A program made the position numbers and the translations under genes. The notes under the pieces were generated by a model that searched no databases, was not told the origin of the DNA, and worked only from the letters and a program-made list of their open reading frames with translations. A stretch of DNA of 55,168 nucleotides from a virus: positions 1 through 55,168 of IMG/VR virus record IMGVR_UViG_3300031673_000058, one strand, 5' to 3'. Within the stretch, counting starts at the first letter, position 1. Each line of letters starts with the position of its first letter. Shown piece after piece: positions 1-55,168 of this stretch.

Positions 1-27
1 TTACACGCCTTGATAATGGCGGTTAAT
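1..27. repeat. 27-bp terminal direct repeat, left copy
   Basis: Bases 1-27 are identical to 55140-55166. The simplest reading is an assembly overlap of a circular genome. The final two bases (AT) differ from bases 28-29 (CT) at one position, so a true repeat is not excluded. The repeat holds the right arm of the terminal hairpin at 55115-55148 and the first TTAA box of a dispersed motif. Confidence 0.8.
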
Positions 28-46
28 CTGACTTAACGGTAATTTC

Positions 47-89
47 TTGACACGCATTTCAATGTGAGTATAATTAGAACATAAGTTCT
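47..89 (+). promoter_or_regulatory. Consensus sigma-70-type promoter with operator-like palindrome
   Basis: TTGACA at 47-52 and TATAAT at 69-74 are perfect consensus hexamers 16 bp apart. Just downstream, AGAAC-ATAA-GTTCT (76-89) is a perfect inverted repeat overlapping the expected start site near 81, a natural place for a repressor. A TTAA/TTAA dispersed motif lies just upstream at 21-40. The promoter would transcribe the gene-free stretch that ends at the terminator at 279-311. Confidence 0.8.
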
Positions 90-311
90 TGATTTTTTCC
101 CAAGAGAAAACGGGATAAAAATTGGGCGTAGTTGGTTATAGGGTTCACCAGCGCAGCGAGCAAAAAGATCGGTGCAAATCCGACGCCAGGAAATCCAAGC
201 CGTAACCCCCCTACACGGTCAGGATGGTGGAAAGCCTCCAAGTCAATGGTCTGATGGTCTGTCAGTGACACAGATTCCGGGGCCAGCGTTATTCAACGCT
301 GGCCCCTTTTT
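81..311 (+). ncRNA. Candidate 230-nt terminated RNA at the left end
   Basis: A consensus promoter (47-74) and a strong intrinsic terminator (279-311) bracket about 230 nt with no convincing + strand reading frame, so a discrete untranslated transcript is expected. It contains a small stem-loop TCGG-TGCAAAT-CCGA near 156-170 and several GC-rich short repeats. Alternatives are a leader with attenuation ahead of the ParB-like gene at 329, a packaging or regulatory RNA, or a riboswitch. No RNA family could be named. A reverse-strand frame at 74-271 looks like chance. Confidence 0.45.
279..311 (+). terminator. Strong rho-independent terminator
   Basis: A perfect 12-bp stem, GGGGCCAGCGTT (279-290) with its complement at 295-306, closes on an ATTC loop and is followed by five T. 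It ends 18 bases before the ATG of the ParB-like gene, so transcription from the promoter at 47 should largely stop here unless antitermination operates. Confidence 0.9.
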
Positions 312-328
312 GCTTCTAGGGCGATAAA

Positions 329-1069
329 ATGACGGAAATAGACGAATCACAAGTAAAGCTTATCCAATCCCTCGCCGACCTGGAACTCGACGCCAATAAC
401 GCGAACCTGGGGACGGAGCGGGGGATGTGGACGTTGCAAGAGAGCGTGATCCGCTTCGGCGTGGGCCGGGGGATCGTGGTGGATCGGCGCGGGCGGGTCA
501 TCGGCGGCAACAAAACTACCGAGACGTTAGGGAAGTTGAACCCTGGCGTGAAGTTGGTGGTGGTGCCGAGCGACGGCGACACGCTGGTGGTGACGCAGCG
601 GGTTGATCTGGACCTGGACGCGGATCCGGCAGCGCGCGAGTTGGCCTTCGCCGACAATCGCGTGGGGGAGTTGAATCTGGCGTGGGACGCGCAGCGGATC
701 GTGGAGGGTCTGGATGCCGGGCTGGATTTGGCGGCGTTCTTTCACCAGGGGGAGTTGGACACGCTGTCGCTGCCGGAAGACGCGCTGGTGGGGTCGGAGA
801 AAGAGACGGAGGCCGATCTGGTTCCGGAGATGGAAGTACAGCCCTTCGAGCATTATGATTACGTGATGCTTATGTTTCGGAATACATGGGATTGGGCGCG
901 CGCGGTGGATGTGTTGGACATCGAGCCGCGCGCGTTTGCGTTTACGTCCAGCAAGGGCGAGAAGCATCGCAAGATCGGGCTGTGCCGGGTGCTGGACGGG
1001 GCGAAAGTGCTGGCGCTAGTAGACGGTAGACGGCAGACAGTAGACGGGGGGGAGAGAGTTGGAGATTAG
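329..1069 (+). CDS. ParB-like (ParBc/sulfiredoxin-fold) domain protein
   Basis: 246 aa. The sequence has the layout of phage ParB-like domains: a GRVIGGNKTTE turn near residues 55-65, and an ELAFADNR...LAWD block at residues 104-120. Such domains bind or cut DNA or hydrolyse CTP, and in phages they often sit near DNA-modification genes, which fits the glycosyltransferase downstream. The last ~16 residues are translated from four GTAGACG-type heptamers (1019-1046), suggesting that the reading frame runs into a former intergenic repeat. Start: ATG with a weak AGGG upstream. It could instead have a virion or terminase-associated role. Confidence 0.7.
   Translation: MTEIDESQVKLIQSLADLELDANNANLGTERGMWTLQESVIRFGVGRGIVVDRRGRVIGGNKTTETLGKLNPGVKLVVVPSDGDTLVVTQRVDLDLDADPAARELAFADNRVGELNLAWDAQRIVEGLDAGLDLAAFFHQGELDTLSLPEDALVGSEKETEADLVPEMEVQPFEHYDYVMLMFRNTWDWARAVDVLDIEPRAFAFTSSKGEKHRKIGLCRVLDGAKVLALVDGRRQTVDGGERVGD
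1019..1046 (+). repeat. GTAGACG heptamer array inside a coding end
   Basis: Four tandem heptamers (GTAGACG, GTAGACG, GCAGACA, GTAGACG). The same family recurs in gaps at 8877-8907, 12314-12345, 27781-27955, 32245-32296 and 32632-32782. Here it is translated as the carboxyl end of the ParB-like protein. Confidence 0.85.
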
Positions 1070-1340
1070 TGTAGTAATCCTCAGTCATGAAGATATGCGG
1101 CGGGCTGTGACAAAGTATCTGTGCGATGTGCTGGATGGAGAAGTGCAGGTCAACAGCATCAAAACCATGAAAGGGCAACGTGGTTTTGCCATCGATCTGG
1201 CGATTTTTGAACCGGACAGCCTCGGGGAGAACGCTGTCGAAGGATTTCTACCACCGTGCGGAAGGCATGAGACTAATCCGTTTGCACCAGAGGATGCACA
1301 TCCCAATGCGGGTCGTTATCCCATCGCGGAAGAGGGTTGA
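1059..1340 (+). CDS. Small hypothetical protein
   Basis: 93 aa from a TTG start preceded by a GGGGAG-type ribosome site at 1047-1053; it overlaps the end of the ParB-like gene by 11 bases. The first ~60 residues (VVILSHEDMRRAVTKYL and following) look protein-like. The last 25 residues overlap the start of the glycosyltransferase gene in another frame and look low quality, so the real gene may be truncated or frameshifted there. No family was recognised. Confidence 0.4.
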   Translation: MEISVVILSHEDMRRAVTKYLCDVLDGEVQVNSIKTMKGQRGFAIDLAIFEPDSLGENAVEGFLPPCGRHETNPFAPEDAHPNAGRYPIAEEG

Positions 1341-2043
1341 GGCGTGCAGGCACGTGCTGCGGATGTTTCCGGGCGCGCTGGTGGTGGTCCACGAGGAAGA
1401 GGCCGCCGATTATGCCGTCCTCGGCGCGGAGCTGCTGGCGCATCCGGCCACGGTCGCGGGGATCGCGCCGCTGAAGAACTGGATTCTGGACAACGTACCG
1501 GACGAGACGGTGTTTATCGTGGACGACGACATCAGCGCGTTGAAGGCGATGGCGGGCCGGGCGACGGCGAGCGCGGTGATCCGCGATCCGGTCGCCATCC
1601 GGCAGATTGTGGAGAACGCGGAGCAGGGTGCGCGCGTTCTGGGAACGCCGGTGTTCGGGTTCAATCAGAACGGCGGGGACGTGCGCAAGTTCAAGAATCA
1701 AGACCCTTTCGCTTTCAGCGGATGGGTGGGCGGGGCGATGGGGATCATCGGGCGCGATCTGCGCTTCGACAGTCAACTGAAGCTGCGGGCGGACATTGAC
1801 TTCTGCTTGCAGGCGCAACGGAAGTATCGCTGCATCTTTGCCGACCTGCGCTTTGCTTTCGTCGAGCAGCGCTTTAACAATACGGGCGGCAATGCGGGGA
1901 TGCGCAGCGCGGAACGCAATCAGCGCGAGTTGGCGTATCTGCGGCAGAAGTGGGGCAAGTGGCTCACGATCGTCGAGGGTAAAGGGACGGTGATGCTCAA
2001 GGTCCACGTCAACCGCAGGCAAAATCTCGTGATGATTTCGTGA
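1306..2043 (+). CDS. Glycosyltransferase resembling the TET-associated (TAGT) family
   Basis: 245 aa from the ATG giving MRVVIPSRKR; upstream in-frame ATGs exist at 1267 and 1294. The N-terminal VVIPSRKR strand, a VFIVDDDI acidic motif at residues 69-76 (metal/nucleotide-sugar binding DxD of GT-A enzymes), a GWVGGAMGIIGRD stretch and a late ADIDFCLQ acidic pair resemble phage glycosyltransferases that decorate modified bases. No TET/JBP dioxygenase or hydroxymethylase was seen, so the acceptor is unknown; it could be DNA, virion protein or a host glycan. The gene follows the ParB-like gene in one apparent unit. The next gene's promoter lies over its 3' end. Confidence 0.6.
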   Translation: MRVVIPSRKRVEACRHVLRMFPGALVVVHEEEAADYAVLGAELLAHPATVAGIAPLKNWILDNVPDETVFIVDDDISALKAMAGRATASAVIRDPVAIRQIVENAEQGARVLGTPVFGFNQNGGDVRKFKNQDPFAFSGWVGGAMGIIGRDLRFDSQLKLRADIDFCLQAQRKYRCIFADLRFAFVEQRFNNTGGNAGMRSAERNQRELAYLRQKWGKWLTIVEGKGTVMLKVHVNRRQNLVMIS

Positions 2044-2073
2044 TTGACAAGGGATGTGCTCCTGTGAGAGAGT
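2027..2073 (+). promoter_or_regulatory. Phage promoter family, copy A (TTGACA...TGA-GAGAGT)
   Basis: TTGACA (2044-2049), 18-bp spacer ending in TGA, then GAGAGT (2068-2073). Two TCGTGAT boxes (2027-2033, 2038-2044) lie 11 bp apart on the upstream side. The -10 element keeps the second A and sixth T of TATAAT behind an extended TGN. The same design recurs at 50719, 53311 and 54319. It overlaps the end of the glycosyltransferase gene and drives the MgsA_C-type gene. Confidence 0.7.
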
Positions 2074-2101
2074 GAGGGTAATTCACACACAGGAGGATAC
2101 G

Positions 2102-2722
2102 ATGAACGGCAGTTACAGACCTTTTACACAGAATAGCTATCCGCTGGACGAGATCATCAGCGCGCTGCAGAAGGACATCCGGCGCGGAAACGAGGAGCAG
2201 GCGCTCTACTGGTGTTTGGAGATGGTTCCCCGCTTCGAGGCGTATTTGTGGCGGCGGCTGATTGTGATCTGCAACGAGGACATCGGGATCGCCAATCCCG
2301 ATCTGCTGGTGCAGATCCCGGCGCTGCGGGCGCAGTTCTTCGAGTTTCGCGACGAAGGGAAGGATGGGACGTGCCGGTTGATCCTGGCGAACGCGATGCT
2401 GTTGATGTGCCGGTCGCCAAAGGCGCGGATGGCGGACCATCTACAGCGAGTTGTGACGCAGCAGTGGATGGACGAGCAGATGGCCGGACGGCGGGGAATT
2501 CCCGATTACGCGCTGGACAAGCACACGCGGCGGGGGAAGGCATTAGGACGGGGCTTCGATGACTGGCTGGACGTGGGTTGCCAGTTGGAGAATCTCGGCG
2601 AGGTGGACGATCCTTACCGGGAACGCGCCGAGGCACTGTGGCGGGCTGGAAAGAGTGATGCGCCCGTCTGGGGGAAGCGGAAGAAGGGTGGGCCGGAGCA
2701 GTTGAATATGTTCGATTCGTGA
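2102..2722 (+). CDS. MgsA/RarA C-terminal-domain protein (clamp-loader-like, no ATPase)
   Basis: 206 aa; ATG preceded by AGGAGG at a 5-base spacing. The segment SALQKDIRRGNEEQALYWCL (residues 20-39) followed by RRLIVICNEDIGIANPDLL (51-69) is the signature of the C-terminal tetramerisation region of MgsA/RarA-type AAA+ proteins, here without the ATPase part. A DKHTRRGKALGRG motif near residue 143 is typical of free-standing phage versions. In RarA this region helps assemble on replication forks; as a solo domain it may interfere with or recruit host fork proteins. Transcribed from its own promoter (2044-2073); its stop codon lies inside a 20-bp palindrome. Confidence 0.75.
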   Translation: MNGSYRPFTQNSYPLDEIISALQKDIRRGNEEQALYWCLEMVPRFEAYLWRRLIVICNEDIGIANPDLLVQIPALRAQFFEFRDEGKDGTCRLILANAMLLMCRSPKARMADHLQRVVTQQWMDEQMAGRRGIPDYALDKHTRRGKALGRGFDDWLDVGCQLENLGEVDDPYRERAEALWRAGKSDAPVWGKRKKGGPEQLNMFDS

Positions 2723-2754
2723 TGTATCACGAATAGTATATCAGGGATGATATA
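2715..2754 (+). promoter_or_regulatory. Two palindromic operator-like sites
   Basis: ATTCGTGAT-GT-ATCACGAAT (2715-2734) is a perfect inverted repeat. Its half-site TCGTGAT equals the box found in front of all four GAGAGT promoters. A second palindrome, TATATCA-GGGA-TGATATA, follows at 2737-2754 and contains a TATAGT that could serve as a -10. The pair sits between the MgsA_C-type gene and the lysis genes, so it may control lysis transcription. Confidence 0.55.
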
Positions 2755-2779
2755 GTTTGCCTGTCAGTGAAGGAATTCC

Positions 2780-2816
2780 GGGGCTATTACCATGAGGATG
2801 GTAGTAGCCCCTTTTT
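2780..2816 (+). terminator. Rho-independent terminator before lysis genes
   Basis: A 14-bp stem with one G-T pair (2780-2793 with 2798-2811), GAGG loop and five T. The sequence just upstream, CTGTCAGTGA...ATTCCGGGG, also precedes the terminator at 279, so the two terminators appear to be copies of one element with diverged stems. Confidence 0.85.
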
Positions 2817-2847
2817 GTTATCAATTAGCAGTTTGTGGAGGGAAGCA

Positions 2848-3324
2848 ATGAAGACGAAAGTATGGATTGCGGCGGTAGTGGTTCTGTTGTTGGTGTTGGT
2901 GAGTGGCTGTGACGTGATTCCTGGCGTGAGTCCATTGGAGACACCAGTTTTCCCAGGTGCGGGTGGCGACGTGGATGTGCCAACGCTGCCGGCATTCTTG
3001 GAGATGCTGGCCGGGCCAACGGGATGGGTGATTCTCGGTGCGCTGTTTTCTTCGCTGTTGGCGAAGTGGCCGTGGTACAACGTGCAGGTTGACGAGATCA
3101 AACGCGGTTTGATTATCGTGGTTTCGGTAGTGGCCGCGATTTCCGCGCGCCTGCTATTGACTTATGTGCCTCCGGTGTTCTGGGAAGCTACTGCCGTGTA
3201 CTGGTATATTGCCGGTGGCGTCGTGCTGACGTGGCTTGGTAGCCAGGGATGGTATCGCGGGGTAGTGAAGCCGGCAGCGATGGCGCAGAAAATCAAGGAG
3301 AGCCTTGCGCAGACAGGGCTTTGA
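2848..3324 (+). CDS. Membrane lipoprotein, holin candidate
   Basis: 158 aa from an ATG with GGAGGGA upstream. Residues 1-23 form a lipoprotein signal ending in LVSGC. Three further hydrophobic stretches follow (GWVILGALFSSLLAKWPWY, LIIVVSVVAAISARLLLTYV and YWYIAGGVVLTWLG). Small multi-pass proteins directly upstream of an endolysin usually form the membrane hole; a lipidated holin would be unusual. The C-terminus is charged. The endolysin start lies inside its last 20 bases, so the two are translationally coupled. Confidence 0.6.
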   Translation: MKTKVWIAAVVVLLLVLVSGCDVIPGVSPLETPVFPGAGGDVDVPTLPAFLEMLAGPTGWVILGALFSSLLAKWPWYNVQVDEIKRGLIIVVSVVAAISARLLLTYVPPVFWEATAVYWYIAGGVVLTWLGSQGWYRGVVKPAAMAQKIKESLAQTGL

Positions 3325-4570
3325 CGTTTCGCGGTATCAGGGCGCGATTGACTGGTCGCAGATCACGGGCCAGGATTTCGTGTTAATCCGCGCAATGCTA
3401 GGTGTGACGCTGGATGATCGCTTCGTCGAGAATCTAGCCGGCGCGCGTAGCGCCGGCATCGAAGCGTCGGTGTATCACGTCGCCCACGAGGATATTGCGG
3501 CAGAGCGCCAGGCGGCGGCGCTGTTGGAGGCGTTGAGCGCGGCGCAGTTGCGGCCCCGGCTGCCGGTGGCATTGGATATCGAGCGGCCACCGGTGGCGGG
3601 GAACACGGCGGCGCACCGGCGGACGTTGGAGCACGCGCGTGTCGTCGCGGCGTCCCTTCAGGAAGCAGGTTATCGGGTGATGATCTATACCGGGGCCTGG
3701 TGGTGGAATCCGGCCAGTGCGGACGTGGATGTGAGTTGGGCGACGGCGTTCGATTTATGGGTAGCGACTTACGGAACGCAAGCGCCAGTTCTGCCACGTG
3801 GGTGGTCTAATTGGCGCTTTTGGCAGTACACGTCGAGCGGGCGCTTGACGGGGATCGTGGGCAACGTTGATTTGAACGTTTTTGAAGGGGACTGGCTATC
3901 ATATCTCGCCCTGAGTGAGCCGGACGTTATCCCGACGTTCACTCTGCGCAATGCGCCGTTCGAGATAGTTCAGGATGGGCAGGTGCTCGCGCGCTTTGTG
4001 CTAGAGCCAGCCGTCCCTGAAGCGCCGCCGGAGCACGCTGCAGATTGGACGCTGCCGGTGGGGACGGCGCAATATCCGCCGTTGAAGTGGGGCGTGCGCG
4101 GGTACACGCACGATCTGCGGACGACGAACGAGAATCCTAACCGGCGCAACAGGCAGCCGTGGCCGCACAGTGGTTACGACATCAATTTAGACGTGCCACC
4201 TTACGGCGATGTTGAACGCGGTATGCCAGTCGTCGCAATGGCTGCCGGGGTGGTGCATTATGTGACCGACAGTTGGAGCGGGGTGGGAATGTGCGTGATT
4301 CGCCACGAGCACGAGGGCGCGCCGGTGTGGTTCCGGTACGCGCACATCGATGTGCAGGTGCAGGCCGGGCATGTTGTAGAGGCAGGGCAGGTGCTCGGCG
4401 TGATTGCGGATTATCCAAACGAGGGCGATCATCTGCATCTGGACGCGGCGCTTGATCCCATCACCCGCGAGTGGGTGACGCCGGAAATTCAGTGGGTGGA
4501 TCCGGCCCCGATTTTGTGCGCGCATATTGATCCGGCGTTGGTGTATGAAATGTTGCGGGTCGGAGATTAA
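3305..4570 (+). CDS. Bifunctional endolysin: GH25 muramidase plus M23 endopeptidase
   Basis: 421 aa; TTG start with AAGGAG four bases upstream. Residues 5-200 are a GH25 lysozyme: GFDVSRYQG (Asp7), LDIE at 90-93 (catalytic Asp91/Glu93) and a WQYTSSG...NVDLNVF end. After a linker (~205-260), residues 260-410 are an M23 LytM-type metallopeptidase with zinc ligands in HSGYD (His288, Asp292), YAHID (His347) and DHLHLD (His376/His378). It should cut both glycan and peptide bonds of peptidoglycan. No signal peptide is seen, so release depends on the neighbouring membrane proteins. Confidence 0.92.
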   Translation: MRRQGFDVSRYQGAIDWSQITGQDFVLIRAMLGVTLDDRFVENLAGARSAGIEASVYHVAHEDIAAERQAAALLEALSAAQLRPRLPVALDIERPPVAGNTAAHRRTLEHARVVAASLQEAGYRVMIYTGAWWWNPASADVDVSWATAFDLWVATYGTQAPVLPRGWSNWRFWQYTSSGRLTGIVGNVDLNVFEGDWLSYLALSEPDVIPTFTLRNAPFEIVQDGQVLARFVLEPAVPEAPPEHAADWTLPVGTAQYPPLKWGVRGYTHDLRTTNENPNRRNRQPWPHSGYDINLDVPPYGDVERGMPVVAMAAGVVHYVTDSWSGVGMCVIRHEHEGAPVWFRYAHIDVQVQAGHVVEAGQVLGVIADYPNEGDHLHLDAALDPITREWVTPEIQWVDPAPILCAHIDPALVYEMLRVGD

Positions 4571-4576
4571 GGTAAT

Positions 4577-4909
4577 ATGAACGACTTCGATGGACGGGTT
4601 ACGATGGCCGTGCTCGGCGAGCAGTTGACGCAGGTTGTTTTGCGTGTTGATAAGCTGATTGAGTCGGTGGATCGCCTGGTTGAGTCTGGGCATAAGCGTG
4701 ACATGGATATGACCAGCGTGCGCCTTGCGCTCGCTGGGGTTGAAAAATTCGGCGCGCGCCTGGATCAGAGCGAAGACGATATTAAAGAAATGCAGCCCTG
4801 GGTGCGCGGGCTGCGTTGGGGCTTGATAATCATCGGGGGGGTTATCATTCTGACGCTTTTCGGCGGGCTACTGTGGGCGGTTGCGCAAAGTGGAGGTTTG
4901 CTCCAGTGA
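4577..4909 (+). CDS. XhlA-like membrane protein of the lysis cassette
   Basis: 110 aa. The first ~75 residues are charged and heptad-like (EQLTQVVLRVDKLIESVDRL...), and residues ~80-103 form one transmembrane helix (GLIIIGGVIILTLFGGLLWAV). This coiled-coil plus C-terminal anchor layout is that of haemolysin XhlA/holin-associated proteins, which assist membrane disruption. Placement directly after the endolysin supports this. An alternative is an anchor for another envelope protein. Confidence 0.65.
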   Translation: MNDFDGRVTMAVLGEQLTQVVLRVDKLIESVDRLVESGHKRDMDMTSVRLALAGVEKFGARLDQSEDDIKEMQPWVRGLRWGLIIIGGVIILTLFGGLLWAVAQSGGLLQ

Positions 4910-5142
4910 TGCGCCACTGTAGATGTGGGCAGGAGTACGCGGGGAGGCGGTGTCCGTGCCGGAGGAAGAAGGGCCGGGTAGGCCATGTGTCGGTGGGTTG
5001 TGGTACGCGCGGTTGGCGGTTAGCTGAGGTGCGTGTGTGTTCACGGTGCGGGACGGCTTTGGAGCATGTTGGGACGCTGTGGCGGTGCCCAGAGTGTTTC
5101 GAGCGTGATGGGGCAGGTCGGGCGAAGGGAAACGGTGGTTAA
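4909..5142 (+). CDS. Small zinc-ribbon protein
   Basis: 77 aa; the start overlaps the preceding stop as ATGA. Two metal-binding halves are visible: CRCGQEYAGRRCPC near the N-terminus and CSRCGTAL...CPECF at ~43-62, the latter a classic zinc ribbon. Rich in Arg and Gly. Function unknown; the zinc ribbon could bind nucleic acid or a protein. It lies between the lysis and UDP-sugar dehydrogenase genes. Confidence 0.55.
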   Translation: MRHCRCGQEYAGRRCPCRRKKGRVGHVSVGCGTRGWRLAEVRVCSRCGTALEHVGTLWRCPECFERDGAGRAKGNGG

Positions 5143-5145
5143 CGA

Positions 5146-6339
5146 ATGAGGGTCGCGGTTTTCGGGATGGGACATGTGGGGTTGGTGACGGCGGTGATGC
5201 TGGCCTATTACGGGCACGATGTTATCGGTGTGGACGTCGATCACGAGAAGTTGGCGTTGTTGCACGCGGGGAACCTGCCGTTTTACGAACCAGATTTGAA
5301 AAGTCTGATGAGTTACGCGTGCAATGAAGGGCGGTTGCACTTTATGCAGGACGGCGCGGCGGTGGTGCGCGATAACGACGTGAGTTTGGTGTGTGTGGGG
5401 ACGCCATCGGCAACGGATGGCAGTGTTGATCTAGGTGCAGTGTGTAGCGCGTTAGACGTGATCGCTGCGGGCCTGAAAGAGCATACTGGCTATCACGTAG
5501 TGGCGATACGGAGCACAATCCCGCCGGCAGCGGTGGATAACCTCGTGTTGCACTTAGACTGGTACTCCGGGCATAGCAAGTGCGGTTTTTGTGTGAATCC
5601 TGAGTTCTTGCGTGAAGGTTCGGCGGTGAAGGATTTTGCCAATCCGCCCTTTGTGCTGATCGGACAAGCAGACACTCGCGCCGGGGAGCAACTTGCAGGG
5701 CTGTATGCACATATCCGGGCGCGGCAGATTGTGACCGACTGCAAAACCGCGATGCTCGTGAAATACGTTTCCAACGCCTGGCACGCGCTGAAGGTGACGT
5801 TCGCTAACGAGATCGGAGACATTGCCGTGACGGTAGGTGTCAATGGGCGCGCTTTGATGGATATCTTCATCCAGGATACCGCGCTCAACATTTCCGGGGC
5901 GTACTTGCGCCCCGGTGCCCCGTTCGGTGGGTCGTGCTTGCCGAAGGATTTACGGGCATTGGTGGGAATGTGTGATGGAAAGAGCGCCTCTGTGTTAACC
6001 GCCGTTATGCACAGCAACGATAAGCGCGTGTGGCGGATTGTGGATCGGTCGCTGGCGACCGGCGCGCAGCGCTTCGCCGTGATCGGCGCCAGTTTCAAAA
6101 TGGGGACGGACGACGTGCGTGAGAGTCCGTGGATTACGGTGGCGCAACGCTTGCTGGATGCGGGGAAAGAAGTACGGATGTACGACCCCGAAGTGCGGCA
6201 GACGAATTCACTGCTGACTGACGATCTCCATACTCTTTTACAATGGGCCGAATGCACCATCATCGGTAAGCCAGACCTGATACCGCCAGGGGCGTATTTG
6301 CCGGAGTGGGTCATCTACGAAGATGGCAGGTGCGCGTAA
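5146..6339 (+). CDS. UDP-glucose/GDP-mannose dehydrogenase family enzyme
   Basis: 397 aa. An N-terminal Rossmann fold starts with VAVFGMGHVGLVTA (GxGxxG, NAD binding) and VDVD at the end of the second strand. A central helix (VKYVSNAWHALKVTFANEIG) and the GGSCLPKD motif carry the catalytic Cys264. The C-terminal UDP-binding part contains KMGTDDVRESP. The enzyme would oxidise a nucleotide sugar to its uronic acid. With the glycosyltransferases at 1306 and 18532 it may feed glycan decoration of virions or the lysogen surface. Length is close to the family norm (~400-450 aa). Confidence 0.88.
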   Translation: MRVAVFGMGHVGLVTAVMLAYYGHDVIGVDVDHEKLALLHAGNLPFYEPDLKSLMSYACNEGRLHFMQDGAAVVRDNDVSLVCVGTPSATDGSVDLGAVCSALDVIAAGLKEHTGYHVVAIRSTIPPAAVDNLVLHLDWYSGHSKCGFCVNPEFLREGSAVKDFANPPFVLIGQADTRAGEQLAGLYAHIRARQIVTDCKTAMLVKYVSNAWHALKVTFANEIGDIAVTVGVNGRALMDIFIQDTALNISGAYLRPGAPFGGSCLPKDLRALVGMCDGKSASVLTAVMHSNDKRVWRIVDRSLATGAQRFAVIGASFKMGTDDVRESPWITVAQRLLDAGKEVRMYDPEVRQTNSLLTDDLHTLLQWAECTIIGKPDLIPPGAYLPEWVIYEDGRCA

Positions 6340-6342
6340 TCA

Positions 6343-6681
6343 GTGGCGGTTACGGACGATGTGCGAAGGATGCGAGTGGCGGCGCTGCATCTGCGGGGAT
6401 TGACGCCGCTCGAAATCCGGGCCGCGTTGCAACAGGGTGGTATTCCCGGTGATCTGGAGACAGTGTGCGCGGACATTGTGTTTCTGGAAGCGGTGTGGGC
6501 TACCGATGTCAAGGTGGAGCAGGAGAAGCGCAAAGCACGGTTGTTGGCCGAATTGCGCGAGGCGCGCCGCGCGGCCTGGGCTGCGGGCAAGTTCGACCTG
6601 GTGCTGAAGGCCATCGAGCAGGAGGCGAAATCGATTGAAGCGCTGCCCCCGTCGCCGGTGGAGATGCTAAAACTGCGGTAA
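6343..6681 (+). CDS. Helix-turn-helix protein near terminase
   Basis: 112 aa, GTG start 3 bases after the dehydrogenase stop. Residues 9-45 (RMRVAALHLRGLTPLEIRAALQ...) resemble an HTH, and residues 60-100 are a charged helix. The layout fits a small DNA-binding terminase component or a regulator. The next gene is the better candidate for small terminase, so this is labelled only as DNA-binding-like. Confidence 0.55.
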   Translation: MAVTDDVRRMRVAALHLRGLTPLEIRAALQQGGIPGDLETVCADIVFLEAVWATDVKVEQEKRKARLLAELREARRAAWAAGKFDLVLKAIEQEAKSIEALPPSPVEMLKLR

Positions 6682-6771
6682 AGCGTGTTTCGCGTATTCA
6701 TAAGGCGGTTACCTTATACGAGCAGCTTTCTCGAAGTGTTGAAATCAAAGTGACCAATAACTGACCACAAA

Positions 6772-7425
6772 ATGACCGAATTTTTGTTGCCCGACTCAGT
6801 TTTGTCGGTGCTGGATAGCGAGTTGTCATCCAGGCTCTCGGCGATCAGGGGCAAGGAAGCGGCGAAGATGCGCTATACCGCTATATTGTATGGCATCGCG
6901 CGCGCGACGCCAGGCGTAGCCGAGGATAGTATCTTCGACAGGGAACGCCCGGATAAGCGCAAGATTTGTGCGCGGTCGATCTGGTACGGGAAATGGAAGA
7001 CTAACCCCAAAATTCGGCTGGTATGGGAATACGTCGAGGCACAGTATGGTCAGCATAACGATGCGGAGACGTTACGTGTCGAGATGGCAGCACAGCAGTT
7101 CCTACGGCGTGCGATTGCCGAGGGGATGGTGGACGCGGTGATGGGCTTGCGACAGACGGCGGTCAGTGTAACGGACCGCGCCGATTACCGCACGGAATCA
7201 TCGGTGACGCTGCTGACGTTGGGCAGCGAGGAACTGGCGGCGCGGTTGGCGGCGCTGCATCCCGGCGCGGTGCCGGTAGAAATCACGGAGCAGCCAGACC
7301 AGGTGGTAAAACTTGACGTTAGCGGACTCTCTCCTCAATTCTTGCGGGCTATCGCCGACGAAGGCACAGATAGCGCAGTTGCGGCGGGATGCACGGAGAG
7401 CGTTAGCCAAGCAGAGCCTGATTGA
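6772..7425 (+). CDS. Putative terminase small subunit
   Basis: 217 aa. The N-terminal half contains an HTH-like region ending in SIWYGKWKTNPKIRLVWEYVEAQ, and the C-terminal half has alternating helices with VSVTDRADYRTESS. It lies immediately before, and overlaps by 113 bases, the large terminase gene. Position, size and the recognition-helix-like segment support a role in recognising the packaging site. The start has no clear ribosome site; translation might be weak. Confidence 0.65.
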   Translation: MTEFLLPDSVLSVLDSELSSRLSAIRGKEAAKMRYTAILYGIARATPGVAEDSIFDRERPDKRKICARSIWYGKWKTNPKIRLVWEYVEAQYGQHNDAETLRVEMAAQQFLRRAIAEGMVDAVMGLRQTAVSVTDRADYRTESSVTLLTLGSEELAARLAALHPGAVPVEITEQPDQVVKLDVSGLSPQFLRAIADEGTDSAVAAGCTESVSQAEPD

Positions 7426-8809
7426 TTTCACGCGCTGGACGTATCCGCAATACGTGGCGGATCCGGCGCACTGGCTGATTGCCAGGCACCTTGAAAAGGT
7501 TATAAGCGGCGAGATCACGCGGTTGATGATCTTTGCTCCACCCCAGCACGGGAAGAGTGAGTTGGTGAGTGTGCGCCTTCCGGCCTTCTGGTTGGGGAAG
7601 CGTCCTGACGATCCGGTGATCCTTAGCTCATACGGGGCAAGCCTGGCCGAGCGACACAGCGCCGAGGCCCGGTCCTGTGTGGAGAGCGAGGCTTACGCGG
7701 AGATTTTCCGCAATGTGAAGACGCGGCAGGACAGCCGGGCCAAACAGCTCTGGCGCATCGCCGGGAAACGCGGGGGGATGTTGGCGGTAGGCGTCGGGGG
7801 GCCGGTGACCGGGCACGGGGCGAGTTTGGGGATCATCGACGACCCGTTCGAGAATTGGAAGCAAGCGCAGAGTCTCACGGTACGCAATCAGGTATGGGAT
7901 TGGTGGCGGGGGACATTCCGCACCCGTATCTGGGAGAACGGCGCGATCATCCTGGTGATGACCCGCTGGCACGAGGACGATCTCGCGGGGCGGCTGCTCT
8001 CCGAGCAGGGAGAACGCTGGACGATCCTGCGGCTTCCGGCAGTGGCGGAGAGTCAACCGGAGCGCGATGAGAGCCACGCGCTGGTGGGACTGCCGCCAGG
8101 GTTGCCCGATCCGTTGGGACGCCAGGCCGGTGAAGCATTGTGCCCGCAGCGATTCAGCGCGGAAGCGCTAGGCGAGATTCGGCGCGATGTGGGCGGGGTG
8201 GTATGGTATGCGGAGTACGAGGCCACGCCCAGGCAGCCGGAGGGCAACAAGTTCAAGCGGCAATGGTTCCAGATCGTCAACGAAATCCCTTCTGGCGCGC
8301 GCAGAATCAGATATTGGGACAAAGCGGGCACAGAAGGCGCGGGAAATTTCACTACAGGGCTTTTGATGGCCGAATATCAGAGCCGATATTATGTCGAGGA
8401 TGTGGTGTGCGGGCAATGGTCGGATTTAGCACGCGACCAGACAATGCGACTGACAGCGGAATTGGATGGCATCAATGTGGAAATCTGGGCAGAGCAGGAG
8501 CCAGGCAGCGGGGGCAAAGATAGCGCCAATGCGACGCTGCGCAATCTCGCGGGATTCACGGTGCATGTCGAAGTTGCCAGCGGTAGCAAGGAAGTTCGCG
8601 CCGGGCCGTTTGCAGCGCAGTGTGAGGCGCTGAATATGTTCCTGAAGCGGGCATCCTGGAACGCGGCGTACATCAACGAGTTGTGCGCGTTCCCGAATGG
8701 GACGAATGACGACCAGGTAGACGCCAGTTCGGGAGCATTCAGTAAGCTGGCATTTGGTGGGGGACGCGCGGCAAGTGCGCCGGGACGGGTAGTGCAGAGC
8801 GTGGTGTGA
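7313..8809 (+). CDS. terL: Terminase large subunit
   Basis: 498 aa. ATPase: Walker A-like FAPPQHGKSE (residues 74-83), Walker B GIIDDPF at ~175-182, and a coupling region. RNase H-like nuclease: YWDKAG and YVEDVV in the second half, with NDDQVDASSGAF at the end supplying late acidic residues. It packages DNA into the prohead and cuts concatemers. The TTG start lies inside the small terminase gene; a later start is possible because residues before LRRDARRAL are poorly constrained. Confidence 0.93.
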   Translation: MTLADSLLNSCGLSPTKAQIAQLRRDARRALAKQSLIDFTRWTYPQYVADPAHWLIARHLEKVISGEITRLMIFAPPQHGKSELVSVRLPAFWLGKRPDDPVILSSYGASLAERHSAEARSCVESEAYAEIFRNVKTRQDSRAKQLWRIAGKRGGMLAVGVGGPVTGHGASLGIIDDPFENWKQAQSLTVRNQVWDWWRGTFRTRIWENGAIILVMTRWHEDDLAGRLLSEQGERWTILRLPAVAESQPERDESHALVGLPPGLPDPLGRQAGEALCPQRFSAEALGEIRRDVGGVVWYAEYEATPRQPEGNKFKRQWFQIVNEIPSGARRIRYWDKAGTEGAGNFTTGLLMAEYQSRYYVEDVVCGQWSDLARDQTMRLTAELDGINVEIWAEQEPGSGGKDSANATLRNLAGFTVHVEVASGSKEVRAGPFAAQCEALNMFLKRASWNAAYINELCAFPNGTNDDQVDASSGAFSKLAFGGGRAASAPGRVVQSVV

Positions 8810-8833
8810 GTGCTGGATTTGGCAATCCAGCAC
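8810..8833 (+). repeat. GTGCTGGAT hairpin after the terminase stop
   Basis: GTGCTGGATT-TGGC-AATCCAGCAC begins immediately after the terminase stop codon. A near copy (21249-21270) begins immediately after the tail chaperone stop. Both are followed by CACAAGCG-GAGA. There is no T tract, so a transcript-stabilising or mRNA-processing hairpin is more likely than a terminator. Confidence 0.7.
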
Positions 8834-8847
8834 AAGCGAGAGAAGGG

Positions 8848-8945
8848 CCGTTAAACGGCTTTAATGGACGTTTTGACGGTAGACAGTAGGCCGTAGACGG
8901 TAGATAGGTGGGAGTTAGGGCGTTGAAAAATGCCTGTTAATGCAG
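8848..8945 (+). repeat. Intergenic composite: TTAA boxes plus GTAGACG heptamers
   Basis: Starts with a TTAA-N6-TTAA pair (8851, 8861) followed by GGACGTTTT, continues with GTAGACG-type heptamers, and ends with GCCTGTTAATGC just before the capsid gene ribosome site. The two ends are inverted relatives of each other. The same build is seen at 32632-32820 and, more weakly, at 20430-20530. Confidence 0.65.
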
Positions 8946-8954
8946 GAGGTGGGT

Positions 8955-11651
8955 ATGAAGAAGAAAAAAGTGGAGCGGGGGCAACCTCTGGATGAGGTGA
9001 AGGGCAGCATCGACTATATGTTGATGCAAATCCGGCGCGATTTCCGGGCGCAGTTTGTCACGACAGACGAGTGGTGGCCGTGGATTCGGGAAATCTTCGC
9101 CGCGCACGTCATCGTCGAAAGCGAGGAGCTGCAACCAGAAGAATTCTACTTTGTCACGTATCAACGCGAGGGGGAGCGTTACGTGTTCGCGCCGCGTGAG
9201 CAGTGGGAGGTGGTGGAGCTGGCATACGTGCCGCAGACTACCGACCGCCCGATGCAGGAGAGCACGCAACGACAAAAATGGGTGGAAACGATCCCCACGG
9301 CGGTGCGGCTGTTGACCGAAGGGCAGCAACCTAATCCGAATGGACCATGGTTGATCGCGGGAATGGGAGTGACTGCCGACGTGGTGAACGCCAACGGGCG
9401 GCGATATCCGGGGCCGGTGCTGGAAGCAGCGCTGCGACGATTACGCAGTCATCTGAATGAAAGCGCCGGGCAAGGACGTCTCAAGGTTGAGGCGTCTTCA
9501 GTGGTGACGGGGGAAGCGGATCATCCGAACTCGAAGGGAAATCGGCATCCACTGTTGTTGGAGACCGTGGTCAATTGGACCGGGGTCGGGTTCGACGGCA
9601 AGCACGCGACGGTATCGGGCAAACTGTTGGGCACCAGCAACGGGCGGGATGTGCGCGCCATGATGGAGGGCGGCGTTATTCCGGGTATCAGTCAACGCGC
9701 TTACGGAGAATCTAAAATAGTGGAAGAGGATAGTCAGCAGATCGAGGAGGTGACGTGGTTGGAGATCACCGGTTACGATCTGACGGCTCCATACCAGCAG
9801 AGCGATCCGGAAGCGGGTGTGACGCTGTTTGAAAGTCAAAAGTCGAAAGTTGAAAGTCAAAAGTCAGGAGATGAGACTATGTTACTTGATTTGGAAAAGC
9901 TACGAAAAGAGTATCCCGACCTCGTGCGGGCAATCATCGAGGAACACGATGCGCAGAAGCGCGTCGAATTGGAGGAAGCCCTCCGCGCGAAGGCGGAGGA
10001 TGATGAGCACAAGCGCAAGTTGTTGGTCGAGCACGATCAAGAGCTGCGCAAGTTGCTTGGTTTGAACGAGACCGCCGACATCACCGAGGCGATGCGGATG
10101 CAGGCCGAGGAGCTGCTGAAGTTGCGCGAGGAGAAGCGCGCGCGGGAAGTGAGCGAGTACATCGAGTCGCAGACCAAAGACCTGCCCTACAACGAGGTGA
10201 TGAAGCGGGCGTTCGTCGAGGCGGTCAAGGCTGCCGCACCGAAAAGTGTGGATGAGGCGAAAGTTTTCATCGTTGCCAAGCGCAAGGAGTACGACGCGAT
10301 TCAGGCGCAATTGGTGTTGGAAAGCCGGGGCTACCACGGCGGGATACGAGTAATGGGGCCGGTCATCGAGAGCGAGTTGGGGATTCCGGCGTTTGCGCGC
10401 GCGGGGTGGGCGCTGCAAGAGAGCATGATGAACTCTGGCCTGCGCCGGTGGGATCACCGCAAGCCACTCACGGCGGCGGAGATTTTCGCGGCGAAGTATC
10501 TGGCGCGCTTCGATGAGGCCCACAAGGGGCATCTGTTGCGTGAGGCCAGACTTTTCGAGGAAGCGGAAATCGCTAACGATCTGAATCTGCCCTATAGCGT
10601 GAGCCGGGCTATCGTAGCCGAGGCCATTCCGATGTTGATCGCGGCAGATGTGTTTGCATTCGGGACAACCGACGTCAGCCCCTTCCGCCTCTACTACGAA
10701 GTCTTCTCCGGCGACACCGGTTACACGGGTACATCGACCAGCGAGACGGTGGTGGCAGATCTGGATACGTGGGTGGTGATGACCTATAAGCGACTCACCC
10801 CGGGCGCGGTGGTCGTGACCAACTCCGGCGTGACCGTGACTTACACCGAAGGCAGCGACTACGTCGTCGACTATGCCGGTGGGCGGTTGAAGGCGTTGAC
10901 CGGTGGGCTTATCGCCGACAGCCAATCCCTGCGGGCCACTTATAACTACACCGCCATCCGCAAGGGCGAGATGTCGCCCATCGAGCACGGCGAACTGAAC
11001 CTGACCTACAAGACGATGGACGCCGCTGCCGACCGGCTCGCGCAACAAATCAGCAACGAGGCGGTGGTCTTCAGCCGCTCGCAGCTTGGATGGGACGCCA
11101 CCCAGCGCACGCTGTCTACGCTTGTCTCGCAGATCCGGCGCAAGATCGACCAGGGCGCGCTGTATATGGGGCTGAGCGCCGCGTTGAGCGTCGCCAGCAA
11201 CATTTCCGGGACGTGGACCAGCGCGACCGACACGCTGGATGCCCTGGTCAAGCTGATCGGGCAGGCCAGCGTCAAGGTTTACAACCGCTTCTACACGCCG
11301 ACCGGCATCATCGCCAGCAGGACCAACGCCGATCTGATCAGCAACTGGAGCGGGTTCAAGCGTGACGGGTTCCCGGACGCGGTACTCAACGCCAATGGCT
11401 TCGTGGGGCGGATCAAGGGGTTGCCGTTGTTCGCCAGCACCGAGTTCAGCGATGGGTATCTGCTGGTCGCCAACCGGGAGTTGGTGATGCACTGGGTTTA
11501 CAGCCCGATGACGATCAAAGGGCCGTACCCGACCTACGATGTGAGCGGCGCTACGAGCAAGCTCCTGGCGGCAGATCAGTATTATGCCGAGGAGTACAAC
11601 GTGACCGATTCGCCGGTGGCGGAGAAGGGGGCGTTAGTGAAGATTGCTTAA
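8955..11651 (+). CDS. Prohead protease - scaffold - major capsid fusion
   Basis: 898 aa; ATG with AGGAGG five bases upstream. Residues ~125-260 are a prohead protease with GEADHP (His190) and GISQRA (Ser246). Residues ~310-440 are a charged coiled-coil scaffold. From ~465 to the end is an HK97-like major capsid protein with an inserted beta domain around residues 600-670. The protease and scaffold parts are joined by translated heptamer repeats (9831-9865), and an internal ribosome site precedes Met309 (9879). So either one polyprotein is made and cleaved, or a second, shorter 590-aa product is also initiated. Phages usually encode these as separate genes. Confidence 0.85.
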   Translation: MKKKKVERGQPLDEVKGSIDYMLMQIRRDFRAQFVTTDEWWPWIREIFAAHVIVESEELQPEEFYFVTYQREGERYVFAPREQWEVVELAYVPQTTDRPMQESTQRQKWVETIPTAVRLLTEGQQPNPNGPWLIAGMGVTADVVNANGRRYPGPVLEAALRRLRSHLNESAGQGRLKVEASSVVTGEADHPNSKGNRHPLLLETVVNWTGVGFDGKHATVSGKLLGTSNGRDVRAMMEGGVIPGISQRAYGESKIVEEDSQQIEEVTWLEITGYDLTAPYQQSDPEAGVTLFESQKSKVESQKSGDETMLLDLEKLRKEYPDLVRAIIEEHDAQKRVELEEALRAKAEDDEHKRKLLVEHDQELRKLLGLNETADITEAMRMQAEELLKLREEKRAREVSEYIESQTKDLPYNEVMKRAFVEAVKAAAPKSVDEAKVFIVAKRKEYDAIQAQLVLESRGYHGGIRVMGPVIESELGIPAFARAGWALQESMMNSGLRRWDHRKPLTAAEIFAAKYLARFDEAHKGHLLREARLFEEAEIANDLNLPYSVSRAIVAEAIPMLIAADVFAFGTTDVSPFRLYYEVFSGDTGYTGTSTSETVVADLDTWVVMTYKRLTPGAVVVTNSGVTVTYTEGSDYVVDYAGGRLKALTGGLIADSQSLRATYNYTAIRKGEMSPIEHGELNLTYKTMDAAADRLAQQISNEAVVFSRSQLGWDATQRTLSTLVSQIRRKIDQGALYMGLSAALSVASNISGTWTSATDTLDALVKLIGQASVKVYNRFYTPTGIIASRTNADLISNWSGFKRDGFPDAVLNANGFVGRIKGLPLFASTEFSDGYLLVANRELVMHWVYSPMTIKGPYPTYDVSGATSKLLAADQYYAEEYNVTDSPVAEKGALVKIA
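9831..9865 (+). repeat. In-frame GAAAGTC heptamer repeat at protease/scaffold junction
   Basis: Five tandem heptamers (GAAAGTC, AAAAGTC, GAAAGTT, GAAAGTC, AAAAGTC), a class normally intergenic in Chloroflexota and cyanobacteria. Because 35 bases are not a multiple of three and no stop occurs in frame, the array is translated as FESQKSKVESQKSG and fuses two domains. Confidence 0.9.
9866..9881 (+). promoter_or_regulatory. Internal ribosome-binding site for scaffold-capsid product
   Basis: AGGAG at 9866-9870 lies eight bases before an in-frame ATG (9879-9881) that begins MLLDLEKL, the natural N-terminus of a scaffold domain. It supports internal initiation of a 590-aa scaffold-capsid protein. 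Confidence 0.65.
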
Positions 11652-11657
11652 CCTCAC

Positions 11658-11726
11658 CCCCTGACCCCCTCTCCACACGTGGAGAGGGGGTCAGGGGATC
11701 AGATCAGAAATCAAAAATCAGAAATT
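11658..11726 (+). repeat. 19-bp hairpin plus AGAAATC heptamers
   Basis: CCCCTGACCCCCTCTCCAC pairs perfectly with 11679-11697 around a two-base centre. Heptamers AGAAATC, AAAAATC, AGAAATT follow (11706-11726). Both are common intergenic repeats of Chloroflexota-like genomes. The hairpin follows the capsid gene stop and could cap the capsid mRNA; there is no T tract. Confidence 0.7.
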
Positions 11727-11742
11727 AGAGAGGAGACGAACG

Positions 11743-12315
11743 ATGAAACTGAAGCAAAGTTTAACCTGGGTTGGATTGATTGCGCTGGCATTGGTGGTGC
11801 TGCTGGCGGGGAGTGTGGCGGCCAGCCAGCCGGGTGAGCCGCTGCCGGGGACGGTGCAGGGGATTCGGGGGCCGAACATGTTCTGGAATGGTGCGGTGGT
11901 TGCGGGATCGACCGTGACCTACACCGATGCGCCGAAGACGGTTTTCGGCAGCGATATCAGCCTGATCTGGATGTATCACAGCGCGGACATCTTTGTGACC
12001 GCCGACATTTCGCCTTCTTCGTACATCACGATTACGCCACAATTCAGCGTAGATCAGAGCAACTGGGCGGATGCCACTTATACCTACGTAGCCAACACGC
12101 TGGCCCAGACTACGACCGTTGTGACCAGCACCGGCACGGCAACCTCGACGACATCCATGAGTTCGGCGGTGACCGAAGCGACGTATCAAATCACTATGAG
12201 CGCGGACGGCACGGATTATCTGCGAATTCCGTTGACCGGGAAGTATGTACGGTTCAAGATCGAGCACAGCAGCACAGTGACGCCAACGATCAGCGTGATG
12301 TTGCGGAACGACTAA
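11743..12315 (+). CDS. Beta-rich protein with signal peptide, possible head decoration
   Basis: 190 aa; GAGAGGAGA ribosome site. Residues 1-27 are a typical Sec signal (LIALALVVLLAGSVAASQ). The rest is Thr/Ser-rich beta sequence (ADISPSSYITITPQFSVDQSNWADATYTY... SVMLRND) resembling phage head-fibre or decoration proteins. A signal peptide in the head module is odd: the protein may be exported by lysogens or the hydrophobic end may be a membrane or virion anchor. It stands directly after the major capsid gene. Function inferred from position only. Confidence 0.6.
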   Translation: MKLKQSLTWVGLIALALVVLLAGSVAASQPGEPLPGTVQGIRGPNMFWNGAVVAGSTVTYTDAPKTVFGSDISLIWMYHSADIFVTADISPSSYITITPQFSVDQSNWADATYTYVANTLAQTTTVVTSTGTATSTTSMSSAVTEATYQITMSADGTDYLRIPLTGKYVRFKIEHSSTVTPTISVMLRND

Positions 12316-12387
12316 CACGGTAGACGGTAGATGGTAAACGGAAGACAGGGGCGGGGTCACCTGCCCCTGTTTATGCAGGAGGGCAAT

Positions 12388-12642
12388 ATGGCAAAAGTGA
12401 AGGTGTTGCAGCGACGGGTGGTGGCACATCGATGGCGCGATGTGGACGACGTGGTAGAGGTGGACGAGTACACGGCGCGACAGATGGTCGACGATGACCC
12501 GGAGGCGTTTGTGTGGCTGGATCGCCCGGTGCAGCAGTTCGTGGACGTGGTGGAACCTGCGCCGGTGGACGACAATCCGGCGGCGCTTCCAGCACGCCGG
12601 CGCAGCAGGAAGGCGGAGGCAAATGATAAACGCGCAGGGTAA
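12388..12642 (+). CDS. Small hypothetical head-module protein
   Basis: 84 aa; AGGAGG upstream. Acidic in the middle (DDVVEVDEYTARQMVDDDPEAFVWLD) with a basic tail (ARRRSRKAEANDKRAG). The VDEYTARQMV..DP-type segment resembles short phage proteins located between capsid and connector genes. Its stop overlaps the next gene's start region by 20 bases. GTAGACG-type heptamers precede it (12314-12345). Confidence 0.6.
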   Translation: MAKVKVLQRRVVAHRWRDVDDVVEVDEYTARQMVDDDPEAFVWLDRPVQQFVDVVEPAPVDDNPAALPARRRSRKAEANDKRAG

Positions 12643-12931
12643 GATGCAGGTTTATGAAGCACCTTTTGTGGCGGTGGGAGCACACACGAAAAATGCTGCT
12701 CTCAGCAGCACGGTGACGCTGACTGCGCCGGCGGGGGTCAATGCGCTCAAGATCCAGGTGGAGACGAAAGCCGTGAGATACCGATTGGATGGGACTGCGC
12801 CGGATGCGACGACCGGTTTTTCGATCTCCGCCGGTACATCGATCATTATTCCGATCAGCCCGGGCGGGGTGATCAAGATCATCGAAGAGGACGTCTCGGC
12901 AACTGTGCAATACCAGTGGGGGACGGTGTGA
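12623..12931 (+). CDS. Small beta-rich head/decoration protein
   Basis: 102 aa; ATG with GGAGG four bases upstream, inside the end of the previous gene. Short beta segments dominate (VTLTAPAGVNALKIQVETKAVRYRLDG..., ISAGTSIIIPISPGG). Size and place fit a minor head or decoration protein. No certain family. Its stop overlaps the GTG start of the adaptor gene. Confidence 0.6.
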   Translation: MINAQGKMQVYEAPFVAVGAHTKNAALSSTVTLTAPAGVNALKIQVETKAVRYRLDGTAPDATTGFSISAGTSIIIPISPGGVIKIIEEDVSATVQYQWGTV

Positions 12932-13593
12932 GCATCGCACTCGATGACCTGGTGACGCGGTTGCAGGCCGACGTACTGGCGCGTGGCGGTGTGCCTTCCT
13001 CGGCGCAGTACGAGTACGCGGTCAAGGACGCGGTGGCGGATTATGCGCGGCGGCGTCCGATGACGCTGATTGCGATGCTGGCAGTGGTCAGCGGGACGGC
13101 GACCTACGCGCTCCCCGATGATTTCCAGTTTCTCATCAAGTTGGATGATTTTACCGCGCGGGATGGCATCATCCACACGGCGGCGGGGATCGTGCCGCTG
13201 TCGAGCAACTGGAACGAGCGATATACGGTGAACGGGTTGACGATCACGTTCACACCGACGCCGAATTACACGCTGAGCCGCACGCTGCGCTACGTGGCGG
13301 GGCACGTGTTGAACTCCAGCGAGGTATATCCCTATCTCACGGATGAGGATGCGGGAGTAGTGCTACTGAAGGCGCAGGCTATCGCGCTGCGCAAGCAAGC
13401 GCTGGCAGCGGTGACGGCCTCCACCGGCGAGATCGTGGAATACGCGATTGGCGACGAACGGGTGAAGAAGGCGACTTCCTCTGATAGTTTGAAGGCAATG
13501 GCGGTGGCATTGGAATCCGAGTATCTGGAAACCGTCGCCGGTGGGTCTACGGGCAGCCGGGCGCGCTACGATAGTCTGGGGCTGCTGATATGA
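12928..13593 (+). CDS. Head-tail adaptor protein
   Basis: 221 aa from a GTG overlapping the previous stop, with GGGGGA five bases upstream; an upstream GTG at 12916 is an alternative. The predicted pattern is helix (residues 4-30, YEYAVKDAVADYARRRP), a YALPDDFQFLIKLDDF strand region, then a helix-rich C-terminal half. This resembles phage adaptor/connector proteins that bind the portal. Originally it probably ran straight into the gene at 14005 with an ATGA overlap, now interrupted by the acetyltransferase. Confidence 0.65.
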   Translation: MSIALDDLVTRLQADVLARGGVPSSAQYEYAVKDAVADYARRRPMTLIAMLAVVSGTATYALPDDFQFLIKLDDFTARDGIIHTAAGIVPLSSNWNERYTVNGLTITFTPTPNYTLSRTLRYVAGHVLNSSEVYPYLTDEDAGVVLLKAQAIALRKQALAAVTASTGEIVEYAIGDERVKKATSSDSLKAMAVALESEYLETVAGGSTGSRARYDSLGLLI

Positions 13594-13988
13594 TGGATTG
13601 TACAATTTACGATTTGCCGGTCAGTATGGATGATTTCACTACCAGAGTTCTTACAGCAAATTCATCCGATGGGGGAATCGTTGGATTTGCAGAGTTATCA
13701 CAGCTAGACTCTGAGTTTGTATGGATTGATCGACTATTTGTAGATCCAAAACATCGTCGTGTTGGTGTTGGATCTAGCTTGATAGCGACAATTAAAAGAT
13801 TTGCCAGCGTACTCGGTAAAGGTGTTTGCCTCGGCGTTAAATGTACAAATGAAGTTGCTATCAAATTTTATGAAAAAGTCGGTTTCCGGCGCGTGTATCA
13901 GTATGCTGATAGAGGTACATATATGTATGGCTGGTCTGGCGATACACGTGTAGATGGAACCGACGGAGTTGCTGATAGGGCTAAATGA
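13590..13988 (+). CDS. GNAT-family N-acetyltransferase, inserted moron
   Basis: 132 aa. It shows the GNAT core: VWIDRLFVDPKHRRVGVGSSLI (residues ~47-68, acetyl-CoA loop R-x-x-G-x-G) and AIKFYEKVGFRRV (~90-102). The base composition is visibly AT-richer than the flanking connector genes, and the gene plus spacer is bounded by an 11-bp direct repeat, ATGATGGATTG (13590 and 14005). This points to a recent insertion between two connector genes. The substrate is unknown: host protein, antibiotic or small molecule. Translation is coupled to the upstream stop (ATGA). Confidence 0.85.
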   Translation: MMDCTIYDLPVSMDDFTTRVLTANSSDGGIVGFAELSQLDSEFVWIDRLFVDPKHRRVGVGSSLIATIKRFASVLGKGVCLGVKCTNEVAIKFYEKVGFRRVYQYADRGTYMYGWSGDTRVDGTDGVADRAK

Positions 13989-14004
13989 CCAGGAGTGGTA
14001 ACAG

Positions 14005-14319
14005 ATGATGGATTGGATGCAGGCGGCGACAGACCTGGCGGCGGTGCGCGGCGACAACGCGCAAAGCATCACGATCCGGCGCGGGGGAACGACGCTGGCG
14101 GCGCAGAGCGCGCGTATCGCACGGATGGGCGGCGGCAGCGTGCAGCAGGACGGTCAGGCCCGGGCCAGCCGAGGGCGCATCGTCGTATTATTTGGAATGA
14201 CCGGCAATGTGCAACCAGGGGATCGCTTCAACGATAGCACGGGGCTGTTGTATGAGGTGGTCATTGTCAGGCCGAATCAACGCGCGGCGGTGGTGGCCGA
14301 GGCCGAGGTGGTGCAATAG
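14005..14319 (+). CDS. Head closure / neck protein
   Basis: 104 aa; AGGAG at 13991-13995. Residues 20-60 contain a basic QSITIRRGG...RASRGRIVVLFG and a C-terminal GDRFNDSTGLLYEVVIVRPNQRAAVVAEAEVVQ of beta character, the layout of phage head closure proteins. It is the second connector after the adaptor and is followed by a tail-completion-like gene. The first bases duplicate those of the acetyltransferase gene. Confidence 0.55.
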   Translation: MMDWMQAATDLAAVRGDNAQSITIRRGGTTLAAQSARIARMGGGSVQQDGQARASRGRIVVLFGMTGNVQPGDRFNDSTGLLYEVVIVRPNQRAAVVAEAEVVQ

Positions 14320-14347
14320 AGCAGGATGGGGAGGATGGTAGGATAGG

Positions 14348-14788
14348 ATGGGGAGTGCTCTCAAGTTTCGGTGGGTGAAACGGCCTAAGAAGATTCAGGA
14401 GCGCATTGAGCAGGAGTTCGGCGACGGCGGGCGGCTGTTCGTGGCGCTGCACGCGGTCGCGGCGCACTGGGGCTTGTCGGTGCAGAACGCGGCGCGCAGC
14501 GGGGCGAAGTGGGAAGACCGCACGGGTAACGCGCGCAGTGGTTTGTTCTTCGCGGTTGATGGTTTTGGGATGCCGGCGATCACCGGCATAGTCAAAGTCG
14601 ATCCCTCGCTGAAGACGGACACGGCGACGATTAGCGGAACTAAGCAGCGGTTGGTCGTCACGTTGGGTCACACGGTCTTTTACGGGAAGTTCCTGGAACT
14701 CAATGCACGCTATGGTATTGTGATGAGCACGCTGGAGAGCAATTTATCACGCCTGGAAGCGATGATGCGGGGGTTATTAAAAACATGA
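14348..14788 (+). CDS. HK97 gp10-like tail completion protein
   Basis: 146 aa. The C-terminal third (HTVFYGKFLELNARYGIVMSTLESNLSRLEAMMRGLLKT) carries the 'Y.kf.E' and late helix seen in HK97-gp10/tail-completion proteins; the N-terminal half is a charged helix. In related phages this protein sits at the head-tail junction. The four-base overlap with the portal gene (ATGA) indicates coupled translation. Upstream there are GGATGGGGAGGATGG-type short repeats. Confidence 0.6.
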   Translation: MGSALKFRWVKRPKKIQERIEQEFGDGGRLFVALHAVAAHWGLSVQNAARSGAKWEDRTGNARSGLFFAVDGFGMPAITGIVKVDPSLKTDTATISGTKQRLVVTLGHTVFYGKFLELNARYGIVMSTLESNLSRLEAMMRGLLKT

Positions 14789-16098
14789 GCCTGGCAAACC
14801 AGATCACGCAGTTGTGGCAGAAGTGGCTGACCCGCGACCGTGGCGAGCAGACCACGAGCGAGCCGCGTTCCAAGCCTAGCGTGGGAGACGAGTTGACACG
14901 CCTGAGCGCCGATCGCGCGCGTCAAGCGATTATCGAGACGTGCCGGAAGATGTACGACGAGGATCCGCGCGCGGACGATGTGCTACACACGTTGGCGCGG
15001 GATATGGTGGGCGCGGGGTTCACGGTGACGACGGGCAACGCCGCCGCCGACCAGGTGGCCGCCGATCTGCTGACGCGGCTCGATCTGGTCTCACGGCTCG
15101 ACGACTGGATCAGACTCAGCGCACGCGACGGCGACTCGTTTCTCGAAGTGGAGATCAGCGAATCGCGGGAGATCGTCGGGGTGACGCGCAAGCCGACGAT
15201 TGAAATGCACCGCAATTCAAATCGGCAGGATCAGTTCGACGATCCGGCGCGGGCGTTTTGGTGGAGCGACGCGCCCTATCAAACCGGGCTGAAGCCGCCG
15301 AGCGATGCGCTGTGGTTTGCGGAATGGCAAATCATCCACGCGCGGTGGAGCCACGACGAGGGGCAACGCTACGGGCGGCCCCTCTTCAGGAGCGCGACCG
15401 GCGTGTGGAAACGGATCACTGAGGGGGAGCACGACGTCGCCACCCGGCGCAAGACGCGTGCGGGGATGAAATATAATCACCAGTTCCCTGTAGGAACGTC
15501 GGCCCAGGAGATTGAGGGGTACAAGGTGCTCAATGCCGACATTCTGGATAGCCCATTGGCCGCGATTCAGGACTTCTTCGGCACGGCAGAGATCAAGACG
15601 GTCGAGGGTGACGCGCGACTCGGTGAGATCGGGGACATTCTCCATCACGTCCGCACCTGGTGGCTGGCCTCACCAGTGCCGATGTCGCTCCTGGGCTACG
15701 GGCAGGATTTGAACCGCGACGTTCTCCAGGAGCAGAAGGAGCAGTACGACGAGACCCTGGAAACGCTGCGGCCCTGGACCGAGAAAGAGATTCTGCGCCC
15801 GTTATTTGCGTTGGCGTGGTTGCTGGCGGGAATTTTGCCGGATATGCTGACGGTCGAGTATCACTGGAAGGCAAAGAAGGTATTAAAACCGGCTGACCTG
15901 CGCGACATCGCCGAGGCCGGGGTGCGGCTGCGCGCGTTAGGTCTGCCAGACGCGGCAGTGTGGTTGTTGATGCAGCGTTTCCTGCCGGATGTGGAATGGG
16001 ATACGCTGCTGACGCCGACCGGCGACGCGGCAGAGGGTGCGCCGGACGTGGCGGCAAATTCGGCCGATCGATTACTGGCGAGGGTGAATGGCGAATAA
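14785..16098 (+). CDS. Portal protein
   Basis: 437 aa. Features of phage portals: an N-terminal helical segment, a beta-rich wing (FTVTTGNAAADQVAADLL, DSFLEVEISESREIVGVTRKP), a PGT-like stretch PDALWFAEWQIIHARWSHDEG (~170-192) and the stem/clip region with YGRPLFRSA and a C-terminal DLNRDVLQEQKEQYDETL helix. It forms the dodecameric DNA channel. The location downstream of capsid and connectors, not between terminase and protease, is unusual. Confidence 0.85.
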   Translation: MSLANQITQLWQKWLTRDRGEQTTSEPRSKPSVGDELTRLSADRARQAIIETCRKMYDEDPRADDVLHTLARDMVGAGFTVTTGNAAADQVAADLLTRLDLVSRLDDWIRLSARDGDSFLEVEISESREIVGVTRKPTIEMHRNSNRQDQFDDPARAFWWSDAPYQTGLKPPSDALWFAEWQIIHARWSHDEGQRYGRPLFRSATGVWKRITEGEHDVATRRKTRAGMKYNHQFPVGTSAQEIEGYKVLNADILDSPLAAIQDFFGTAEIKTVEGDARLGEIGDILHHVRTWWLASPVPMSLLGYGQDLNRDVLQEQKEQYDETLETLRPWTEKEILRPLFALAWLLAGILPDMLTVEYHWKAKKVLKPADLRDIAEAGVRLRALGLPDAAVWLLMQRFLPDVEWDTLLTPTGDAAEGAPDVAANSADRLLARVNGE

Positions 16099-17314
16099 AA
16101 AGACGCTAGCCGATATTCCGAGCAATTTGGCGGGAGACGCGCAGCAAGCCGGGCTGATGCGGCTGCACCTTTACTTTGTGGGGCAGACGCACCAACGGTT
16201 GAACGCGCTGGCGACGGAGTTCCGCGCGATTGCGATGCAGCACGCCGACGAGGAGGGGATGCTCAACGATCTGGGACTGTTGTTCGCGCAACGGGATATG
16301 CTGGCGGCCTGGCAGACGTTTTATCGCGGCTGGCAGGCGCTCTTCGAGGCGGCGCGCTGGCAGGCGGGAAGCCTGGCTTACGGCGGCCTGGCGGTTCTGC
16401 ACCGGGGGGCGAGCGAATTAGCGAATCAGCAAATGAGCGAATCGGTAAATCAGCGATTCAGTGAAGGGGTGAATCGCCAATTCTTGGAAATGGTGGAGGA
16501 GCCGGATTTTGACGCGGTGTTCAGACCGCAGTTGCAGGAGGTGCTGGACGCGGCGAATCGCCGGTTGTATGGCGATGGGCTGACGCTAAGCCAGAGGATC
16601 TGGAATCAGGATCAACAATCTTGGAATGGCATCCGCGCGACCCTGATGCAGGGCGTCGCCGAGGGGAACAGCGCGTGGAATGTGGCGAAGCAATTGGAGC
16701 AGTATCTCGGCGGGGGACGTGATTGTCCCAGATGGACCAGCACGCGCTTGTACGCGCGGACGAAGCAGGATATCGCCAGCGGGGACCGGACCGGGCTGTA
16801 CAGCGGCACGGCCTGCGCGGGGCAAGGGGTGGCGTACAACGCGCTGCGCCTGGCGCGAAATGAGTTCCAGGTCGTGCATCACATGGCGACGGATGACATT
16901 TTCAGCAAGATGCCCTGGGTAGAGAAAGAAGCGATCAATCTCAGCCCCAGTCACCCGGATATTTTTTGCGCGTGTGAGGACGTCGTCGTCAACGGGGAGG
17001 ATGGTACCAATGTCTACCCAAAGGGCGAGATCAGCCTGCCGATTCACGTGCAATGCCTGTGCTATAAGACTGCGGTGCTGATGGATGACGCGGCTTTTGT
17101 AGATAAGACACGCGGCTGGTTGAACGGGACGCAGCCCTGGGGTGCGATGGACGATTACGCCTCGTGGTTAGGCGTGATGCCGCAGAATATGTTCGCGACG
17201 AGTCTGGCCGTGGGGATTGCGAACGATCTGGTTGTGTGGCTGTGGGGCGACGAAGAGGACTTGGAGGCGCTGCTCGGCGATCAGACGGTGCAGTTGCCGT
17301 TCCCGGAAGATTGA
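16088..17314 (+). CDS. Minor head protein, MuF-like
   Basis: 408 aa, start 11 bases inside the portal gene. The C-terminal half has the SPP1 gp7/Mu gpF pattern: helices, TSTRLYARTKQDIASGDRTG, and LSPSHPDIFCACE...PIHVQCLC near residues 280-325 (conserved His/Cys cluster). A beginning helical domain contains a segment written by nine tandem octamers (16411-16482). It likely binds DNA or portal in the head. Partial ejection into the host, as in some MuF proteins, is possible. Confidence 0.75.
   Translation: MANKKTLADIPSNLAGDAQQAGLMRLHLYFVGQTHQRLNALATEFRAIAMQHADEEGMLNDLGLLFAQRDMLAAWQTFYRGWQALFEAARWQAGSLAYGGLAVLHRGASELANQQMSESVNQRFSEGVNRQFLEMVEEPDFDAVFRPQLQEVLDAANRRLYGDGLTLSQRIWNQDQQSWNGIRATLMQGVAEGNSAWNVAKQLEQYLGGGRDCPRWTSTRLYARTKQDIASGDRTGLYSGTACAGQGVAYNALRLARNEFQVVHHMATDDIFSKMPWVEKEAINLSPSHPDIFCACEDVVVNGEDGTNVYPKGEISLPIHVQCLCYKTAVLMDDAAFVDKTRGWLNGTQPWGAMDDYASWLGVMPQNMFATSLAVGIANDLVVWLWGDEEDLEALLGDQTVQLPFPED
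16411..16482 (+). repeat. Nine tandem octamers inside the minor head gene
   Basis: Units: GAGCGAAT, TAGCGAAT, CAGCAAAT, GAGCGAAT, CGGTAAAT, CAGCGATT, CAGTGAAG, GGGTGAAT, CGCCAATT. They translate into a Ser/Asn/Gln-rich stretch (ELANQQMSESVNQRF...). It resembles the intergenic short tandem repeats of the same genome, but is read in frame. Confidence 0.8.
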
Positions 17315-17432
17315 AGATTGGGAGATTGGGAGATTTAACGGGCGTTTTGTAGAGTGATTACGCGCGTATTCAATGGGCGAAACGCGGGGTATACGGTATA
17401 GAAATGACGGTTAAAGCGGATTAACAGAAACT
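17315..17432 (+). repeat. Intergenic repeat island before the methyltransferase
   Basis: The gap holds GAAGATTGGGAGATTGGGAG repeats, TTTAACGGGCGTTTTG, the palindrome-like TGATTACGCGCGTATTCA (17355-17372, also at 27836-27853 and inverted at 53240-53257), and a TTAA-N6-TTAA pair (17411, 17421). No ribosome site precedes the next gene. Confidence 0.65.
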
Positions 17433-17882
17433 ATGATAATTCTACTTGGTTGCGGGAATGATTTCAGGCCGGGGTGTGTGCATGTGGACCGGGTGGCATT
17501 GGGACACGTGGACGTGGTTCACGATTTGAATATTATGCCCTGGCCGTTTGGCGACGATGTGGCGGAGAGGATTGAGGCTATAGATGTGTTGGAGCACCTG
17601 GATAACACCGTCGCCGTTATGGACGAGTGCTGGCGCATTCTTCAGCCCTCCGGTGTGTTGCACGTCCAGGCGGTGGGGTGGCAGAGCGAGAATCTGTGGC
17701 GCGATCCCACGCACAAGCGCGGGTTTCATCCCGATACGTTTTTGTATTTCGATCCTGAGAGTTCATGGCATCAGTCTTATGGGCGTTTGTATACCGAACG
17801 CGCGTGGGAGGTTCTCTGGCGGGATGTGCGCGACGGGAATGTGGTGGCGGAGATGAGGCCCAGGAAAAAAGATCATAGATAG
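17433..17882 (+). CDS. Class I SAM-dependent methyltransferase-like protein
   Basis: 149 aa. The N-terminal ILLGCGNDFRPG is a SAM-binding motif I, HVDVVHDLN the following acidic strand, PWPF...EAIDVLEHL motif II/IV, and ECWRILQPSGVLHVQ the post-motif helix-strand typical of Methyltransf_11-type enzymes. The protein is short and lacks a separate target domain. It could methylate a glycan, small molecule or protein. Neighbouring GT4 and UDP-sugar dehydrogenase genes suggest a glycan role, but this is inference. Confidence 0.7.
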   Translation: MIILLGCGNDFRPGCVHVDRVALGHVDVVHDLNIMPWPFGDDVAERIEAIDVLEHLDNTVAVMDECWRILQPSGVLHVQAVGWQSENLWRDPTHKRGFHPDTFLYFDPESSWHQSYGRLYTERAWEVLWRDVRDGNVVAEMRPRKKDHR

Positions 17883-17896
17883 GAGAAATACACGAT

Positions 17897-18067
17897 ATGG
17901 AATATTTGAAAAATCGTTTCTACATTCGCGGTCTAACCCCACTGGGGATTTTTAATACCATCACCGGCTGCATTTTTAATCGTGTGGTTGTTTTACACAA
18001 AGACCGGGATGGAGTAATTCTGGACTGGCACATCGGGCGCGGAACAGATTTTCCGCCCGCTGATTAA
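17897..18067 (+). CDS. 56-residue hypothetical protein
   Basis: 56 aa beginning MEYLKNRFYIRGL; AGGAG at 17881-17885, the recurring AGGAGAAATACACGAT leader, and tight spacing to both neighbours (14 bases after the methyltransferase stop, two bases before the tail terminator start) support it as a real gene. It has a hydrophobic core (GIFNTITGCIFNRVVVLH). No family was recognised. Confidence 0.6.
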   Translation: MEYLKNRFYIRGLTPLGIFNTITGCIFNRVVVLHKDRDGVILDWHIGRGTDFPPAD

Positions 18068-18069
18068 CA

Positions 18070-18480
18070 ATGCGTGACACGCTTAGAGACTTCTTGGCGG
18101 CGGATACGACGACGCTGATGGCTACACTCACCGGCGGGCTGTATACCGCGACGGAGATCTCGCGGCAGTTGACGCCCAGCGCCTTTGACGCCAACGACGA
18201 AATTAAACCGTGCGCGCTATTGACATTGGAGGCCGAAGATCCGGTGGGGCCGTTTGCGACCAGCTCACGGCTCTTTGTGCTAGTGTATTTCTACGAGCGC
18301 CAGGGATACACGAACATCGACGCGGCCAGAGGTCGGGTGTACGCGCTGCTGCACCGGCAGCGGATCAGCAGCAGCGGGATGTGGGAGATGCGGCACGTGG
18401 GTGATGTGCCGGACCAGCGCGATGCAGTGCTAAACTGCGCATTGGCATTGAGCCGCTATCAAGTGACGCGATTGAGGTAA
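18070..18480 (+). CDS. Tail terminator / minor tail-like protein
   Basis: 136 aa. The sequence is alternating helix and strand, with DEIKPCALLTLEAEDP, FVLVYFYERQGYTNIDAARGRVYALLH and a C-terminal ALALSRYQVTRLR strand, similar to small tail terminator (gpU-like, DUF3168-type) proteins that stop tail tube growth. Its place before the tail tube gene supports this. An insertion of the GT4 gene separates it from the tube. Confidence 0.55.
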   Translation: MRDTLRDFLAADTTTLMATLTGGLYTATEISRQLTPSAFDANDEIKPCALLTLEAEDPVGPFATSSRLFVLVYFYERQGYTNIDAARGRVYALLHRQRISSSGMWEMRHVGDVPDQRDAVLNCALALSRYQVTRLR

Positions 18481-18531
18481 GAACAGGTGCAGCGCACTTC
18501 GGAAAGTGCAACGCACCTAGTGGAGGTGGGA

Positions 18532-19542
18532 ATGCAGCTTACATTTGCGGGATTTCATCAGCCGAAAGACGGATATGGGTACGCGACGATCAAGATCGCG
18601 GCGGCGTTGCTGAAGGATGCGCCGGAGACGACCGTGTTAAACCTGGGTGTGCCGGTGCTGGACGAGGCGCAGCGATGGGAGACTTACGCGCCCACGGTGG
18701 CGTTGTGTACTCCCGATTGGCTGCCGTTGATCGACACCAACGGCGCGCCGTTGGTGAGTTATACGATGTTTGAGGCGACGCGGCTGCCCGCCGGATGGGT
18801 GGAGAAGCTCAACCGCTACGCGGTGCTGGTGTTGGTCCCCTGCGCGTGGTGCAAGACCATCTTCGAGGCCAATGGCGTGACCAGGCCGATTGAGATAATC
18901 AAGTGGGGAATCGATCCGCAGGATTATTTCCCGCTAAAGCGCCGGCATAAGGGCCGCCCGTACACGTTCTTGTGGAGCGGGACTCCCGATGGGCGCAAGG
19001 GCTGGTCGATTGCGTATACCGCGTTCCGGCGCGCGTTTGGGGATCGGAAGGATGTACGGCTCGTGATGCACTTCCGCCAAATGCCGCCGGGGATCAAGGG
19101 CGTGCTCGACGATAATGTGCAGTTGATCGAGGGGCTGTTCGACCTGCCCAAGCTGCGGGAGATGCTGCAAGACGCCGACTGCTTCGTGTTCCCGTCGCGG
19201 GGGGAAGGATGGGGACTGCCGCCCCGCGAGGCCGCCGCGACGGGCCTGCCGGTGATCGCTACGGATTACGGAGGCCTGGCGGAAGATATTTACGCTTGGG
19301 CGCTTCCCATTACCACGAAGGGAATGTCGATAGCCGATTACGGTCCAGAGGAATGGGGCGACCTCGGCTATTGGGCAGAACCGGACGGCGCGGTACTGGA
19401 AGGGTGGCTGCACTGGTGCGTCGAGCATCCTGAAGATGCAGCAGACTTTGGACGGCGCGCAGCTTCAACTATGGCGCGCACGCCCTGGGAACGAACAGCG
19501 CGCGAGATTGTGGAGGTGCTACGATGCAGATTAGGTTTGTAG
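18532..19542 (+). CDS. GT4-family glycosyltransferase
   Basis: 336 aa from the ATG after GGAGG (18522-18526). GT-B fold: N-terminal GFHQPKDGYGYATIKIAAAL, a linker IIKWGIDPQDYFP (residues ~123-135), TFLWSGTPDGRKGW at the start of the C-terminal domain, and the nucleotide-sugar binding FPSRGEGWGLPPREAAATGLPVIATDYGG motif (GEGxGLPxxE; ~222-250). It would transfer an activated sugar to an acceptor. Embedded in the tail module, it may glycosylate virion proteins or alter the host surface. Confidence 0.87.
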   Translation: MQLTFAGFHQPKDGYGYATIKIAAALLKDAPETTVLNLGVPVLDEAQRWETYAPTVALCTPDWLPLIDTNGAPLVSYTMFEATRLPAGWVEKLNRYAVLVLVPCAWCKTIFEANGVTRPIEIIKWGIDPQDYFPLKRRHKGRPYTFLWSGTPDGRKGWSIAYTAFRRAFGDRKDVRLVMHFRQMPPGIKGVLDDNVQLIEGLFDLPKLREMLQDADCFVFPSRGEGWGLPPREAAATGLPVIATDYGGLAEDIYAWALPITTKGMSIADYGPEEWGDLGYWAEPDGAVLEGWLHWCVEHPEDAADFGRRAASTMARTPWERTAREIVEVLRCRLGL

Positions 19543-19901
19543 GCCCGCAGGTAGTGCGGCGGTTGGTGGAACAGTATGAATGGAGCCGCGCGACCGGATT
19601 TGTGCAGGAAGTAGTCGAGGCGGGTTTGGTCGCCGAGCTACTGACCGAGCCGGGGGGTGCGTTCGTAGTGGATAGTGACGACGCGATACTCCGGCTCGCG
19701 GGCATTGGCCCACAACGCGCCGCGGAGATGGCGCTGGCCGGGATCGCCACACTATCTGATTTGGCGGCGTTGGATGACACGGGGATCACACGGCTGGATA
19801 AGACGATTTGGGCCAGTCGCAAGCAAATCCACGCATGGGTTAGCCAGGCGCGGGGTATTTTGAAAAATTCAGGTAAAGAAGATTGGGAGGTAACAGGATG
19901 A
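19524..19901 (+). CDS. Helix-hairpin-helix protein of the tail module
   Basis: 125 aa. Residues ~57-95 (LAGIGPQRAAEMALAGIATLSDLAALDDTGITRLD) form a helix-hairpin-helix pattern as in DNA-binding HhH domains. In phages, short HhH proteins near the tail tube are common, but their function is not settled. Its start overlaps the end of the glycosyltransferase gene; its stop overlaps the tail tube start (ATGA). Confidence 0.65.
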   Translation: MQIRFVGPQVVRRLVEQYEWSRATGFVQEVVEAGLVAELLTEPGGAFVVDSDDAILRLAGIGPQRAAEMALAGIATLSDLAALDDTGITRLDKTIWASRKQIHAWVSQARGILKNSGKEDWEVTG

Positions 19902-20428
19902 CGACTGACTATGGACAAAAGCCTTTTGGCATTTACGACATCAAGTTGACGAATATCGCCGGGAGCACTCAGGTGGACTTGCCTTACGCGCAGACGATGC
20001 AGTTTTCTGAGCGTCTGGTGAGCGGGGAGCTGCGCGGCGATGGGAAGACGGTGGCCGTGGTGAGCGAGGTGGACGCGGTGGAGGCCAGTCTGGAAGCGGG
20101 CGGGATCAGTTTGGAAGCCTACGCGCTGATGACCGGGCGCACGGTCAGTGTATCGGGTACGACACCCACGTGCAAGACGACGCTTACCGGCGATGGCGCG
20201 GAGCGGCTGCCATATTTCAAGGTTTACGGCAAGAGTCTGGCGGACGGCATCGACGATATTCACGTGAAGCTCTACAAGTGCAAACTCACGAATGGATTGG
20301 AAGGGAGTCTCGGCGACGGCGAGTTCATGATGTCTTCGATGGGGTCCATCATCTGTATCGATGACGGGGCGAACGGGATTTGGGACATCGTGCAAAATGA
20401 GACGGCGGAGGAGTTGCCAACAACTTAA
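19898..20428 (+). CDS. Major tail tube protein
   Basis: 176 aa; GGGAGG upstream. Beta-rich sequence typical of tail tube proteins: YDIKLTNIAGSTQVDLPYAQTMQFSERL near the start, an acidic GELRGDGKTVAVVSEVDAVEASLEAGG region, and a C-terminal LTNGLEGSLGDGEFMMSSMGSIICID. Followed by a tail chaperone with frameshift and the tape measure, the canonical order. It assembles as hexameric rings around the DNA path. Confidence 0.82.
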   Translation: MTTDYGQKPFGIYDIKLTNIAGSTQVDLPYAQTMQFSERLVSGELRGDGKTVAVVSEVDAVEASLEAGGISLEAYALMTGRTVSVSGTTPTCKTTLTGDGAERLPYFKVYGKSLADGIDDIHVKLYKCKLTNGLEGSLGDGEFMMSSMGSIICIDDGANGIWDIVQNETAEELPTT

Positions 20429-20429
20429 A

Positions 20430-20550
20430 CGATTAGCGGGCGTTTTTTCGGGCGTGTAGATGACAGCCGGTAGACGGAAAACGGGACTGTTTGGCGTAGG
20501 GAACGCCCGCTAATCGACATTAACGGACGATAACCACGGATAGGAGAAAT
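20430..20550 (+). repeat. Inverted-repeat island between tail tube and chaperone
   Basis: CGATTAGCGGGCGTT (20430-20444) pairs perfectly with AACGCCCGCTAATCG (20502-20516) around a 57-base loop containing GTAGACGG. The right arm is also part of a CTAA-N6-TTAA pair (20510, 20520). ACCACGGATAGGAGAAAT follows at 20533-20550. There is no CDS here until 20615. Confidence 0.75.
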
Positions 20551-20614
20551 ATCCGATGGGAGCGGAGCGCGCTATGAAAAGCGCGGCTACGGCCACGGGA
20601 AGGAGAAATACACG

Positions 20615-21010
20615 ATGGATTTACAGACATGGCGAAAACAACAACAGGAAGGGGAAGAGATGCAGCTCCCTTCGGGCCTGGTAGTAAAGCTGTGCCGGGT
20701 GAGCTTGATGGATATGGCCGTGCGCGGCGATGTACCGGCGCCGCTGGTGGCGCAGGTAAATCAGGTGATGAGCAAGGGTATTGGCGACATCACTGTGGAG
20801 AGTGCGACCGAATACGCGACCGCGATTAACCTGGTAGTGAAGGCCGCCGTCATCGATCCCCGGGTCACGGACGAACCCGGCGAGCACAGCGTCGGCGTGG
20901 GCGAACTGCCGATCATCGACCGGCTGGCAATCTTCCGCGAGTGCAACCGCTATGGTGAAGCCCTGAAGCCCTTTCGTCGAGAACTCCCGGTTACTATGGA
21001 ATCTGCATAG
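20615..21010 (+). CDS. Tail assembly chaperone, short product
   Basis: 131 aa; leader GGAGAAATACACG. The sequence begins MDLQTWRKQQQEGEE and contains a helical core (VESATEYATAINLVVKAAVIDPRV), typical of G-like tail chaperones that hold the tape measure during tail assembly. The last ~15 codons overlap the open frame of the T-like segment (20967-21248), and a CCC-TTT site at 20969-20974 may allow a +1 shift. Position directly before the tape measure supports the assignment. Confidence 0.8.
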   Translation: MDLQTWRKQQQEGEEMQLPSGLVVKLCRVSLMDMAVRGDVPAPLVAQVNQVMSKGIGDITVESATEYATAINLVVKAAVIDPRVTDEPGEHSVGVGELPIIDRLAIFRECNRYGEALKPFRRELPVTMESA

Positions 21011-21248
21011 CCTGGGCGTTGCCTATGGGCAGCGCCCGGCCAGCTATCTGGGCCTGGACTTGGACGCCGATAGCTGGGAGGCCTACCAGGTGGATATGGC
21101 GTGCTTGACGGTCGGGCGCGACATAGAGGAACGCCTCCGCAAGAAGCGCCCTCTGCCGTGGCAGGATGGCAAACAACCACGTGGGGGATTCTCCCGGTTG
21201 AGCGGACGCGCGCGAAAGGTGAAGGTACCGGAAAGCGGGATTTGGTGA
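20967..21248 (+). CDS. Tail assembly chaperone, frameshift (T-like) segment
   Basis: Open from 20967 in the +1 frame relative to the short product. The sequence LLWNLHSLGVAYGQRPASYLGL...WEAYQVDMACLTVGRDIEERL resembles the T part of tail chaperones. It has no strong start of its own (a TTG at 21060 has no clear ribosome site), so it is expected as a G-T fusion made by programmed frameshifting of +1 or -2. The common phage solution is -1, so the geometry here is uncommon. Not a separate functional gene. Confidence 0.75.
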   Translation, partial: SPFVENSRLLWNLHSLGVAYGQRPASYLGLDLDADSWEAYQVDMACLTVGRDIEERLRKKRPLPWQDGKQPRGGFSRLSGRARKVKVPESGIW

Positions 21249-21270
21249 GTGCTGGATTGTGATCCAGCAC
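21249..21270 (+). repeat. GTGCTGGAT hairpin after the tail chaperone stop
   Basis: GTGCTGGAT-TGTG-ATCCAGCAC starts at the end of the chaperone frame and is followed by AAGCGGAGA, the likely ribosome site for the tape measure. It is a close copy of the hairpin at 8810-8833 after the terminase. Confidence 0.7.
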
Positions 21271-21285
21271 AAGCGGAGATAGGCT

Positions 21286-24200
21286 ATGGCGATTGAACTC
21301 GGTAGTGCATACGGGAAGGTAGAGCTAGACGCGCAAGGCGTAAAGAAAGGCGCGCAGCAGGCGCAGGACGCACTCGGCGGGCTAGAGAAGTCGGTCAATG
21401 ACGTTTTCAACTTCTCGATGGGGGCCTTGGTCGCGCAAGGTATCGGGAAATTGATCGGTAGCGCGCGCGAGTTGTACGGTGAGACGAAGACGTTGGCGAC
21501 AGAGTTTCAGTCGCAGATGGCGATCATGTCCACGGCGGTGGATCCGGCCACGGCTTCGATGGAGACACTGAAAGACGCGGCGTTCGCTGTGGGCGGCGAC
21601 ATCACGCTGGTGGGGATCGATGCGCAGCAAGCCGCCGGCTCGATGACGGACCTGTTCAAGAGCGGCAAGAGCGTCAGCGACGTGTTCGGCGACCTGGAAG
21701 GGTACATGGCCGGGACCGCCGAACTGGGCGGGATTCTGCGCGCCTCTGTGGACTTGCAAGCTGCGTCGATGCTCGATCTGGATGGCGCGACCACGCTGGT
21801 CAATTCCACGATGAGCACCTACGGCCTGACTGCGCAAGACGCGGTAGACATAACTAACAATTTCGTGCGCACGGCGGACGCGAGCCAGGCCGAAGTTGAA
21901 GACCTGGCGGCTGCGCATCAAAACGCGGCGATTGTGCTGGCCTCGTTCGGGTACACCCTCGAAGATACCAACACGGCGCTGGCGCTGCTGAGCGAGAGCG
22001 CGCTGAAGGGCGCGGAGGCGGGTACGAGTTTGCGGGCGATGATCAATAATATGCTGCGCCCGACGAACAAGACTGCGGATGCCTGGCGCGAGCTTAACAT
22101 CAGCCTGTATGATAGCGAGGGGCAACTCAAAAAGATGCCGCAGTTGATCGGGGAACTGGTTCCCGCACTGCAAAATGTGACCACCGAACGGCGCAATGAG
22201 TTGGTGTATTTGCTGGCCGGGGCGGACGGCCAGCGGGCGCTGAATATCCTGTTGAGCAACGGCGCGGACGGCTGGCGAGATATGGAGCAGGCCATCGCCG
22301 GGGCATCGAGCGCGCAGGAGGTGGCGGCGGCGCGCGCGGCGACGCTCCGGGGGGCAGAAGAGGCACTGGAAGGAACACTGGACACCCTCAAGGCGAAGGT
22401 GGGGGATGAGTTCATCCCGGTGTGGACGGAGATGGCACAGGGGTTGGCGGCATTCTATGATGAGAACGGGCCGCAGATTGTGGCGATGGCGGGCAAGATC
22501 GCGGATGCGGTGTTGGGGATTATGGATGCGCTGAGCGATATGGACCCGGTGTTGGTCAATTCGGCGGTGCAGCTGGGGGGACTGGCGATTATAGCCGGGA
22601 CCGGATACCTAGCGTTTGTAAAACTCGCGCCGGTGGTGGGCGCGTTGGGGCCGGTGCTCTCCGAAGCCGCAGTGGGGATGCAACTCTATGCCGGCGGCGC
22701 GACGGCGGCGGAGGTCGCGTCGTTGGGCTTGTCGGCTGCGCTTGTGCCTATCGTGGTGGGATTAGCGGCGGTGGTGTTGAGCGTAGTCGCGATCAACAAG
22801 GCGCTCCAACTCTACAAGGATATTGTGGAGCAAACTGAGACGGTCGGGTCGGATTGGGCGAAGCAACTGGACAAGATCGCGGAAAGCTCTACTTCCGCGC
22901 AGGCCGTGGCGGAGAAGTACGCGACCAAACAAGCGGAAATCAACACGATCCTGGACGAAAGCAACCCGTTCGCCGTGGCGTTCATCGACAAACAGGCTGT
23001 GATGAATGCCAGCGGCGAGAAGTTGAACCACACATTGCTAACATCGGCTAACAGCTACGAGGATTATCGCGTAGCGGTGGAGCAGGTTAATCAAGCAATA
23101 CGGAAAAGCGGAACATCGTACAACCAGTATGGCAAAGAGATTCTCGACACACAGTTTGTTGCCGAATACAGTATCGAGGTGATAGATGCGACGACCTACG
23201 CGATGGAAAAGAATGCGCTTAGCAGTGGGGATTCCGCCGCGGGGGCCAGGTTATACAGTTCGGCATTACAGGATGTGGTCCGGACCACAGCGAAGGCTCT
23301 GATTTCGACGCAAGCCCTAAATGAAGAACAGGCGGCGCTTGAAGAACAGGCGGCGCTGTACGACACGCTCTCTACGTCGTTGGGGAATACCGGGTTGAGC
23401 CAAGCGGCGATGACACGCAAGCAGGGGGAACTGGCCGTGCAGATGGGTTACACCACACGGCTGGCGAATATGCAGGCCAGCGCGATGGATTTGCTGGCCT
23501 ACGAGTACGGTCAGGGAAACATCACGCAGTACCAGTACGTGGCAGCGGGCCAGGCCGTGCAGGCGGTGCATGCGGACAGTGTGGCGGGCTACCGGGAAGT
23601 AATGGGCGTGGTGCAGGAAGCCACCGGCAAGTACCAGGTGATGGGCGCGGCGGCGGCGAATTTGCCCGGCACGCTGCGCGACCTGGCGACGGCGGCGCAG
23701 GAGAGCGCGGCGGCGCAGGAGGAGATGGCGAAGCGCGCGGCGGCGGCCTGGGAGACGTTCACCGGCAATGTGCAGACGGGTGTGGCGGGGGCATTGGAAG
23801 CGTACAAGACTCACAATAAGGATATGTTAGCTGAGCAACAGCGCGCGCTCGGCGAGATGCTGTGGACGCAAACCGACCAGATGTTGGGAATGGGTCAGAT
23901 CACCAAAGATCAGGCGCTGGAGATGAAGTCGGCGCTGGCCGGGGAGTTCGGCATCGTGGTGGACGAGGTGCAACTGGCGACCGATAGGCTGCTGGGGCTG
24001 TTCAGCGATTGGGCGACGGGGGGAAAGACTTCGGCGGATGACGTGGTGGGTTTCATCAAAAACATCGGCACGGAGAGTGCGACATTGACGGCCGACGCGA
24101 AGGCCGACATCACCGCGCAGATTACAGCGTGGGAAACACTGCGCGCCAGCGCGGACACCGAGAGTACGACGATGATCTCCCGCATGGGCGATCTGGGGCT

Positions 24201-24693
24201 GGAAGTGGATACGCAGGGCGGCATCATCGAGACGGCGTTCGCCGACGCGGGGAGCGCATCCGGCACGATGGCCGGGGACGTTGAGGGGGCGGCGGGACGC
24301 GCGGTGACGGCGATCGTCAACATTCAGACCGCGATAGACGGGCTGCCGGAGTACAAGAAGATTGAGATTGAGATCGTGAAGACCGGCGATGAGGCTTTCG
24401 ACCAGGGTTCACCACAATTCAAGTTTTATTACTCGCTGCAAGACCTGGTGCAGTATGCGAAAGATCACCCGGTCGAGATCGGCGTTGCCAGCCGGATGGA
24501 TGGGGGAATGGCGTTGAACGCGCCGGCGTTGGCGCCACTCGCGCCGGTCACAGCGCCAACAAGCATGAGCGACGGCGGGATGTACGATCAGCGGCGCTAC
24601 GAGTTAAACATACCGGTGACGGCGCTGCGCGACGAGCTGGACATCGAGCGACTGGCGGCGCGGGTGGTGACACTGATTCGCGGCCGGCAGTAA
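21286..24693 (+). CDS. Tape measure protein
   Basis: 1135 aa, setting tail length (by the usual rule ~1.5 Angstrom per residue, a tail of roughly 170 nm). The N-terminal region matches TP901-type tape measures (YGETKTLATEFQSQMAIMSTAVDPATASMETLKDAA, TDLFKSGKSVSDVFG). Hydrophobic stretches near residues 420-440 and 480-505 fit membrane-spanning segments used during DNA entry. Long helical Ala-rich repeats follow. No peptidase domain was evident. Confidence 0.92.
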   Translation: MAIELGSAYGKVELDAQGVKKGAQQAQDALGGLEKSVNDVFNFSMGALVAQGIGKLIGSARELYGETKTLATEFQSQMAIMSTAVDPATASMETLKDAAFAVGGDITLVGIDAQQAAGSMTDLFKSGKSVSDVFGDLEGYMAGTAELGGILRASVDLQAASMLDLDGATTLVNSTMSTYGLTAQDAVDITNNFVRTADASQAEVEDLAAAHQNAAIVLASFGYTLEDTNTALALLSESALKGAEAGTSLRAMINNMLRPTNKTADAWRELNISLYDSEGQLKKMPQLIGELVPALQNVTTERRNELVYLLAGADGQRALNILLSNGADGWRDMEQAIAGASSAQEVAAARAATLRGAEEALEGTLDTLKAKVGDEFIPVWTEMAQGLAAFYDENGPQIVAMAGKIADAVLGIMDALSDMDPVLVNSAVQLGGLAIIAGTGYLAFVKLAPVVGALGPVLSEAAVGMQLYAGGATAAEVASLGLSAALVPIVVGLAAVVLSVVAINKALQLYKDIVEQTETVGSDWAKQLDKIAESSTSAQAVAEKYATKQAEINTILDESNPFAVAFIDKQAVMNASGEKLNHTLLTSANSYEDYRVAVEQVNQAIRKSGTSYNQYGKEILDTQFVAEYSIEVIDATTYAMEKNALSSGDSAAGARLYSSALQDVVRTTAKALISTQALNEEQAALEEQAALYDTLSTSLGNTGLSQAAMTRKQGELAVQMGYTTRLANMQASAMDLLAYEYGQGNITQYQYVAAGQAVQAVHADSVAGYREVMGVVQEATGKYQVMGAAAANLPGTLRDLATAAQESAAAQEEMAKRAAAAWETFTGNVQTGVAGALEAYKTHNKDMLAEQQRALGEMLWTQTDQMLGMGQITKDQALEMKSALAGEFGIVVDEVQLATDRLLGLFSDWATGGKTSADDVVGFIKNIGTESATLTADAKADITAQITAWETLRASADTESTTMISRMGDLGLEVDTQGGIIETAFADAGSASGTMAGDVEGAAGRAVTAIVNIQTAIDGLPEYKKIEIEIVKTGDEAFDQGSPQFKFYYSLQDLVQYAKDHPVEIGVASRMDGGMALNAPALAPLAPVTAPTSMSDGGMYDQRRYELNIPVTALRDELDIERLAARVVTLIRGRQ

Positions 24694-24739
24694 CTACGGA
24701 GATATAGCAGGATTTTTGGAATGTCAGGATGGGATAGGT

Positions 24740-26140
24740 ATGATTTTACGGGTGACGGACGGGACGACGACGATCAATCTGACGGGGGGAACGAACAGTT
24801 TCTATCTGGCCGAGAATTACGCGCCCAGCACCCCGGAGCTAACCGTCATCGAGGCGGTGGCGCAGGCGGTGCGCGATGGCGGCGGCGTGACCGCCGTGAC
24901 GCGCCGCAACGTAGTCGAAACGGTCACTTTGAGCGTGGTCGCCAGCGCCTTCGCCACTGTGCAGACGGCGCTGCGCGGGCTAGAGACGCTGCTGCTGCAG
25001 GCGCTGCACCGCCAGAACACCGGTAAGGGTACGCAGGTCTTCGTCGAATATCGCGCTGCCGACAGCGGCGACGTGTATCGCAGCGAATTGCTGTACGCGC
25101 GTGCGGAACCGGACCGCGAGATGGCTTCGGCGGGGTGGATCGCCGCCGCCGCGCTGCGCTGCGTGGTGATGTGGCAAAGACGCTTCTACTGGGAGGGGCC
25201 GCGCGTAGAGTTGGCGTTAGACAATACCAGCACCGAGAGCAAGACTTTGGAGGGTGTCACAGTCTATAACCACAGCGACAGCACGGCAGGACACGACAAC
25301 TATGTCGATATTGCGGCCGGCGATGTGGTTGGGGTGCTGCCCTCTCCAGCAGAGATTTCACTCTACAATAGTTATAACTCCGCCACGCGCACGTGGCGAG
25401 CATATATGGCGAATAACATTTTTTCTGCGCCGACCACGTTCGAGCACATCCTGGAAGGCGAAAATGCTGCTTATGTGGCCGGCGGCGCTGCGGCGACGGC
25501 GAATGCCGATTCGAGCAATGGGTATTATCAAGGCGCAACGTGGGGCGGGGATACGCTGACGAAGGCATTTGCGTGGGATCTCTCCTCGACGTTTCTGGGG
25601 CGGGCGCGGGGCAACCGATTCAGGATGTTGGCGCGGGTGGTCTCAACCTCGACCGGGTTGCGCGTGACGGCACGCGTGCTGTTGGTCAATTTGACGACGG
25701 TGGCGGAGACGCCAGAGGTTACGTTGGCAACCGGGTTGAACGATCTGGGTATCATCCAGCTACCGCCGTGGCTGACCGGCCAGACGGGGTTGTATGAGCT
25801 GTCGTTGACGCTCTACGGGCATTTGACCGGCGGTGCGACGTTGAACCTGGATTACATTCAGTTAACGCCGCTGGATGGATACCGGATGCTCATTCCACGC
25901 GGGTATGGGGCAGCTTATCAAACAACGATTGTGGACGATGGCATCACGCGCTCGCTGTACGTGACGTGGGGGGGATCAGGAAAGACCGGGCATTACGTAG
26001 GTCACGGAGAGCCGCTGACTCTGTTCCCAACGGTGGCACAACGTTTGTATTTCCTGTTCTCGAACAGCAGTGGGGGAACAGATATCGCGCGCACGCACGT
26101 CGCGCGCGTTTATTACCGGCCACGATTGCTCACGATTTAG
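24740..26140 (+). CDS. Distal tail / minor tail protein
   Basis: 466 aa, start ATG giving MILRVTDGTTTINLTGG. N-terminal part (~1-160) resembles a tail-tip beta fold with a LYARAEPDREMASAGWIAAAALRCVVMWQRRFYW stretch, as in distal tail proteins; the rest is a beta-sandwich, carbohydrate-binding-like sequence (EHILEGENAAYV...FRMLARVVSTSTGLRVTARVLLV...). It is likely part of the tail tip connecting tube and baseplate. Host-glycan binding is inferred from the second domain only. Confidence 0.7.
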   Translation: MILRVTDGTTTINLTGGTNSFYLAENYAPSTPELTVIEAVAQAVRDGGGVTAVTRRNVVETVTLSVVASAFATVQTALRGLETLLLQALHRQNTGKGTQVFVEYRAADSGDVYRSELLYARAEPDREMASAGWIAAAALRCVVMWQRRFYWEGPRVELALDNTSTESKTLEGVTVYNHSDSTAGHDNYVDIAAGDVVGVLPSPAEISLYNSYNSATRTWRAYMANNIFSAPTTFEHILEGENAAYVAGGAAATANADSSNGYYQGATWGGDTLTKAFAWDLSSTFLGRARGNRFRMLARVVSTSTGLRVTARVLLVNLTTVAETPEVTLATGLNDLGIIQLPPWLTGQTGLYELSLTLYGHLTGGATLNLDYIQLTPLDGYRMLIPRGYGAAYQTTIVDDGITRSLYVTWGGSGKTGHYVGHGEPLTLFPTVAQRLYFLFSNSSGGTDIARTHVARVYYRPRLLTI

Positions 26141-26193
26141 CATGAGCGCCCCAGGGACGGGGCTTAGAGCATAAGGCGAGGTTTTGAGCATAG

Positions 26194-27783
26194 ATGGACA
26201 TTCAGCCGGAGTTTCAGACGCGCAACTTTCAGGACGCGCTCAATTTCCCCGACGTGATTTTCAGCGTGCAGAACTATAGCTGGCACGTGCTAGGCGGCCC
26301 ACGCCAGGCGACGGTGACGGCGTGGGGCAACGAGTATGCGATCTGGGATTTGCTGAACTGGCTGCGCGCGCCAGTCATACTGCGCGATAGTGAGGGCAGC
26401 GCGCGCTGGTGGGGGTATCTACACACGGTCGATATTCAGGTGGGCGCGATCCAGGTAGGCGTAAGCCTGGATAGTATGTACAACCGGATCAATGTGGTAT
26501 ACGGCTATCTAGCGCCAGGATCGGCCACGGCGGGCACGCGGGCCAATACCGGATGGGCGCAAGACGATGATGGTGTAAGCGCCTACGGGACGCGCGAACT
26601 CAAATACTCGCTCTCCGAGGCCAGCATCGAAAGTGCAGCGCAGACACGCGACACACTGCTGTCTGCGCTGCGGTATCCGAATCCAACGTTGTTGCCGAAT
26701 TATGGGCAGAGCGATCTGCGCGCCACGCTCACGCTGCACGGTTGGTGGGATACGCTGGATTGGCAGTATTACGCGCAGCCGGCGGGCATCGAGGAACACC
26801 AGGTGAAGGGTATCATCGTACAGGTGGGGACCAGCACGGTGGAGAGGCTGGCGCAGAAGTTCCAGTTGGGCAGCGCGGTAACGTGGGATAGCTATTCGTT
26901 GCACATCCGCGCGAAGGTGTTGGCGGGGACGCCGGGTGATAATTTGCAACTCTCCTTGTACAGTGATTCGGGCGGCGCGCCGGGGAGCCTGCTGTGCGGC
27001 GCGGCGGTAGGCGACACGATCGACGAGAACATCCAATGGGTTTCAGCAGTCCCCTCCACACGAGTCGCGTTAAGCCCGGGGACGACGTACTGGCTGCTGG
27101 TGGCGCGTACCGGCAGCTTGGACAACAGCCACTATTTCGGCGTGGGGGTGGACGAGACGGCAAGCTACGCGCGCGGGACGTTGTTCGCTTACGCGGGCGG
27201 GTCATGGAGCGAATACGATGGAGATCCGGGGACAAGCGGAGTGCAGCCGGTCGCATTGACGTTCCAGGTAACGGGCGTATGGGAGACCACGGCGCAGATC
27301 GAGGATATCGTAGACGATGAGGCGCAGTTTATGACGGCGTGCGAGATCGAAAACGCGAGCGGAATTTATGCGAATCCATACCGCGACGGGGATGGTCTAG
27401 CCGGAGTAGAGATTACCAAGTTGCTGACAGTGGGGACGACGGCGGGGCGGCGTTTGCTGGCAGAGGTGACGGAAGCGCGCGTGCTGCGCGTGTATCTGGA
27501 GCCAGAATGCAGCGAGAGCAACATCACATTGTACATGGACAACGCCGGTGTGCTGTATGGGAAGTGGAACGATATGCAGGCGTTGCGTGGGGATATATCG
27601 CCGGTGGGCCAGTGGTGCCAGTTGCGGGATTGGCCGAGTACGATCAATATGAATCTGTTGGCGGATCCGTCCATCTTCTTCATCGAGTACGCGGAGTTCG
27701 ACATGGGGCGCGAGGCGTGGGTGAATGTGACGCCGCGCGGCGCGCCGACGCCGTGGGAGTTGGCGCAGCTCATACAAGGGTAG
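26194..27783 (+). CDS. Tail-tip protein with inserted beta-sandwich domain
   Basis: 529 aa. The N-terminal half (LGGPRQATVTAWGNEYAIWDLLNWLRAPVILRD...) and the C-terminal TMDNAGVLYGKW...AWVNVTPRGAPTPWELAQLIQG resemble tail-associated baseplate proteins. Residues ~210-355 form a separate beta-sandwich with SDSGGAPGSLLCG and TTYWLLVARTG, the pattern of choice-of-anchor domains, often found in cell-surface binding proteins. Probably the tail lysin or adsorption component, but no peptidase motif was seen. Confidence 0.6.
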   Translation: MDIQPEFQTRNFQDALNFPDVIFSVQNYSWHVLGGPRQATVTAWGNEYAIWDLLNWLRAPVILRDSEGSARWWGYLHTVDIQVGAIQVGVSLDSMYNRINVVYGYLAPGSATAGTRANTGWAQDDDGVSAYGTRELKYSLSEASIESAAQTRDTLLSALRYPNPTLLPNYGQSDLRATLTLHGWWDTLDWQYYAQPAGIEEHQVKGIIVQVGTSTVERLAQKFQLGSAVTWDSYSLHIRAKVLAGTPGDNLQLSLYSDSGGAPGSLLCGAAVGDTIDENIQWVSAVPSTRVALSPGTTYWLLVARTGSLDNSHYFGVGVDETASYARGTLFAYAGGSWSEYDGDPGTSGVQPVALTFQVTGVWETTAQIEDIVDDEAQFMTACEIENASGIYANPYRDGDGLAGVEITKLLTVGTTAGRRLLAEVTEARVLRVYLEPECSESNITLYMDNAGVLYGKWNDMQALRGDISPVGQWCQLRDWPSTINMNLLADPSIFFIEYAEFDMGREAWVNVTPRGAPTPWELAQLIQG

Positions 27784-27959
27784 ACGATAGACGGTAGACG
27801 GGGGAAGAGTTCTGATTAACTGGCGTTTTACGGGATGATTACGCGCGTATTCAGAGCAGGATTGGCGGAATGTTAGGATTAAAAAGGGCCGTTAAAGAGA
27901 GTTAGCAGACGTAGACAGTAGACATAGGCGGTAGACGGTAGACGGGAGAAGGGAACACG
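27781..27959 (+). repeat. Repeat-rich gap before the fibre genes
   Basis: Contains GATAGACGGTAGACG heptamers (27784-27801 and again 27909-27952), GATTAACTGGCGTTTTAC, the palindrome-like TGATTACGCGCGTATTCA (27836-27853), and GGCCGTTAAAG. No gene is present. Its build matches the other repeat islands. Confidence 0.7.
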
Positions 27960-28928
27960 TTGACGAAGGTTACGGAGCTGCTACAGGAAATCAAGCCCTA
28001 TGTGTTAGGGTGGATCGAGACGGGCGGGGGGGAGGAGGGTGGTTACGCGCCCAGCCCGCACGAGCTGGATGGCGCGCACCACGTTGGGACGCTTTCCAGC
28101 AACCAGTATCCCGACGCGCTGCTGCGGGACGGCTCGCGGTCATTGCTGGGAGACCTGGCAGTGGCAGCGGGAATCAAGGTTGACGGGGTGGACGTCAGCG
28201 CCTTCGAGAGTTCCTACGACGCGCATTTGAGCGCCGACGCCCACACGCAGTACGTGCATATCAGCGTGGCGCGGATAATTACGGCGCAACACAGTTTTGC
28301 CCCAACTGCGCCCGGCGCGCCGTTTGTATTAGGCCCCAATGCGCAGGAAGTTCTCGTGACGGGCCTGAACGCCGATCTGTGGAATGGGCAATGTGTAGAT
28401 GCTACCGGTTCAAGTGACGACGATGTACTGACCTGGGACGCTTCCCGCGAGTTATGGATACCGAGACAGCCGCCGCGCCCAGCCGATGCGGAGTTTCACA
28501 TTGATGGGGCATTGGCGGTAGAAACGCAAGTGGCGGGGGTGTGGATTGCTCCGGCTGACGGCTTTATAGCGACGGTCTATATCCATTGCGCCAGTACCGG
28601 GACTTCGGGGGCCACCATCGTGGATGTGAACAAGAACGGGACGACGATTTTCACCGATCAGGGCGCGCGGCCCACGCTGGCCGCGGGCGCGTATCCACCC
28701 GTGGCGACAGCGATGCCGAGCGTAACGACGATCACGGCGGGCGACATCATCAGCGTGGACATAGACCAGGTGGGCGCGAAAGCGAGCGGGTTGTCGGTGC
28801 TGGTGATACTGGACCTGCGCGAGGATGTCGGCGGCGGGGGCAGTGGAGACATCGTATTTTCTATTGGTAACACAATTGATACGCGGAGTTTGTCTGATAG
28901 TTTAGAGGAAAGCCAGGTGACAGTATGA
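27960..28928 (+). CDS. Tail fibre / baseplate component
   Basis: 322 aa; TTG start with GGGAGAAGGG upstream. The N-terminal ~90 residues include SPHELDGAHHVGTLSSNQYPDALLRDGSRSLLGDLAVAAG, a phage fibre-type segment seen in baseplate-attached proteins, and the middle has a DADFHIDG...YIHCASTGTSGATIVDVNKNGTTIF beta region. It likely forms the base of the receptor-binding fibre. The stop overlaps the next gene (ATGA-like TGATAT), so the two are co-translated. Confidence 0.65.
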   Translation: MTKVTELLQEIKPYVLGWIETGGGEEGGYAPSPHELDGAHHVGTLSSNQYPDALLRDGSRSLLGDLAVAAGIKVDGVDVSAFESSYDAHLSADAHTQYVHISVARIITAQHSFAPTAPGAPFVLGPNAQEVLVTGLNADLWNGQCVDATGSSDDDVLTWDASRELWIPRQPPRPADAEFHIDGALAVETQVAGVWIAPADGFIATVYIHCASTGTSGATIVDVNKNGTTIFTDQGARPTLAAGAYPPVATAMPSVTTITAGDIISVDIDQVGAKASGLSVLVILDLREDVGGGGSGDIVFSIGNTIDTRSLSDSLEESQVTV

Positions 28929-29626
28929 TATACGCGCTTGATCCCACAAATAACACATCGCTCATAACCAGCTTAAAAGCAGCTTTGACGAGCGCGGGTA
29001 TTTTACAAACCTTGCACTACGAAGATGCTGCAAATCTGATTGTCACATTGACCCGCAATAACCGGGTCTTCAAATTTACAGCCTCTAGTATACGGTATCT
29101 CACATACTACGGCACAAGTTACGTGTCTGGCGTTACCATTGCCGACTCGGTCACTTTGAATAGTGTGCAGTCCGGCACAGGCGTCTCGGATGCATTGATC
29201 GTCACCGGCGATTTGTTGGCTATTGTTGAGTATCGCGGGGCAACCTATACATATGATGTACTCATCGGAAATATAAATAATGAGCAGCAAACTAGCATAG
29301 CATGGGGATGGTCATCCATTTCCAGTGTCCCACTGCTGCACAACACGGTAAACATGACGCAGATGTACATAAATGTTTACCCTAAAGCATTAGCTTCGAT
29401 GGACGGCAAGTATTATATGTCGGATGTGGTGTGTATGAACAACGCTCTTGTGTTGGAGGGTATAGGCGTCAAGGGTCTCAAGGCGCTGCACATGGGGATG
29501 AATACATCTAATGCCTATGTCGTCGTCGGGAACGATGTGATCGTTCCAGGGGGAAGGGCCAATGCAGATGACGACGCCATTTTCAACAGCCTATACATTC
29601 TAAATGCCGTAACCTGGACACCATGA
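28925..29626 (+). CDS. Putative fibre-associated protein, AT-richer
   Basis: 233 aa starting MIYALDPTNNTSL, with overlapping start. Base composition is AT-richer than its neighbours, suggesting exchange. The sequence has Tyr/Ser/Val-rich strands (YTYDVLIGNINNEQQTSIAWGW, MTQMYINVYPKALASM) and a C-terminal NDVIVPGGRANADDDAIFNSLYILNAV. It could be a receptor-binding tip or accessory fibre. No known family was recognised. Confidence 0.55.
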   Translation: MIYALDPTNNTSLITSLKAALTSAGILQTLHYEDAANLIVTLTRNNRVFKFTASSIRYLTYYGTSYVSGVTIADSVTLNSVQSGTGVSDALIVTGDLLAIVEYRGATYTYDVLIGNINNEQQTSIAWGWSSISSVPLLHNTVNMTQMYINVYPKALASMDGKYYMSDVVCMNNALVLEGIGVKGLKALHMGMNTSNAYVVVGNDVIVPGGRANADDDAIFNSLYILNAVTWTP

Positions 29627-31869
29627 TCAAAAACGATAAGCAGTTAGGGAAGCCATTCACGCACTTCGGCGCAACTGCGGCGGCGATTGAAACACTGAGC
29701 GCCGAAGAAGGCATGGCAGCCTTTGCCACCAACACCAAGCAATTCGGGTTCTACAACAACACGAATTGGCTATGGGCGACGGCCACGCCAGCCGCGAATG
29801 CTATTCCCATTTCCAACGCGGCGGCAAATCTGAACGCCTGGATTGCAGCAGGCACGCCTACGTCACTCGATGTAGCCTCTGTAAACACGGAAGGGGTCGG
29901 CGCGGAATTTGCGCGCGCGGCGCACATCCATCAAGTCATCACCGACAACAATCCGGGCGCGGAGGCCGCTATTCTGGCGAGCAGCGATGACGGCTGGTTG
30001 ACGCTGGTGCGACTCAACACCGATACGATTTCCGACCGCAGCGGCGGGAATCTGTCCATCGCGCCGACCGGTGATCTCGAGCTCGATCCCACCGGCGCGC
30101 AGGTGCGGGTGATGGCCGCGCACACGTTGCAATCCGATCATTACGCCTCGCAGACGACGGGGTGGGGCATCAGTTACGCTGGCGGCGGCGATTTCCGGTA
30201 CTTGTACGCGGACGAGTTGCACGTCAAGTCGTTCATCGCTGATTTGGAGCAGGCTTTGGCGGGCGGGCAGATTATCACGAAGAGCGTGGCCGTGTTGAGC
30301 CGGGATTTTACTGCGCCGGCGGCAGGTGAAGCAACGACGCTGTATGTGCAAGATTTGCCCTCCGCCGAGAATATGGCGGTCTTCGAGAGCGGCGACATCG
30401 TGCGCGTGCGGACGTTCAGTCGGGCGGACGGCAGCTTGACAGTAGCCGACTGTTGGGGAGTGGTGACAAGCTACACCGATTTGAGCGACAAGGAACAAAG
30501 TTGGACGTTCACACGCTCGACGGGCGGCAACTCCGGGACGATGACGGCAGCGACGGTGGTGGCTGCCGACGCTCTGGTGCTGGACTACGGCACAACCGGC
30601 AATGGGTTCTATGAGGTGAACGCGATTGACGGGTTGTATGCCGAGAACAGCCCGTACAGCCAGATCGTGACGTGGGTAACACATCCGGCGACGGGAAAAA
30701 CCGTGCGCGTGCGGATGGGGAATTTGCACGGTATCACGGCGACGACAGAATATGGGCTATTCGCCGGTGATGGGGTCGCGGCGGGAGATGCCTACATCCG
30801 GCTGACAGATCAGAATTTCGAGCTACACAACCTCGACATGGCATTCTACGACGTGGGGAATGTGCAGCGGATCGGGATTGATCCTGGCGCGGGCAGTACC
30901 GATAATCTGATGTGGATGGGGGCAAGCTCGGCCAGCGTGCAGTTCGCCGTGCGAGGCAATGGCGACGTTTATCTGACCGACTGTAATCTGAGCATCACTG
31001 ACGGCAATTTCACTCTCAAGACTACTGCGAGTGGGGCGCGGGTGCAGATTGACGCGAACGGCATCAGCGCATATAGCGACGATACCACGCAGACGGTGAG
31101 CCTCGAAACAGATGGCGACTTCTTCGCCGGGAGCGACATCGCCGCCGCTGCCACCACGTCTCTTGCTGTGTTCGCCAATGCGCAGACGTACAACTCCGAG
31201 AATATGGGGACCAGCGACGTGCTGTTGGGGGATAACAGCAGCGGCAAGTCGAATTTGTTGTGGGACAAGAGCGACGGCGCGTTAAAAATCCGGCAAGGAA
31301 CGGAGAGCCGGATCATCTTCGATCCTGACGGCCTGATGCGCTTCGAGTACAGCGCCAACGGGGAGACTTACAACAGCATCTTGTGGAGTGTGAGCGGGGA
31401 CGCTAAGGCTTCAATTGGAGTCGGCATAGCTCCTTTTACAACCTCCGCTTATACGCTCGATCTCAGGTGCGGATATGCGCGGCAATCGGGAATCAGCATC
31501 ATCTCCGGCGAATCATCCACGAGCGATGATGAAATCCGCATGGGCATCAACGCCGATCAACTGGTGATTGCGAACAGTCAAATTTCCCTGAACTCCTACG
31601 TAGAACTGGTCAGTGTCCAAATGGCCTTCTATGACAGTTCGTCGAATCAACTTGTACGGCTAGGCAATATGGGGACGACCGTTGCAGAGATCACCGGCGA
31701 CATTGAGCTTGATGGCGACCTGATCGGCAGCGGAACTATTCAAACCGCTGCGGGATATGAATGGGATTTGGGCGCCTATGTTGATTCTGTTGTGGCGGAC
31801 ACCGGTTACGTGGATGTCACGATTGGCGGTACAACTTACAAACTTTTAGCACGAGTAGAAGAGGTATAA
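29623..31869 (+). CDS. Tail fibre / spike protein
   Basis: 748 aa. N-terminal 1-60 carries the short hydrophobic-rich head typical of baseplate attachment, then long beta repeats of the pattern 'I.....DL.LDPTG..V' and 'LAVFANAQTYNSEN' with many Asp/Gly turns, as in trimeric fibre shafts. A central ETTLYVQDLPSAENMAVFESGDIVRVRTFS block resembles intervening domains. It is probably the receptor-recognising spike; no endosialidase/pectate-lyase motif was obvious. Confidence 0.68.
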   Translation: MIKNDKQLGKPFTHFGATAAAIETLSAEEGMAAFATNTKQFGFYNNTNWLWATATPAANAIPISNAAANLNAWIAAGTPTSLDVASVNTEGVGAEFARAAHIHQVITDNNPGAEAAILASSDDGWLTLVRLNTDTISDRSGGNLSIAPTGDLELDPTGAQVRVMAAHTLQSDHYASQTTGWGISYAGGGDFRYLYADELHVKSFIADLEQALAGGQIITKSVAVLSRDFTAPAAGEATTLYVQDLPSAENMAVFESGDIVRVRTFSRADGSLTVADCWGVVTSYTDLSDKEQSWTFTRSTGGNSGTMTAATVVAADALVLDYGTTGNGFYEVNAIDGLYAENSPYSQIVTWVTHPATGKTVRVRMGNLHGITATTEYGLFAGDGVAAGDAYIRLTDQNFELHNLDMAFYDVGNVQRIGIDPGAGSTDNLMWMGASSASVQFAVRGNGDVYLTDCNLSITDGNFTLKTTASGARVQIDANGISAYSDDTTQTVSLETDGDFFAGSDIAAAATTSLAVFANAQTYNSENMGTSDVLLGDNSSGKSNLLWDKSDGALKIRQGTESRIIFDPDGLMRFEYSANGETYNSILWSVSGDAKASIGVGIAPFTTSAYTLDLRCGYARQSGISIISGESSTSDDEIRMGINADQLVIANSQISLNSYVELVSVQMAFYDSSSNQLVRLGNMGTTVAEITGDIELDGDLIGSGTIQTAAGYEWDLGAYVDSVVADTGYVDVTIGGTTYKLLARVEEV

Positions 31870-31871
31870 AG

Positions 31872-32246
31872 ATGGGACGAAAAATTGGCTTGTTGATTTT
31901 GCTGGCGGGATTGCTGATTGTTCCCGCAGTGTTCACCGGGGCGCAGGGGCAACGTGAGGAAGTGCTGGCGCTGGCGGGGAACACTGACGGTGACAGCGTC
32001 CTGGTAACGCTAGTCGGGGGAACCGGCGTGTGGGTGACGGAGATGCCGCACAACAGCGCCGCGAGCTACGACGCGCGTGACGCCGTCTGCGCTGTAGAGC
32101 AGGCGATGGTGACAGTGTGCGGGAGATACATCTACGTGGCGGTAAGTTGCGGGGATTGGCCGCCACAGACGTTTGTTTTTGAGACACGCATGACGTTTCC
32201 GTGCGCGCAGCCGACGACGGTATACATTCCAGTCGTGCAGAGGTAA
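31872..32246 (+). CDS. Small exported protein with YIPVVQR tail
   Basis: 124 aa, signal peptide MGRKIGLLILLAGLLIVPAVFTGAQG and three or more Cys. The C-terminus TTVYIPVVQR resembles the short hydrophobic tail (Y[IL]P[LV]V..R) that I recall at the end of many Chloroflexota exported proteins. It could be secreted or retained in the envelope. It lies two bases after the spike gene stop and so probably is expressed late. Function unknown; host-surface or superinfection role is speculation. Confidence 0.6.
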   Translation: MGRKIGLLILLAGLLIVPAVFTGAQGQREEVLALAGNTDGDSVLVTLVGGTGVWVTEMPHNSAASYDARDAVCAVEQAMVTVCGRYIYVAVSCGDWPPQTFVFETRMTFPCAQPTTVYIPVVQR

Positions 32247-32296
32247 ACGGTAGACAGTAGACGGTAGACAGTAGACGGGAGACGGGAGACGGGAGA
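32245..32296 (+). repeat. GTAGAC-type heptamer array
   Basis: Seven or more degenerate units derived from GTAGACG and GGAGACG, between the exported protein and the next gene. Belongs to the same family as 1019-1046. Confidence 0.85.
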
Positions 32297-32310
32297 AAGA
32301 AGGAGAAAAT

Positions 32311-32631
32311 ATGAGACTCAGGCTTAATACTTGGCAACGGGTTCAACTGGAGATGCTCGTCGGCGCGGTTAAAGGCACAGCGGCGGCCATCCGCAAGGCG
32401 GTCCAACTGCTCGACATCCTGGAGATGAGCGACGAAGAAAAAGCCCAGGTCGGCTTTAAACAGGACGTGAGCATAATCAAGTGGGATGATTTGGAGCATG
32501 TGTGGGAGATTGAGATCGGGGATAGCAATCTCGCATCGTTCTTGCGGGAGCTGGTCAAGAGAAAAACCGATTGGACGGTAAACCGGAATGTGATCGGCAT
32601 CTTCGATCAGTTTGGAATTCAGGACGACTAG
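32311..32631 (+). CDS. Hypothetical late protein
   Basis: 106 aa; AGAAGGAGAAAAT ribosome site. Mostly charged helix in the N-terminal half (RVQLEMLVGAVKGTAAAIRKAVQLLDILEMSDEEKAQVGF), then a strand-rich KWDDLEHVWEIEIG and WTVNRNVIGIFDQFG end. It is the last rightward gene before a repeat-rich gap and the convergent nuclease. No family recognised. Confidence 0.6.
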   Translation: MRLRLNTWQRVQLEMLVGAVKGTAAAIRKAVQLLDILEMSDEEKAQVGFKQDVSIIKWDDLEHVWEIEIGDSNLASFLRELVKRKTDWTVNRNVIGIFDQFGIQDD

Positions 32632-32831
32632 CCGATGATTAACGGATGTCTTTGGGGCGGGTAGACCGTAGACGGGGCTGTTTTGCCCTGGAAATATCTG
32701 TTAATTGGTTTTAATAGACGTAAAAGCGCGGTAGACGGTAGGTGGTAGACGGTAGACGGGGGTTTTAGTGCGGTAGAAAACGCCTGTTAATGCGCGGGGA
32801 CAACCACGGATACGGAAATGGACGATGGGCA
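32632..32831 (+). repeat. Repeat-rich gap at the end of the late genes
   Basis: Two related blocks: GATTAACGGATGTCTTTGG with GTAGACCGTAGACGG, then TTAA-N6-TTAA (32701, 32711) followed by AGACGTAAA, many GTAGACGG units, and GAAAACGCCTGTTAATGCG. An ACCACGGATACGGAAATGG copy (32802) precedes the hairpin at 32832. No gene seen. Confidence 0.7.
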
Positions 32832-32862
32832 AAGCCCCGGAAGTTGTTGATTTCCGGGGCTT
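32832..32862 (-). terminator. Convergent terminator hairpin
   Basis: AAGCCCCGGAA (32832-32842) pairs perfectly with TTCCGGGGCTT (32852-32862). It lies between the rightward late region and the leftward nuclease gene (stop at 32867), and so can end transcription in both directions. The T tract is only three bases, read leftward. Confidence 0.6.
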
Positions 32863-32866
32863 AGTC

Positions 32867-33808
32867 TTAGGGCAGGGACTCGCAGGCGATGCCGTCGTTG
32901 TCGGCATCCAGTCTGTGGATATCGCCGCGTCCCTGGTCGATGCAAAACTGGAAACACGCTTGCGCTGCCGCGTGGGTACGAAAGTCGCCGCAGTTGTAGC
33001 GGTTGGAGGAACAATCGCAGCCTTGTGATGGGGGCGGCGCGGGTGACGCGGTGGGCAATGGTTTAGGGGTTGCCGCAGGACGAGGGGTTGCTGTTGCCGG
33101 GCGGCGCGTGGCGGTAGCAGTGGGGCGCAACGTAGCTGTAGCGGTGGGGGTTGGTTGCCATAGGCCGCGTTGCACAGTGCGCGCTTCGGTTTGCGCGGCG
33201 ATAAAGACCTCCTCTAGCGCGACGTCGGGAGGGTAGGTACTGACCTGGGCGTATCCCTGCCGCACCAATTCTGCGTTGATAAACGTGCCGTCGGCAAGAT
33301 ACACATAACGCAACAATCGCCCGTATCGATCCGTTTCTGAGACATCCTTAACCAGGTAAACGAGCTGCTCCTCTACCAGCGCGCGGTTGGCTTCGGTCGC
33401 CTCTGCGCCCATCCACTCCACGGGCTTGCTAGGATGCTTGGTCTCAGGCGTATCAATTCCGATGTAGCGTACCGTAAAGATTTCCCCCTCGATCTGCACT
33501 TTGATGGTATCGCCGTCCACGATCTCAAGCACTTGCGCGGCTTCCCCGGCGGGCGTGGGGGTGAGGGTCGGCGTGGCTGTGGGCTTTGGAGTAGAAGTCG
33601 GCGCCGGCGCCGGCGTAGATGTCGCGGTCGCGGTGGCGGTCGCCGTGGGCGTGCGTGCCGGTCTCGCCGGTAGCGTCAGCGTCGCCGTCGCTACCGGTGT
33701 GCCGGTTGGTATAATCGTCTTACTTTGACAGGCGCAGAGCACACCCGACAAAGCCACACAGAGGAATGCTAAAAACGCGAAGTAAAATTTAAGGTTTCTC
33801 GATTTCAC
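32867..33808 (-). CDS. Secreted lipoprotein nuclease: SNase-like domain with Excalibur-like C-terminus
   Basis: 313 aa, reverse strand, GTG start with GAAAGGAG seven bases upstream. A lipoprotein signal (LCAC, Cys27) and Thr-Pro-rich linker lead to a staphylococcal nuclease domain: DGDTIKV, RYIGIDTPETKHP (Ca-binding Asp and Arg), GAEATEAN (Glu) and DRYGRLLRYVYL (Arg). A second Pro/Thr linker precedes a C-terminal Cys-rich part ending in DADNDGIACES, as in Excalibur domains. The product should be anchored outside the cell and degrade nucleic acid. It is expressed against the late genes, so it is a lysogen-expressed moron candidate. Confidence 0.9.
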   Translation of the reverse strand: MKSRNLKFYFAFLAFLCVALSGVLCACQSKTIIPTGTPVATATLTLPARPARTPTATATATATSTPAPAPTSTPKPTATPTLTPTPAGEAAQVLEIVDGDTIKVQIEGEIFTVRYIGIDTPETKHPSKPVEWMGAEATEANRALVEEQLVYLVKDVSETDRYGRLLRYVYLADGTFINAELVRQGYAQVSTYPPDVALEEVFIAAQTEARTVQRGLWQPTPTATATLRPTATATRRPATATPRPAATPKPLPTASPAPPPSQGCDCSSNRYNCGDFRTHAAAQACFQFCIDQGRGDIHRLDADNDGIACESLP

Positions 33809-33972
33809 GATGCGGCTCCTTTCTATAGCTAATGTGCGCGCTGGGTGTAAAAATTGGTTTCTGTTTTGTAGCGCCACGAACCAAAAACGACAGTTAATGC
33901 ACTCTCCCTCTTGCAATGTTCAAAATTGAACATACAATAATACATGTAATTTCACTTCAATGGAGGTACGCT
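33809..33972. promoter_or_regulatory. Divergent control region with GTTC/GAAC operator
   Basis: Between the nuclease (leftward) and the excisionase-like gene (rightward). ATGTTCAA-AA-TTGAACAT (33916-33933) is a perfect inverted repeat. TACAAT (33934-33939) right after it could be a -10 for the rightward gene. A related site, 14 of 18 bases identical, overlaps the promoter at 48234. GACAGTTAATGC (33889-33900) is a half TTAA motif. Confidence 0.6.
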
Positions 33973-34152
33973 ATGGTTTGGACGGCCAGCAGACTATCAC
34001 AGGAAGCTGGATTGACTCGGCAGCACATCACGCGACTTCTTCGCACCGGGAAAATAAAGGGCGAGAAATTAACATCGGGATGGATTATCAACGACGAAGA
34101 CGCCAAGAAATTTCTCGATGAGAAGAAGAAGCAGTTACAATCTGTTGAGTAA
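33973..34152 (+). CDS. Excisionase-like helix-turn-helix protein
   Basis: 59 aa; GGAGG upstream. Winged/MerR-like HTH: WTASRLSQEAGLTRQHITRLLRTGKIKGEKL (residues 3-33), ending WIINDEDAKKFLDEKKKQL, the pattern of phage excisionase/HTH_17 proteins. It sits beside attP (34241-34378) and the integrase, under an operator-like palindrome, so a role in directing excision is likely. A transcription regulator of the nuclease operon is the alternative. Confidence 0.65.
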   Translation: MVWTASRLSQEAGLTRQHITRLLRTGKIKGEKLTSGWIINDEDAKKFLDEKKKQLQSVE

Positions 34153-34160
34153 TCCAAACC

Positions 34161-34197
34161 GTGGGGCGCGCCACCCGGCAAGAGTCACGCGCCCCAC
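34161..34197 (+). terminator. Hairpin after the excisionase-like gene
   Basis: GTGGGGCGCG (34161-34170) pairs perfectly with CGCGCCCCAC (34188-34197) around 17 bases. It has no T tract. It may stop transcription of the excisionase-like gene before attP. Confidence 0.5.
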
Positions 34198-34240
34198 TAC
34201 CCAACCAGCACATTTACAAGCGCATACAACCAGAGGCGAG

Positions 34241-34378
34241 CTAACAACTTGTTCGTTGTTAGTCTGCCGCCAGTTTTAACGCCAGAAACGCGCCTTCGGA
34301 CTCCTCGGGTAGGACTCGAACCTACAACCAACCGGTTAACAATCCGAGCAGCCTGTAAATTGAGGGCAGACTAACAAC
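34241..34378 (-). other. attP: 3' half of a tRNA-Asn with flanking arm sites
   Basis: Read leftward, 34342-34301 matches the 3' half of a bacterial tRNA-Asn: anticodon GTT with following AA, a T-arm GTAGG-TTCGAGT-CCTAC (34325-34309) and acceptor CCGAGGA plus discriminator G. The 5' half is missing and the anticodon stem is imperfect, so this is not a working tRNA. Perfect 14-bp inverted repeats GTTGTTAGTCTGCC (34255-34268) and its complement (34365-34378) flank it, plus a third CTAACAAC at 34241-34248: likely integrase arm sites. The integrase gene lies just beside it. Confidence 0.8.
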
Positions 34379-34393
34379 TGCAACGTTGCTCGC

Positions 34394-35452
34394 TCACCTC
34401 TCCACCAGACGGAACAACTCCGCCGCCAGCGCGCGAATCCGCGCGTCGCCGCTCCCGCTGCCCCGCTGCCCCAGGGCAGCCATCCGCTCGGCCACCTGAT
34501 TGTGTAGCATCACCGAGTAGATCGCGTCCGTCGTCCCCATCTGTTCGTGCATGAGGTTCTGAGAGACCGCCTTAAAATCCTCCATCGTGTCGCAGAGGCT
34601 CAGCGCGTACACAGCAAACCCGTGGCGGAACTTATGCGGGCTGCGATACGGCAACCCGGCGCGTACACACAGCATCTCCAGGTGGCGCGCCAGATTCTGC
34701 ACCCTGGCCTGCCCCGGAGTTTGTTCTTCCGCGAACGCCTCACCGGTGCGATCCAGCAGGGCGTACCACGGGGCAGCGGGTTCGAGCGTCCGGCGCGCCA
34801 ACGTATCCCAGGCGCGCGCGACATCGAGCAGCGGCCCCACTTCGGCGGATTGCAAAAGGTACGTCGTCGCCGCCTTCCCGTTCTTCGTCCGCACGCCCAG
34901 GCTCGGCCACTGATGGACCTCGAAGCGTTCCAGATTCACCGCAGACAGCGGCAGAGTTACAAACGCCGTCGCGCGCATCCCGCTGAGGAACAACATGCAC
35001 GCCGCCGCGCGGTCCCGCTGCTCGGTAAGCGTTCGGGCCGGCGCCGTCGCCAGCGCCAGCGCATCGTCGAGAGTGTACAGTTCCCTCTCCGGCACGGCCT
35101 GCACGTGTTCGTTCACCGGGCGCAGCGTCGCCCAGAAGGAGCGCGGGGGATAAGCGTCGGGGTAGCGTTCCCGCGACCACTCAAAAAACGTCCGGCAGAT
35201 CTCCAACAGCTTCCCCTGGTATCCAGGCGACAGCGCACCCAGGTCGGCCAGATAGCGCGGGAACACCGGACGCAGGTCGGCAGCGCGGGCGAACGGCGTA
35301 TCCGTAGCCCAACGTAGGAGATGATCCACGGCGACGCGATACAGCGCCACCGATCCGGGCGCCGCGTGCAGCACCTCGCTCCGGTAAGTGAGATAAGCGC
35401 GGGTATCGCGCCAATTGCGGCGACTGATCAGTACGTCGGGATGGCGTTTCAT
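34394..35452 (-). CDS. int: Tyrosine recombinase / phage integrase
   Basis: 352 aa, reverse strand; ATG giving MKRHPDVLISR with GGAGG upstream. The catalytic set is visible: Arg160 (SGMRATA), Lys190 or Lys193 (TKNGK), His273-x-x-Arg276 (SPHKFRHGF), His302 (LMHEQMG) and Tyr312 (IYSVM). The N-terminal part is a helical core-binding domain. The end of the gene abuts attP. Overlap with the upstream gene (ATGA) indicates a two-gene operon. Integration into a tRNA-Asn gene is inferred from attP. Confidence 0.92.
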   Translation of the reverse strand: MKRHPDVLISRRNWRDTRAYLTYRSEVLHAAPGSVALYRVAVDHLLRWATDTPFARAADLRPVFPRYLADLGALSPGYQGKLLEICRTFFEWSRERYPDAYPPRSFWATLRPVNEHVQAVPERELYTLDDALALATAPARTLTEQRDRAAACMLFLSGMRATAFVTLPLSAVNLERFEVHQWPSLGVRTKNGKAATTYLLQSAEVGPLLDVARAWDTLARRTLEPAAPWYALLDRTGEAFAEEQTPGQARVQNLARHLEMLCVRAGLPYRSPHKFRHGFAVYALSLCDTMEDFKAVSQNLMHEQMGTTDAIYSVMLHNQVAERMAALGQRGSGSGDARIRALAAELFRLVER

Positions 35453-35835
35453 TCCGCCACCTCCCGGCGCAGCCGGTTCACTTTTGCGCCGCATACCGCG
35501 CACCGCCCGCGCACCAGCTCCACTCCCGGCGAGTTTGGCGCGCTGCTTGTCTCCACCATTTTTCGCGCGGATCGGCAGCGTAAACAATACGCCTCGTCGT
35601 TGGCGAGGGGAATTTTACGCACCGCCGGCGCTGCCCGGTACCACGCCGCGAAAGCCTCGCCCACCACGTAGAGCCGGTTAAGCTCTTTGCGATGTGGGCA
35701 GCCCGCCGCGACCGCGCACTCGACGACGCGCCGCGCGCAGCCGATCTCGGCGGCCAGCTCTGAGAGCGTGTATTCCATCCGCAGCAGGCGGCGCAACCGT
35801 TCCGTCTGGGGTTGTGACAAATGAATTGATGACAT
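35449..35835 (-). CDS. HTH and zinc-ribbon regulator of the integrase operon
   Basis: 128 aa, reverse strand, GGAGGA six bases before ATG. Residues ~22-45 (YTLSELAAEIGCARRVVECAVAAG) are an HTH; residues ~83-120 hold two Cys pairs (CLRC and CAVC) forming a zinc ribbon. The start of the integrase overlaps its stop by four bases, so both are expressed together. It may regulate integrase or act as its partner. The combination of HTH and zinc ribbon is atypical for excisionases. Confidence 0.7.
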   Translation of the reverse strand: MSSIHLSQPQTERLRRLLRMEYTLSELAAEIGCARRVVECAVAAGCPHRKELNRLYVVGEAFAAWYRAAPAVRKIPLANDEAYCLRCRSARKMVETSSAPNSPGVELVRGRCAVCGAKVNRLRREVAE

Positions 35836-36151
35836 CGACTATCCTCCGTTTCAGTTTTTTTGAGACGGAACTTAATTATAGGATAGTCCTCTACATAGGG
35901 GGCATTCCAAACCGGGGCGTGTCTTGGCAGGCCGCCCCGGATGACCCTCATTATACAGCAATTTTTTAGCATTTCGTCGCTCGACCGCCCGTAACAACGG
36001 CAAGAGAATCCCGGCCCCACTCGGTGGCTCGACGGCGGTCCGGCAACCTCCTCCGGCCGTCCTGGGGATTTACCTCCTTTGCCCCAGGACGGCAAGGGGA
36101 GGGGGAGAGTGGGAGAGTGGGTTGATTTCATTGTAGGGGAGGAGTTGGGGG
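35836..36151. other. 316-bp control region between integrase operon and early small genes
   Basis: Leftward, TATAAT (complement of 35950-35955) is a possible -10 for the integrase operon; no good -35 was found. CCGTCCTGGGG (36057-36067) pairs perfectly with CCCCAGGACGG (36082-36092). The stretch 35985-36095 is GC-rich with several inverted repeats and may form an RNA structure. A GGGGAGGAG ribosome site precedes the gene at 36152. No coding gene seen. Confidence 0.5.
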
Positions 36152-36442
36152 ATGTTATTTTTGGTGATTGTTTTGAGTTTGTTTTGGGGCGTTTTGTGGG
36201 CGCTTTTTCTGCAACACAATCGATATGGGCGCTATCTGGCGCTAAGGCGCACGTGGGTTAGCGTTGTGGTCGGTGTGGGCGTGGACCTGCTGATTATGCT
36301 CTTCGTTGTTCCGCTCGCCGCCTGGCTCGCTGCCTGCGCCATTATGCTCGCCAGTAGTCTGGGGGTTATCGCCCGCAGTTTGTACAACGAGCACACGGAT
36401 GAGCAGGCGGTGAGTGAGGTGGGGGACGATAACCACGGATAA
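36152..36442 (+). CDS. Small membrane protein
   Basis: 96 aa with three hydrophobic segments: LFLVIVLSLFWGVLWALFL (3-21), WVSVVVGVGVDLLIMLFVVPLAAWLAA (~35-62) and ACAIMLASSLGVIA. GGGGAGGAG precedes the ATG. Small lysogen-expressed membrane proteins of this type can serve in superinfection exclusion, but that is inference. The C-terminus (EVGDDNHG) is encoded by the ACCACGGATAACC repeat. Confidence 0.6.
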   Translation: MLFLVIVLSLFWGVLWALFLQHNRYGRYLALRRTWVSVVVGVGVDLLIMLFVVPLAAWLAACAIMLASSLGVIARSLYNEHTDEQAVSEVGDDNHG

Positions 36443-36464
36443 CCACGGATAGGAGAAATTGACG

Positions 36465-36695
36465 ATGGATGATTTTCTTAATGCTATGGGTACAAAGTCA
36501 AAAGACAAGCAGTTGAGACTGGTGCATATTTTGGAGACCGTGCTGAAATTGGTCGAATTGCCGGAGAAAGAGCTAGAGCGGCGCATGACTGCGTTGCGGA
36601 CAGCCATTATTGCCGACTACAACGAGATAGAGGATGAGGAGAATGGTAGGATGGTAGGAGATGGACAAGGTCGCCAATGTACGATTGTCGAATAG
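36465..36695 (+). CDS. Small helical hypothetical protein
   Basis: 76 aa, ATG after the recurring TAGGAGAAATTGACG leader. Predicted helical: MDDFLNAMGTKSKDKQLRLVHILETVLKLVELPEKELERRMTAL has a two-helix, acidic-basic pattern, and the C-terminus overlaps the next gene. No family identified. It is the first of eleven closely spaced genes, probably one operon. Confidence 0.55.
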   Translation: MDDFLNAMGTKSKDKQLRLVHILETVLKLVELPEKELERRMTALRTAIIADYNEIEDEENGRMVGDGQGRQCTIVE

Positions 36696-36984
36696 GGTGA
36701 TTTGGGCCCTGGAAGACATTGGGGCGCACACGATCCACGCGCTGGCAGTATGGGAGAAGGCGCTCCAACGCGCCGAACTCAAGTGCGCCGACCCGGCCCT
36801 GCTGATCGCCCTGTCGAAGATCAAGAATGACCTGGCCGACATCCGCCTGCTGGCCCTCACCGCGCGCCGGCTCAATCTCGCCATCACCATCGCCAACATC
36901 ACCGAGCTGCTATCGCACACCGGTCCGCATTTCACCCTCACCGCCGCCGACGTGCCTGGCTTGTTAAAAGAGGTGTCGAACTAA
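36661..36984 (+). CDS. Helical hypothetical protein
   Basis: 107 aa; the ATG follows GGTAGGAG repeats (GGATGGTAGGAG) and overlaps the previous gene by 35 bases. Predicted to be long helices: RVIWALEDIGAHTIHALAVWEKALQRAEL and LSKIKNDLADIRLLALTARRLNLAITIANITELL. Function not known. Confidence 0.55.
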   Translation: MDKVANVRLSNRVIWALEDIGAHTIHALAVWEKALQRAELKCADPALLIALSKIKNDLADIRLLALTARRLNLAITIANITELLSHTGPHFTLTAADVPGLLKEVSN

Positions 36985-37511
36985 TGGACGTGGATACCAC
37001 CAATATCTATCCACTGCGCGACGTGTTCGGTCCGAGCTGGCCGTCCGTGGACGTACTGCGCCTGAAAGACCCCGATATTCGCCCGCAACTTTTGCGCGAC
37101 GAGAACATTGCGCAGCGCCGCGTCCTCACTCAAGCCATCAACGCCGTCATCAGGTCGCTGATGACGCGCTATAACATTCGTAATTTGTACGCCCTCGCGG
37201 ATATGCGCGAGCGTTACCAAACGTGCGCGATCGCCAACCTGGGCAAAACCGGGCGCATCTATCTCGATACCCTGTTCGGCGTTCGCTCTGCCGAGCAAGC
37301 GACGCCCGGCCCGTGCTACACCTACCCGCTGACCACGCTCTCCGGCATCGCCTACTGTGACCCGGTCACCGATTACAACGCCGGCAACTACTGCCAGAAA
37401 TGCCCACATCTCGAACAATGCCGCGAAATCGTCACACAACGCGATGGCCTCGCGCTGTGTGAAATCATCCTGGAAAGCGAGCTGATGCAGGAGGTCCGTT
37501 ATGCCGCCTAA
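36984..37511 (+). CDS. Cys-rich hypothetical protein
   Basis: 175 aa, start coupled to the previous stop. The N-terminal ~100 residues are helical and rich in Arg (NIAQRRVLTQAINAVIRSLMTRYNIRNLYALADMRERYQ). Near the C-terminus a Cys cluster occurs: CYTY...CDP...CQKCPHLEQC. This could bind zinc or an iron-sulphur cluster; PHLEQC with CxxC resembles FeS motifs in phage nucleases and primases but is too short to assign. Confidence 0.6.
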   Translation: MDVDTTNIYPLRDVFGPSWPSVDVLRLKDPDIRPQLLRDENIAQRRVLTQAINAVIRSLMTRYNIRNLYALADMRERYQTCAIANLGKTGRIYLDTLFGVRSAEQATPGPCYTYPLTTLSGIAYCDPVTDYNAGNYCQKCPHLEQCREIVTQRDGLALCEIILESELMQEVRYAA

Positions 37512-37797
37512 CGCAACCGTTTTTGAGTGCTATGGTCACGGCATAGTAGGCGAAGCTGTTGTTATGGCCGCCAGCCGTTCACAAGCCATCCAGGCCTGTT
37601 GGGAATGGCTCGGATGGGAAATCACCATCGCGTTCAAAGCCCCGGAGCAGTATGCCCGTTGGCTTAACGGTGGGGGAACGGTCGAAACCCCCGTCGTCTT
37701 CGCCACCGACGGCGAGCACTTCAACGTGATTACCCATCGCCTCGAAGTCACGGCAGATGTTACACAGGGATGGGAGGCAATCTATGACCGCGAATAA
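37501..37797 (+). CDS. Small hypothetical protein
   Basis: 98 aa overlapping the previous gene by 11 bases. It has one Trp-rich helix (AIQACWEWLGWEITIAFKAPEQYARWLNGG) and a C-terminal strand pair (HFNVITHRLEVTADVTQGWEAIYDRE). Function unknown; part of the early small-gene operon. Confidence 0.5.
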   Translation: MPPNATVFECYGHGIVGEAVVMAASRSQAIQACWEWLGWEITIAFKAPEQYARWLNGGGTVETPVVFATDGEHFNVITHRLEVTADVTQGWEAIYDRE

Positions 37798-38038
37798 AAG
37801 CAATGGCGTCCAGCCCCTCGTCTGCTGCGTTTGTCAGAACATCGTTGGCGTGATCAATACCGAGGCTCTGGCGCAGATGCTCGGCGCTGAAGATGTCTAT
37901 ATTTGCCGGATCTGCGCGGAATTCGACGAGACGTGGATCGAGTGGTCTCTCGCCGAACAACCTGTCGACCACTACGCGCACCTGATCAGCCGCGCGCTGC
38001 TTGCCGCAGAACTGGAGGCGCTCAATGTCCTTGGGTGA
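37784..38038 (+). CDS. Small zinc-binding hypothetical protein
   Basis: 84 aa. CCVC near residue 15 and CRIC near residue 41 form two metal-binding knuckles, followed by a helical ETWIEWSLAEQPVDHYAHLISRALLAAELEAL. The start overlaps the previous gene by 14 bases. It may bind nucleic acid or another phage protein. No known family. Confidence 0.5.
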   Translation: MTANKSNGVQPLVCCVCQNIVGVINTEALAQMLGAEDVYICRICAEFDETWIEWSLAEQPVDHYAHLISRALLAAELEALNVLG

Positions 38039-38267
38039 ATGGTATGACTATAACATTCTCAGCCTGCCCCCGCACTGCGTCCTGCTGCATGTCGAGGAAG
38101 AAATTGTCACAGAGTACACCAACAGCGCGGATTCCCGCGTGCGTCAAATTCTCGCCTGGTACGATTCCTATCTCGACGAATTTCACAACTCATCGGGCAA
38201 GCTGCGCGGTAAGGTGCTGCGTTGGCGGGTCATCGACCTAGAGGGGGAAAATAATGGGGCTGCATAA
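38025..38267 (+). CDS. Small hypothetical protein
   Basis: 80 aa, ATG inside the end of the previous gene. The sequence (LGEWYDYNILSLPPHCVLLHVEEEIVTEYTNSADSRVRQILAWYDSYLDEFH) is acidic and aromatic. Its end overlaps the nuclease gene by 14 bases. No function can be assigned. Confidence 0.5.
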   Translation: MSLGEWYDYNILSLPPHCVLLHVEEEIVTEYTNSADSRVRQILAWYDSYLDEFHNSSGKLRGKVLRWRVIDLEGENNGAA

Positions 38268-38661
38268 CGATGTAGGCGCGCTTGGCGAACAGCTCATCGC
38301 CGTCCACCTGACGCAGATCGCGCCGGTGCAACCGAGCCGCGTCGCCGATATGAACTTCTATGGCGTGCAGATCGAGATCAAGACCTCGCGCGCCACACTC
38401 TACAACGGCCAAACGCGCGGCTACCAATTCCTGTTGGAAAAGTGTGGGCACACAAATTTACGCAACGTCGATGTGCTGATACTCATTTGCCTCGACGACA
38501 ACCTGGATCCCGTTGCCACTTATATTCTGCCCCCGGCGTTTGTGCTCTTAATGGTACGGGAGGATCGCAAGAAAATCACCATCCCGCTGAATCTCTCTTC
38601 GCCATTGCATATCTACCGCGACCGGTGGACGGTGATTGCGGATACGTATGAGCGGAGATAA
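38254..38661 (+). CDS. PD-(D/E)XK-like nuclease
   Basis: 135 aa. GALGEQLIAVHLTQ near the N-terminus has the Glu of the PD-(D/E)XK fold; ADMNFYGVQIEIKTSRA at ~31-47 supplies Asp and the E-x-K catalytic pair (E42, K44), and the following strands VDVLILICLDDN complete the core. It is similar in size to phage resolvases and small restriction-like nucleases. It may act on replication intermediates or host DNA. Upstream genes overlap tightly. Confidence 0.6.
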   Translation: MGLHNDVGALGEQLIAVHLTQIAPVQPSRVADMNFYGVQIEIKTSRATLYNGQTRGYQFLLEKCGHTNLRNVDVLILICLDDNLDPVATYILPPAFVLLMVREDRKKITIPLNLSSPLHIYRDRWTVIADTYERR

Positions 38662-38711
38662 CCACGGAGATAACCACGGATGGAAGAAATGGGCGATAGG
38701 GAGGCGCAGAG

Positions 38712-38933
38712 ATGATGCAGTTGAAAATCGTCCCTGAAGATCGGCACATGATTATCTCTGAGGCTACCGAGGTACGGGTGCTGTTCGATCGCGAAGTGGT
38801 TGAGGTATGGAGCCCCCGCGCCGGATTGTGGGCGTGCGTTGGGGTTCCATACGAGGAATTGCGTTCGTTCATTGCGGCGCTGAAGAGCGCGCAATGTCTG
38901 TTAGAGGAGCAACGGGAGAAATATGAAAACTGA
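38712..38933 (+). CDS. Small hypothetical protein before ParB
   Basis: 73 aa; a GGAGG-containing leader with ATAACCACGGAT repeats precedes it. Strand-rich, beginning MMQLKIVPEDRHMIISEATEVRVLF, then GVPYEELRSFIAALKSAQCLLEEQREKYEN, a helix overlapping the ParB start by 11 bases. Possibly co-translated with the large ParB-like protein. Function unknown. Confidence 0.5.
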   Translation: MMQLKIVPEDRHMIISEATEVRVLFDREVVEVWSPRAGLWACVGVPYEELRSFIAALKSAQCLLEEQREKYEN

Positions 38934-40986
38934 ATCGATTGCACTGTGGAACATTCGACCCTCACGCTGGCAGCCGCGCGAGCCGCAATTCGATGCCGAG
39001 TCTCTGACCGAACTCGCGCAGAGCATCCACGAGCATGGCCTCATTCATGCGATCCTCGTCTTTGGCTGTCCCGACGAGGACGGGTACACTGTTTGGGAGT
39101 TGATCGCCGGAGAGAGACGCGCGCGCGCCACCATCGCCCTGGAACTGGCAGAGTTATTCCCGCAGCACACGCTGGCGGAGTGGTGCACCAGGCTTGCCAA
39201 TGTGGGGCTGGCCGGGCTAGGGGAGGAGGAGCGCGCAGCGCTGAAGACGGCGCAGGCCACCATCCCCGCGCAGGTCTATCCCGCCGGCGATCTGAAGGTG
39301 CTACACCTCCTCGCCGTCATCGAGAATCTGGACCGCGCCGATCTCTCACCTATCGAGGAAGCGCGGGCTTACAAGGGATTGCTGGATGAGTACGGCTGGT
39401 CCCAGCGCGAACTGGCGGCGCACGTCAACAAATCCCAGGGCTACATCGCGCAGCGCCTGGCGATCCTGGGGCTGCCCCAGAGCGCGCAGGAGGCCGTGAG
39501 TACGCGCGTACTCAGTTTCTCGCACGCGCGGGCGCTGGCCGCCGTACCGGAGGCGCTTCAGGAAAGCATGACTGCCTGGACAGTGGCGGCGGTGCAGCAG
39601 GATAACAATCCGCTCACGTCGCGCCAGGTGGAGAACCGTCTGCGACAGGTCGCAGCCTTCGTCGATCCGGCGCGCTGGGAACCCAACGGAGAGACAATCT
39701 ACACGCCCGAACAGCGCAACCGGTTGCGCGTGATTCGCGGGATTTTGCAAAGCGAGGGCGATGATATTGCCAAACGCACCGACGCCATCCTGCTGCTGGC
39801 CGAGTCTGGCTATTCTAAAACCAATCTCCTGAATGTTAGACCGATTGAAGTGGTCAGTGATCGAGTCCACACATCCATGGTTATTGCGGCCCTATCCGGT
39901 AGTGAGCTCGACGAAGACAAGCGCATTGAAACTGCCGGCATGCTGTGCCATAACTGCGTGTGGGTGCAGGCTTGGGGTGAACTCTCGGCATATCCAAACC
40001 TTCCAATACCGTGCGCCAGGATCGAGCATCCAACCGCGCGCGCGTGCTCGAATTACATCGGCCCGGTTGATCCGGTCGTGATCCCCCTGTATTCGTGGGA
40101 CCTGCGGCGCGAGGCCGAAAGAATTGAGGGCGTGACGCTGATCACGGAACCCTTCCTCCACTTAACGAGCGTAGAGGAGTTCATCACGCTCTACCGGCAC
40201 ACGGCCACGTTCAGGATGAATCAGGACGACACACACGAACAGGCTGTGGCGCGCAAGCACATCGAGAAAATTCGCGAGTATTACGAATGGCAGCGAGATC
40301 TGCCGGATGCGTGGCGCGCGCACTTCCAGGCGCACGCTTGCGAGAAGTGCGTCCACTACGCGCCGTCGCTCATAGAGCAAGGGGATCCGCCCTGCGCTCT
40401 GGTCGTCAATCCGCTGGAAAAACGCGAGTATGGCAAGATGACCTACTGCGCGCCAGAGTTCGGTTGCCTGGTGCAATCCACTGGCCAACTCGCGCCGCGC
40501 TGCGAAGCGTTCGCCTACCGCGAGTTGCCGGGTTTCGCTTTCCCGGAGTATATGCTGATCAATCTCCCGGCGCGCAGTCGCGTTTTGGCCTGGTTGGAGG
40601 CCATCGCCGGGCAGGCCAAGAGCAACTACACGAATCATGTGCTCTGGGGTAGTTTCTCGTGGCTCAACTACGGTCGCACAATGGGGCACACTGCCGTGGA
40701 TTGGCCGGCGTTCAAAAAATGGCTCGGCGCGCATTGGGACGAACTCGGCGACGCGGCGGTCGCGCACCTCATCGATGTGGCCGTGAGTGAGCTGGAGCTT
40801 TTCCGGCACGTCGATACCGAGTTCGCGCTGCTCAACGCGACCGATACTCAGCCTGAGATATGGCGACGGCTCACATTCCCGTTTTCGTACTATCAAGAGC
40901 ACACTTACAGCATACCGCCTCATTGGCCGGAGGATTGGCCGAAACCGTGGGAGGGAGAATCACGGATAAGAGAAATGAATGATTAA
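38923..40986 (+). CDS. Large ParB-like protein with Cys-rich extension
   Basis: 687 aa. Residues 1-70 form a ParBc domain (IRPSRWQPR, ESLTELAQSIHEHGLIHAILV, WELIAGERRARA); residues ~120-210 a KorB-like HTH region (LAVIENLDRADLSPIEEARAYKGLLDEYGWSQRELAAHVNKSQGYIAQRLAILGLP). The ~450-residue C-terminal part is unusual for ParB: Cys-rich (CHNCVW, CARI, CEKCVHY, CALV, CAPEFGCLV) with no familiar domain. It may be a partition protein or a DNA-binding regulator. ParA lies about 0.5 kb downstream. Confidence 0.75.
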   Translation: MKTESIALWNIRPSRWQPREPQFDAESLTELAQSIHEHGLIHAILVFGCPDEDGYTVWELIAGERRARATIALELAELFPQHTLAEWCTRLANVGLAGLGEEERAALKTAQATIPAQVYPAGDLKVLHLLAVIENLDRADLSPIEEARAYKGLLDEYGWSQRELAAHVNKSQGYIAQRLAILGLPQSAQEAVSTRVLSFSHARALAAVPEALQESMTAWTVAAVQQDNNPLTSRQVENRLRQVAAFVDPARWEPNGETIYTPEQRNRLRVIRGILQSEGDDIAKRTDAILLLAESGYSKTNLLNVRPIEVVSDRVHTSMVIAALSGSELDEDKRIETAGMLCHNCVWVQAWGELSAYPNLPIPCARIEHPTARACSNYIGPVDPVVIPLYSWDLRREAERIEGVTLITEPFLHLTSVEEFITLYRHTATFRMNQDDTHEQAVARKHIEKIREYYEWQRDLPDAWRAHFQAHACEKCVHYAPSLIEQGDPPCALVVNPLEKREYGKMTYCAPEFGCLVQSTGQLAPRCEAFAYRELPGFAFPEYMLINLPARSRVLAWLEAIAGQAKSNYTNHVLWGSFSWLNYGRTMGHTAVDWPAFKKWLGAHWDELGDAAVAHLIDVAVSELELFRHVDTEFALLNATDTQPEIWRRLTFPFSYYQEHTYSIPPHWPEDWPKPWEGESRIREMND

Positions 40987-41000
40987 GGAGATGAAGAACG

Positions 41001-41180
41001 ATGATAGACACACGTTGTCCAAATTGCAATGTAGATATTGAACAACAGCTCAAAGAGCAAGTTCTCGATGGTGCAGGATTGTACTTCGAGTACGAATGTG
41101 CGTGCGGGGAAATTCTCGATGTTGAGGTTGAAATGTATATCGAGTTCGACATCAGACAAAAGCCCATTAAGGGCGTTTAA
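41001..41180 (+). CDS. 59-residue zinc-ribbon protein
   Basis: 59 aa beginning MIDTRCPNCNVDIEQQ; AGGAG at 40987-40991. CPNC and CACG pairs form a zinc ribbon, then EILDVEVEMYIEFD. The cassette protein at 42683 has the same plan (CPSC, CSGCG, AVLEIEVEAIP), so they are paralogues. A GCGTTTAACAGGCGTTTTG element overlaps the stop codon. Probably a small DNA- or protein-binding factor. Confidence 0.6.
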   Translation: MIDTRCPNCNVDIEQQLKEQVLDGAGLYFEYECACGEILDVEVEMYIEFDIRQKPIKGV

Positions 41181-41269
41181 CAGGCGTTTTGTAAAGAAAA
41201 TCTTTACATTGCAGTCGTAAATCTATAGATTAAGAATCTCTAAAAATGACCGTTAATCAGGAGGATATG
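41181..41269 (+). promoter_or_regulatory. AT-rich control region of the par operon
   Basis: The gap is AT-rich relative to the genome. It holds AATCTATAGATT (41219-41230, a perfect palindrome) and an overlapping AGATTAAGAATCT inverted repeat, and ends with CCGTTAATCAGGAGG, the ribosome site for 41270. In ParA/RHH systems such inverted repeats bind the autoregulating partner and can double as the centromere. Confidence 0.45.
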
Positions 41270-41539
41270 ATGGCACAAGGAAAATTTACCAAACAGGAAG
41301 CAGCGGAAACAAGAAAGGCCGTTCAGGAAATGTGGGAAGCCCTCACGAAGGCCAAGCGAATGGAATATTTCGGGAATCTCAACGACATTTTTCTTTTTCT
41401 GGATGCTGCTGAATTTATCGCCCCAGATGAGAATGCGGGTAGCACTCTCCTATCAGAAGTATCGTTTGATCCCACTGAAGACGATTTGCCTTCTCTCACC
41501 ACAGCGGAACGGGAGAAAATTCTAAAGGAGGCAGCATGA
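41270..41539 (+). CDS. Small hypothetical protein of the par operon
   Basis: 89 aa; AGGAGG at 41259-41264, five bases before this ATG (another ATG lies at 41267). Charged helix-rich sequence (TKQEAAETRKAVQEMWEALTKAKRMEYFGNLNDIFLFLDAAEF) with an acidic C-terminus. Its stop overlaps the ParA start (ATGA). It may be a third partition component or an antitoxin-like small protein; no family known. Confidence 0.55.
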   Translation: MAQGKFTKQEAAETRKAVQEMWEALTKAKRMEYFGNLNDIFLFLDAAEFIAPDENAGSTLLSEVSFDPTEDDLPSLTTAEREKILKEAA

Positions 41540-42300
41540 GCGTAAAGGTGATCGCTATCGCATCGCAGAAGGGAGGGGTGGGCAAGACGACCACGGTGGT
41601 CAATGCGGCCCACGGTCTGGCCCTCAAAGGCAAGGAAGTGCTCGTCATCGATTTCGATCCGCAGGGGCAGGTGAGTGTGGCCCTGGGGATGAAGCAGGAC
41701 GATTGTGTTTTCGATGTGTGCATCGGCGGCAGTGAGGTCGCGCAGGCGCTCCGCGCGACAGATCGGCAGCGCCTGTGGGCCATCCCTGGCTATAAGCGCA
41801 CGGCGACGGCGCAGACGGTGCTGCTGGCCGAAGGCGAGGATATTCTGGTTACGGCGAAGAATCGCTTTGTCAAGCCCTTTAACGGGCGGCCCGATTTCAT
41901 CGTGTTCGATACCGCGCCCTCCGTGGGCGGTTTGCAGGAAGCGGCGATGTTCGCTGCCGACCTGGTGATCGTTCCCGCTGCGACGGACTATCTCGCGCTG
42001 TTCGGCGTGACCGGGGTGCTGCAAACGCTGGACGCGCTGCGCAAGCGGGGTTGGAAAGGGCATGTGATCGTTCTGCCGACGTTCTTCGACGAGATCACCA
42101 AACACAGCAAGACGCAGTTGGCGCTGCTCACGGGGCGCATCAGCGCGATGGGTGTGGAGGTGCTGCCGGCGATCCACAGGGCGACGGAACAGCGTGAGGC
42201 TACGTCGGAGGGGAAGACGATCTTCGAGTATGCGCCTACCAGCCGCACAGCGCAGGAATATGCGGCGCTGGTCTGGAAAATCCTGGGGGTGCTCAAATGA
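41536..42300 (+). CDS. parA: ParA-family partition ATPase
   Basis: 254 aa. The deviant Walker A KGGVGKTT (residues ~11-19) with the signature lysine, VIDFDPQGQ (switch I, Walker A'), FIVFDTAPSVGG (Walker B) and DLVIVPAATDYLALFGV are all in place. The family moves DNA by nucleoid gradient and needs a centromere-binding partner, here perhaps the small RHH-like protein downstream. Start and stop overlap both neighbours. In phages ParA implies low-copy plasmid-like maintenance. Confidence 0.9.
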   Translation: MSVKVIAIASQKGGVGKTTTVVNAAHGLALKGKEVLVIDFDPQGQVSVALGMKQDDCVFDVCIGGSEVAQALRATDRQRLWAIPGYKRTATAQTVLLAEGEDILVTAKNRFVKPFNGRPDFIVFDTAPSVGGLQEAAMFAADLVIVPAATDYLALFGVTGVLQTLDALRKRGWKGHVIVLPTFFDEITKHSKTQLALLTGRISAMGVEVLPAIHRATEQREATSEGKTIFEYAPTSRTAQEYAALVWKILGVLK

Positions 42301-42626
42301 AGCAGGACCCGTTTGCCGGACTTCCGACCGCAACCGTATCCGTCGAGCCGACCGAGGCCGTGCCCGATGTGCTGGAGCACCGGCCCAGCACGGCGCAGCG
42401 CGACCGCGATTGGGAGAAGAAGCAGCGCAAGAACGGCGACGTGGCGACCTATCGCGGCATCCCCAAGCACTTGCAACACGAGATCGTCCGCATTGCGGAT
42501 AAGCACCACGTGCCGGTCGGCGAGGTGGCGCGCGCTTTCCTGGAATACGCGCTGGTGGGGTACGAGCAGGGGACGTTGACGTTCACTCCGCAGTTCGGGC
42601 CGGGGAAGTTGACGTTGTATCCGTAG
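42297..42626 (+). CDS. RHH-like ParA partner
   Basis: 109 aa, ATGA-coupled to ParA. Disordered charged N-terminus (HRPSTAQRDRDWEKKQRKNGDV) followed by a ribbon-helix-helix-like C-terminal part: VATYRGIPKHLQHEIVRIADKHHVPVGEVARAFLEYALVGYEQGTLTF. This layout and the position after ParA fit ParG-type centromere-binding partners. A direct relation to known families was not verified. Confidence 0.65.
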   Translation: MKQDPFAGLPTATVSVEPTEAVPDVLEHRPSTAQRDRDWEKKQRKNGDVATYRGIPKHLQHEIVRIADKHHVPVGEVARAFLEYALVGYEQGTLTFTPQFGPGKLTLYP

Positions 42627-42648
42627 GGGTAGATGGGGATAAGAATGT

Positions 42649-42655
42649 GTTAGGC
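42649..42655 (+). other. GTTAGGC core site bounding the first cassette
   Basis: A GTTRRRY core site (GTTAGGC) directly before the zinc-ribbon cassette gene. Together with attC sites at 42864-42954 and 43155-43219 it delimits two cassettes of about 299 and 265 bases, the arrangement expected for integron insertion. Confidence 0.5.
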
Positions 42656-42682
42656 CGCCAAGCACGGCAAAGGGGTGTATCT

Positions 42683-42952
42683 ATGAAAAGACTTTTTGAG
42701 CGATGCCCAAGTTGTAATACTGACCTATCGAACGCTCTGTCGCGCTATTTTCACGGCAGCGGGGATTACCAAACGTATTTTGAGTATACGTGCAGCGGGT
42801 GCGGCGCTGTACTGGAAATCGAGGTCGAAGCGATACCGCAGTTCTATTGCACGCTGAAAGGCGGCCTAACACCCGTTGCACCCGACGCCGCTTGCACGCC
42901 TGACAGCGACGGAGACGACACGGACCGCCGCGCCGCTGAACACGACGGTTAG
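42683..42952 (+). CDS. Cassette gene: zinc-ribbon protein, paralogue of 41001
   Basis: 89 aa. Residues 8-11 CPSC and ~34-37 CSGC make a zinc ribbon, followed by GAVLEIEVEAIPQFYC. The plan matches the 59-residue protein at 41001. The C-terminal ~29 residues (GGLTPVAPDAACTPDSDG...) are translated from the attC site, so the functional part is probably the first ~60 residues. The AAAGGGG ribosome site lies 11 bases before ATG. As a cassette with its own core sites it may have been captured and mobilised. Confidence 0.6.
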   Translation: MKRLFERCPSCNTDLSNALSRYFHGSGDYQTYFEYTCSGCGAVLEIEVEAIPQFYCTLKGGLTPVAPDAACTPDSDGDDTDRRAAEHDG

Positions 42953-42954
42953 AC
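42864..42954 (+). other. attC site 1 (integron recombination site)
   Basis: Begins with GCCTAAC (42864-42870) and ends with GTTAGAC (42948-42954), the RYYYAAC/GTTRRRY pair of attC sites with one mismatch between arms. The interior is GC-rich. About 91 bases, overlapping the end of the cassette gene. No integron integrase gene was seen. Confidence 0.6.
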
Positions 42955-42969
42955 CGCAAAGGGTGAATT

Positions 42970-43245
42970 ATGGGAATGAGTGACGATTTTTACAGAGGGA
43001 TACTCGTTGCGTTGGAAATCATTACGTTGCACGATGATCAAGTCATTTTTGACGAAATTGTGCAATCTGTCGGCGTGAGAAATCTGGTGCGTGTGGCGCG
43101 CAAAGACAATGAAATGCGGCGCAGCGGACTTACGAAATACGGCTATGGAAAGCGGCCTAACACCGCTTCGAGCGGACGCGGCTTTGTTGGCGGCTGCGGC
43201 TCAACCCAAGCCGTTAGGCGGAAACGCCTCGGAGATATGCAATGA
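42970..43245 (+). CDS. Cassette gene: hypothetical protein
   Basis: 91 aa, ATG (another at 42976). The first ~60 residues (MGMSDDFYRGILVALEIITLHDDQVIFDEIVQSVGVRNLVRVARKDNEMRRSGLTKYGY) are the likely protein; the last ~30 residues are translated from attC site 2. No function known. The base composition differs from the phage average, supporting acquisition. Confidence 0.55.
   Translation: MGMSDDFYRGILVALEIITLHDDQVIFDEIVQSVGVRNLVRVARKDNEMRRSGLTKYGYGKRPNTASSGRGFVGGCGSTQAVRRKRLGDMQ
43155..43219 (+). other. attC site 2 (integron recombination site)
   Basis: GCCTAAC (43155-43161) and GTTAGGC (43213-43219) are perfect inverted cores. The interior has the usual CGCTTCGAGCGGACGC and GCTCAACCCAAGCC segments near the ends. 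65 bases, typical of attC. It overlaps the 3' end of the second cassette gene. Confidence 0.75.
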
Positions 43246-43670
43246 TATGGTACGTCTTTTACAAACCAAATCTATTTGATAGCTCACAAGCACTGAGGAT
43301 AAATTGCGCAATACAAGAGCGAGCAGAGAAAGCGGCGCTTAAAGATCTTCAGGAAATGCCAGGCGCAAAACTGCTTGATATTCTTCCGGGTTCTGCTGTG
43401 TGCCCGGAATGTTATCACCCGTGGGACATTCATAAGCAGAGATGTACCGCAGAAATCAAGATGAGTATTGAGGGGGTTTTGTATGAGCATCAGTGTTCGT
43501 GTAGGCGGCGTTCACGCCGAACACCGATTGGAGCGAACGCGGCTATCAACTCAGATGGCGGCGAGCAGACTACAGCTGCCGCGCCGCTCAAGCATGACGG
43601 TGGCGCGATCTTTCTAGGAGAGATCGGCGTCTCGGTTGACAACCCCGCAGATGACATTGAGGGATTTTAG
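43242..43670 (+). CDS. Hypothetical Cys-rich protein after attC2
   Basis: 142 aa. Starts MIWYVFYKPNLFDSSQALRINCAIQERAEKAALKDLQEMPG; Cys pairs CPEC near residue 54 and a late CSC. The start follows GGAG at 43231, right after attC2, so it may be the third cassette. No closing attC was found. The tail (GEQTTAAAPLKHDGGAIFLGEIGVSVDNPADDIEGF) looks low-complexity. Confidence 0.55.
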   Translation: MIWYVFYKPNLFDSSQALRINCAIQERAEKAALKDLQEMPGAKLLDILPGSAVCPECYHPWDIHKQRCTAEIKMSIEGVLYEHQCSCRRRSRRTPIGANAAINSDGGEQTTAAAPLKHDGGAIFLGEIGVSVDNPADDIEGF

Positions 43671-43683
43671 ATGATTTTGCTCT

Positions 43684-43764
43684 GCCGCTTACCACGATGT
43701 TTACACTATGTAAACACGCCGCTTACAGGGTGTATACAGGCTTGTAAGCGGCAATGTAAGCGGC
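43684..43764. repeat. Cluster of inverted repeats sharing TTAC/GTAA cores
   Basis: GCCGCTTACC (43684), GCCGCTTACA (43718-43727), TGTAAGCGGC (43743-43752 and 43755-43764), and the palindrome TGTTTAC-ACTAT-GTAAACA (43698-43716). Two arms face each other as a perfect 10-bp stem. Densely packed sites for one protein are suggested: a partition centromere, replication site or operator. The gap 43671-43907 has no gene. Confidence 0.6.
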
Positions 43765-43907
43765 ATAGGGCTAGATTCCAACGGAGCGCTGTTTTTTACG
43801 GACGGGCAGTATGATCCTATCAATAACGGTAATCAGGGCGTAGAGATCAATTTAAGCGCAGTCGGCGCAATGCAGTTTTAGGCCGCAAATCAGAAAAAGA
43901 GGCATCA

Positions 43908-44126
43908 ATGACGGAGACCGTATCATTCGATAAGCTAGACTGGCGGGTGCGGGTAACGCTGGAGCGGCTTGCAAGCAATATCCCAGCCGCCGTCAAGGTG
44001 CTCGACGAGGAAGGTTTTAGCAACCTCGCCGGTCAATTGACTAGGGATGCTGAGAATCTAGCCTACTGGCTAGAGCAGGGCGGCCTAGTTGCAGGCGACG
44101 GAGATGCCCGTATTCCTAAACTGTAA
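43908..44126 (+). CDS. Small helical hypothetical protein
   Basis: 72 aa; AGAGG upstream. Helical: LDWRVRVTLERLASNIPAAVKVLDEEGFSNLAGQLTRDAENLAYWLEQGG. It begins a run of small genes leading to the replication initiator. A GTTTTAGGCCGC sequence lies about 30 bases before it and looks like a decayed core site of the cassette region. Function unknown. Confidence 0.55.
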   Translation: MTETVSFDKLDWRVRVTLERLASNIPAAVKVLDEEGFSNLAGQLTRDAENLAYWLEQGGLVAGDGDARIPKL

Positions 44127-44159
44127 TTCATAATTCGTAATTTCCATAGGAGCTACACC

Positions 44160-44393
44160 ATGCAAATCGGACTACTCTGGAACGACGCGAAACCACCCGC
44201 GCTGGCGGTCCCGCTGGCCGCGGCGCGGTACGCGGAGAGGTTCGGCGCGCCGCCGAACACATGCTACGTCCATCCGGCGGCGTTACCGGATGGGGAGGTC
44301 GTCATCGGTGAGGTGCGGGTACGGACGTCGCCGAGGGTGCTGAAGCAGCATTATTGGATCGGGGTGGAGGTGGACTTATGCCAGCCATCGTGA
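44160..44393 (+). CDS. Small hypothetical protein
   Basis: 77 aa; ATAGGAGCTACACC before ATG. Pro/Ala-rich with a YAERFGAPPNTCYVHPAALPDGEVVIGEVRVRTSPRVLKQHYWIGVEVD region suggestive of a small beta protein. The next gene's start lies inside its end. No family recognised. Confidence 0.5.
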   Translation: MQIGLLWNDAKPPALAVPLAAARYAERFGAPPNTCYVHPAALPDGEVVIGEVRVRTSPRVLKQHYWIGVEVDLCQPS

Positions 44394-44539
44394 TCGTTGC
44401 CATCATCGTTTTCGGAGCGATCTTCTACCACGTCATTCACAGCGCGCCTTATCAATGCCCGCAGTGCGGCGCGATCATACAACGTTATGACTACTGCCAC
44501 AAATGTGGATGGCAGGCTAGGAGGAGAGATGACGTATAG
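44378..44539 (+). CDS. Single-pass membrane protein with zinc ribbon
   Basis: 53 aa; GGAGGTGG upstream. Residues 2-16 form one membrane helix (PAIVIVAIIVFGAIFYHV), then CPQCG...CHKCG zinc ribbon. The layout repeats in the gene at 47449 (zinc ribbon then helix). It may be a small membrane-bound sensor or anchor. Its 3' end overlaps the next gene's start. Confidence 0.55.
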   Translation: MPAIVIVAIIVFGAIFYHVIHSAPYQCPQCGAIIQRYDYCHKCGWQARRRDDV

Positions 44540-45590
44540 TCCTAACAATCAAGGCGGCTTTGGCGGTGGGGGATTCTCGCAGCCTGGTGGACGCACCATA
44601 CGCCAAGAAAATAAGCAAACCGAGCTAGAGCTTCCAGCGATGCAGGCCGGGCTGCGGGCGATAGCTGATGTGATCGCTGTGATCCTGGTGCTGGTCGCGC
44701 TCACGCTTCTGGGCCGGTGGGTGATCTGGGGACTCGTGTCCCTGTTTTTCTTCAGCGAGATGTGGGATAAATTTCTCGATAATCTGATCGGGAAATTCTA
44801 TGGCGCAGGCGCGGGTACACTTGAAATCGGCGCGGTTATTGTCAAGTGGGGCTGGATCATCGTGGGCTACTTGGTGTTGAAGCTGATCTTTCCCTTTACC
44901 TGGACGATGGAAGCTCTATGGATACAATTTTCAACGATTGAACCGGCGTGGCCTTTCGTCTGGGGTGTCGCGACGATGGCGCCGCTTCCTTTCCGCCCAC
45001 TGGCGCGGATAGTCTGGCTAATTATTTGCATTGTCCCGCTGGCCTCGCTGCGCCCGCTGCGCGACCGGATGCTCTGGGCTTTGTGGGAGTTTACGCCATA
45101 CGGGCCGGTGGATATTGCGACGTTGGGCATCGATCCGCACAAGTGGGGAGCGGAGAAGGCGTCCCCACAATCCGCGCAAAACAATGAGATGGGCGTGATC
45201 TTTGAGCGCACGGATTTCGAGCCGCACGTTGAGCGCCTTGCCGAGGGGGTATATATTTCGAATGGCACAGGACGGTCGTCGTTGCGCATCGATATGCGTT
45301 GGGTGACGGAGGAGCAGTGGGAAACCGTCGCGCGCATGGTCGTCGTAGAGCAGCAGCCATTCGACGAAAGCACGCTGGGGCGTGGGCGCGTTTTTCCTAC
45401 GCACGGGGCGTTCTCGACGACGTATAACGCCAATCTTGGGTATCGCTTTTTCCGCGATCAGATGATTGAGGCTGGCCGTGTTGAGCGCGTCAGCAATCAT
45501 CCTAATGCGGGGGTGACGTTGACGCCAGCCGGAGAAGATTTTTTGCGACGGCGTTTTCTGGACGGGAATGAAGGAGATGATGATGCTTGA
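44529..45590 (+). CDS. Multi-pass membrane protein with C-terminal winged-helix-like part
   Basis: 353 aa; GGAGGAGAG before ATG. A Gly/Asn-rich N-terminus (~1-40), then 3-4 membrane helices (residues ~50-190: IADVIAVILVLVALTLLGRWVIWGLVSLFFF, GWIIVGYLVLKLIFPF, VWGVATMAPLPF, IVWLIICIVPLASL). The cytoplasmic C-terminal ~110 residues (EEQWETVARMVVVEQQPFDESTLGRG...MIEAGRVERVSNHPNAGVTLTPAGEDFLRRRF) resemble a winged helix. This suggests a membrane-tethered regulator; no family known. Confidence 0.65.
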   Translation: MTYSPNNQGGFGGGGFSQPGGRTIRQENKQTELELPAMQAGLRAIADVIAVILVLVALTLLGRWVIWGLVSLFFFSEMWDKFLDNLIGKFYGAGAGTLEIGAVIVKWGWIIVGYLVLKLIFPFTWTMEALWIQFSTIEPAWPFVWGVATMAPLPFRPLARIVWLIICIVPLASLRPLRDRMLWALWEFTPYGPVDIATLGIDPHKWGAEKASPQSAQNNEMGVIFERTDFEPHVERLAEGVYISNGTGRSSLRIDMRWVTEEQWETVARMVVVEQQPFDESTLGRGRVFPTHGAFSTTYNANLGYRFFRDQMIEAGRVERVSNHPNAGVTLTPAGEDFLRRRFLDGNEGDDDA

Positions 45591-46116
45591 TACAGGATTA
45601 CAGATGCTTTTTGGCACGCCGGTCGCACTGGCAGATGATACCCCTGCTCGTCAGTCGTTGGTCAGTCGTCCGTTGGTCAGTCAGAGAGGGGGTGACGAAC
45701 GACTGACGAACGAAAGTGGGGTGGGGGGCCTCGCGGGCCTGTCTGCGGCGCACGTGGCGGCGGTGCTGCCGGCGTTGGTCGCGGGGATCGTGCAGCGCCC
45801 GGTCGTCTCGATCTCGCTGGTCGAGCAGTATGGGCGGGTCATGATAGCGCGCGTTGTGCCCTATGCGCAGGTTGATCCGGTGCTGCCGCTGGTCATGGGG
45901 CTACGGTCGCCTGGCTATTTGTACTGGTATCGCCGGTACTGGTCGGCGCTGATGCTGTTATTGGGCGGGTTCCCCACAGCGCTGCGGCGCGTCGAGCGGA
46001 TGAAGCGCCGTCTGCTGATGCAGTTATTCGGCCTGGGGTTGGAGGCGCGCGAGATCGCGTATTTCCAGACGTGGCTGGAGCATGGGAGCCTGGGGGATTA
46101 CACGTTAGGAGAGTAG
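45583..46116 (+). CDS. Hypothetical protein before the replication initiator
   Basis: 177 aa, ATG six bases after AAGGAG (45571-45576). The N-terminal ~40 residues are written by short GTTGGTCAGTC repeats (45657-45705). A central part RPVVSISLVEQYGRVMIARVVPYAQVDPVLPL is followed by a basic PTALRRVERMKRRLLMQLFGLGLEAREIAYFQTWLEHGSLG. It directly precedes and may assist the initiator; function unknown. Confidence 0.55.
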   Translation: MLDTGLQMLFGTPVALADDTPARQSLVSRPLVSQRGGDERLTNESGVGGLAGLSAAHVAAVLPALVAGIVQRPVVSISLVEQYGRVMIARVVPYAQVDPVLPLVMGLRSPGYLYWYRRYWSALMLLLGGFPTALRRVERMKRRLLMQLFGLGLEAREIAYFQTWLEHGSLGDYTLGE

Positions 46117-46118
46117 CC

Positions 46119-47018
46119 ATGACGCTCGCGATTACAACGCCGCAACAACTTTGGACTACGGCTCTCGGAGAGCTCGAACTACAGATGACGCGGGCGACGT
46201 TCGACACGTGGCTGCGGGACACGCAGTGCATCGGGCGCGACGAAGACAATACGCTCGTCATCACCGTGAAGAATGGCTACGCGGTGGAGTGGCTGGAGAA
46301 CCGGCTCTATCCGGTCATCGAGCGCACCTTGCAGCGCGTGACCGGGAACGGGACGCTGGCACGGTTTGTGATCAACGAACCAAAGCGCGCCAGGCCCACC
46401 GTTACCCTACCAGACATTCCGGCTACCTACGATCTCGTCGCAGAACTGGCCGACGTGCTGCGGAATGTGATTGACCCCGCAACCCGCAAGCTCCTCCAGG
46501 AGCGCATCGCCGCCATTCAGGGGGTGCCTGAGCCAGAGCCACCCACCCCACCCGTAGACTTCGACACTTACGGCAAAGCCGGCGGCGGCTGGTATCCCAT
46601 CAGCAATTACGCGGATGCTTTCTGGAAGCCTTTGCTGCGCGAGCGCAAAGCCTTCCTGACCTACACCACCATCCGCGCGCTGGACAAAAACGCGGCCAGC
46701 AGCGAGTGGACGCAGATGAAACACGTGCCGATCCGCGAGATTATGCAGCGTGTGCCGTGCTCGCGCAATACAATCTTGGGAGAAATGCGCGGTGGAGTCT
46801 ACCGGTCTGGCGCGCTCGATATGCTGCGAGAGGCCGGTCTGGCGCGGCTCGAGGTGCATGGCGACGACAAACACACGACGTATCACGTTTCAGTCGTGAC
46901 AAAACTGCCGCTGCTGACAGCGGTACAGGCACAACAGCTTTCCGACGAGTTACAGGCTCAGCACCGGGCTTTCCTGGTGCAGCACAGCATCGATCCGACG
47001 CCCTGGGAACCAGATTAA
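46119..47018 (+). CDS. Replication initiator: DnaA domain I fused to a winged-helix part
   Basis: 299 aa; AGGAG 7-12 bases upstream. Residues 8-75 match the DnaA N-terminal domain (LWTTALGELELQMTRATFDTWLRDTQCIGRDEDNTLVITVKNGYAVEWLENRLYPVIERTL). No AAA+ ATPase or DnaA domain IV follows. Residues ~150-275 (WKPLLRERKAFLTYTTIRAL...PIREIMQRVPCSRNTILGEM...) resemble winged-helix plasmid initiators. It probably binds the palindromic sites directly downstream (47029-47290) and recruits host DnaB through domain I. Confidence 0.75.
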   Translation: MTLAITTPQQLWTTALGELELQMTRATFDTWLRDTQCIGRDEDNTLVITVKNGYAVEWLENRLYPVIERTLQRVTGNGTLARFVINEPKRARPTVTLPDIPATYDLVAELADVLRNVIDPATRKLLQERIAAIQGVPEPEPPTPPVDFDTYGKAGGGWYPISNYADAFWKPLLRERKAFLTYTTIRALDKNAASSEWTQMKHVPIREIMQRVPCSRNTILGEMRGGVYRSGALDMLREAGLARLEVHGDDKHTTYHVSVVTKLPLLTAVQAQQLSDELQAQHRAFLVQHSIDPTPWEPD

Positions 47019-47028
47019 ACCGACAGAC

Positions 47029-47290
47029 GTTTGATGTCAAAATTGACATCAGCTGATGTCAATTTTGACATCAAACACAGGAACGAACCCCGGAACAAGG
47101 TCTTGTTCCGGGGCTTTTTTTGCCTACGGTTTTGTGAATTTTTCCGGGATACGCATTTACCGATGTCACTTTCCCGCAGAAATACTTAACCGTGATGTCA
47201 AAATTGACATCACGGTTAAGTATTTACATTAACGGCAGGGGGGGAAGAAGAAAAATAAAGAAAAATTAAAAAACAAAGAGATTCTATCCT
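47029..47290. other. Candidate replication origin with three 18-bp palindromic sites
   Basis: A perfect 48-bp palindrome (47029-47076) contains two copies of GATGTCAAAATTGACATC in opposite orientation. A third copy lies in a second, 44-bp inverted repeat (47181-47224) whose arms pair fully around a two-base centre. A pure A-rich strand follows (47244-47290, 35+ A), suitable for unwinding. A terminator (47088-47121) lies between the two. The initiator gene ends 11 bases before the first palindrome. Confidence 0.7.
47088..47121 (+). terminator. Rho-independent terminator of the initiator gene
   Basis: CCCCGGAACAAG-GT-CTTGTTCCGGGG (47088-47113) followed by C and seven T. The hairpin would close with a six-base loop. 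It lies inside the putative origin and shields the second palindrome from transcription. Confidence 0.9.
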
Positions 47291-47448
47291 TTCTTAAAAG
47301 AAGAGGGGTTGCGCTGTTTTGAGAATTTCGGTAAATCGGGGAATTAGTAGACGCGGTGGACGGTGTAGACAGATGTGAAAGAAGGGATTCGTGGGATATA
47401 ATGAATTAAGATAGTTAAACAACAAACCGGGCTAGACAGGAGGGTGAA
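47291..47448 (+). other. Gap with possible promoter for the membrane zinc-ribbon gene
   Basis: TATAAT at 47397-47402 could be a -10; the -35 region (TGTGAA at 47374-47379) is poor. GTAGACG-like units (47346-47372) also occur. AGGAGGGTGAA precedes the ATG at 47449. No gene is seen here. Confidence 0.45.
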
Positions 47449-48090
47449 ATGACAGAAGCAGGGCGTTGTCCTTACTGTGGCGGGGAGATTCAGGAGTTGA
47501 CGGTTATTTGTCGTCATTGTGGAAAGAATGTGCGGAAGGCGGGGCTGGCGCCGGGTCAGGTCAAGCCAGCGGGCGCGCCGTGGCAATTATGGGGCGCGCT
47601 GTTGGTGTTAATGGCGTTTGTCTTGATGATACTTTGGGTCTTTGGGGGAAGGTCTTCATCCGATAGGACGACGGCAACGATTGTCACGAAGCCTGGTCTC
47701 CAGGGGGCGGTTGAGACAGCGTTGGGTGAGGGGAATCGTGCGGTGGAGCGGGCCCGCGATTTTCGCGGCAGCAGCGGCCCGACAGGGCAGGTATACGTGG
47801 AGTTTGCGATCAACGATAATTTTTCAGAGGATTTGATCATAGGGGGCGCGCAGCTCGATTGCATGGATGTGCTGAAGGCTATCGCTAAATCCGATGCCAG
47901 TTATGGGAGCGTGCGGATTGTGGGGACGTTCCCGATGAAGGATGCGTTCGGCAATGTGGTGGAACAGGAGGTGGTGCGGCTGGATTTTGAGGCCGCGACG
48001 GTGCGGAAGATCAATTGGAGTGGTTTTTCATACAAGAACATTTATACCGTGGCGGATAAGGCGGAGATTCACGCGCAGTTCAGGCCGTAG
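47449..48090 (+). CDS. Zinc-ribbon, single-pass membrane protein
   Basis: 213 aa. CPYCGG...CRHCG zinc ribbon (residues ~7-25), then one helix (WGALLVLMAFVLMILWVFGG, ~48-67) and an external domain of about 140 residues (EFAINDNFSEDLIIGGAQLDCMDVLKAIAKSDASYGSVRIVGTFPMKDAFGNVV). The same zinc-ribbon-plus-helix plan is common in bacterial envelope stress proteins. Role unknown; possibly lysogen-expressed envelope factor. Confidence 0.65.
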   Translation: MTEAGRCPYCGGEIQELTVICRHCGKNVRKAGLAPGQVKPAGAPWQLWGALLVLMAFVLMILWVFGGRSSSDRTTATIVTKPGLQGAVETALGEGNRAVERARDFRGSSGPTGQVYVEFAINDNFSEDLIIGGAQLDCMDVLKAIAKSDASYGSVRIVGTFPMKDAFGNVVEQEVVRLDFEAATVRKINWSGFSYKNIYTVADKAEIHAQFRP

Positions 48091-48399
48091 GACGCGCTAT
48101 GGAAAGGGCGGGCGACAACAGAGAGCAGGATGGGGAGAAATGGAGGATGTAGAACAAGATATGAGGAACGCCCGGTTATGGCCGGGCGTTTGGTGTGGGA
48201 GGAACGAGTTTTGAAGTTTGGTGGGAAAAACTCTTGACAACGCGGGGAATATCCGCTATAATGTTCATATTGGAACGTTGGCCGCTAACGGGCATTAACA
48301 GACGATAAGCGGGTGGGAAGTGGTCGAAAAGTCGGCTTTGAGGATGTTTAAGATCGTTATAAAACGTCAGTTAAATGGTTTAGAAAGAAGGAATAGACG
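48091..48399 (+). other. 309-bp gap: hairpin, strong promoter, operator and TTAA boxes
   Basis: Contains a 9-bp hairpin AACGCCCGG-TTATGG-CCGGGCGTT (48167-48190, no T tract), the consensus promoter 48234-48262 with an operator-like palindrome, and a CTAA-N6-TTAA pair (48285, 48295). No gene was seen. Confidence 0.7.
48234..48278 (+). promoter_or_regulatory. Consensus promoter overlapped by GTTC/GAAC operator
   Basis: TTGACA (48234-48239), 17-bp spacer, TATAAT (48257-48262). ATGTTCATATTGGAACGT (48261-48278) overlaps the -10 and start site and matches 14 of 18 bases of the operator at 33916. A repressor bound here would block RNA polymerase. The GGGAAAAACT upstream element resembles the GAGAGT promoters. 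Confidence 0.8.
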
Positions 48400-48861
48400 A
48401 TGGCGCATAAGGATTGGGATCGTGAGCGGGATTTTGTGATGGGCGTGGCGCTCGACCTGGTGATGGTGCGCGGGTATGAGGTAGAGGGTGTGGCGGAGTC
48501 TATGACGCGCTTGTACTATCGCGGGATCTCGCCGGAACGCGCGCAACGCAGTTTTTCCAGAGACCTTCACGCGCTGGTGAATACGCAGAAGCGGCTCGTG
48601 TTTGAGCGGGAATCGCGGGTGTTGGTGACGATGGCGCACGCGCTGCAAGCCGAGGGCTGGCGCTGGCTGACGATGTCCGACCGACCTGGGGGGTTTTTCT
48701 GGCACGATCAGTACGGGTCGGTGAACAATATGGGCGGTGGGTTTGGGTCGTGGGATGAGGCGGTGCGGCGCACTTTCAATTCAGAGATCCGTGCGCTGAC
48801 ACAACATCGCCGGGGGACTGACCCGCTCCCACTCTCGGCGGAGTCAGAGGGCGTCCAATGA
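48400..48861 (+). CDS. Hypothetical protein under the consensus promoter
   Basis: 153 aa; AGAAAGGAATAGACG before ATG. Basic and helical in the first half (DRERDFVMGVALDLVMVRGYEVEGVAESMTRLYYRGISPERAQRSF...), then WRWLTMSDRPGGFFWHDQYGSVNNMGGGFGSWDEAVRR. First gene after a strong, operator-controlled promoter, so an early or lysogenic function is plausible. No HTH was clear. Confidence 0.55.
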   Translation: MAHKDWDRERDFVMGVALDLVMVRGYEVEGVAESMTRLYYRGISPERAQRSFSRDLHALVNTQKRLVFERESRVLVTMAHALQAEGWRWLTMSDRPGGFFWHDQYGSVNNMGGGFGSWDEAVRRTFNSEIRALTQHRRGTDPLPLSAESEGVQ

Positions 48862-48864
48862 AAT

Positions 48865-48889
48865 GCCCCGGTGTTCGTAGCACCGGGGC
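48865..48889 (+). repeat. Hairpin between the 48400 gene and the recombinase
   Basis: GCCCCGGTG (48865-48873) and CACCGGGGC (48881-48889) form a stem. Flanked by direct GGGCGTCCAA repeats (48849 and 48890). No T tract, so an attenuator or mRNA-stability element is more likely than a terminator. Confidence 0.55.
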
Positions 48890-48924
48890 GGGCGTCCAAC
48901 ATTTCACTTGAAAGGGGTAAAAGG

Positions 48925-49914
48925 ATGGACAATTTCATTGTAACAGAAACGGCAGTGGAAAGCAAGACCCAAACCCTCGTGGTCTCCACATACGACGAGG
49001 CCTTCGAGCAATGGCTGTTAGAGAAGGATCGCTCTGAGCGAACGGCGCGCTTATATATGACCGGGTTGCGGGATTTCCGCGAGTGGTTCGAGCGCAAGAC
49101 CGGAGATATGTTGAATCCGGCAATGGTGACACCGCTGGACGTGCGCTCGTATCGCCGGTATCTGACCGATGACCGTAAACTGAAAGCACGGTCGATCAAC
49201 AGCTACCTCGCCGCCGTGCGTGCGTTCTGCCGGTGGGCGATGGATAAGGGGCTGGCGATGGGCGACCCTTCCAGCGGCATCAAGGGGATCGAGATTGAGG
49301 AGCAATCACCGCGCTGGTTGAGCAAGCAGGAGCAGTACGCTCTGCTGCGGGCGGCTCAGAAGGAGGTCCAGATCGGCGATCTGCGCGCCGGCGGCGATAA
49401 GGCGGCGCCCGGGTACGTGTGGCCGCGCCGGGATCGCGCGATTGTGGTGCTGATGCTGAACACGGGCTTACGGCTCTCTGAGGTGGCGGCGCTGGATATG
49501 GACGACGTGATGATCCGCCCGCGCTCCGGGCAGGTGACGGTGCGGATGGGCAAGGGACGCAAGACACGCATGGTGCGGCTGAATGCGGATGTGCGCGAGG
49601 CGCTGGACGAGTGGATCGCCACGCGCCCGGAGACGGATGATGCGGCGCTGTTCCTTTCGCAGAAGGGCAAGGCGCGGCTGACCGCGCGGGCGATCGCGCG
49701 GCGCGTGGCGGAGGTCGGGACGCAGGCGCAGTTAAGTGTGTCGCCGCACATGCTGCGCCATAGCCTGGCGAAGAATATGGTGGACGAGGGAATCTCGCTC
49801 GACCAGGTGGGGATGGCCCTGGGGCACAAGAGTTTGGATACGACGAAGCGGTATACCATGCCGTCGGTTGCGGATATGCAGATCGCTATGGAGCGGGTGG
49901 CGTGGAGGGATTGA
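48925..49914 (+). CDS. Tyrosine recombinase, XerC/D-like
   Basis: 329 aa; ATG after the ACTTGAAAGGGGT leader. Catalytic residues: Arg183 (TGLRLSEV), Lys210 (MGKGRKTR), His275-x-x-Arg278 (PHMLRHS), His301 (LGHKSLDTT) and Tyr310. The N-terminal SAM-like core-binding domain (FEQWLLEKDRSERTARLY...) matches Xer enzymes. It is separate from the integrase at 34394, so dimer resolution of a plasmid form or a second recombination system is plausible. Confidence 0.92.
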   Translation: MDNFIVTETAVESKTQTLVVSTYDEAFEQWLLEKDRSERTARLYMTGLRDFREWFERKTGDMLNPAMVTPLDVRSYRRYLTDDRKLKARSINSYLAAVRAFCRWAMDKGLAMGDPSSGIKGIEIEEQSPRWLSKQEQYALLRAAQKEVQIGDLRAGGDKAAPGYVWPRRDRAIVVLMLNTGLRLSEVAALDMDDVMIRPRSGQVTVRMGKGRKTRMVRLNADVREALDEWIATRPETDDAALFLSQKGKARLTARAIARRVAEVGTQAQLSVSPHMLRHSLAKNMVDEGISLDQVGMALGHKSLDTTKRYTMPSVADMQIAMERVAWRD

Positions 49915-50150
49915 GGCGCAAGCCTAAAACACAGAGACAATGGGGAGTGAGAGTACCCGCAATAACAAAGTGGCGCCGGTGTTTGTGGAGCAGAAGGCGC
50001 TGCGGGTGATTTGATTGTGGCGCGTAGAATGAGGAGAAATTCGTGTTCTGCGCGCCTTTTTGTGCTGTTAATATGTGTTAATTGGCATTATCCTGGCGCG
50101 GGTGTAGAATCACGGATATAGAACATCTGTTCGGAGGGATGAGGCAGACG
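49915..50150 (+). other. Gap after the recombinase
   Basis: A 24-codon frame (49940-50014, MGSESTRNNKVAPVFVEQKA...) has no good ribosome site and is uncertain. A terminator follows (50019-50061), then a TTAA-N6-TTAA pair (50068, 50078). Nothing else supported. Confidence 0.5.
50019..50061 (+). terminator. Rho-independent terminator
   Basis: GGCGCGTAGAA (50019-50029) pairs with TTCTGCGCGCC (50046-50056, one G-T) and is followed by five T. It probably ends the recombinase transcript. Confidence 0.75.
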
Positions 50151-50372
50151 ATGACGGCGAAATGTAATGATGCCTTTACCGATCCTGAAGATCTGGCGGC
50201 CATCGTCGAGGATGTGCGGCGGGGGTTGCAGTTCATTCGCAACGCGCAGGGCTATGGTGAGGTAGTGGTACGCATCCAGGTCAGGCCGCACGGGATCGCG
50301 GATTGGGATGTCGCGCCGAGGTTCGTGCGGAAGCCGAGGCGGGAGGCAATGGGTGATGGGGTGAGAGGGTGA
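50151..50372 (+). CDS. Small hypothetical protein
   Basis: 73 aa; alternative ATG at 50139, closer to GGAGGG. The first ~55 residues (CNDAFTDPEDLAAIVEDVRRGLQFIRNAQGYGEVVVRIQVRPHG) look like a helix-strand fold; the end is basic (RKPRREAMGDGVRG). A strong terminator follows at 50395. No function known. Confidence 0.5.
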   Translation: MTAKCNDAFTDPEDLAAIVEDVRRGLQFIRNAQGYGEVVVRIQVRPHGIADWDVAPRFVRKPRREAMGDGVRG

Positions 50373-50394
50373 GGGGGAGACAGGAGAGTTTGAG

Positions 50395-50432
50395 GCGCCT
50401 GGTTATTGAGATAATCAGGCGCTTTTTATTTT
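50395..50432 (+). terminator. Rho-independent terminator
   Basis: GCGCCTGGTTA (50395-50405) pairs with TAATCAGGCGC (50412-50422, one G-T), followed by TTTTTATTTT. It ends the gene at 50151. Confidence 0.85.
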
Positions 50433-50581
50433 CTCTCAAAATTAACTGGCGTTTCCTGGGGCATTCCAGGGGCATTTCAGGGCAAATGTTCTAAAGCCAT
50501 ATAAACTACCACGTAGATTCTAATTCTAGTTATCCCTAGCGTTCTCTTTGCGTAGGAATAACGCTGTACGGGGAGCGAGAA

Positions 50582-50615
50582 AAGCGGCTGGTCACGACGA
50601 CCGGCCGCTTTTTTT
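50582..50615 (+). terminator. Strong rho-independent terminator
   Basis: AAGCGGCTGGTC (50582-50593) pairs with GACCGGCCGCTT (50599-50610, one G-T) around ACGAC; followed by seven T. First element of the duplicated terminator-promoter modules. Confidence 0.9.
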
Positions 50616-50703
50616 GTGTGAGGGGGGAGCACTACGGATAGGAGAAATACACGATAGGAGAGCGCCGGATTATGATCTGGCGCGAGCATCTTAAAATTGG
50701 GGA

Positions 50704-50780
50704 AAAACTGGTGATAACTCGTGATTGACATCCCGTGTGATCCTGTGAGAGAGTGAGGGCATCTTACTTGAAAGGGGATA
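50704..50780 (+). promoter_or_regulatory. Phage promoter family, copy B
   Basis: TTGACA (50725-50730), 18-bp spacer with TGA, GAGAGT (50749-50754), then leader ACTTGAAAGGGG (50766-50777). TCGTGAT at 50719-50725 and GGTGAT at 50710-50715. An ACTACGGATAGGAGAAAT copy at 50631 is the left end of the module. It drives the amidoligase gene. Confidence 0.75.
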
Positions 50781-50785
50781 CGGAA

Positions 50786-51679
50786 ATGGCAAAAAACGGG
50801 GCAAGTCGCAGGGTGAAGGTAGATGTGGACGAGGTTACTTTCGGGGTGGAGATCGAATGCACGCTGCCGAACGGGTACGTGCGAGCGCAGCGGATTCAGG
50901 TCGGGGGATATCACCACGGGGTACAGTTACCAGCGCCCTTCCCGAATGGCTGGACAGCGCAGCACGATGGGTCGCTGGACGCGAATCGTGATTACACCGC
51001 GCTGGAAATCGTCTCCCCGGTGCTGAAGGGGATGGACGGGTTGAATCAGGTGGTCCGGGTCTTTAACATCTTGAACGAGGCCGGCGCGAAGGTGAACCGG
51101 AGTTGCGGTTTCCACGTTCACGTGGGGGTGCAGTCGGTGTTGGGGGAGCGCGCGAACGATGAGGGGTTGGTGGTGCGGTGGGTGCGGCGGATGCTGCACC
51201 TGGTCAGCGTCCACGAGTTGGGGCTGTTTGCGATCACCGGGAAGCGGTCGCGGCTGGACAACTGCTACTGCGAGACGATCAAGGGCCAATGGGATCAGGT
51301 GCTCGAAACGACCAGCAGCCTGGAAACGATCACGCGCAAGGTGGAATATCACGGCGAGCGTTACCACACTCTGAACCTCTGCAATCTGGCGGATGGCAAG
51401 CGCACGGTAGAGTTCCGGGTCTTCGGAGCGACGCTGGACGGCATCCAGGCGATTGGGTATGTCATCACGGCGATGGGGATCACGCACCGCGCTGCGGAGT
51501 GCGGCGTTGCGCCGCAGTTCGATAGTCACGCGCCCACCGTCACCGAAGAGAGTTGCCTGGACGCTGTTAAGACGTTGCAGCGTGCGCTGGCGGATTACGG
51601 CTGGCCGACCGGCGCAAAGCAGTGGGGTAAGGCGATCCGCAAGGCACAGTTAGATGCTGCCCAGCGGTTTGTGGCATAG
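50786..51679 (+). CDS. Amidoligase-family enzyme (glutamine synthetase-like)
   Basis: 297 aa; AAAGGGG upstream. Signature: FGVEIE (residues ~19-24), DGSLDANRDYTALEIVSPVLKG (~72-93), CGFHVHVG (~109-116), YHTLNL (~194) and EFRVFGATLD (~209-218). These are the metal/ATP-site motifs of amidoligases of the COOH-NH2 ligase type, which make amide or peptide bonds. Paired with the peptidase-like GATase fold gene at 51689, as in known bacterial and phage neighbourhoods. Substrate unknown. Confidence 0.82.
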   Translation: MAKNGASRRVKVDVDEVTFGVEIECTLPNGYVRAQRIQVGGYHHGVQLPAPFPNGWTAQHDGSLDANRDYTALEIVSPVLKGMDGLNQVVRVFNILNEAGAKVNRSCGFHVHVGVQSVLGERANDEGLVVRWVRRMLHLVSVHELGLFAITGKRSRLDNCYCETIKGQWDQVLETTSSLETITRKVEYHGERYHTLNLCNLADGKRTVEFRVFGATLDGIQAIGYVITAMGITHRAAECGVAPQFDSHAPTVTEESCLDAVKTLQRALADYGWPTGAKQWGKAIRKAQLDAAQRFVA

Positions 51680-51688
51680 GGGATGATG

Positions 51689-52309
51689 ATGAAGACACGG
51701 GTTTTGATGACTTCTGGGTCGTGGGTCGAGGAAATTTACACGCTGTTATCGGGGTTGGGGGCGAGGGTACACATCCTCGCCCCCGGCGAAGATTGGAAGA
51801 AGGCATACCAGGGCGCGACGCACATCCTCATTCCGGGCGGCGCCGACATTGCGCCGCGCGAGTATGGGGAGCGGCCGACGTGGTCGCGCCCGACTGCACC
51901 GGGGCGCGACCGGGTGGAGCTGCCACTGGCGCGCCAGGCGCTAGCCGATGGGAAGCCCCTGATGGGGATTTGTCGCGGGCATCAGGTGATTGCGGTGGCG
52001 GCTGGCGGGGCGCTGCACCAGGACATCGAGCAGGATTTGGGGGTAGCGCATACGGCGCGGCAACACGCGGTCCGCGTCCTCCCGCGATCGCGCCTGGGGC
52101 GGCTGATGGGATCGGCGGCCTGGGTCAATTCCTACCATCACCAGGCGGTGAAGCGCGTACCGGCGGGTTGGCGCGTGGTGGCCGAATCGTTGGATGGAAT
52201 GGTGGTGGAGGCGTTGGAGCATCCCAGGCTGCCGGTGCTTTCGGTGCAATGGCATCCCGAAGTGCTAGAGGATTGGGATCTCTTCCAGTTGTTTTTGGAG
52301 ATGCAGTGA
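51689..52309 (+). CDS. PuuD-like class I glutamine amidotransferase / gamma-glutamyl hydrolase
   Basis: 206 aa from the third of three ATGs (AGGGG at 51678). LMGICRGHQV (Cys95 nucleophile), VNSYHHQAVKRVP (family signature) and VQWHPE (His189, Glu191) are those of gamma-Glu-GABA hydrolases. It would cleave gamma-glutamyl amides or supply ammonia. Directly after the amidoligase, it suggests a paired ligase/hydrolase chemistry on a glutamyl or amide tag. Not a CTP-synthase-type amidotransferase domain. Confidence 0.85.
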   Translation: MKTRVLMTSGSWVEEIYTLLSGLGARVHILAPGEDWKKAYQGATHILIPGGADIAPREYGERPTWSRPTAPGRDRVELPLARQALADGKPLMGICRGHQVIAVAAGGALHQDIEQDLGVAHTARQHAVRVLPRSRLGRLMGSAAWVNSYHHQAVKRVPAGWRVVAESLDGMVVEALEHPRLPVLSVQWHPEVLEDWDLFQLFLEMQ

Positions 52310-52351
52310 TCAGCTATTAGCGATCAGTAGTTACTTGAAAGGGGTATGGGG

Positions 52352-53242
52352 ATGACGGGGATTCAGGATGTGGCGGTGGTCCGGATCGTGCCGGGCGACA
52401 ATGACCGGGAAGAATTCGAGCCGGTGGCGTTGCGCGAGTTGGTCGACAGTATTGCGCAGCACGGGCTAGCGCAGCCGATCACGGTGCGGCTCTACGGGGC
52501 GGGGTATCAGATTGTGGCCGGGGAACGGCGCTGGCGGGCGGCGCTGCTCCTGGGATGGGAGACGATCCCGGCGCTGGTGCGCGAGTTAGATGACGAAGCA
52601 GCCAGCGCGATTATGCTCTTGGAGAACATCCAGCGGGCGGAGTTGAACCCCATCGAGGAGGCGCGCGCCTATCGCAAACGGATGACACAGTTTGGATGGG
52701 ATGCTGACACAACGGCGCGCGCGGCCAACGTGCCGGTGGAACGGGTGCGGCTGCGGTTGATGTTGCTGGACGTGGTGCCGGAAGCGCAGCAGCTCATCCG
52801 CGACGGGCAGTTGGGGGTGAAGTACGCCTACGTGATGCGCGATCTGGACGCGAACCGGCAGAGACTGGCGTTGCGCTATCTGAGCCTGGTGGACACGCCG
52901 CGCCTGCGGGAGTTCCGCGAGTTGTGCGCACGATTGTTGGCGGAGCAGGCCCAGGAAGCGATGTTCGATATGGCGGCGTTTATGACCGGGGTGCAAGTCA
53001 CGCGCGCCCAGGAAGCCACGAGCCGCCTGGAGCGAGTGATCCCGGTGGACGCCGATCTGCCCGGCGTGCGCAAGGCGCGCTCAGCGGGACAGGCATTGGA
53101 GCGCTACATCCGCGATCTGCTGGACGGGGGGTTGGACGACGCGGCGCGGGTGGTGGGGACGGTGTACCAGGGGTTGCTGGCGCACGGGTTGGTGAAACTG
53201 CCGGGTGGACCTAGTCCGCTCATCCCCGGTGAGACGCTATGA
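52352..53242 (+). CDS. ParB-like protein, third copy
   Basis: 296 aa; ACTTGAAAGGGG leader (52333-52344), ATG at 52352 (alternative at 52346). ParBc: RIVPGDNDREEFEP, ALRELVDSIAQHGLAQPITV, IVAGERRWRAALLLGW (residues ~50-68), then AIMLLENIQRAELNPIEEARAYRKRM and an HTH-like region (AARAANVPVERVRLRLMLLD). Ordinary ParB length. It follows the amidoligase and PuuD-like genes, so it could be a third gene of that unit rather than the partner of the ParA at 41536. Confidence 0.85.
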   Translation: MTGIQDVAVVRIVPGDNDREEFEPVALRELVDSIAQHGLAQPITVRLYGAGYQIVAGERRWRAALLLGWETIPALVRELDDEAASAIMLLENIQRAELNPIEEARAYRKRMTQFGWDADTTARAANVPVERVRLRLMLLDVVPEAQQLIRDGQLGVKYAYVMRDLDANRQRLALRYLSLVDTPRLREFRELCARLLAEQAQEAMFDMAAFMTGVQVTRAQEATSRLERVIPVDADLPGVRKARSAGQALERYIRDLLDGGLDDAARVVGTVYQGLLAHGLVKLPGGPSPLIPGETL

Positions 53243-53310
53243 ATACGCGCGTAATCAGGGGGGGAGAACCACGGATAAGAGAAATACACGATGGGAAAAC
53301 TGGTGATAAT

Positions 53311-53346
53311 TCGTGATTGACAACCGGTGTGCTTTTGTGAGAGAGT
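53311..53346 (+). promoter_or_regulatory. Phage promoter family, copy C
   Basis: TTGACA (53317-53322), 18-bp spacer with TGA, GAGAGT (53341-53346). Upstream CTGGTGATAATTCGTGAT matches copy B. ACCACGGATAAGAGAAAT lies at 53268-53285, and the palindrome-like TGAATACGCGCGTAATCA at 53240-53257. This promoter drives the small gene at 53399. Confidence 0.7.
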
Positions 53347-53398
53347 AGGTGCAATTCAGCGCGTTATGGAAAACGCGACTACTTTTAGGAGGTTGGTT

Positions 53399-53593
53399 AT
53401 GGATACAAACATGGTGGTGGAGGTTTTGCAGGGAATGGTGGAAGATCCAGCGTGGGAACCGAGTGAGGATTACCCTGAGTTTGAGGGGGCTTACACGAAG
53501 ACCTGCACGGAGGCCGGGCTGCCCGGTACGGGGCTGGTGTTATACCTGCCCGCAGTGAACGGGCGGTATATCCTCACCGTCCAACAGGGGTGA
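53399..53593 (+). CDS. Small hypothetical protein
   Basis: 64 aa; AGGAGG upstream. Acidic (MVEDPAWEPSEDYPEFEG...) with a hydrophobic end (GLVLYLPAVNGRYILTVQQG). It is a single-gene unit under promoter C. A hairpin (53603-53627) follows. Small acidic phage early proteins often bind host DNA-associated factors; that is inference. Confidence 0.55.
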   Translation: MDTNMVVEVLQGMVEDPAWEPSEDYPEFEGAYTKTCTEAGLPGTGLVLYLPAVNGRYILTVQQG

Positions 53594-53602
53594 GGGAACA
53601 AT

Positions 53603-53627
53603 AGGCCGGGGCGAAATGCTCCGGCCT
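53603..53627 (+). repeat. Hairpin between 53399 and 53670 genes
   Basis: AGGCCGGGGC-GAAAT-GCTCCGGCCT, 10-bp stem with one G-T. No T tract; may act as an attenuator or stability element. Confidence 0.55.
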
Positions 53628-53669
53628 GATCTTTGGTACATATCAACATACAAACTTGAAAGGGGTGGC

Positions 53670-54227
53670 ATGAGCGATTTGAAAGCGTTTACGTTGACGG
53701 TGGCAGAGCATCTGCCGGGATGGGAGTTCGATGCGGCGTATTGGGAGGAATACCAGCACGTGGCGCGCCTGGTGAATCCGGGGATTCCTGGGGCGAAGGT
53801 TTATATGCAGTGCTCGCGAGGGCGCGCGGAGATTTCGGGCGGTTACCCGGAGGGGTTTCACCCGAGTTCTGAACAGCGTGTGACGATCACGGTCAACATG
53901 GAACGCGACGTGGCAGCCGTTGCCAGGGACATTGAGCGCCGGTTCTTAGGGCTGTATCTGGACAGCTTCTACGCGGCAGTAGAAGCTGCGTACCGGATGG
54001 TGCAAGCGCAGGCCCGCGCGCGGGACGTGGCCGATGAGTTGGCGGCGATCATGGGGTGCAGCGCCCGGCACGACCGGGAGACTTCGTCAATTTGGTCTAA
54101 TCACGGGACGTTCAGGATTACATGTGGATCGGATGGCCCGTACATTTCAGTAGAACGGTTGTACAGCATTTCTATAGAGATGGCGAAGGAGATCGCACGG
54201 ATATTTGCACGGAGTAACCACGGATAG
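53670..54227 (+). CDS. Hypothetical early protein
   Basis: 185 aa; ACTTGAAAGGGG leader (53654-53665). N-terminal LPGWEFDAAYWEEYQHVARLVNPG, a KVYMQCSRGRAEISGGYPEGFHPSSEQRVTITV strand region and a central helical AAVEAAYRMVQAQARARDVADELAAIMG. C-terminal strands follow. It lies between ParB-type and RadC genes. No family recognised. Confidence 0.6.
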   Translation: MSDLKAFTLTVAEHLPGWEFDAAYWEEYQHVARLVNPGIPGAKVYMQCSRGRAEISGGYPEGFHPSSEQRVTITVNMERDVAAVARDIERRFLGLYLDSFYAAVEAAYRMVQAQARARDVADELAAIMGCSARHDRETSSIWSNHGTFRITCGSDGPYISVERLYSISIEMAKEIARIFARSNHG

Positions 54228-54258
54228 GAGAAATGGACGATGGGAAGCGCGGTTACGG

Positions 54259-54286
54259 AGGCCGGTCAATTAGACCGGCCTTTTTT
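54259..54286 (+). terminator. Rho-independent terminator
   Basis: AGGCCGGTC-AATTA-GACCGGCCT (perfect 9-bp stem) followed by five more T. It ends the gene at 53670 and starts the RadC module. Confidence 0.9.
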
Positions 54287-54308
54287 GTGGTCAAAATTGG
54301 TGAAAAAT

Positions 54309-54377
54309 TGGCGATAACTCGTGATTGACAATCCGTGATTGCCTGTGCGAGAGTGAGCGCATCTTACTTGAAAGGGG
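54309..54377 (+). promoter_or_regulatory. Phage promoter family, copy D
   Basis: TTGACA (54325-54330), 18-bp spacer with TGC, GAGAGT (54349-54354), leader ACTTGAAAGGGG (54366-54377). GGCGATAACTCGTGAT upstream matches copy B. Drives radC. Confidence 0.75.
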
Positions 54378-54384
54378 ATTGGAA

Positions 54385-55077
54385 ATGGACGCTCATTACA
54401 GGATTGCGGATTTACCAGAACGGGAACGACCGGTGAACCGGCTGCGGGAAGCGGGGCCGCTGGCCGTGAGTAATGCGGAGTTGCTGGCGTGTATTTTGCA
54501 GACCGGCGACGCGCTGCACCAGGCTAATGCGTTACTGGCAGAGTTGGGCGGGTTGGAAGGTTTGGCGCGCGCGGAGCAGTGCATGTTCACGGAGGTGCAG
54601 GGCATCGGCCAGGCGCTGGCTACCAGGTTGCAGGCTGCGATTGAGTTTGGGCGGCGGATTGCGGCGGGGGCCGTAGAGGAACGGGTGCAGATCCGCGCGC
54701 CCCAGGACGCGGCTAGACTGGCCGCGCCATTGATCGAGCACCAGGAGCAGGAGCACTTCCTGGTGCTCTTCCTGGACACGCGCAACCGGGTGATCGATCA
54801 CGAGGTGTTGTACAAGGGGACATTGAACACGTCGTTGGTGCGCGTGGCGGAGGTATTCCGTGGGGCGATCCGGCGACACTGCGCGGCGATCATCGTGGCG
54901 CACAATCATCCTTCGGGGGATCCGGAACCGTCGCCAGAAGACATTACTCTCACGCGGCGGTTAATAGAAGCCGGGCAGTTGATGGAGGTCGATATGCTGG
55001 ATCATCTGATTATCGGGCGGGGACGGCATATCAGTCTGCGGGAGCGCGGCGCGGGATTTGAGAATGCGCGCGTGTAG
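54385..55077 (+). CDS. radC: RadC-like JAB/MPN domain protein
   Basis: 230 aa. N-terminal helix-hairpin-helix-like part (RLREAGPLAVSNAELLACILQTG...VQGIGQALATRLQAAIEFGRR), then JAB/MPN domain: EHFLVLFLDTRNRVI, HEVLYKGTLNTSLVRVAEVFRGAI and the metal motif HNHPSGDPEPSPED (His173, His175, Asp186). RadC-type proteins are linked to recombination and conjugative or phage DNA repair. It is the last gene before the terminal hairpin. Confidence 0.88.
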   Translation: MDAHYRIADLPERERPVNRLREAGPLAVSNAELLACILQTGDALHQANALLAELGGLEGLARAEQCMFTEVQGIGQALATRLQAAIEFGRRIAAGAVEERVQIRAPQDAARLAAPLIEHQEQEHFLVLFLDTRNRVIDHEVLYKGTLNTSLVRVAEVFRGAIRRHCAAIIVAHNHPSGDPEPSPEDITLTRRLIEAGQLMEVDMLDHLIIGRGRHISLRERGAGFENARV

Positions 55078-55168
55078 ATTTTTGATTAACTGACGTTTTG
55101 CGATGAAGCTATGAGGCGTGTAACCGGCCGTTCAGCCGGTTACACGCCTTGATAATGGCGGTTAATAT
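55078..55168 (+). repeat. Terminal hairpin, TTAA element and right copy of the 27-bp repeat
   Basis: GATTAACTGACGTTTTG (half TTAA element) follows radC. GGCGTGTAACCGGC (55115-55128) pairs perfectly with GCCGGTTACACGCC (55135-55148) around CGTTCA; this probably ends radC transcription. The right arm and the next bases form the terminal repeat (55140-55166). Confidence 0.8.

Follow-up and report, generated by a model that had tools for sequence, protein, structure and literature searches.

A probable promoter family with GAGAGT in place of the −10 hexamer, conserved in one lineage of uncultured phages

Ahead of four genes in a 55,168-nucleotide stretch of viral DNA (positions 1 to 55,168 of IMG/VR record IMGVR_UViG_3300031673_000058, here called the window), a perfect −35 hexamer is followed by GAGAGT at the place of the −10 box. 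This raises the question whether such sites are promoters and, if so, what reads them. An earlier note on this DNA had listed four copies of TTGACA-N15-TGN-GAGAGT, at 2044, 50725, 53317 and 54325. All four were found to be exact and to lie on the plus strand, and the pattern did not occur in 100 dinucleotide-preserving shuffles of the window; these shuffles and pattern scans of viral contigs rule out a chance origin of the copies. A weight matrix built from the four window sites and two related sites revealed no additional family member in the window.

Copy 1 (2044–2073) precedes a gene for an MgsA_C-like protein (start 2102) and has an orthologous copy in five relatives. Copy 2 (50725–50754), with its TTGACA −35, 18-bp spacer containing TGn and GAGAGT −10, stands before an amidoligase gene (start 50786), followed by a GATase-like gene, named from sequence resemblance only, and a ParB-like gene. 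Copy 3 (53317–53346) is found before a small ORF (start about 53399) and copy 4 (TGCGAGAGT, 54325–54354) before radC (start 54385), with a terminator-like hairpin and T run (plus strand, 54257–54283) immediately 5′ of copy 4. The first 27 bases of the window are repeated at its terminus, which makes a circular molecule probable; on a circle, the four copies fall within a single continuous stretch of about 6.5 kb across the junction, from 50.7 kb to the end and on to 2.1 kb. The genes had been called early in the note; the amidoligase/glutamine-amidotransferase/ParB operon, the small ORF, RadC and the MgsA_C protein give no timing, and this label was dropped.

Relatives were found by pattern scans of viral contigs and by protein searches. 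Five related uncultured phage contigs carry the promoter element in 12 further copies, bringing the total to 16: four in 3300037504_001248 (G001), five in 3300037504_000618 (G002), both from one shared sample, and one each in 3300035253_000017 (G003), 3300022664_000371 (G004) and 3300028388_003712 (G510). The promoted genes, where identifiable, are the same across these relatives: all six contigs have the MgsA_C gene, and the window shares RadC and a small ParB-like gene with G001 and G002, and the amidoligase with G002. The suggestion of a coordinated promoter family is thus borne out by 16 copies in six contigs, and the motif is conserved in related genomes, a point on which the earlier note had staked its reading. 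No close cultured relative of this group of tailed phages was found, and the 201-bp element around copy 2 had no match among 50,697 GenBank phages. A lone motif match in an unrelated contig (L202), where a Shine-Dalgarno (SD) and start context is not evident, is probably due to chance and was set aside. In the G001 and G002 homologues of the ParB-like protein (window 52346–53242), a cysteine-rich, zinc-ribbon-like insertion was seen inside ParB_N, which is missing from the window copy.

Upon alignment of the 16 sites, TTGACA, the TG of the extended −10 and GAGAGT were each present in every copy. The TGN ahead of GAGAGT was therefore described correctly, its last base (A in 12 sites, G in three, C in one) being the position that an extended −10 leaves free. 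The upstream part of this element reads TGTGn in 15 sites and CGTGn in one, in agreement with TRTGn. The spacer, reported as an identical 18 bp, is 18 bp in all four window copies and in G001, G003 and G004, but 17 bp in G002 and G510. The −35 and its spacing are thus those of a primary-sigma promoter, while no site has a TAnnnT hexamer, and no better −10 was located at 14–21 bp from the −35, so that an alternative canonical −10 was rejected. GAGAGT and TATAAT have the same base at positions 2, 4 and 6, of which only 2 and 6 had been credited before. Seven nucleotides past the hexamer an A is found in 15 of 16 sites, preceded by C or T in 14, whereas a pyrimidine followed by A reaches at most 9/16 at any other offset, which points to a pyrimidine-purine start. 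For copy 2, positions 50755–50761 of the plus strand comprise the discriminator GAG and the putative initiator C(−1)A(+1), the start being predicted at 50761 from the offset across the 16 sites. The conserved unit is longer than first described and can be written as YTCGTGMTTGACA-N4-RWG-N5/6-YGTGnGAGAGTGAG-N3-YA.

The constancy of these blocks was compared with that of the DNA between them. Among the six orthologues of the MgsA_C promoter, pairwise identity was 100% in the −35, 97% in GTGnGAGAGT and 100% in the GAG that follows, whereas spacer and UTR reached 43% and 38%; by this measure the spacer is saturated between orthologues. All 16 copies lie on the coding strand, and an SD and start codon follow GAGAGT at 28–37 nt, once at 52 nt (15 sites measured together, the G510 copy read separately). 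Terminator-like hairpins were present immediately 5′ of several copies. A spacer slip of 1 bp is tolerated by sigma-type promoters and not by a single rigid protein site. As far as sequence can tell, this anatomy is the signature of a sigma-type −35/extended −10 promoter, and the sites are in all probability real promoters, forming a conserved, lineage-specific family with a deviant −10.

Could the repeats instead be DNA- or RNA-binding elements, involved in partition, replication or a 5′-leader RNA? Such long invariant blocks would fit a binding element, and a more distant phage (G511) has the same genes behind a different repeated element with inverted repeats. This reading is nevertheless considered very improbable: the consensus fold from RNAalifold had an energy of only −0.75 kcal/mol and no pair with compensatory changes on both sides, the spacer differs by 1 bp among the phages while initiator and extended −10 stay in register, and orientation and start-codon distance are fixed. 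An RNA leader was rejected for lack of structure, and no Rfam family was found in the window.

The more distant phage (L199–L201, IMGVR 3300028840_002119) carries the same gene module, and its versions of the promoted genes are without the GAGAGT promoter. Its own upstream element occurs in four copies (reversed coordinates 51865, 52278, 54714 and 56564) and consists of GGRTAGG..CCTAYYC followed by CTGACGATGGCAaGTCAG, with two inverted repeats 5′ of the SD. This element is reminiscent of the ESAS of cluster K phages and, being of different sequence, was not accepted as a member of the same family.

A leader, ACTTGAAAGGGG, had been noted in two of the promoter copies as if part of them. It does stand beside two promoters, with the copy at 50766–50777 (plus strand) between promoter copy 2 and its gene, but five exact copies occur in the window (48906, 50766, 52333, 53654 and 54366), and those at 48906, 52333 and 53654 are without a GAGAGT promoter, while the promoters at 2044 and 53317 have other SD leaders. 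Because of these three copies and two promoters, ACTTGAAAGGGG is regarded as a separate, start-codon-linked SD leader, and its role as a promoter component was rejected, as it mostly occurs apart and its exact form is absent from the relatives. The nearest plausible start codon lies 5–8 nt past the GGGG of ACTTGAAAGGGG in a set of five exact copies, as expected of a start-associated sequence (SAS). Being a 12-nt asymmetric, SD-like repeat before starts whose conservation goes beyond the need for SD pairing, it resembles the SAS of cluster K mycobacteriophages (PMC3203893), but its sequence is different, it has five copies only, and it is a leader and not a promoter. In G001, ACTTGAAAGGAG was seen before radC.

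The −10 hexamer is where the family departs from the ordinary. Promoters of the usual type are present in the window (TTGACA-17-TATAAT at 48234, TTGGCA-17-TAGAAT at 50082 and TTGACA-16-TATAAT at 47), as are TATAAT promoters in G510; the host polymerase therefore presumably reads TATAAT. The primary sigma factor reads A−11 and T−7 as single-stranded bases, and ordinary promoters show drift at −10 and −8. In GAGAGT, A−11 and T−7 are kept and T−12 is absent, and G is invariant at −12, −10 and −8. Judged from the alignment, these three G residues are selected, because they are fixed across a saturated background. Compared with primary-sigma extended −10 promoters (TRTGn-TATAAT), the family shares TTGACA, the 17–18 bp spacing, TRTGn, A−11, T−7 and a YA start 7 nt downstream, and differs in the missing T−12 and the invariant G residues. 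As the −10 fails the TAnnnT pattern, the family was not filed with the ordinary sigma70 promoters, even if, given help, it very probably functions in the same way. If transcription starts here, a −10 without T−12 has been maintained across strongly diverged phages beside perfect TATAAT promoters, and an entire regulon follows reading rules that the primary sigma is expected to refuse. How far −10 recognition can stretch, and which phage factors move that boundary, would then be open to direct test in this phage group, with the 16-site alignment indicating the bases for mutation.

Where such help might come from is suggested by the DNA around the −35. In the window, TCGTGAT is present at 2038, 50719, 53311 and 54319, each time sharing the first T of TTGACA, which confirms the placing of this box at the −35 side of all four copies. 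Over the 16 sites, the T and both G residues of TCGTG are invariant and the entire box abuts the −35 in 15; in the remaining one, G510, a degenerate form, CTAGAGA, stands next to the −35, with CTCGTA and CTGGTG higher up. Most sites have extra CTCGTG/CTGGTG-type boxes 10, 11, 21 or 32 bp upstream. Copy 1 has boxes at 2027 and 2038, and copy 2 has CTGGTGAT and CTCGTGAT (plus strand, 50708–50725), 10 bp apart with the second abutting the −35. These distances, near whole helical turns, are suggestive of boxes in phase, with about six or seven independent cases. On its sequence and position the CGTG box looks like a putative factor-binding site. Coding constraint, considered since short frames ending in ..RD* precede some copies, was rejected as the cause of the box because the frames ahead of it vary from copy to copy and from phage to phage. 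A weak RWG, four bases 3′ of TTGACA, is kept in 16 of 16 sites; because its distance from the −35 stays constant when the spacer changes, it is possibly part of the site for that factor, although with about three independent lineages this could be chance. A near-perfect palindrome, ATTCGTGAT-GT-ATCACGAAT, composed of the TCGTGAT that also forms the promoter box, was observed at the end of the MgsA_C gene (2714–2733); it is kept in G003 (about 2470) and absent in G001, G002 and G004.

The reading given somewhat better than even chances is that host RNA polymerase, making normal −35, spacing and extended −10 contacts, is activated by a factor at the CTCGTG boxes that controls an accessory module, with every step beyond the sequence anatomy being inferred. 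Host polymerase with its main sigma would engage the −35, TGn, A−11 and T−7. Near-silence of the promoter alone is proposed because the −10 lacks both T−12 and an AT-rich core. A DNA-bound factor would then be required, reading the CTCGTG box next to the −35 together with the copies in phase upstream; it would switch on jointly one contiguous accessory module of amidoligase-ParB, small ORF, RadC and MgsA_C. Several facts count against factor-dependent reading: G510 has CTAGAGA as its box beside a fully preserved −35 and −10, dependence on an activator usually goes with a weakened −35 and not a weakened −10, and a merely weak −10 leaves the selection for G at −12, −10 and −8 unexplained.

Known phage systems offer partial models for such a factor. 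T4 middle promoters, with a MotA box and AsiA, are a possible analogy as a phage promoter set with a factor box near the −35; there a normal −10 is combined with a box in the place of the −35, whereas the arrangement here is reversed, with TTGACA intact and the −10 deviant, so that the family does not fall in the T4 middle class. In lambda cII-dependent promoters, a direct-repeat factor box lies at the −35, its repeats flanking a poor −35, and one factor serves several promoters. A box at the −35 and a poor hexamer are shared traits, but in the present family the −35 is perfect and the −10 poor instead. Putative flanking repeats of the cII type may be represented by CTCGTG upstream of the −35 and by the weak RWG, present in all 16 sites, downstream of it.

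DNA-binding-capable genes common to the window, G002 and G510, the more complete carriers of the promoter, encode a 687-aa ParB/HTH protein (window 38923–40986), a DnaA_N-domain protein (46071–47018) and an integrase, the first two being listed as candidate factors only. With G511 included, making a comparison of four genomes, none of the three had a full-length match there. Just 3′ of the DnaA_N-domain gene, tandem palindromes TGATGTCAAAATTGACATCA (47032–47073) and, at 47180–47225, a 46-bp palindrome sharing their core were observed, a possible replication origin or partition site.

The box could also be a repressor operator overlapping the −35 of a weak constitutive host promoter that serves accessory 'moron' cassettes, as in mycobacteriophage L5. 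The CGTG boxes are asymmetric, oriented and at promoters, as are L5-type operators and stoperators (PMC9283540), and several cassettes are bounded by terminator-like hairpins. In contrast to the L5 type, no oriented, promoter-less excess of YTCGTG was found in the window (28 plus, 29 minus) or in G002 (37 and 34), nor does a repressor account for the invariant GAGAGT or for in-phase tandem copies that lie as far as 32 bp ahead of the box at the −35. This explanation was judged quite unlikely, and activation through the boxes is retained as the preferred reading.

The constant hexamer bears more directly on a third possibility, namely that GAGAGT is the preferred −10 of an altered specificity, either of an alternative sigma factor (from the host, or a phage protein that escaped detection) or one brought about by a phage protein acting to remodel sigma region 2. 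G at −12, −10 and −8 in 16 of 16 sites, next to a saturated spacer, is what a positively read hexamer would give. SPO1 late promoters (CGTTAGA-N17-19-GATATT), read with phage gp33-gp34, show that a G−12 hexamer can mark a phage sigma (PMC3601020), and sigma-remodelling proteins are known and have been reviewed (PMC7403470). The likeness to SPO1 late promoters extends to a phage-specific class, similar spacing and a G-A-n-A-n-T hexamer, but their −35 is different, and SPO1-type phages encode a sigma factor, of which none was detected here in five phage records (those other than G510; three of them short, probably fragments), with no match to Sigma70_r2 (E≤10) and none to Sigma70_r4 above the cut-off. 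The −35, moreover, is the primary-sigma consensus. Altered −10 specificity is regarded as the main rival, well short of even chances. A specific form of it, in which a phage or phage-recruited protein without a recognisable sigma domain would shift the −10 specificity of host polymerase to GAGAGT and so create a private regulon under primary-sigma −35, spacing and start rules, is regarded as doubtful.

A scan of the 18-bp form of the motif, over one genome for each of about 85,000 species, gave no more than chance-like matches, and the boxed form had none in 400 Chloroflexota; in 158 genomes of one Chloroflexota class, three forward matches stood against two in the control, without enrichment. 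This counts against altered specificity, and a host-wide promoter class was rejected on the chance-like matches, with the proviso that the true host may be unsampled. A host in the Chloroflexota is a guess, made because a ParB/RadC gene pair of about 40–44% identity occurs in two genomes of this phylum, the only one searched with these proteins; a terminase search (0 of 400 Chloroflexota at E≤1e-90) was uninformative.

Further elements were recorded in the window beside the family. Boxes of the form GAAC-N4-GTTC (GAACATAAGTTC, GAACATCTGTTC and GAACACACGTTC) lie just 3′ of TATAAT-type promoters, at 77–88 and 50121–50132 in the window and at about 6172–6183 in L089. They resemble Gram-positive LexA boxes, by analogy with which these TATAAT promoters may be SOS-controlled. 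A CTGTCAG...ATTCCGGGGC repeat running into a strong terminator-like hairpin (235–310 and 2760–2817) is kept in G001, G003 and G004 and has no Rfam match; it is possibly a leader RNA or terminator element. A homologue of the TET-associated glycosyltransferase (TAGT) was found beside a ParB-like gene (1180–2043 and 329–1069), the latter also matching a phage DNA-methyltransferase family, and this pair suggests DNA hypermodification.
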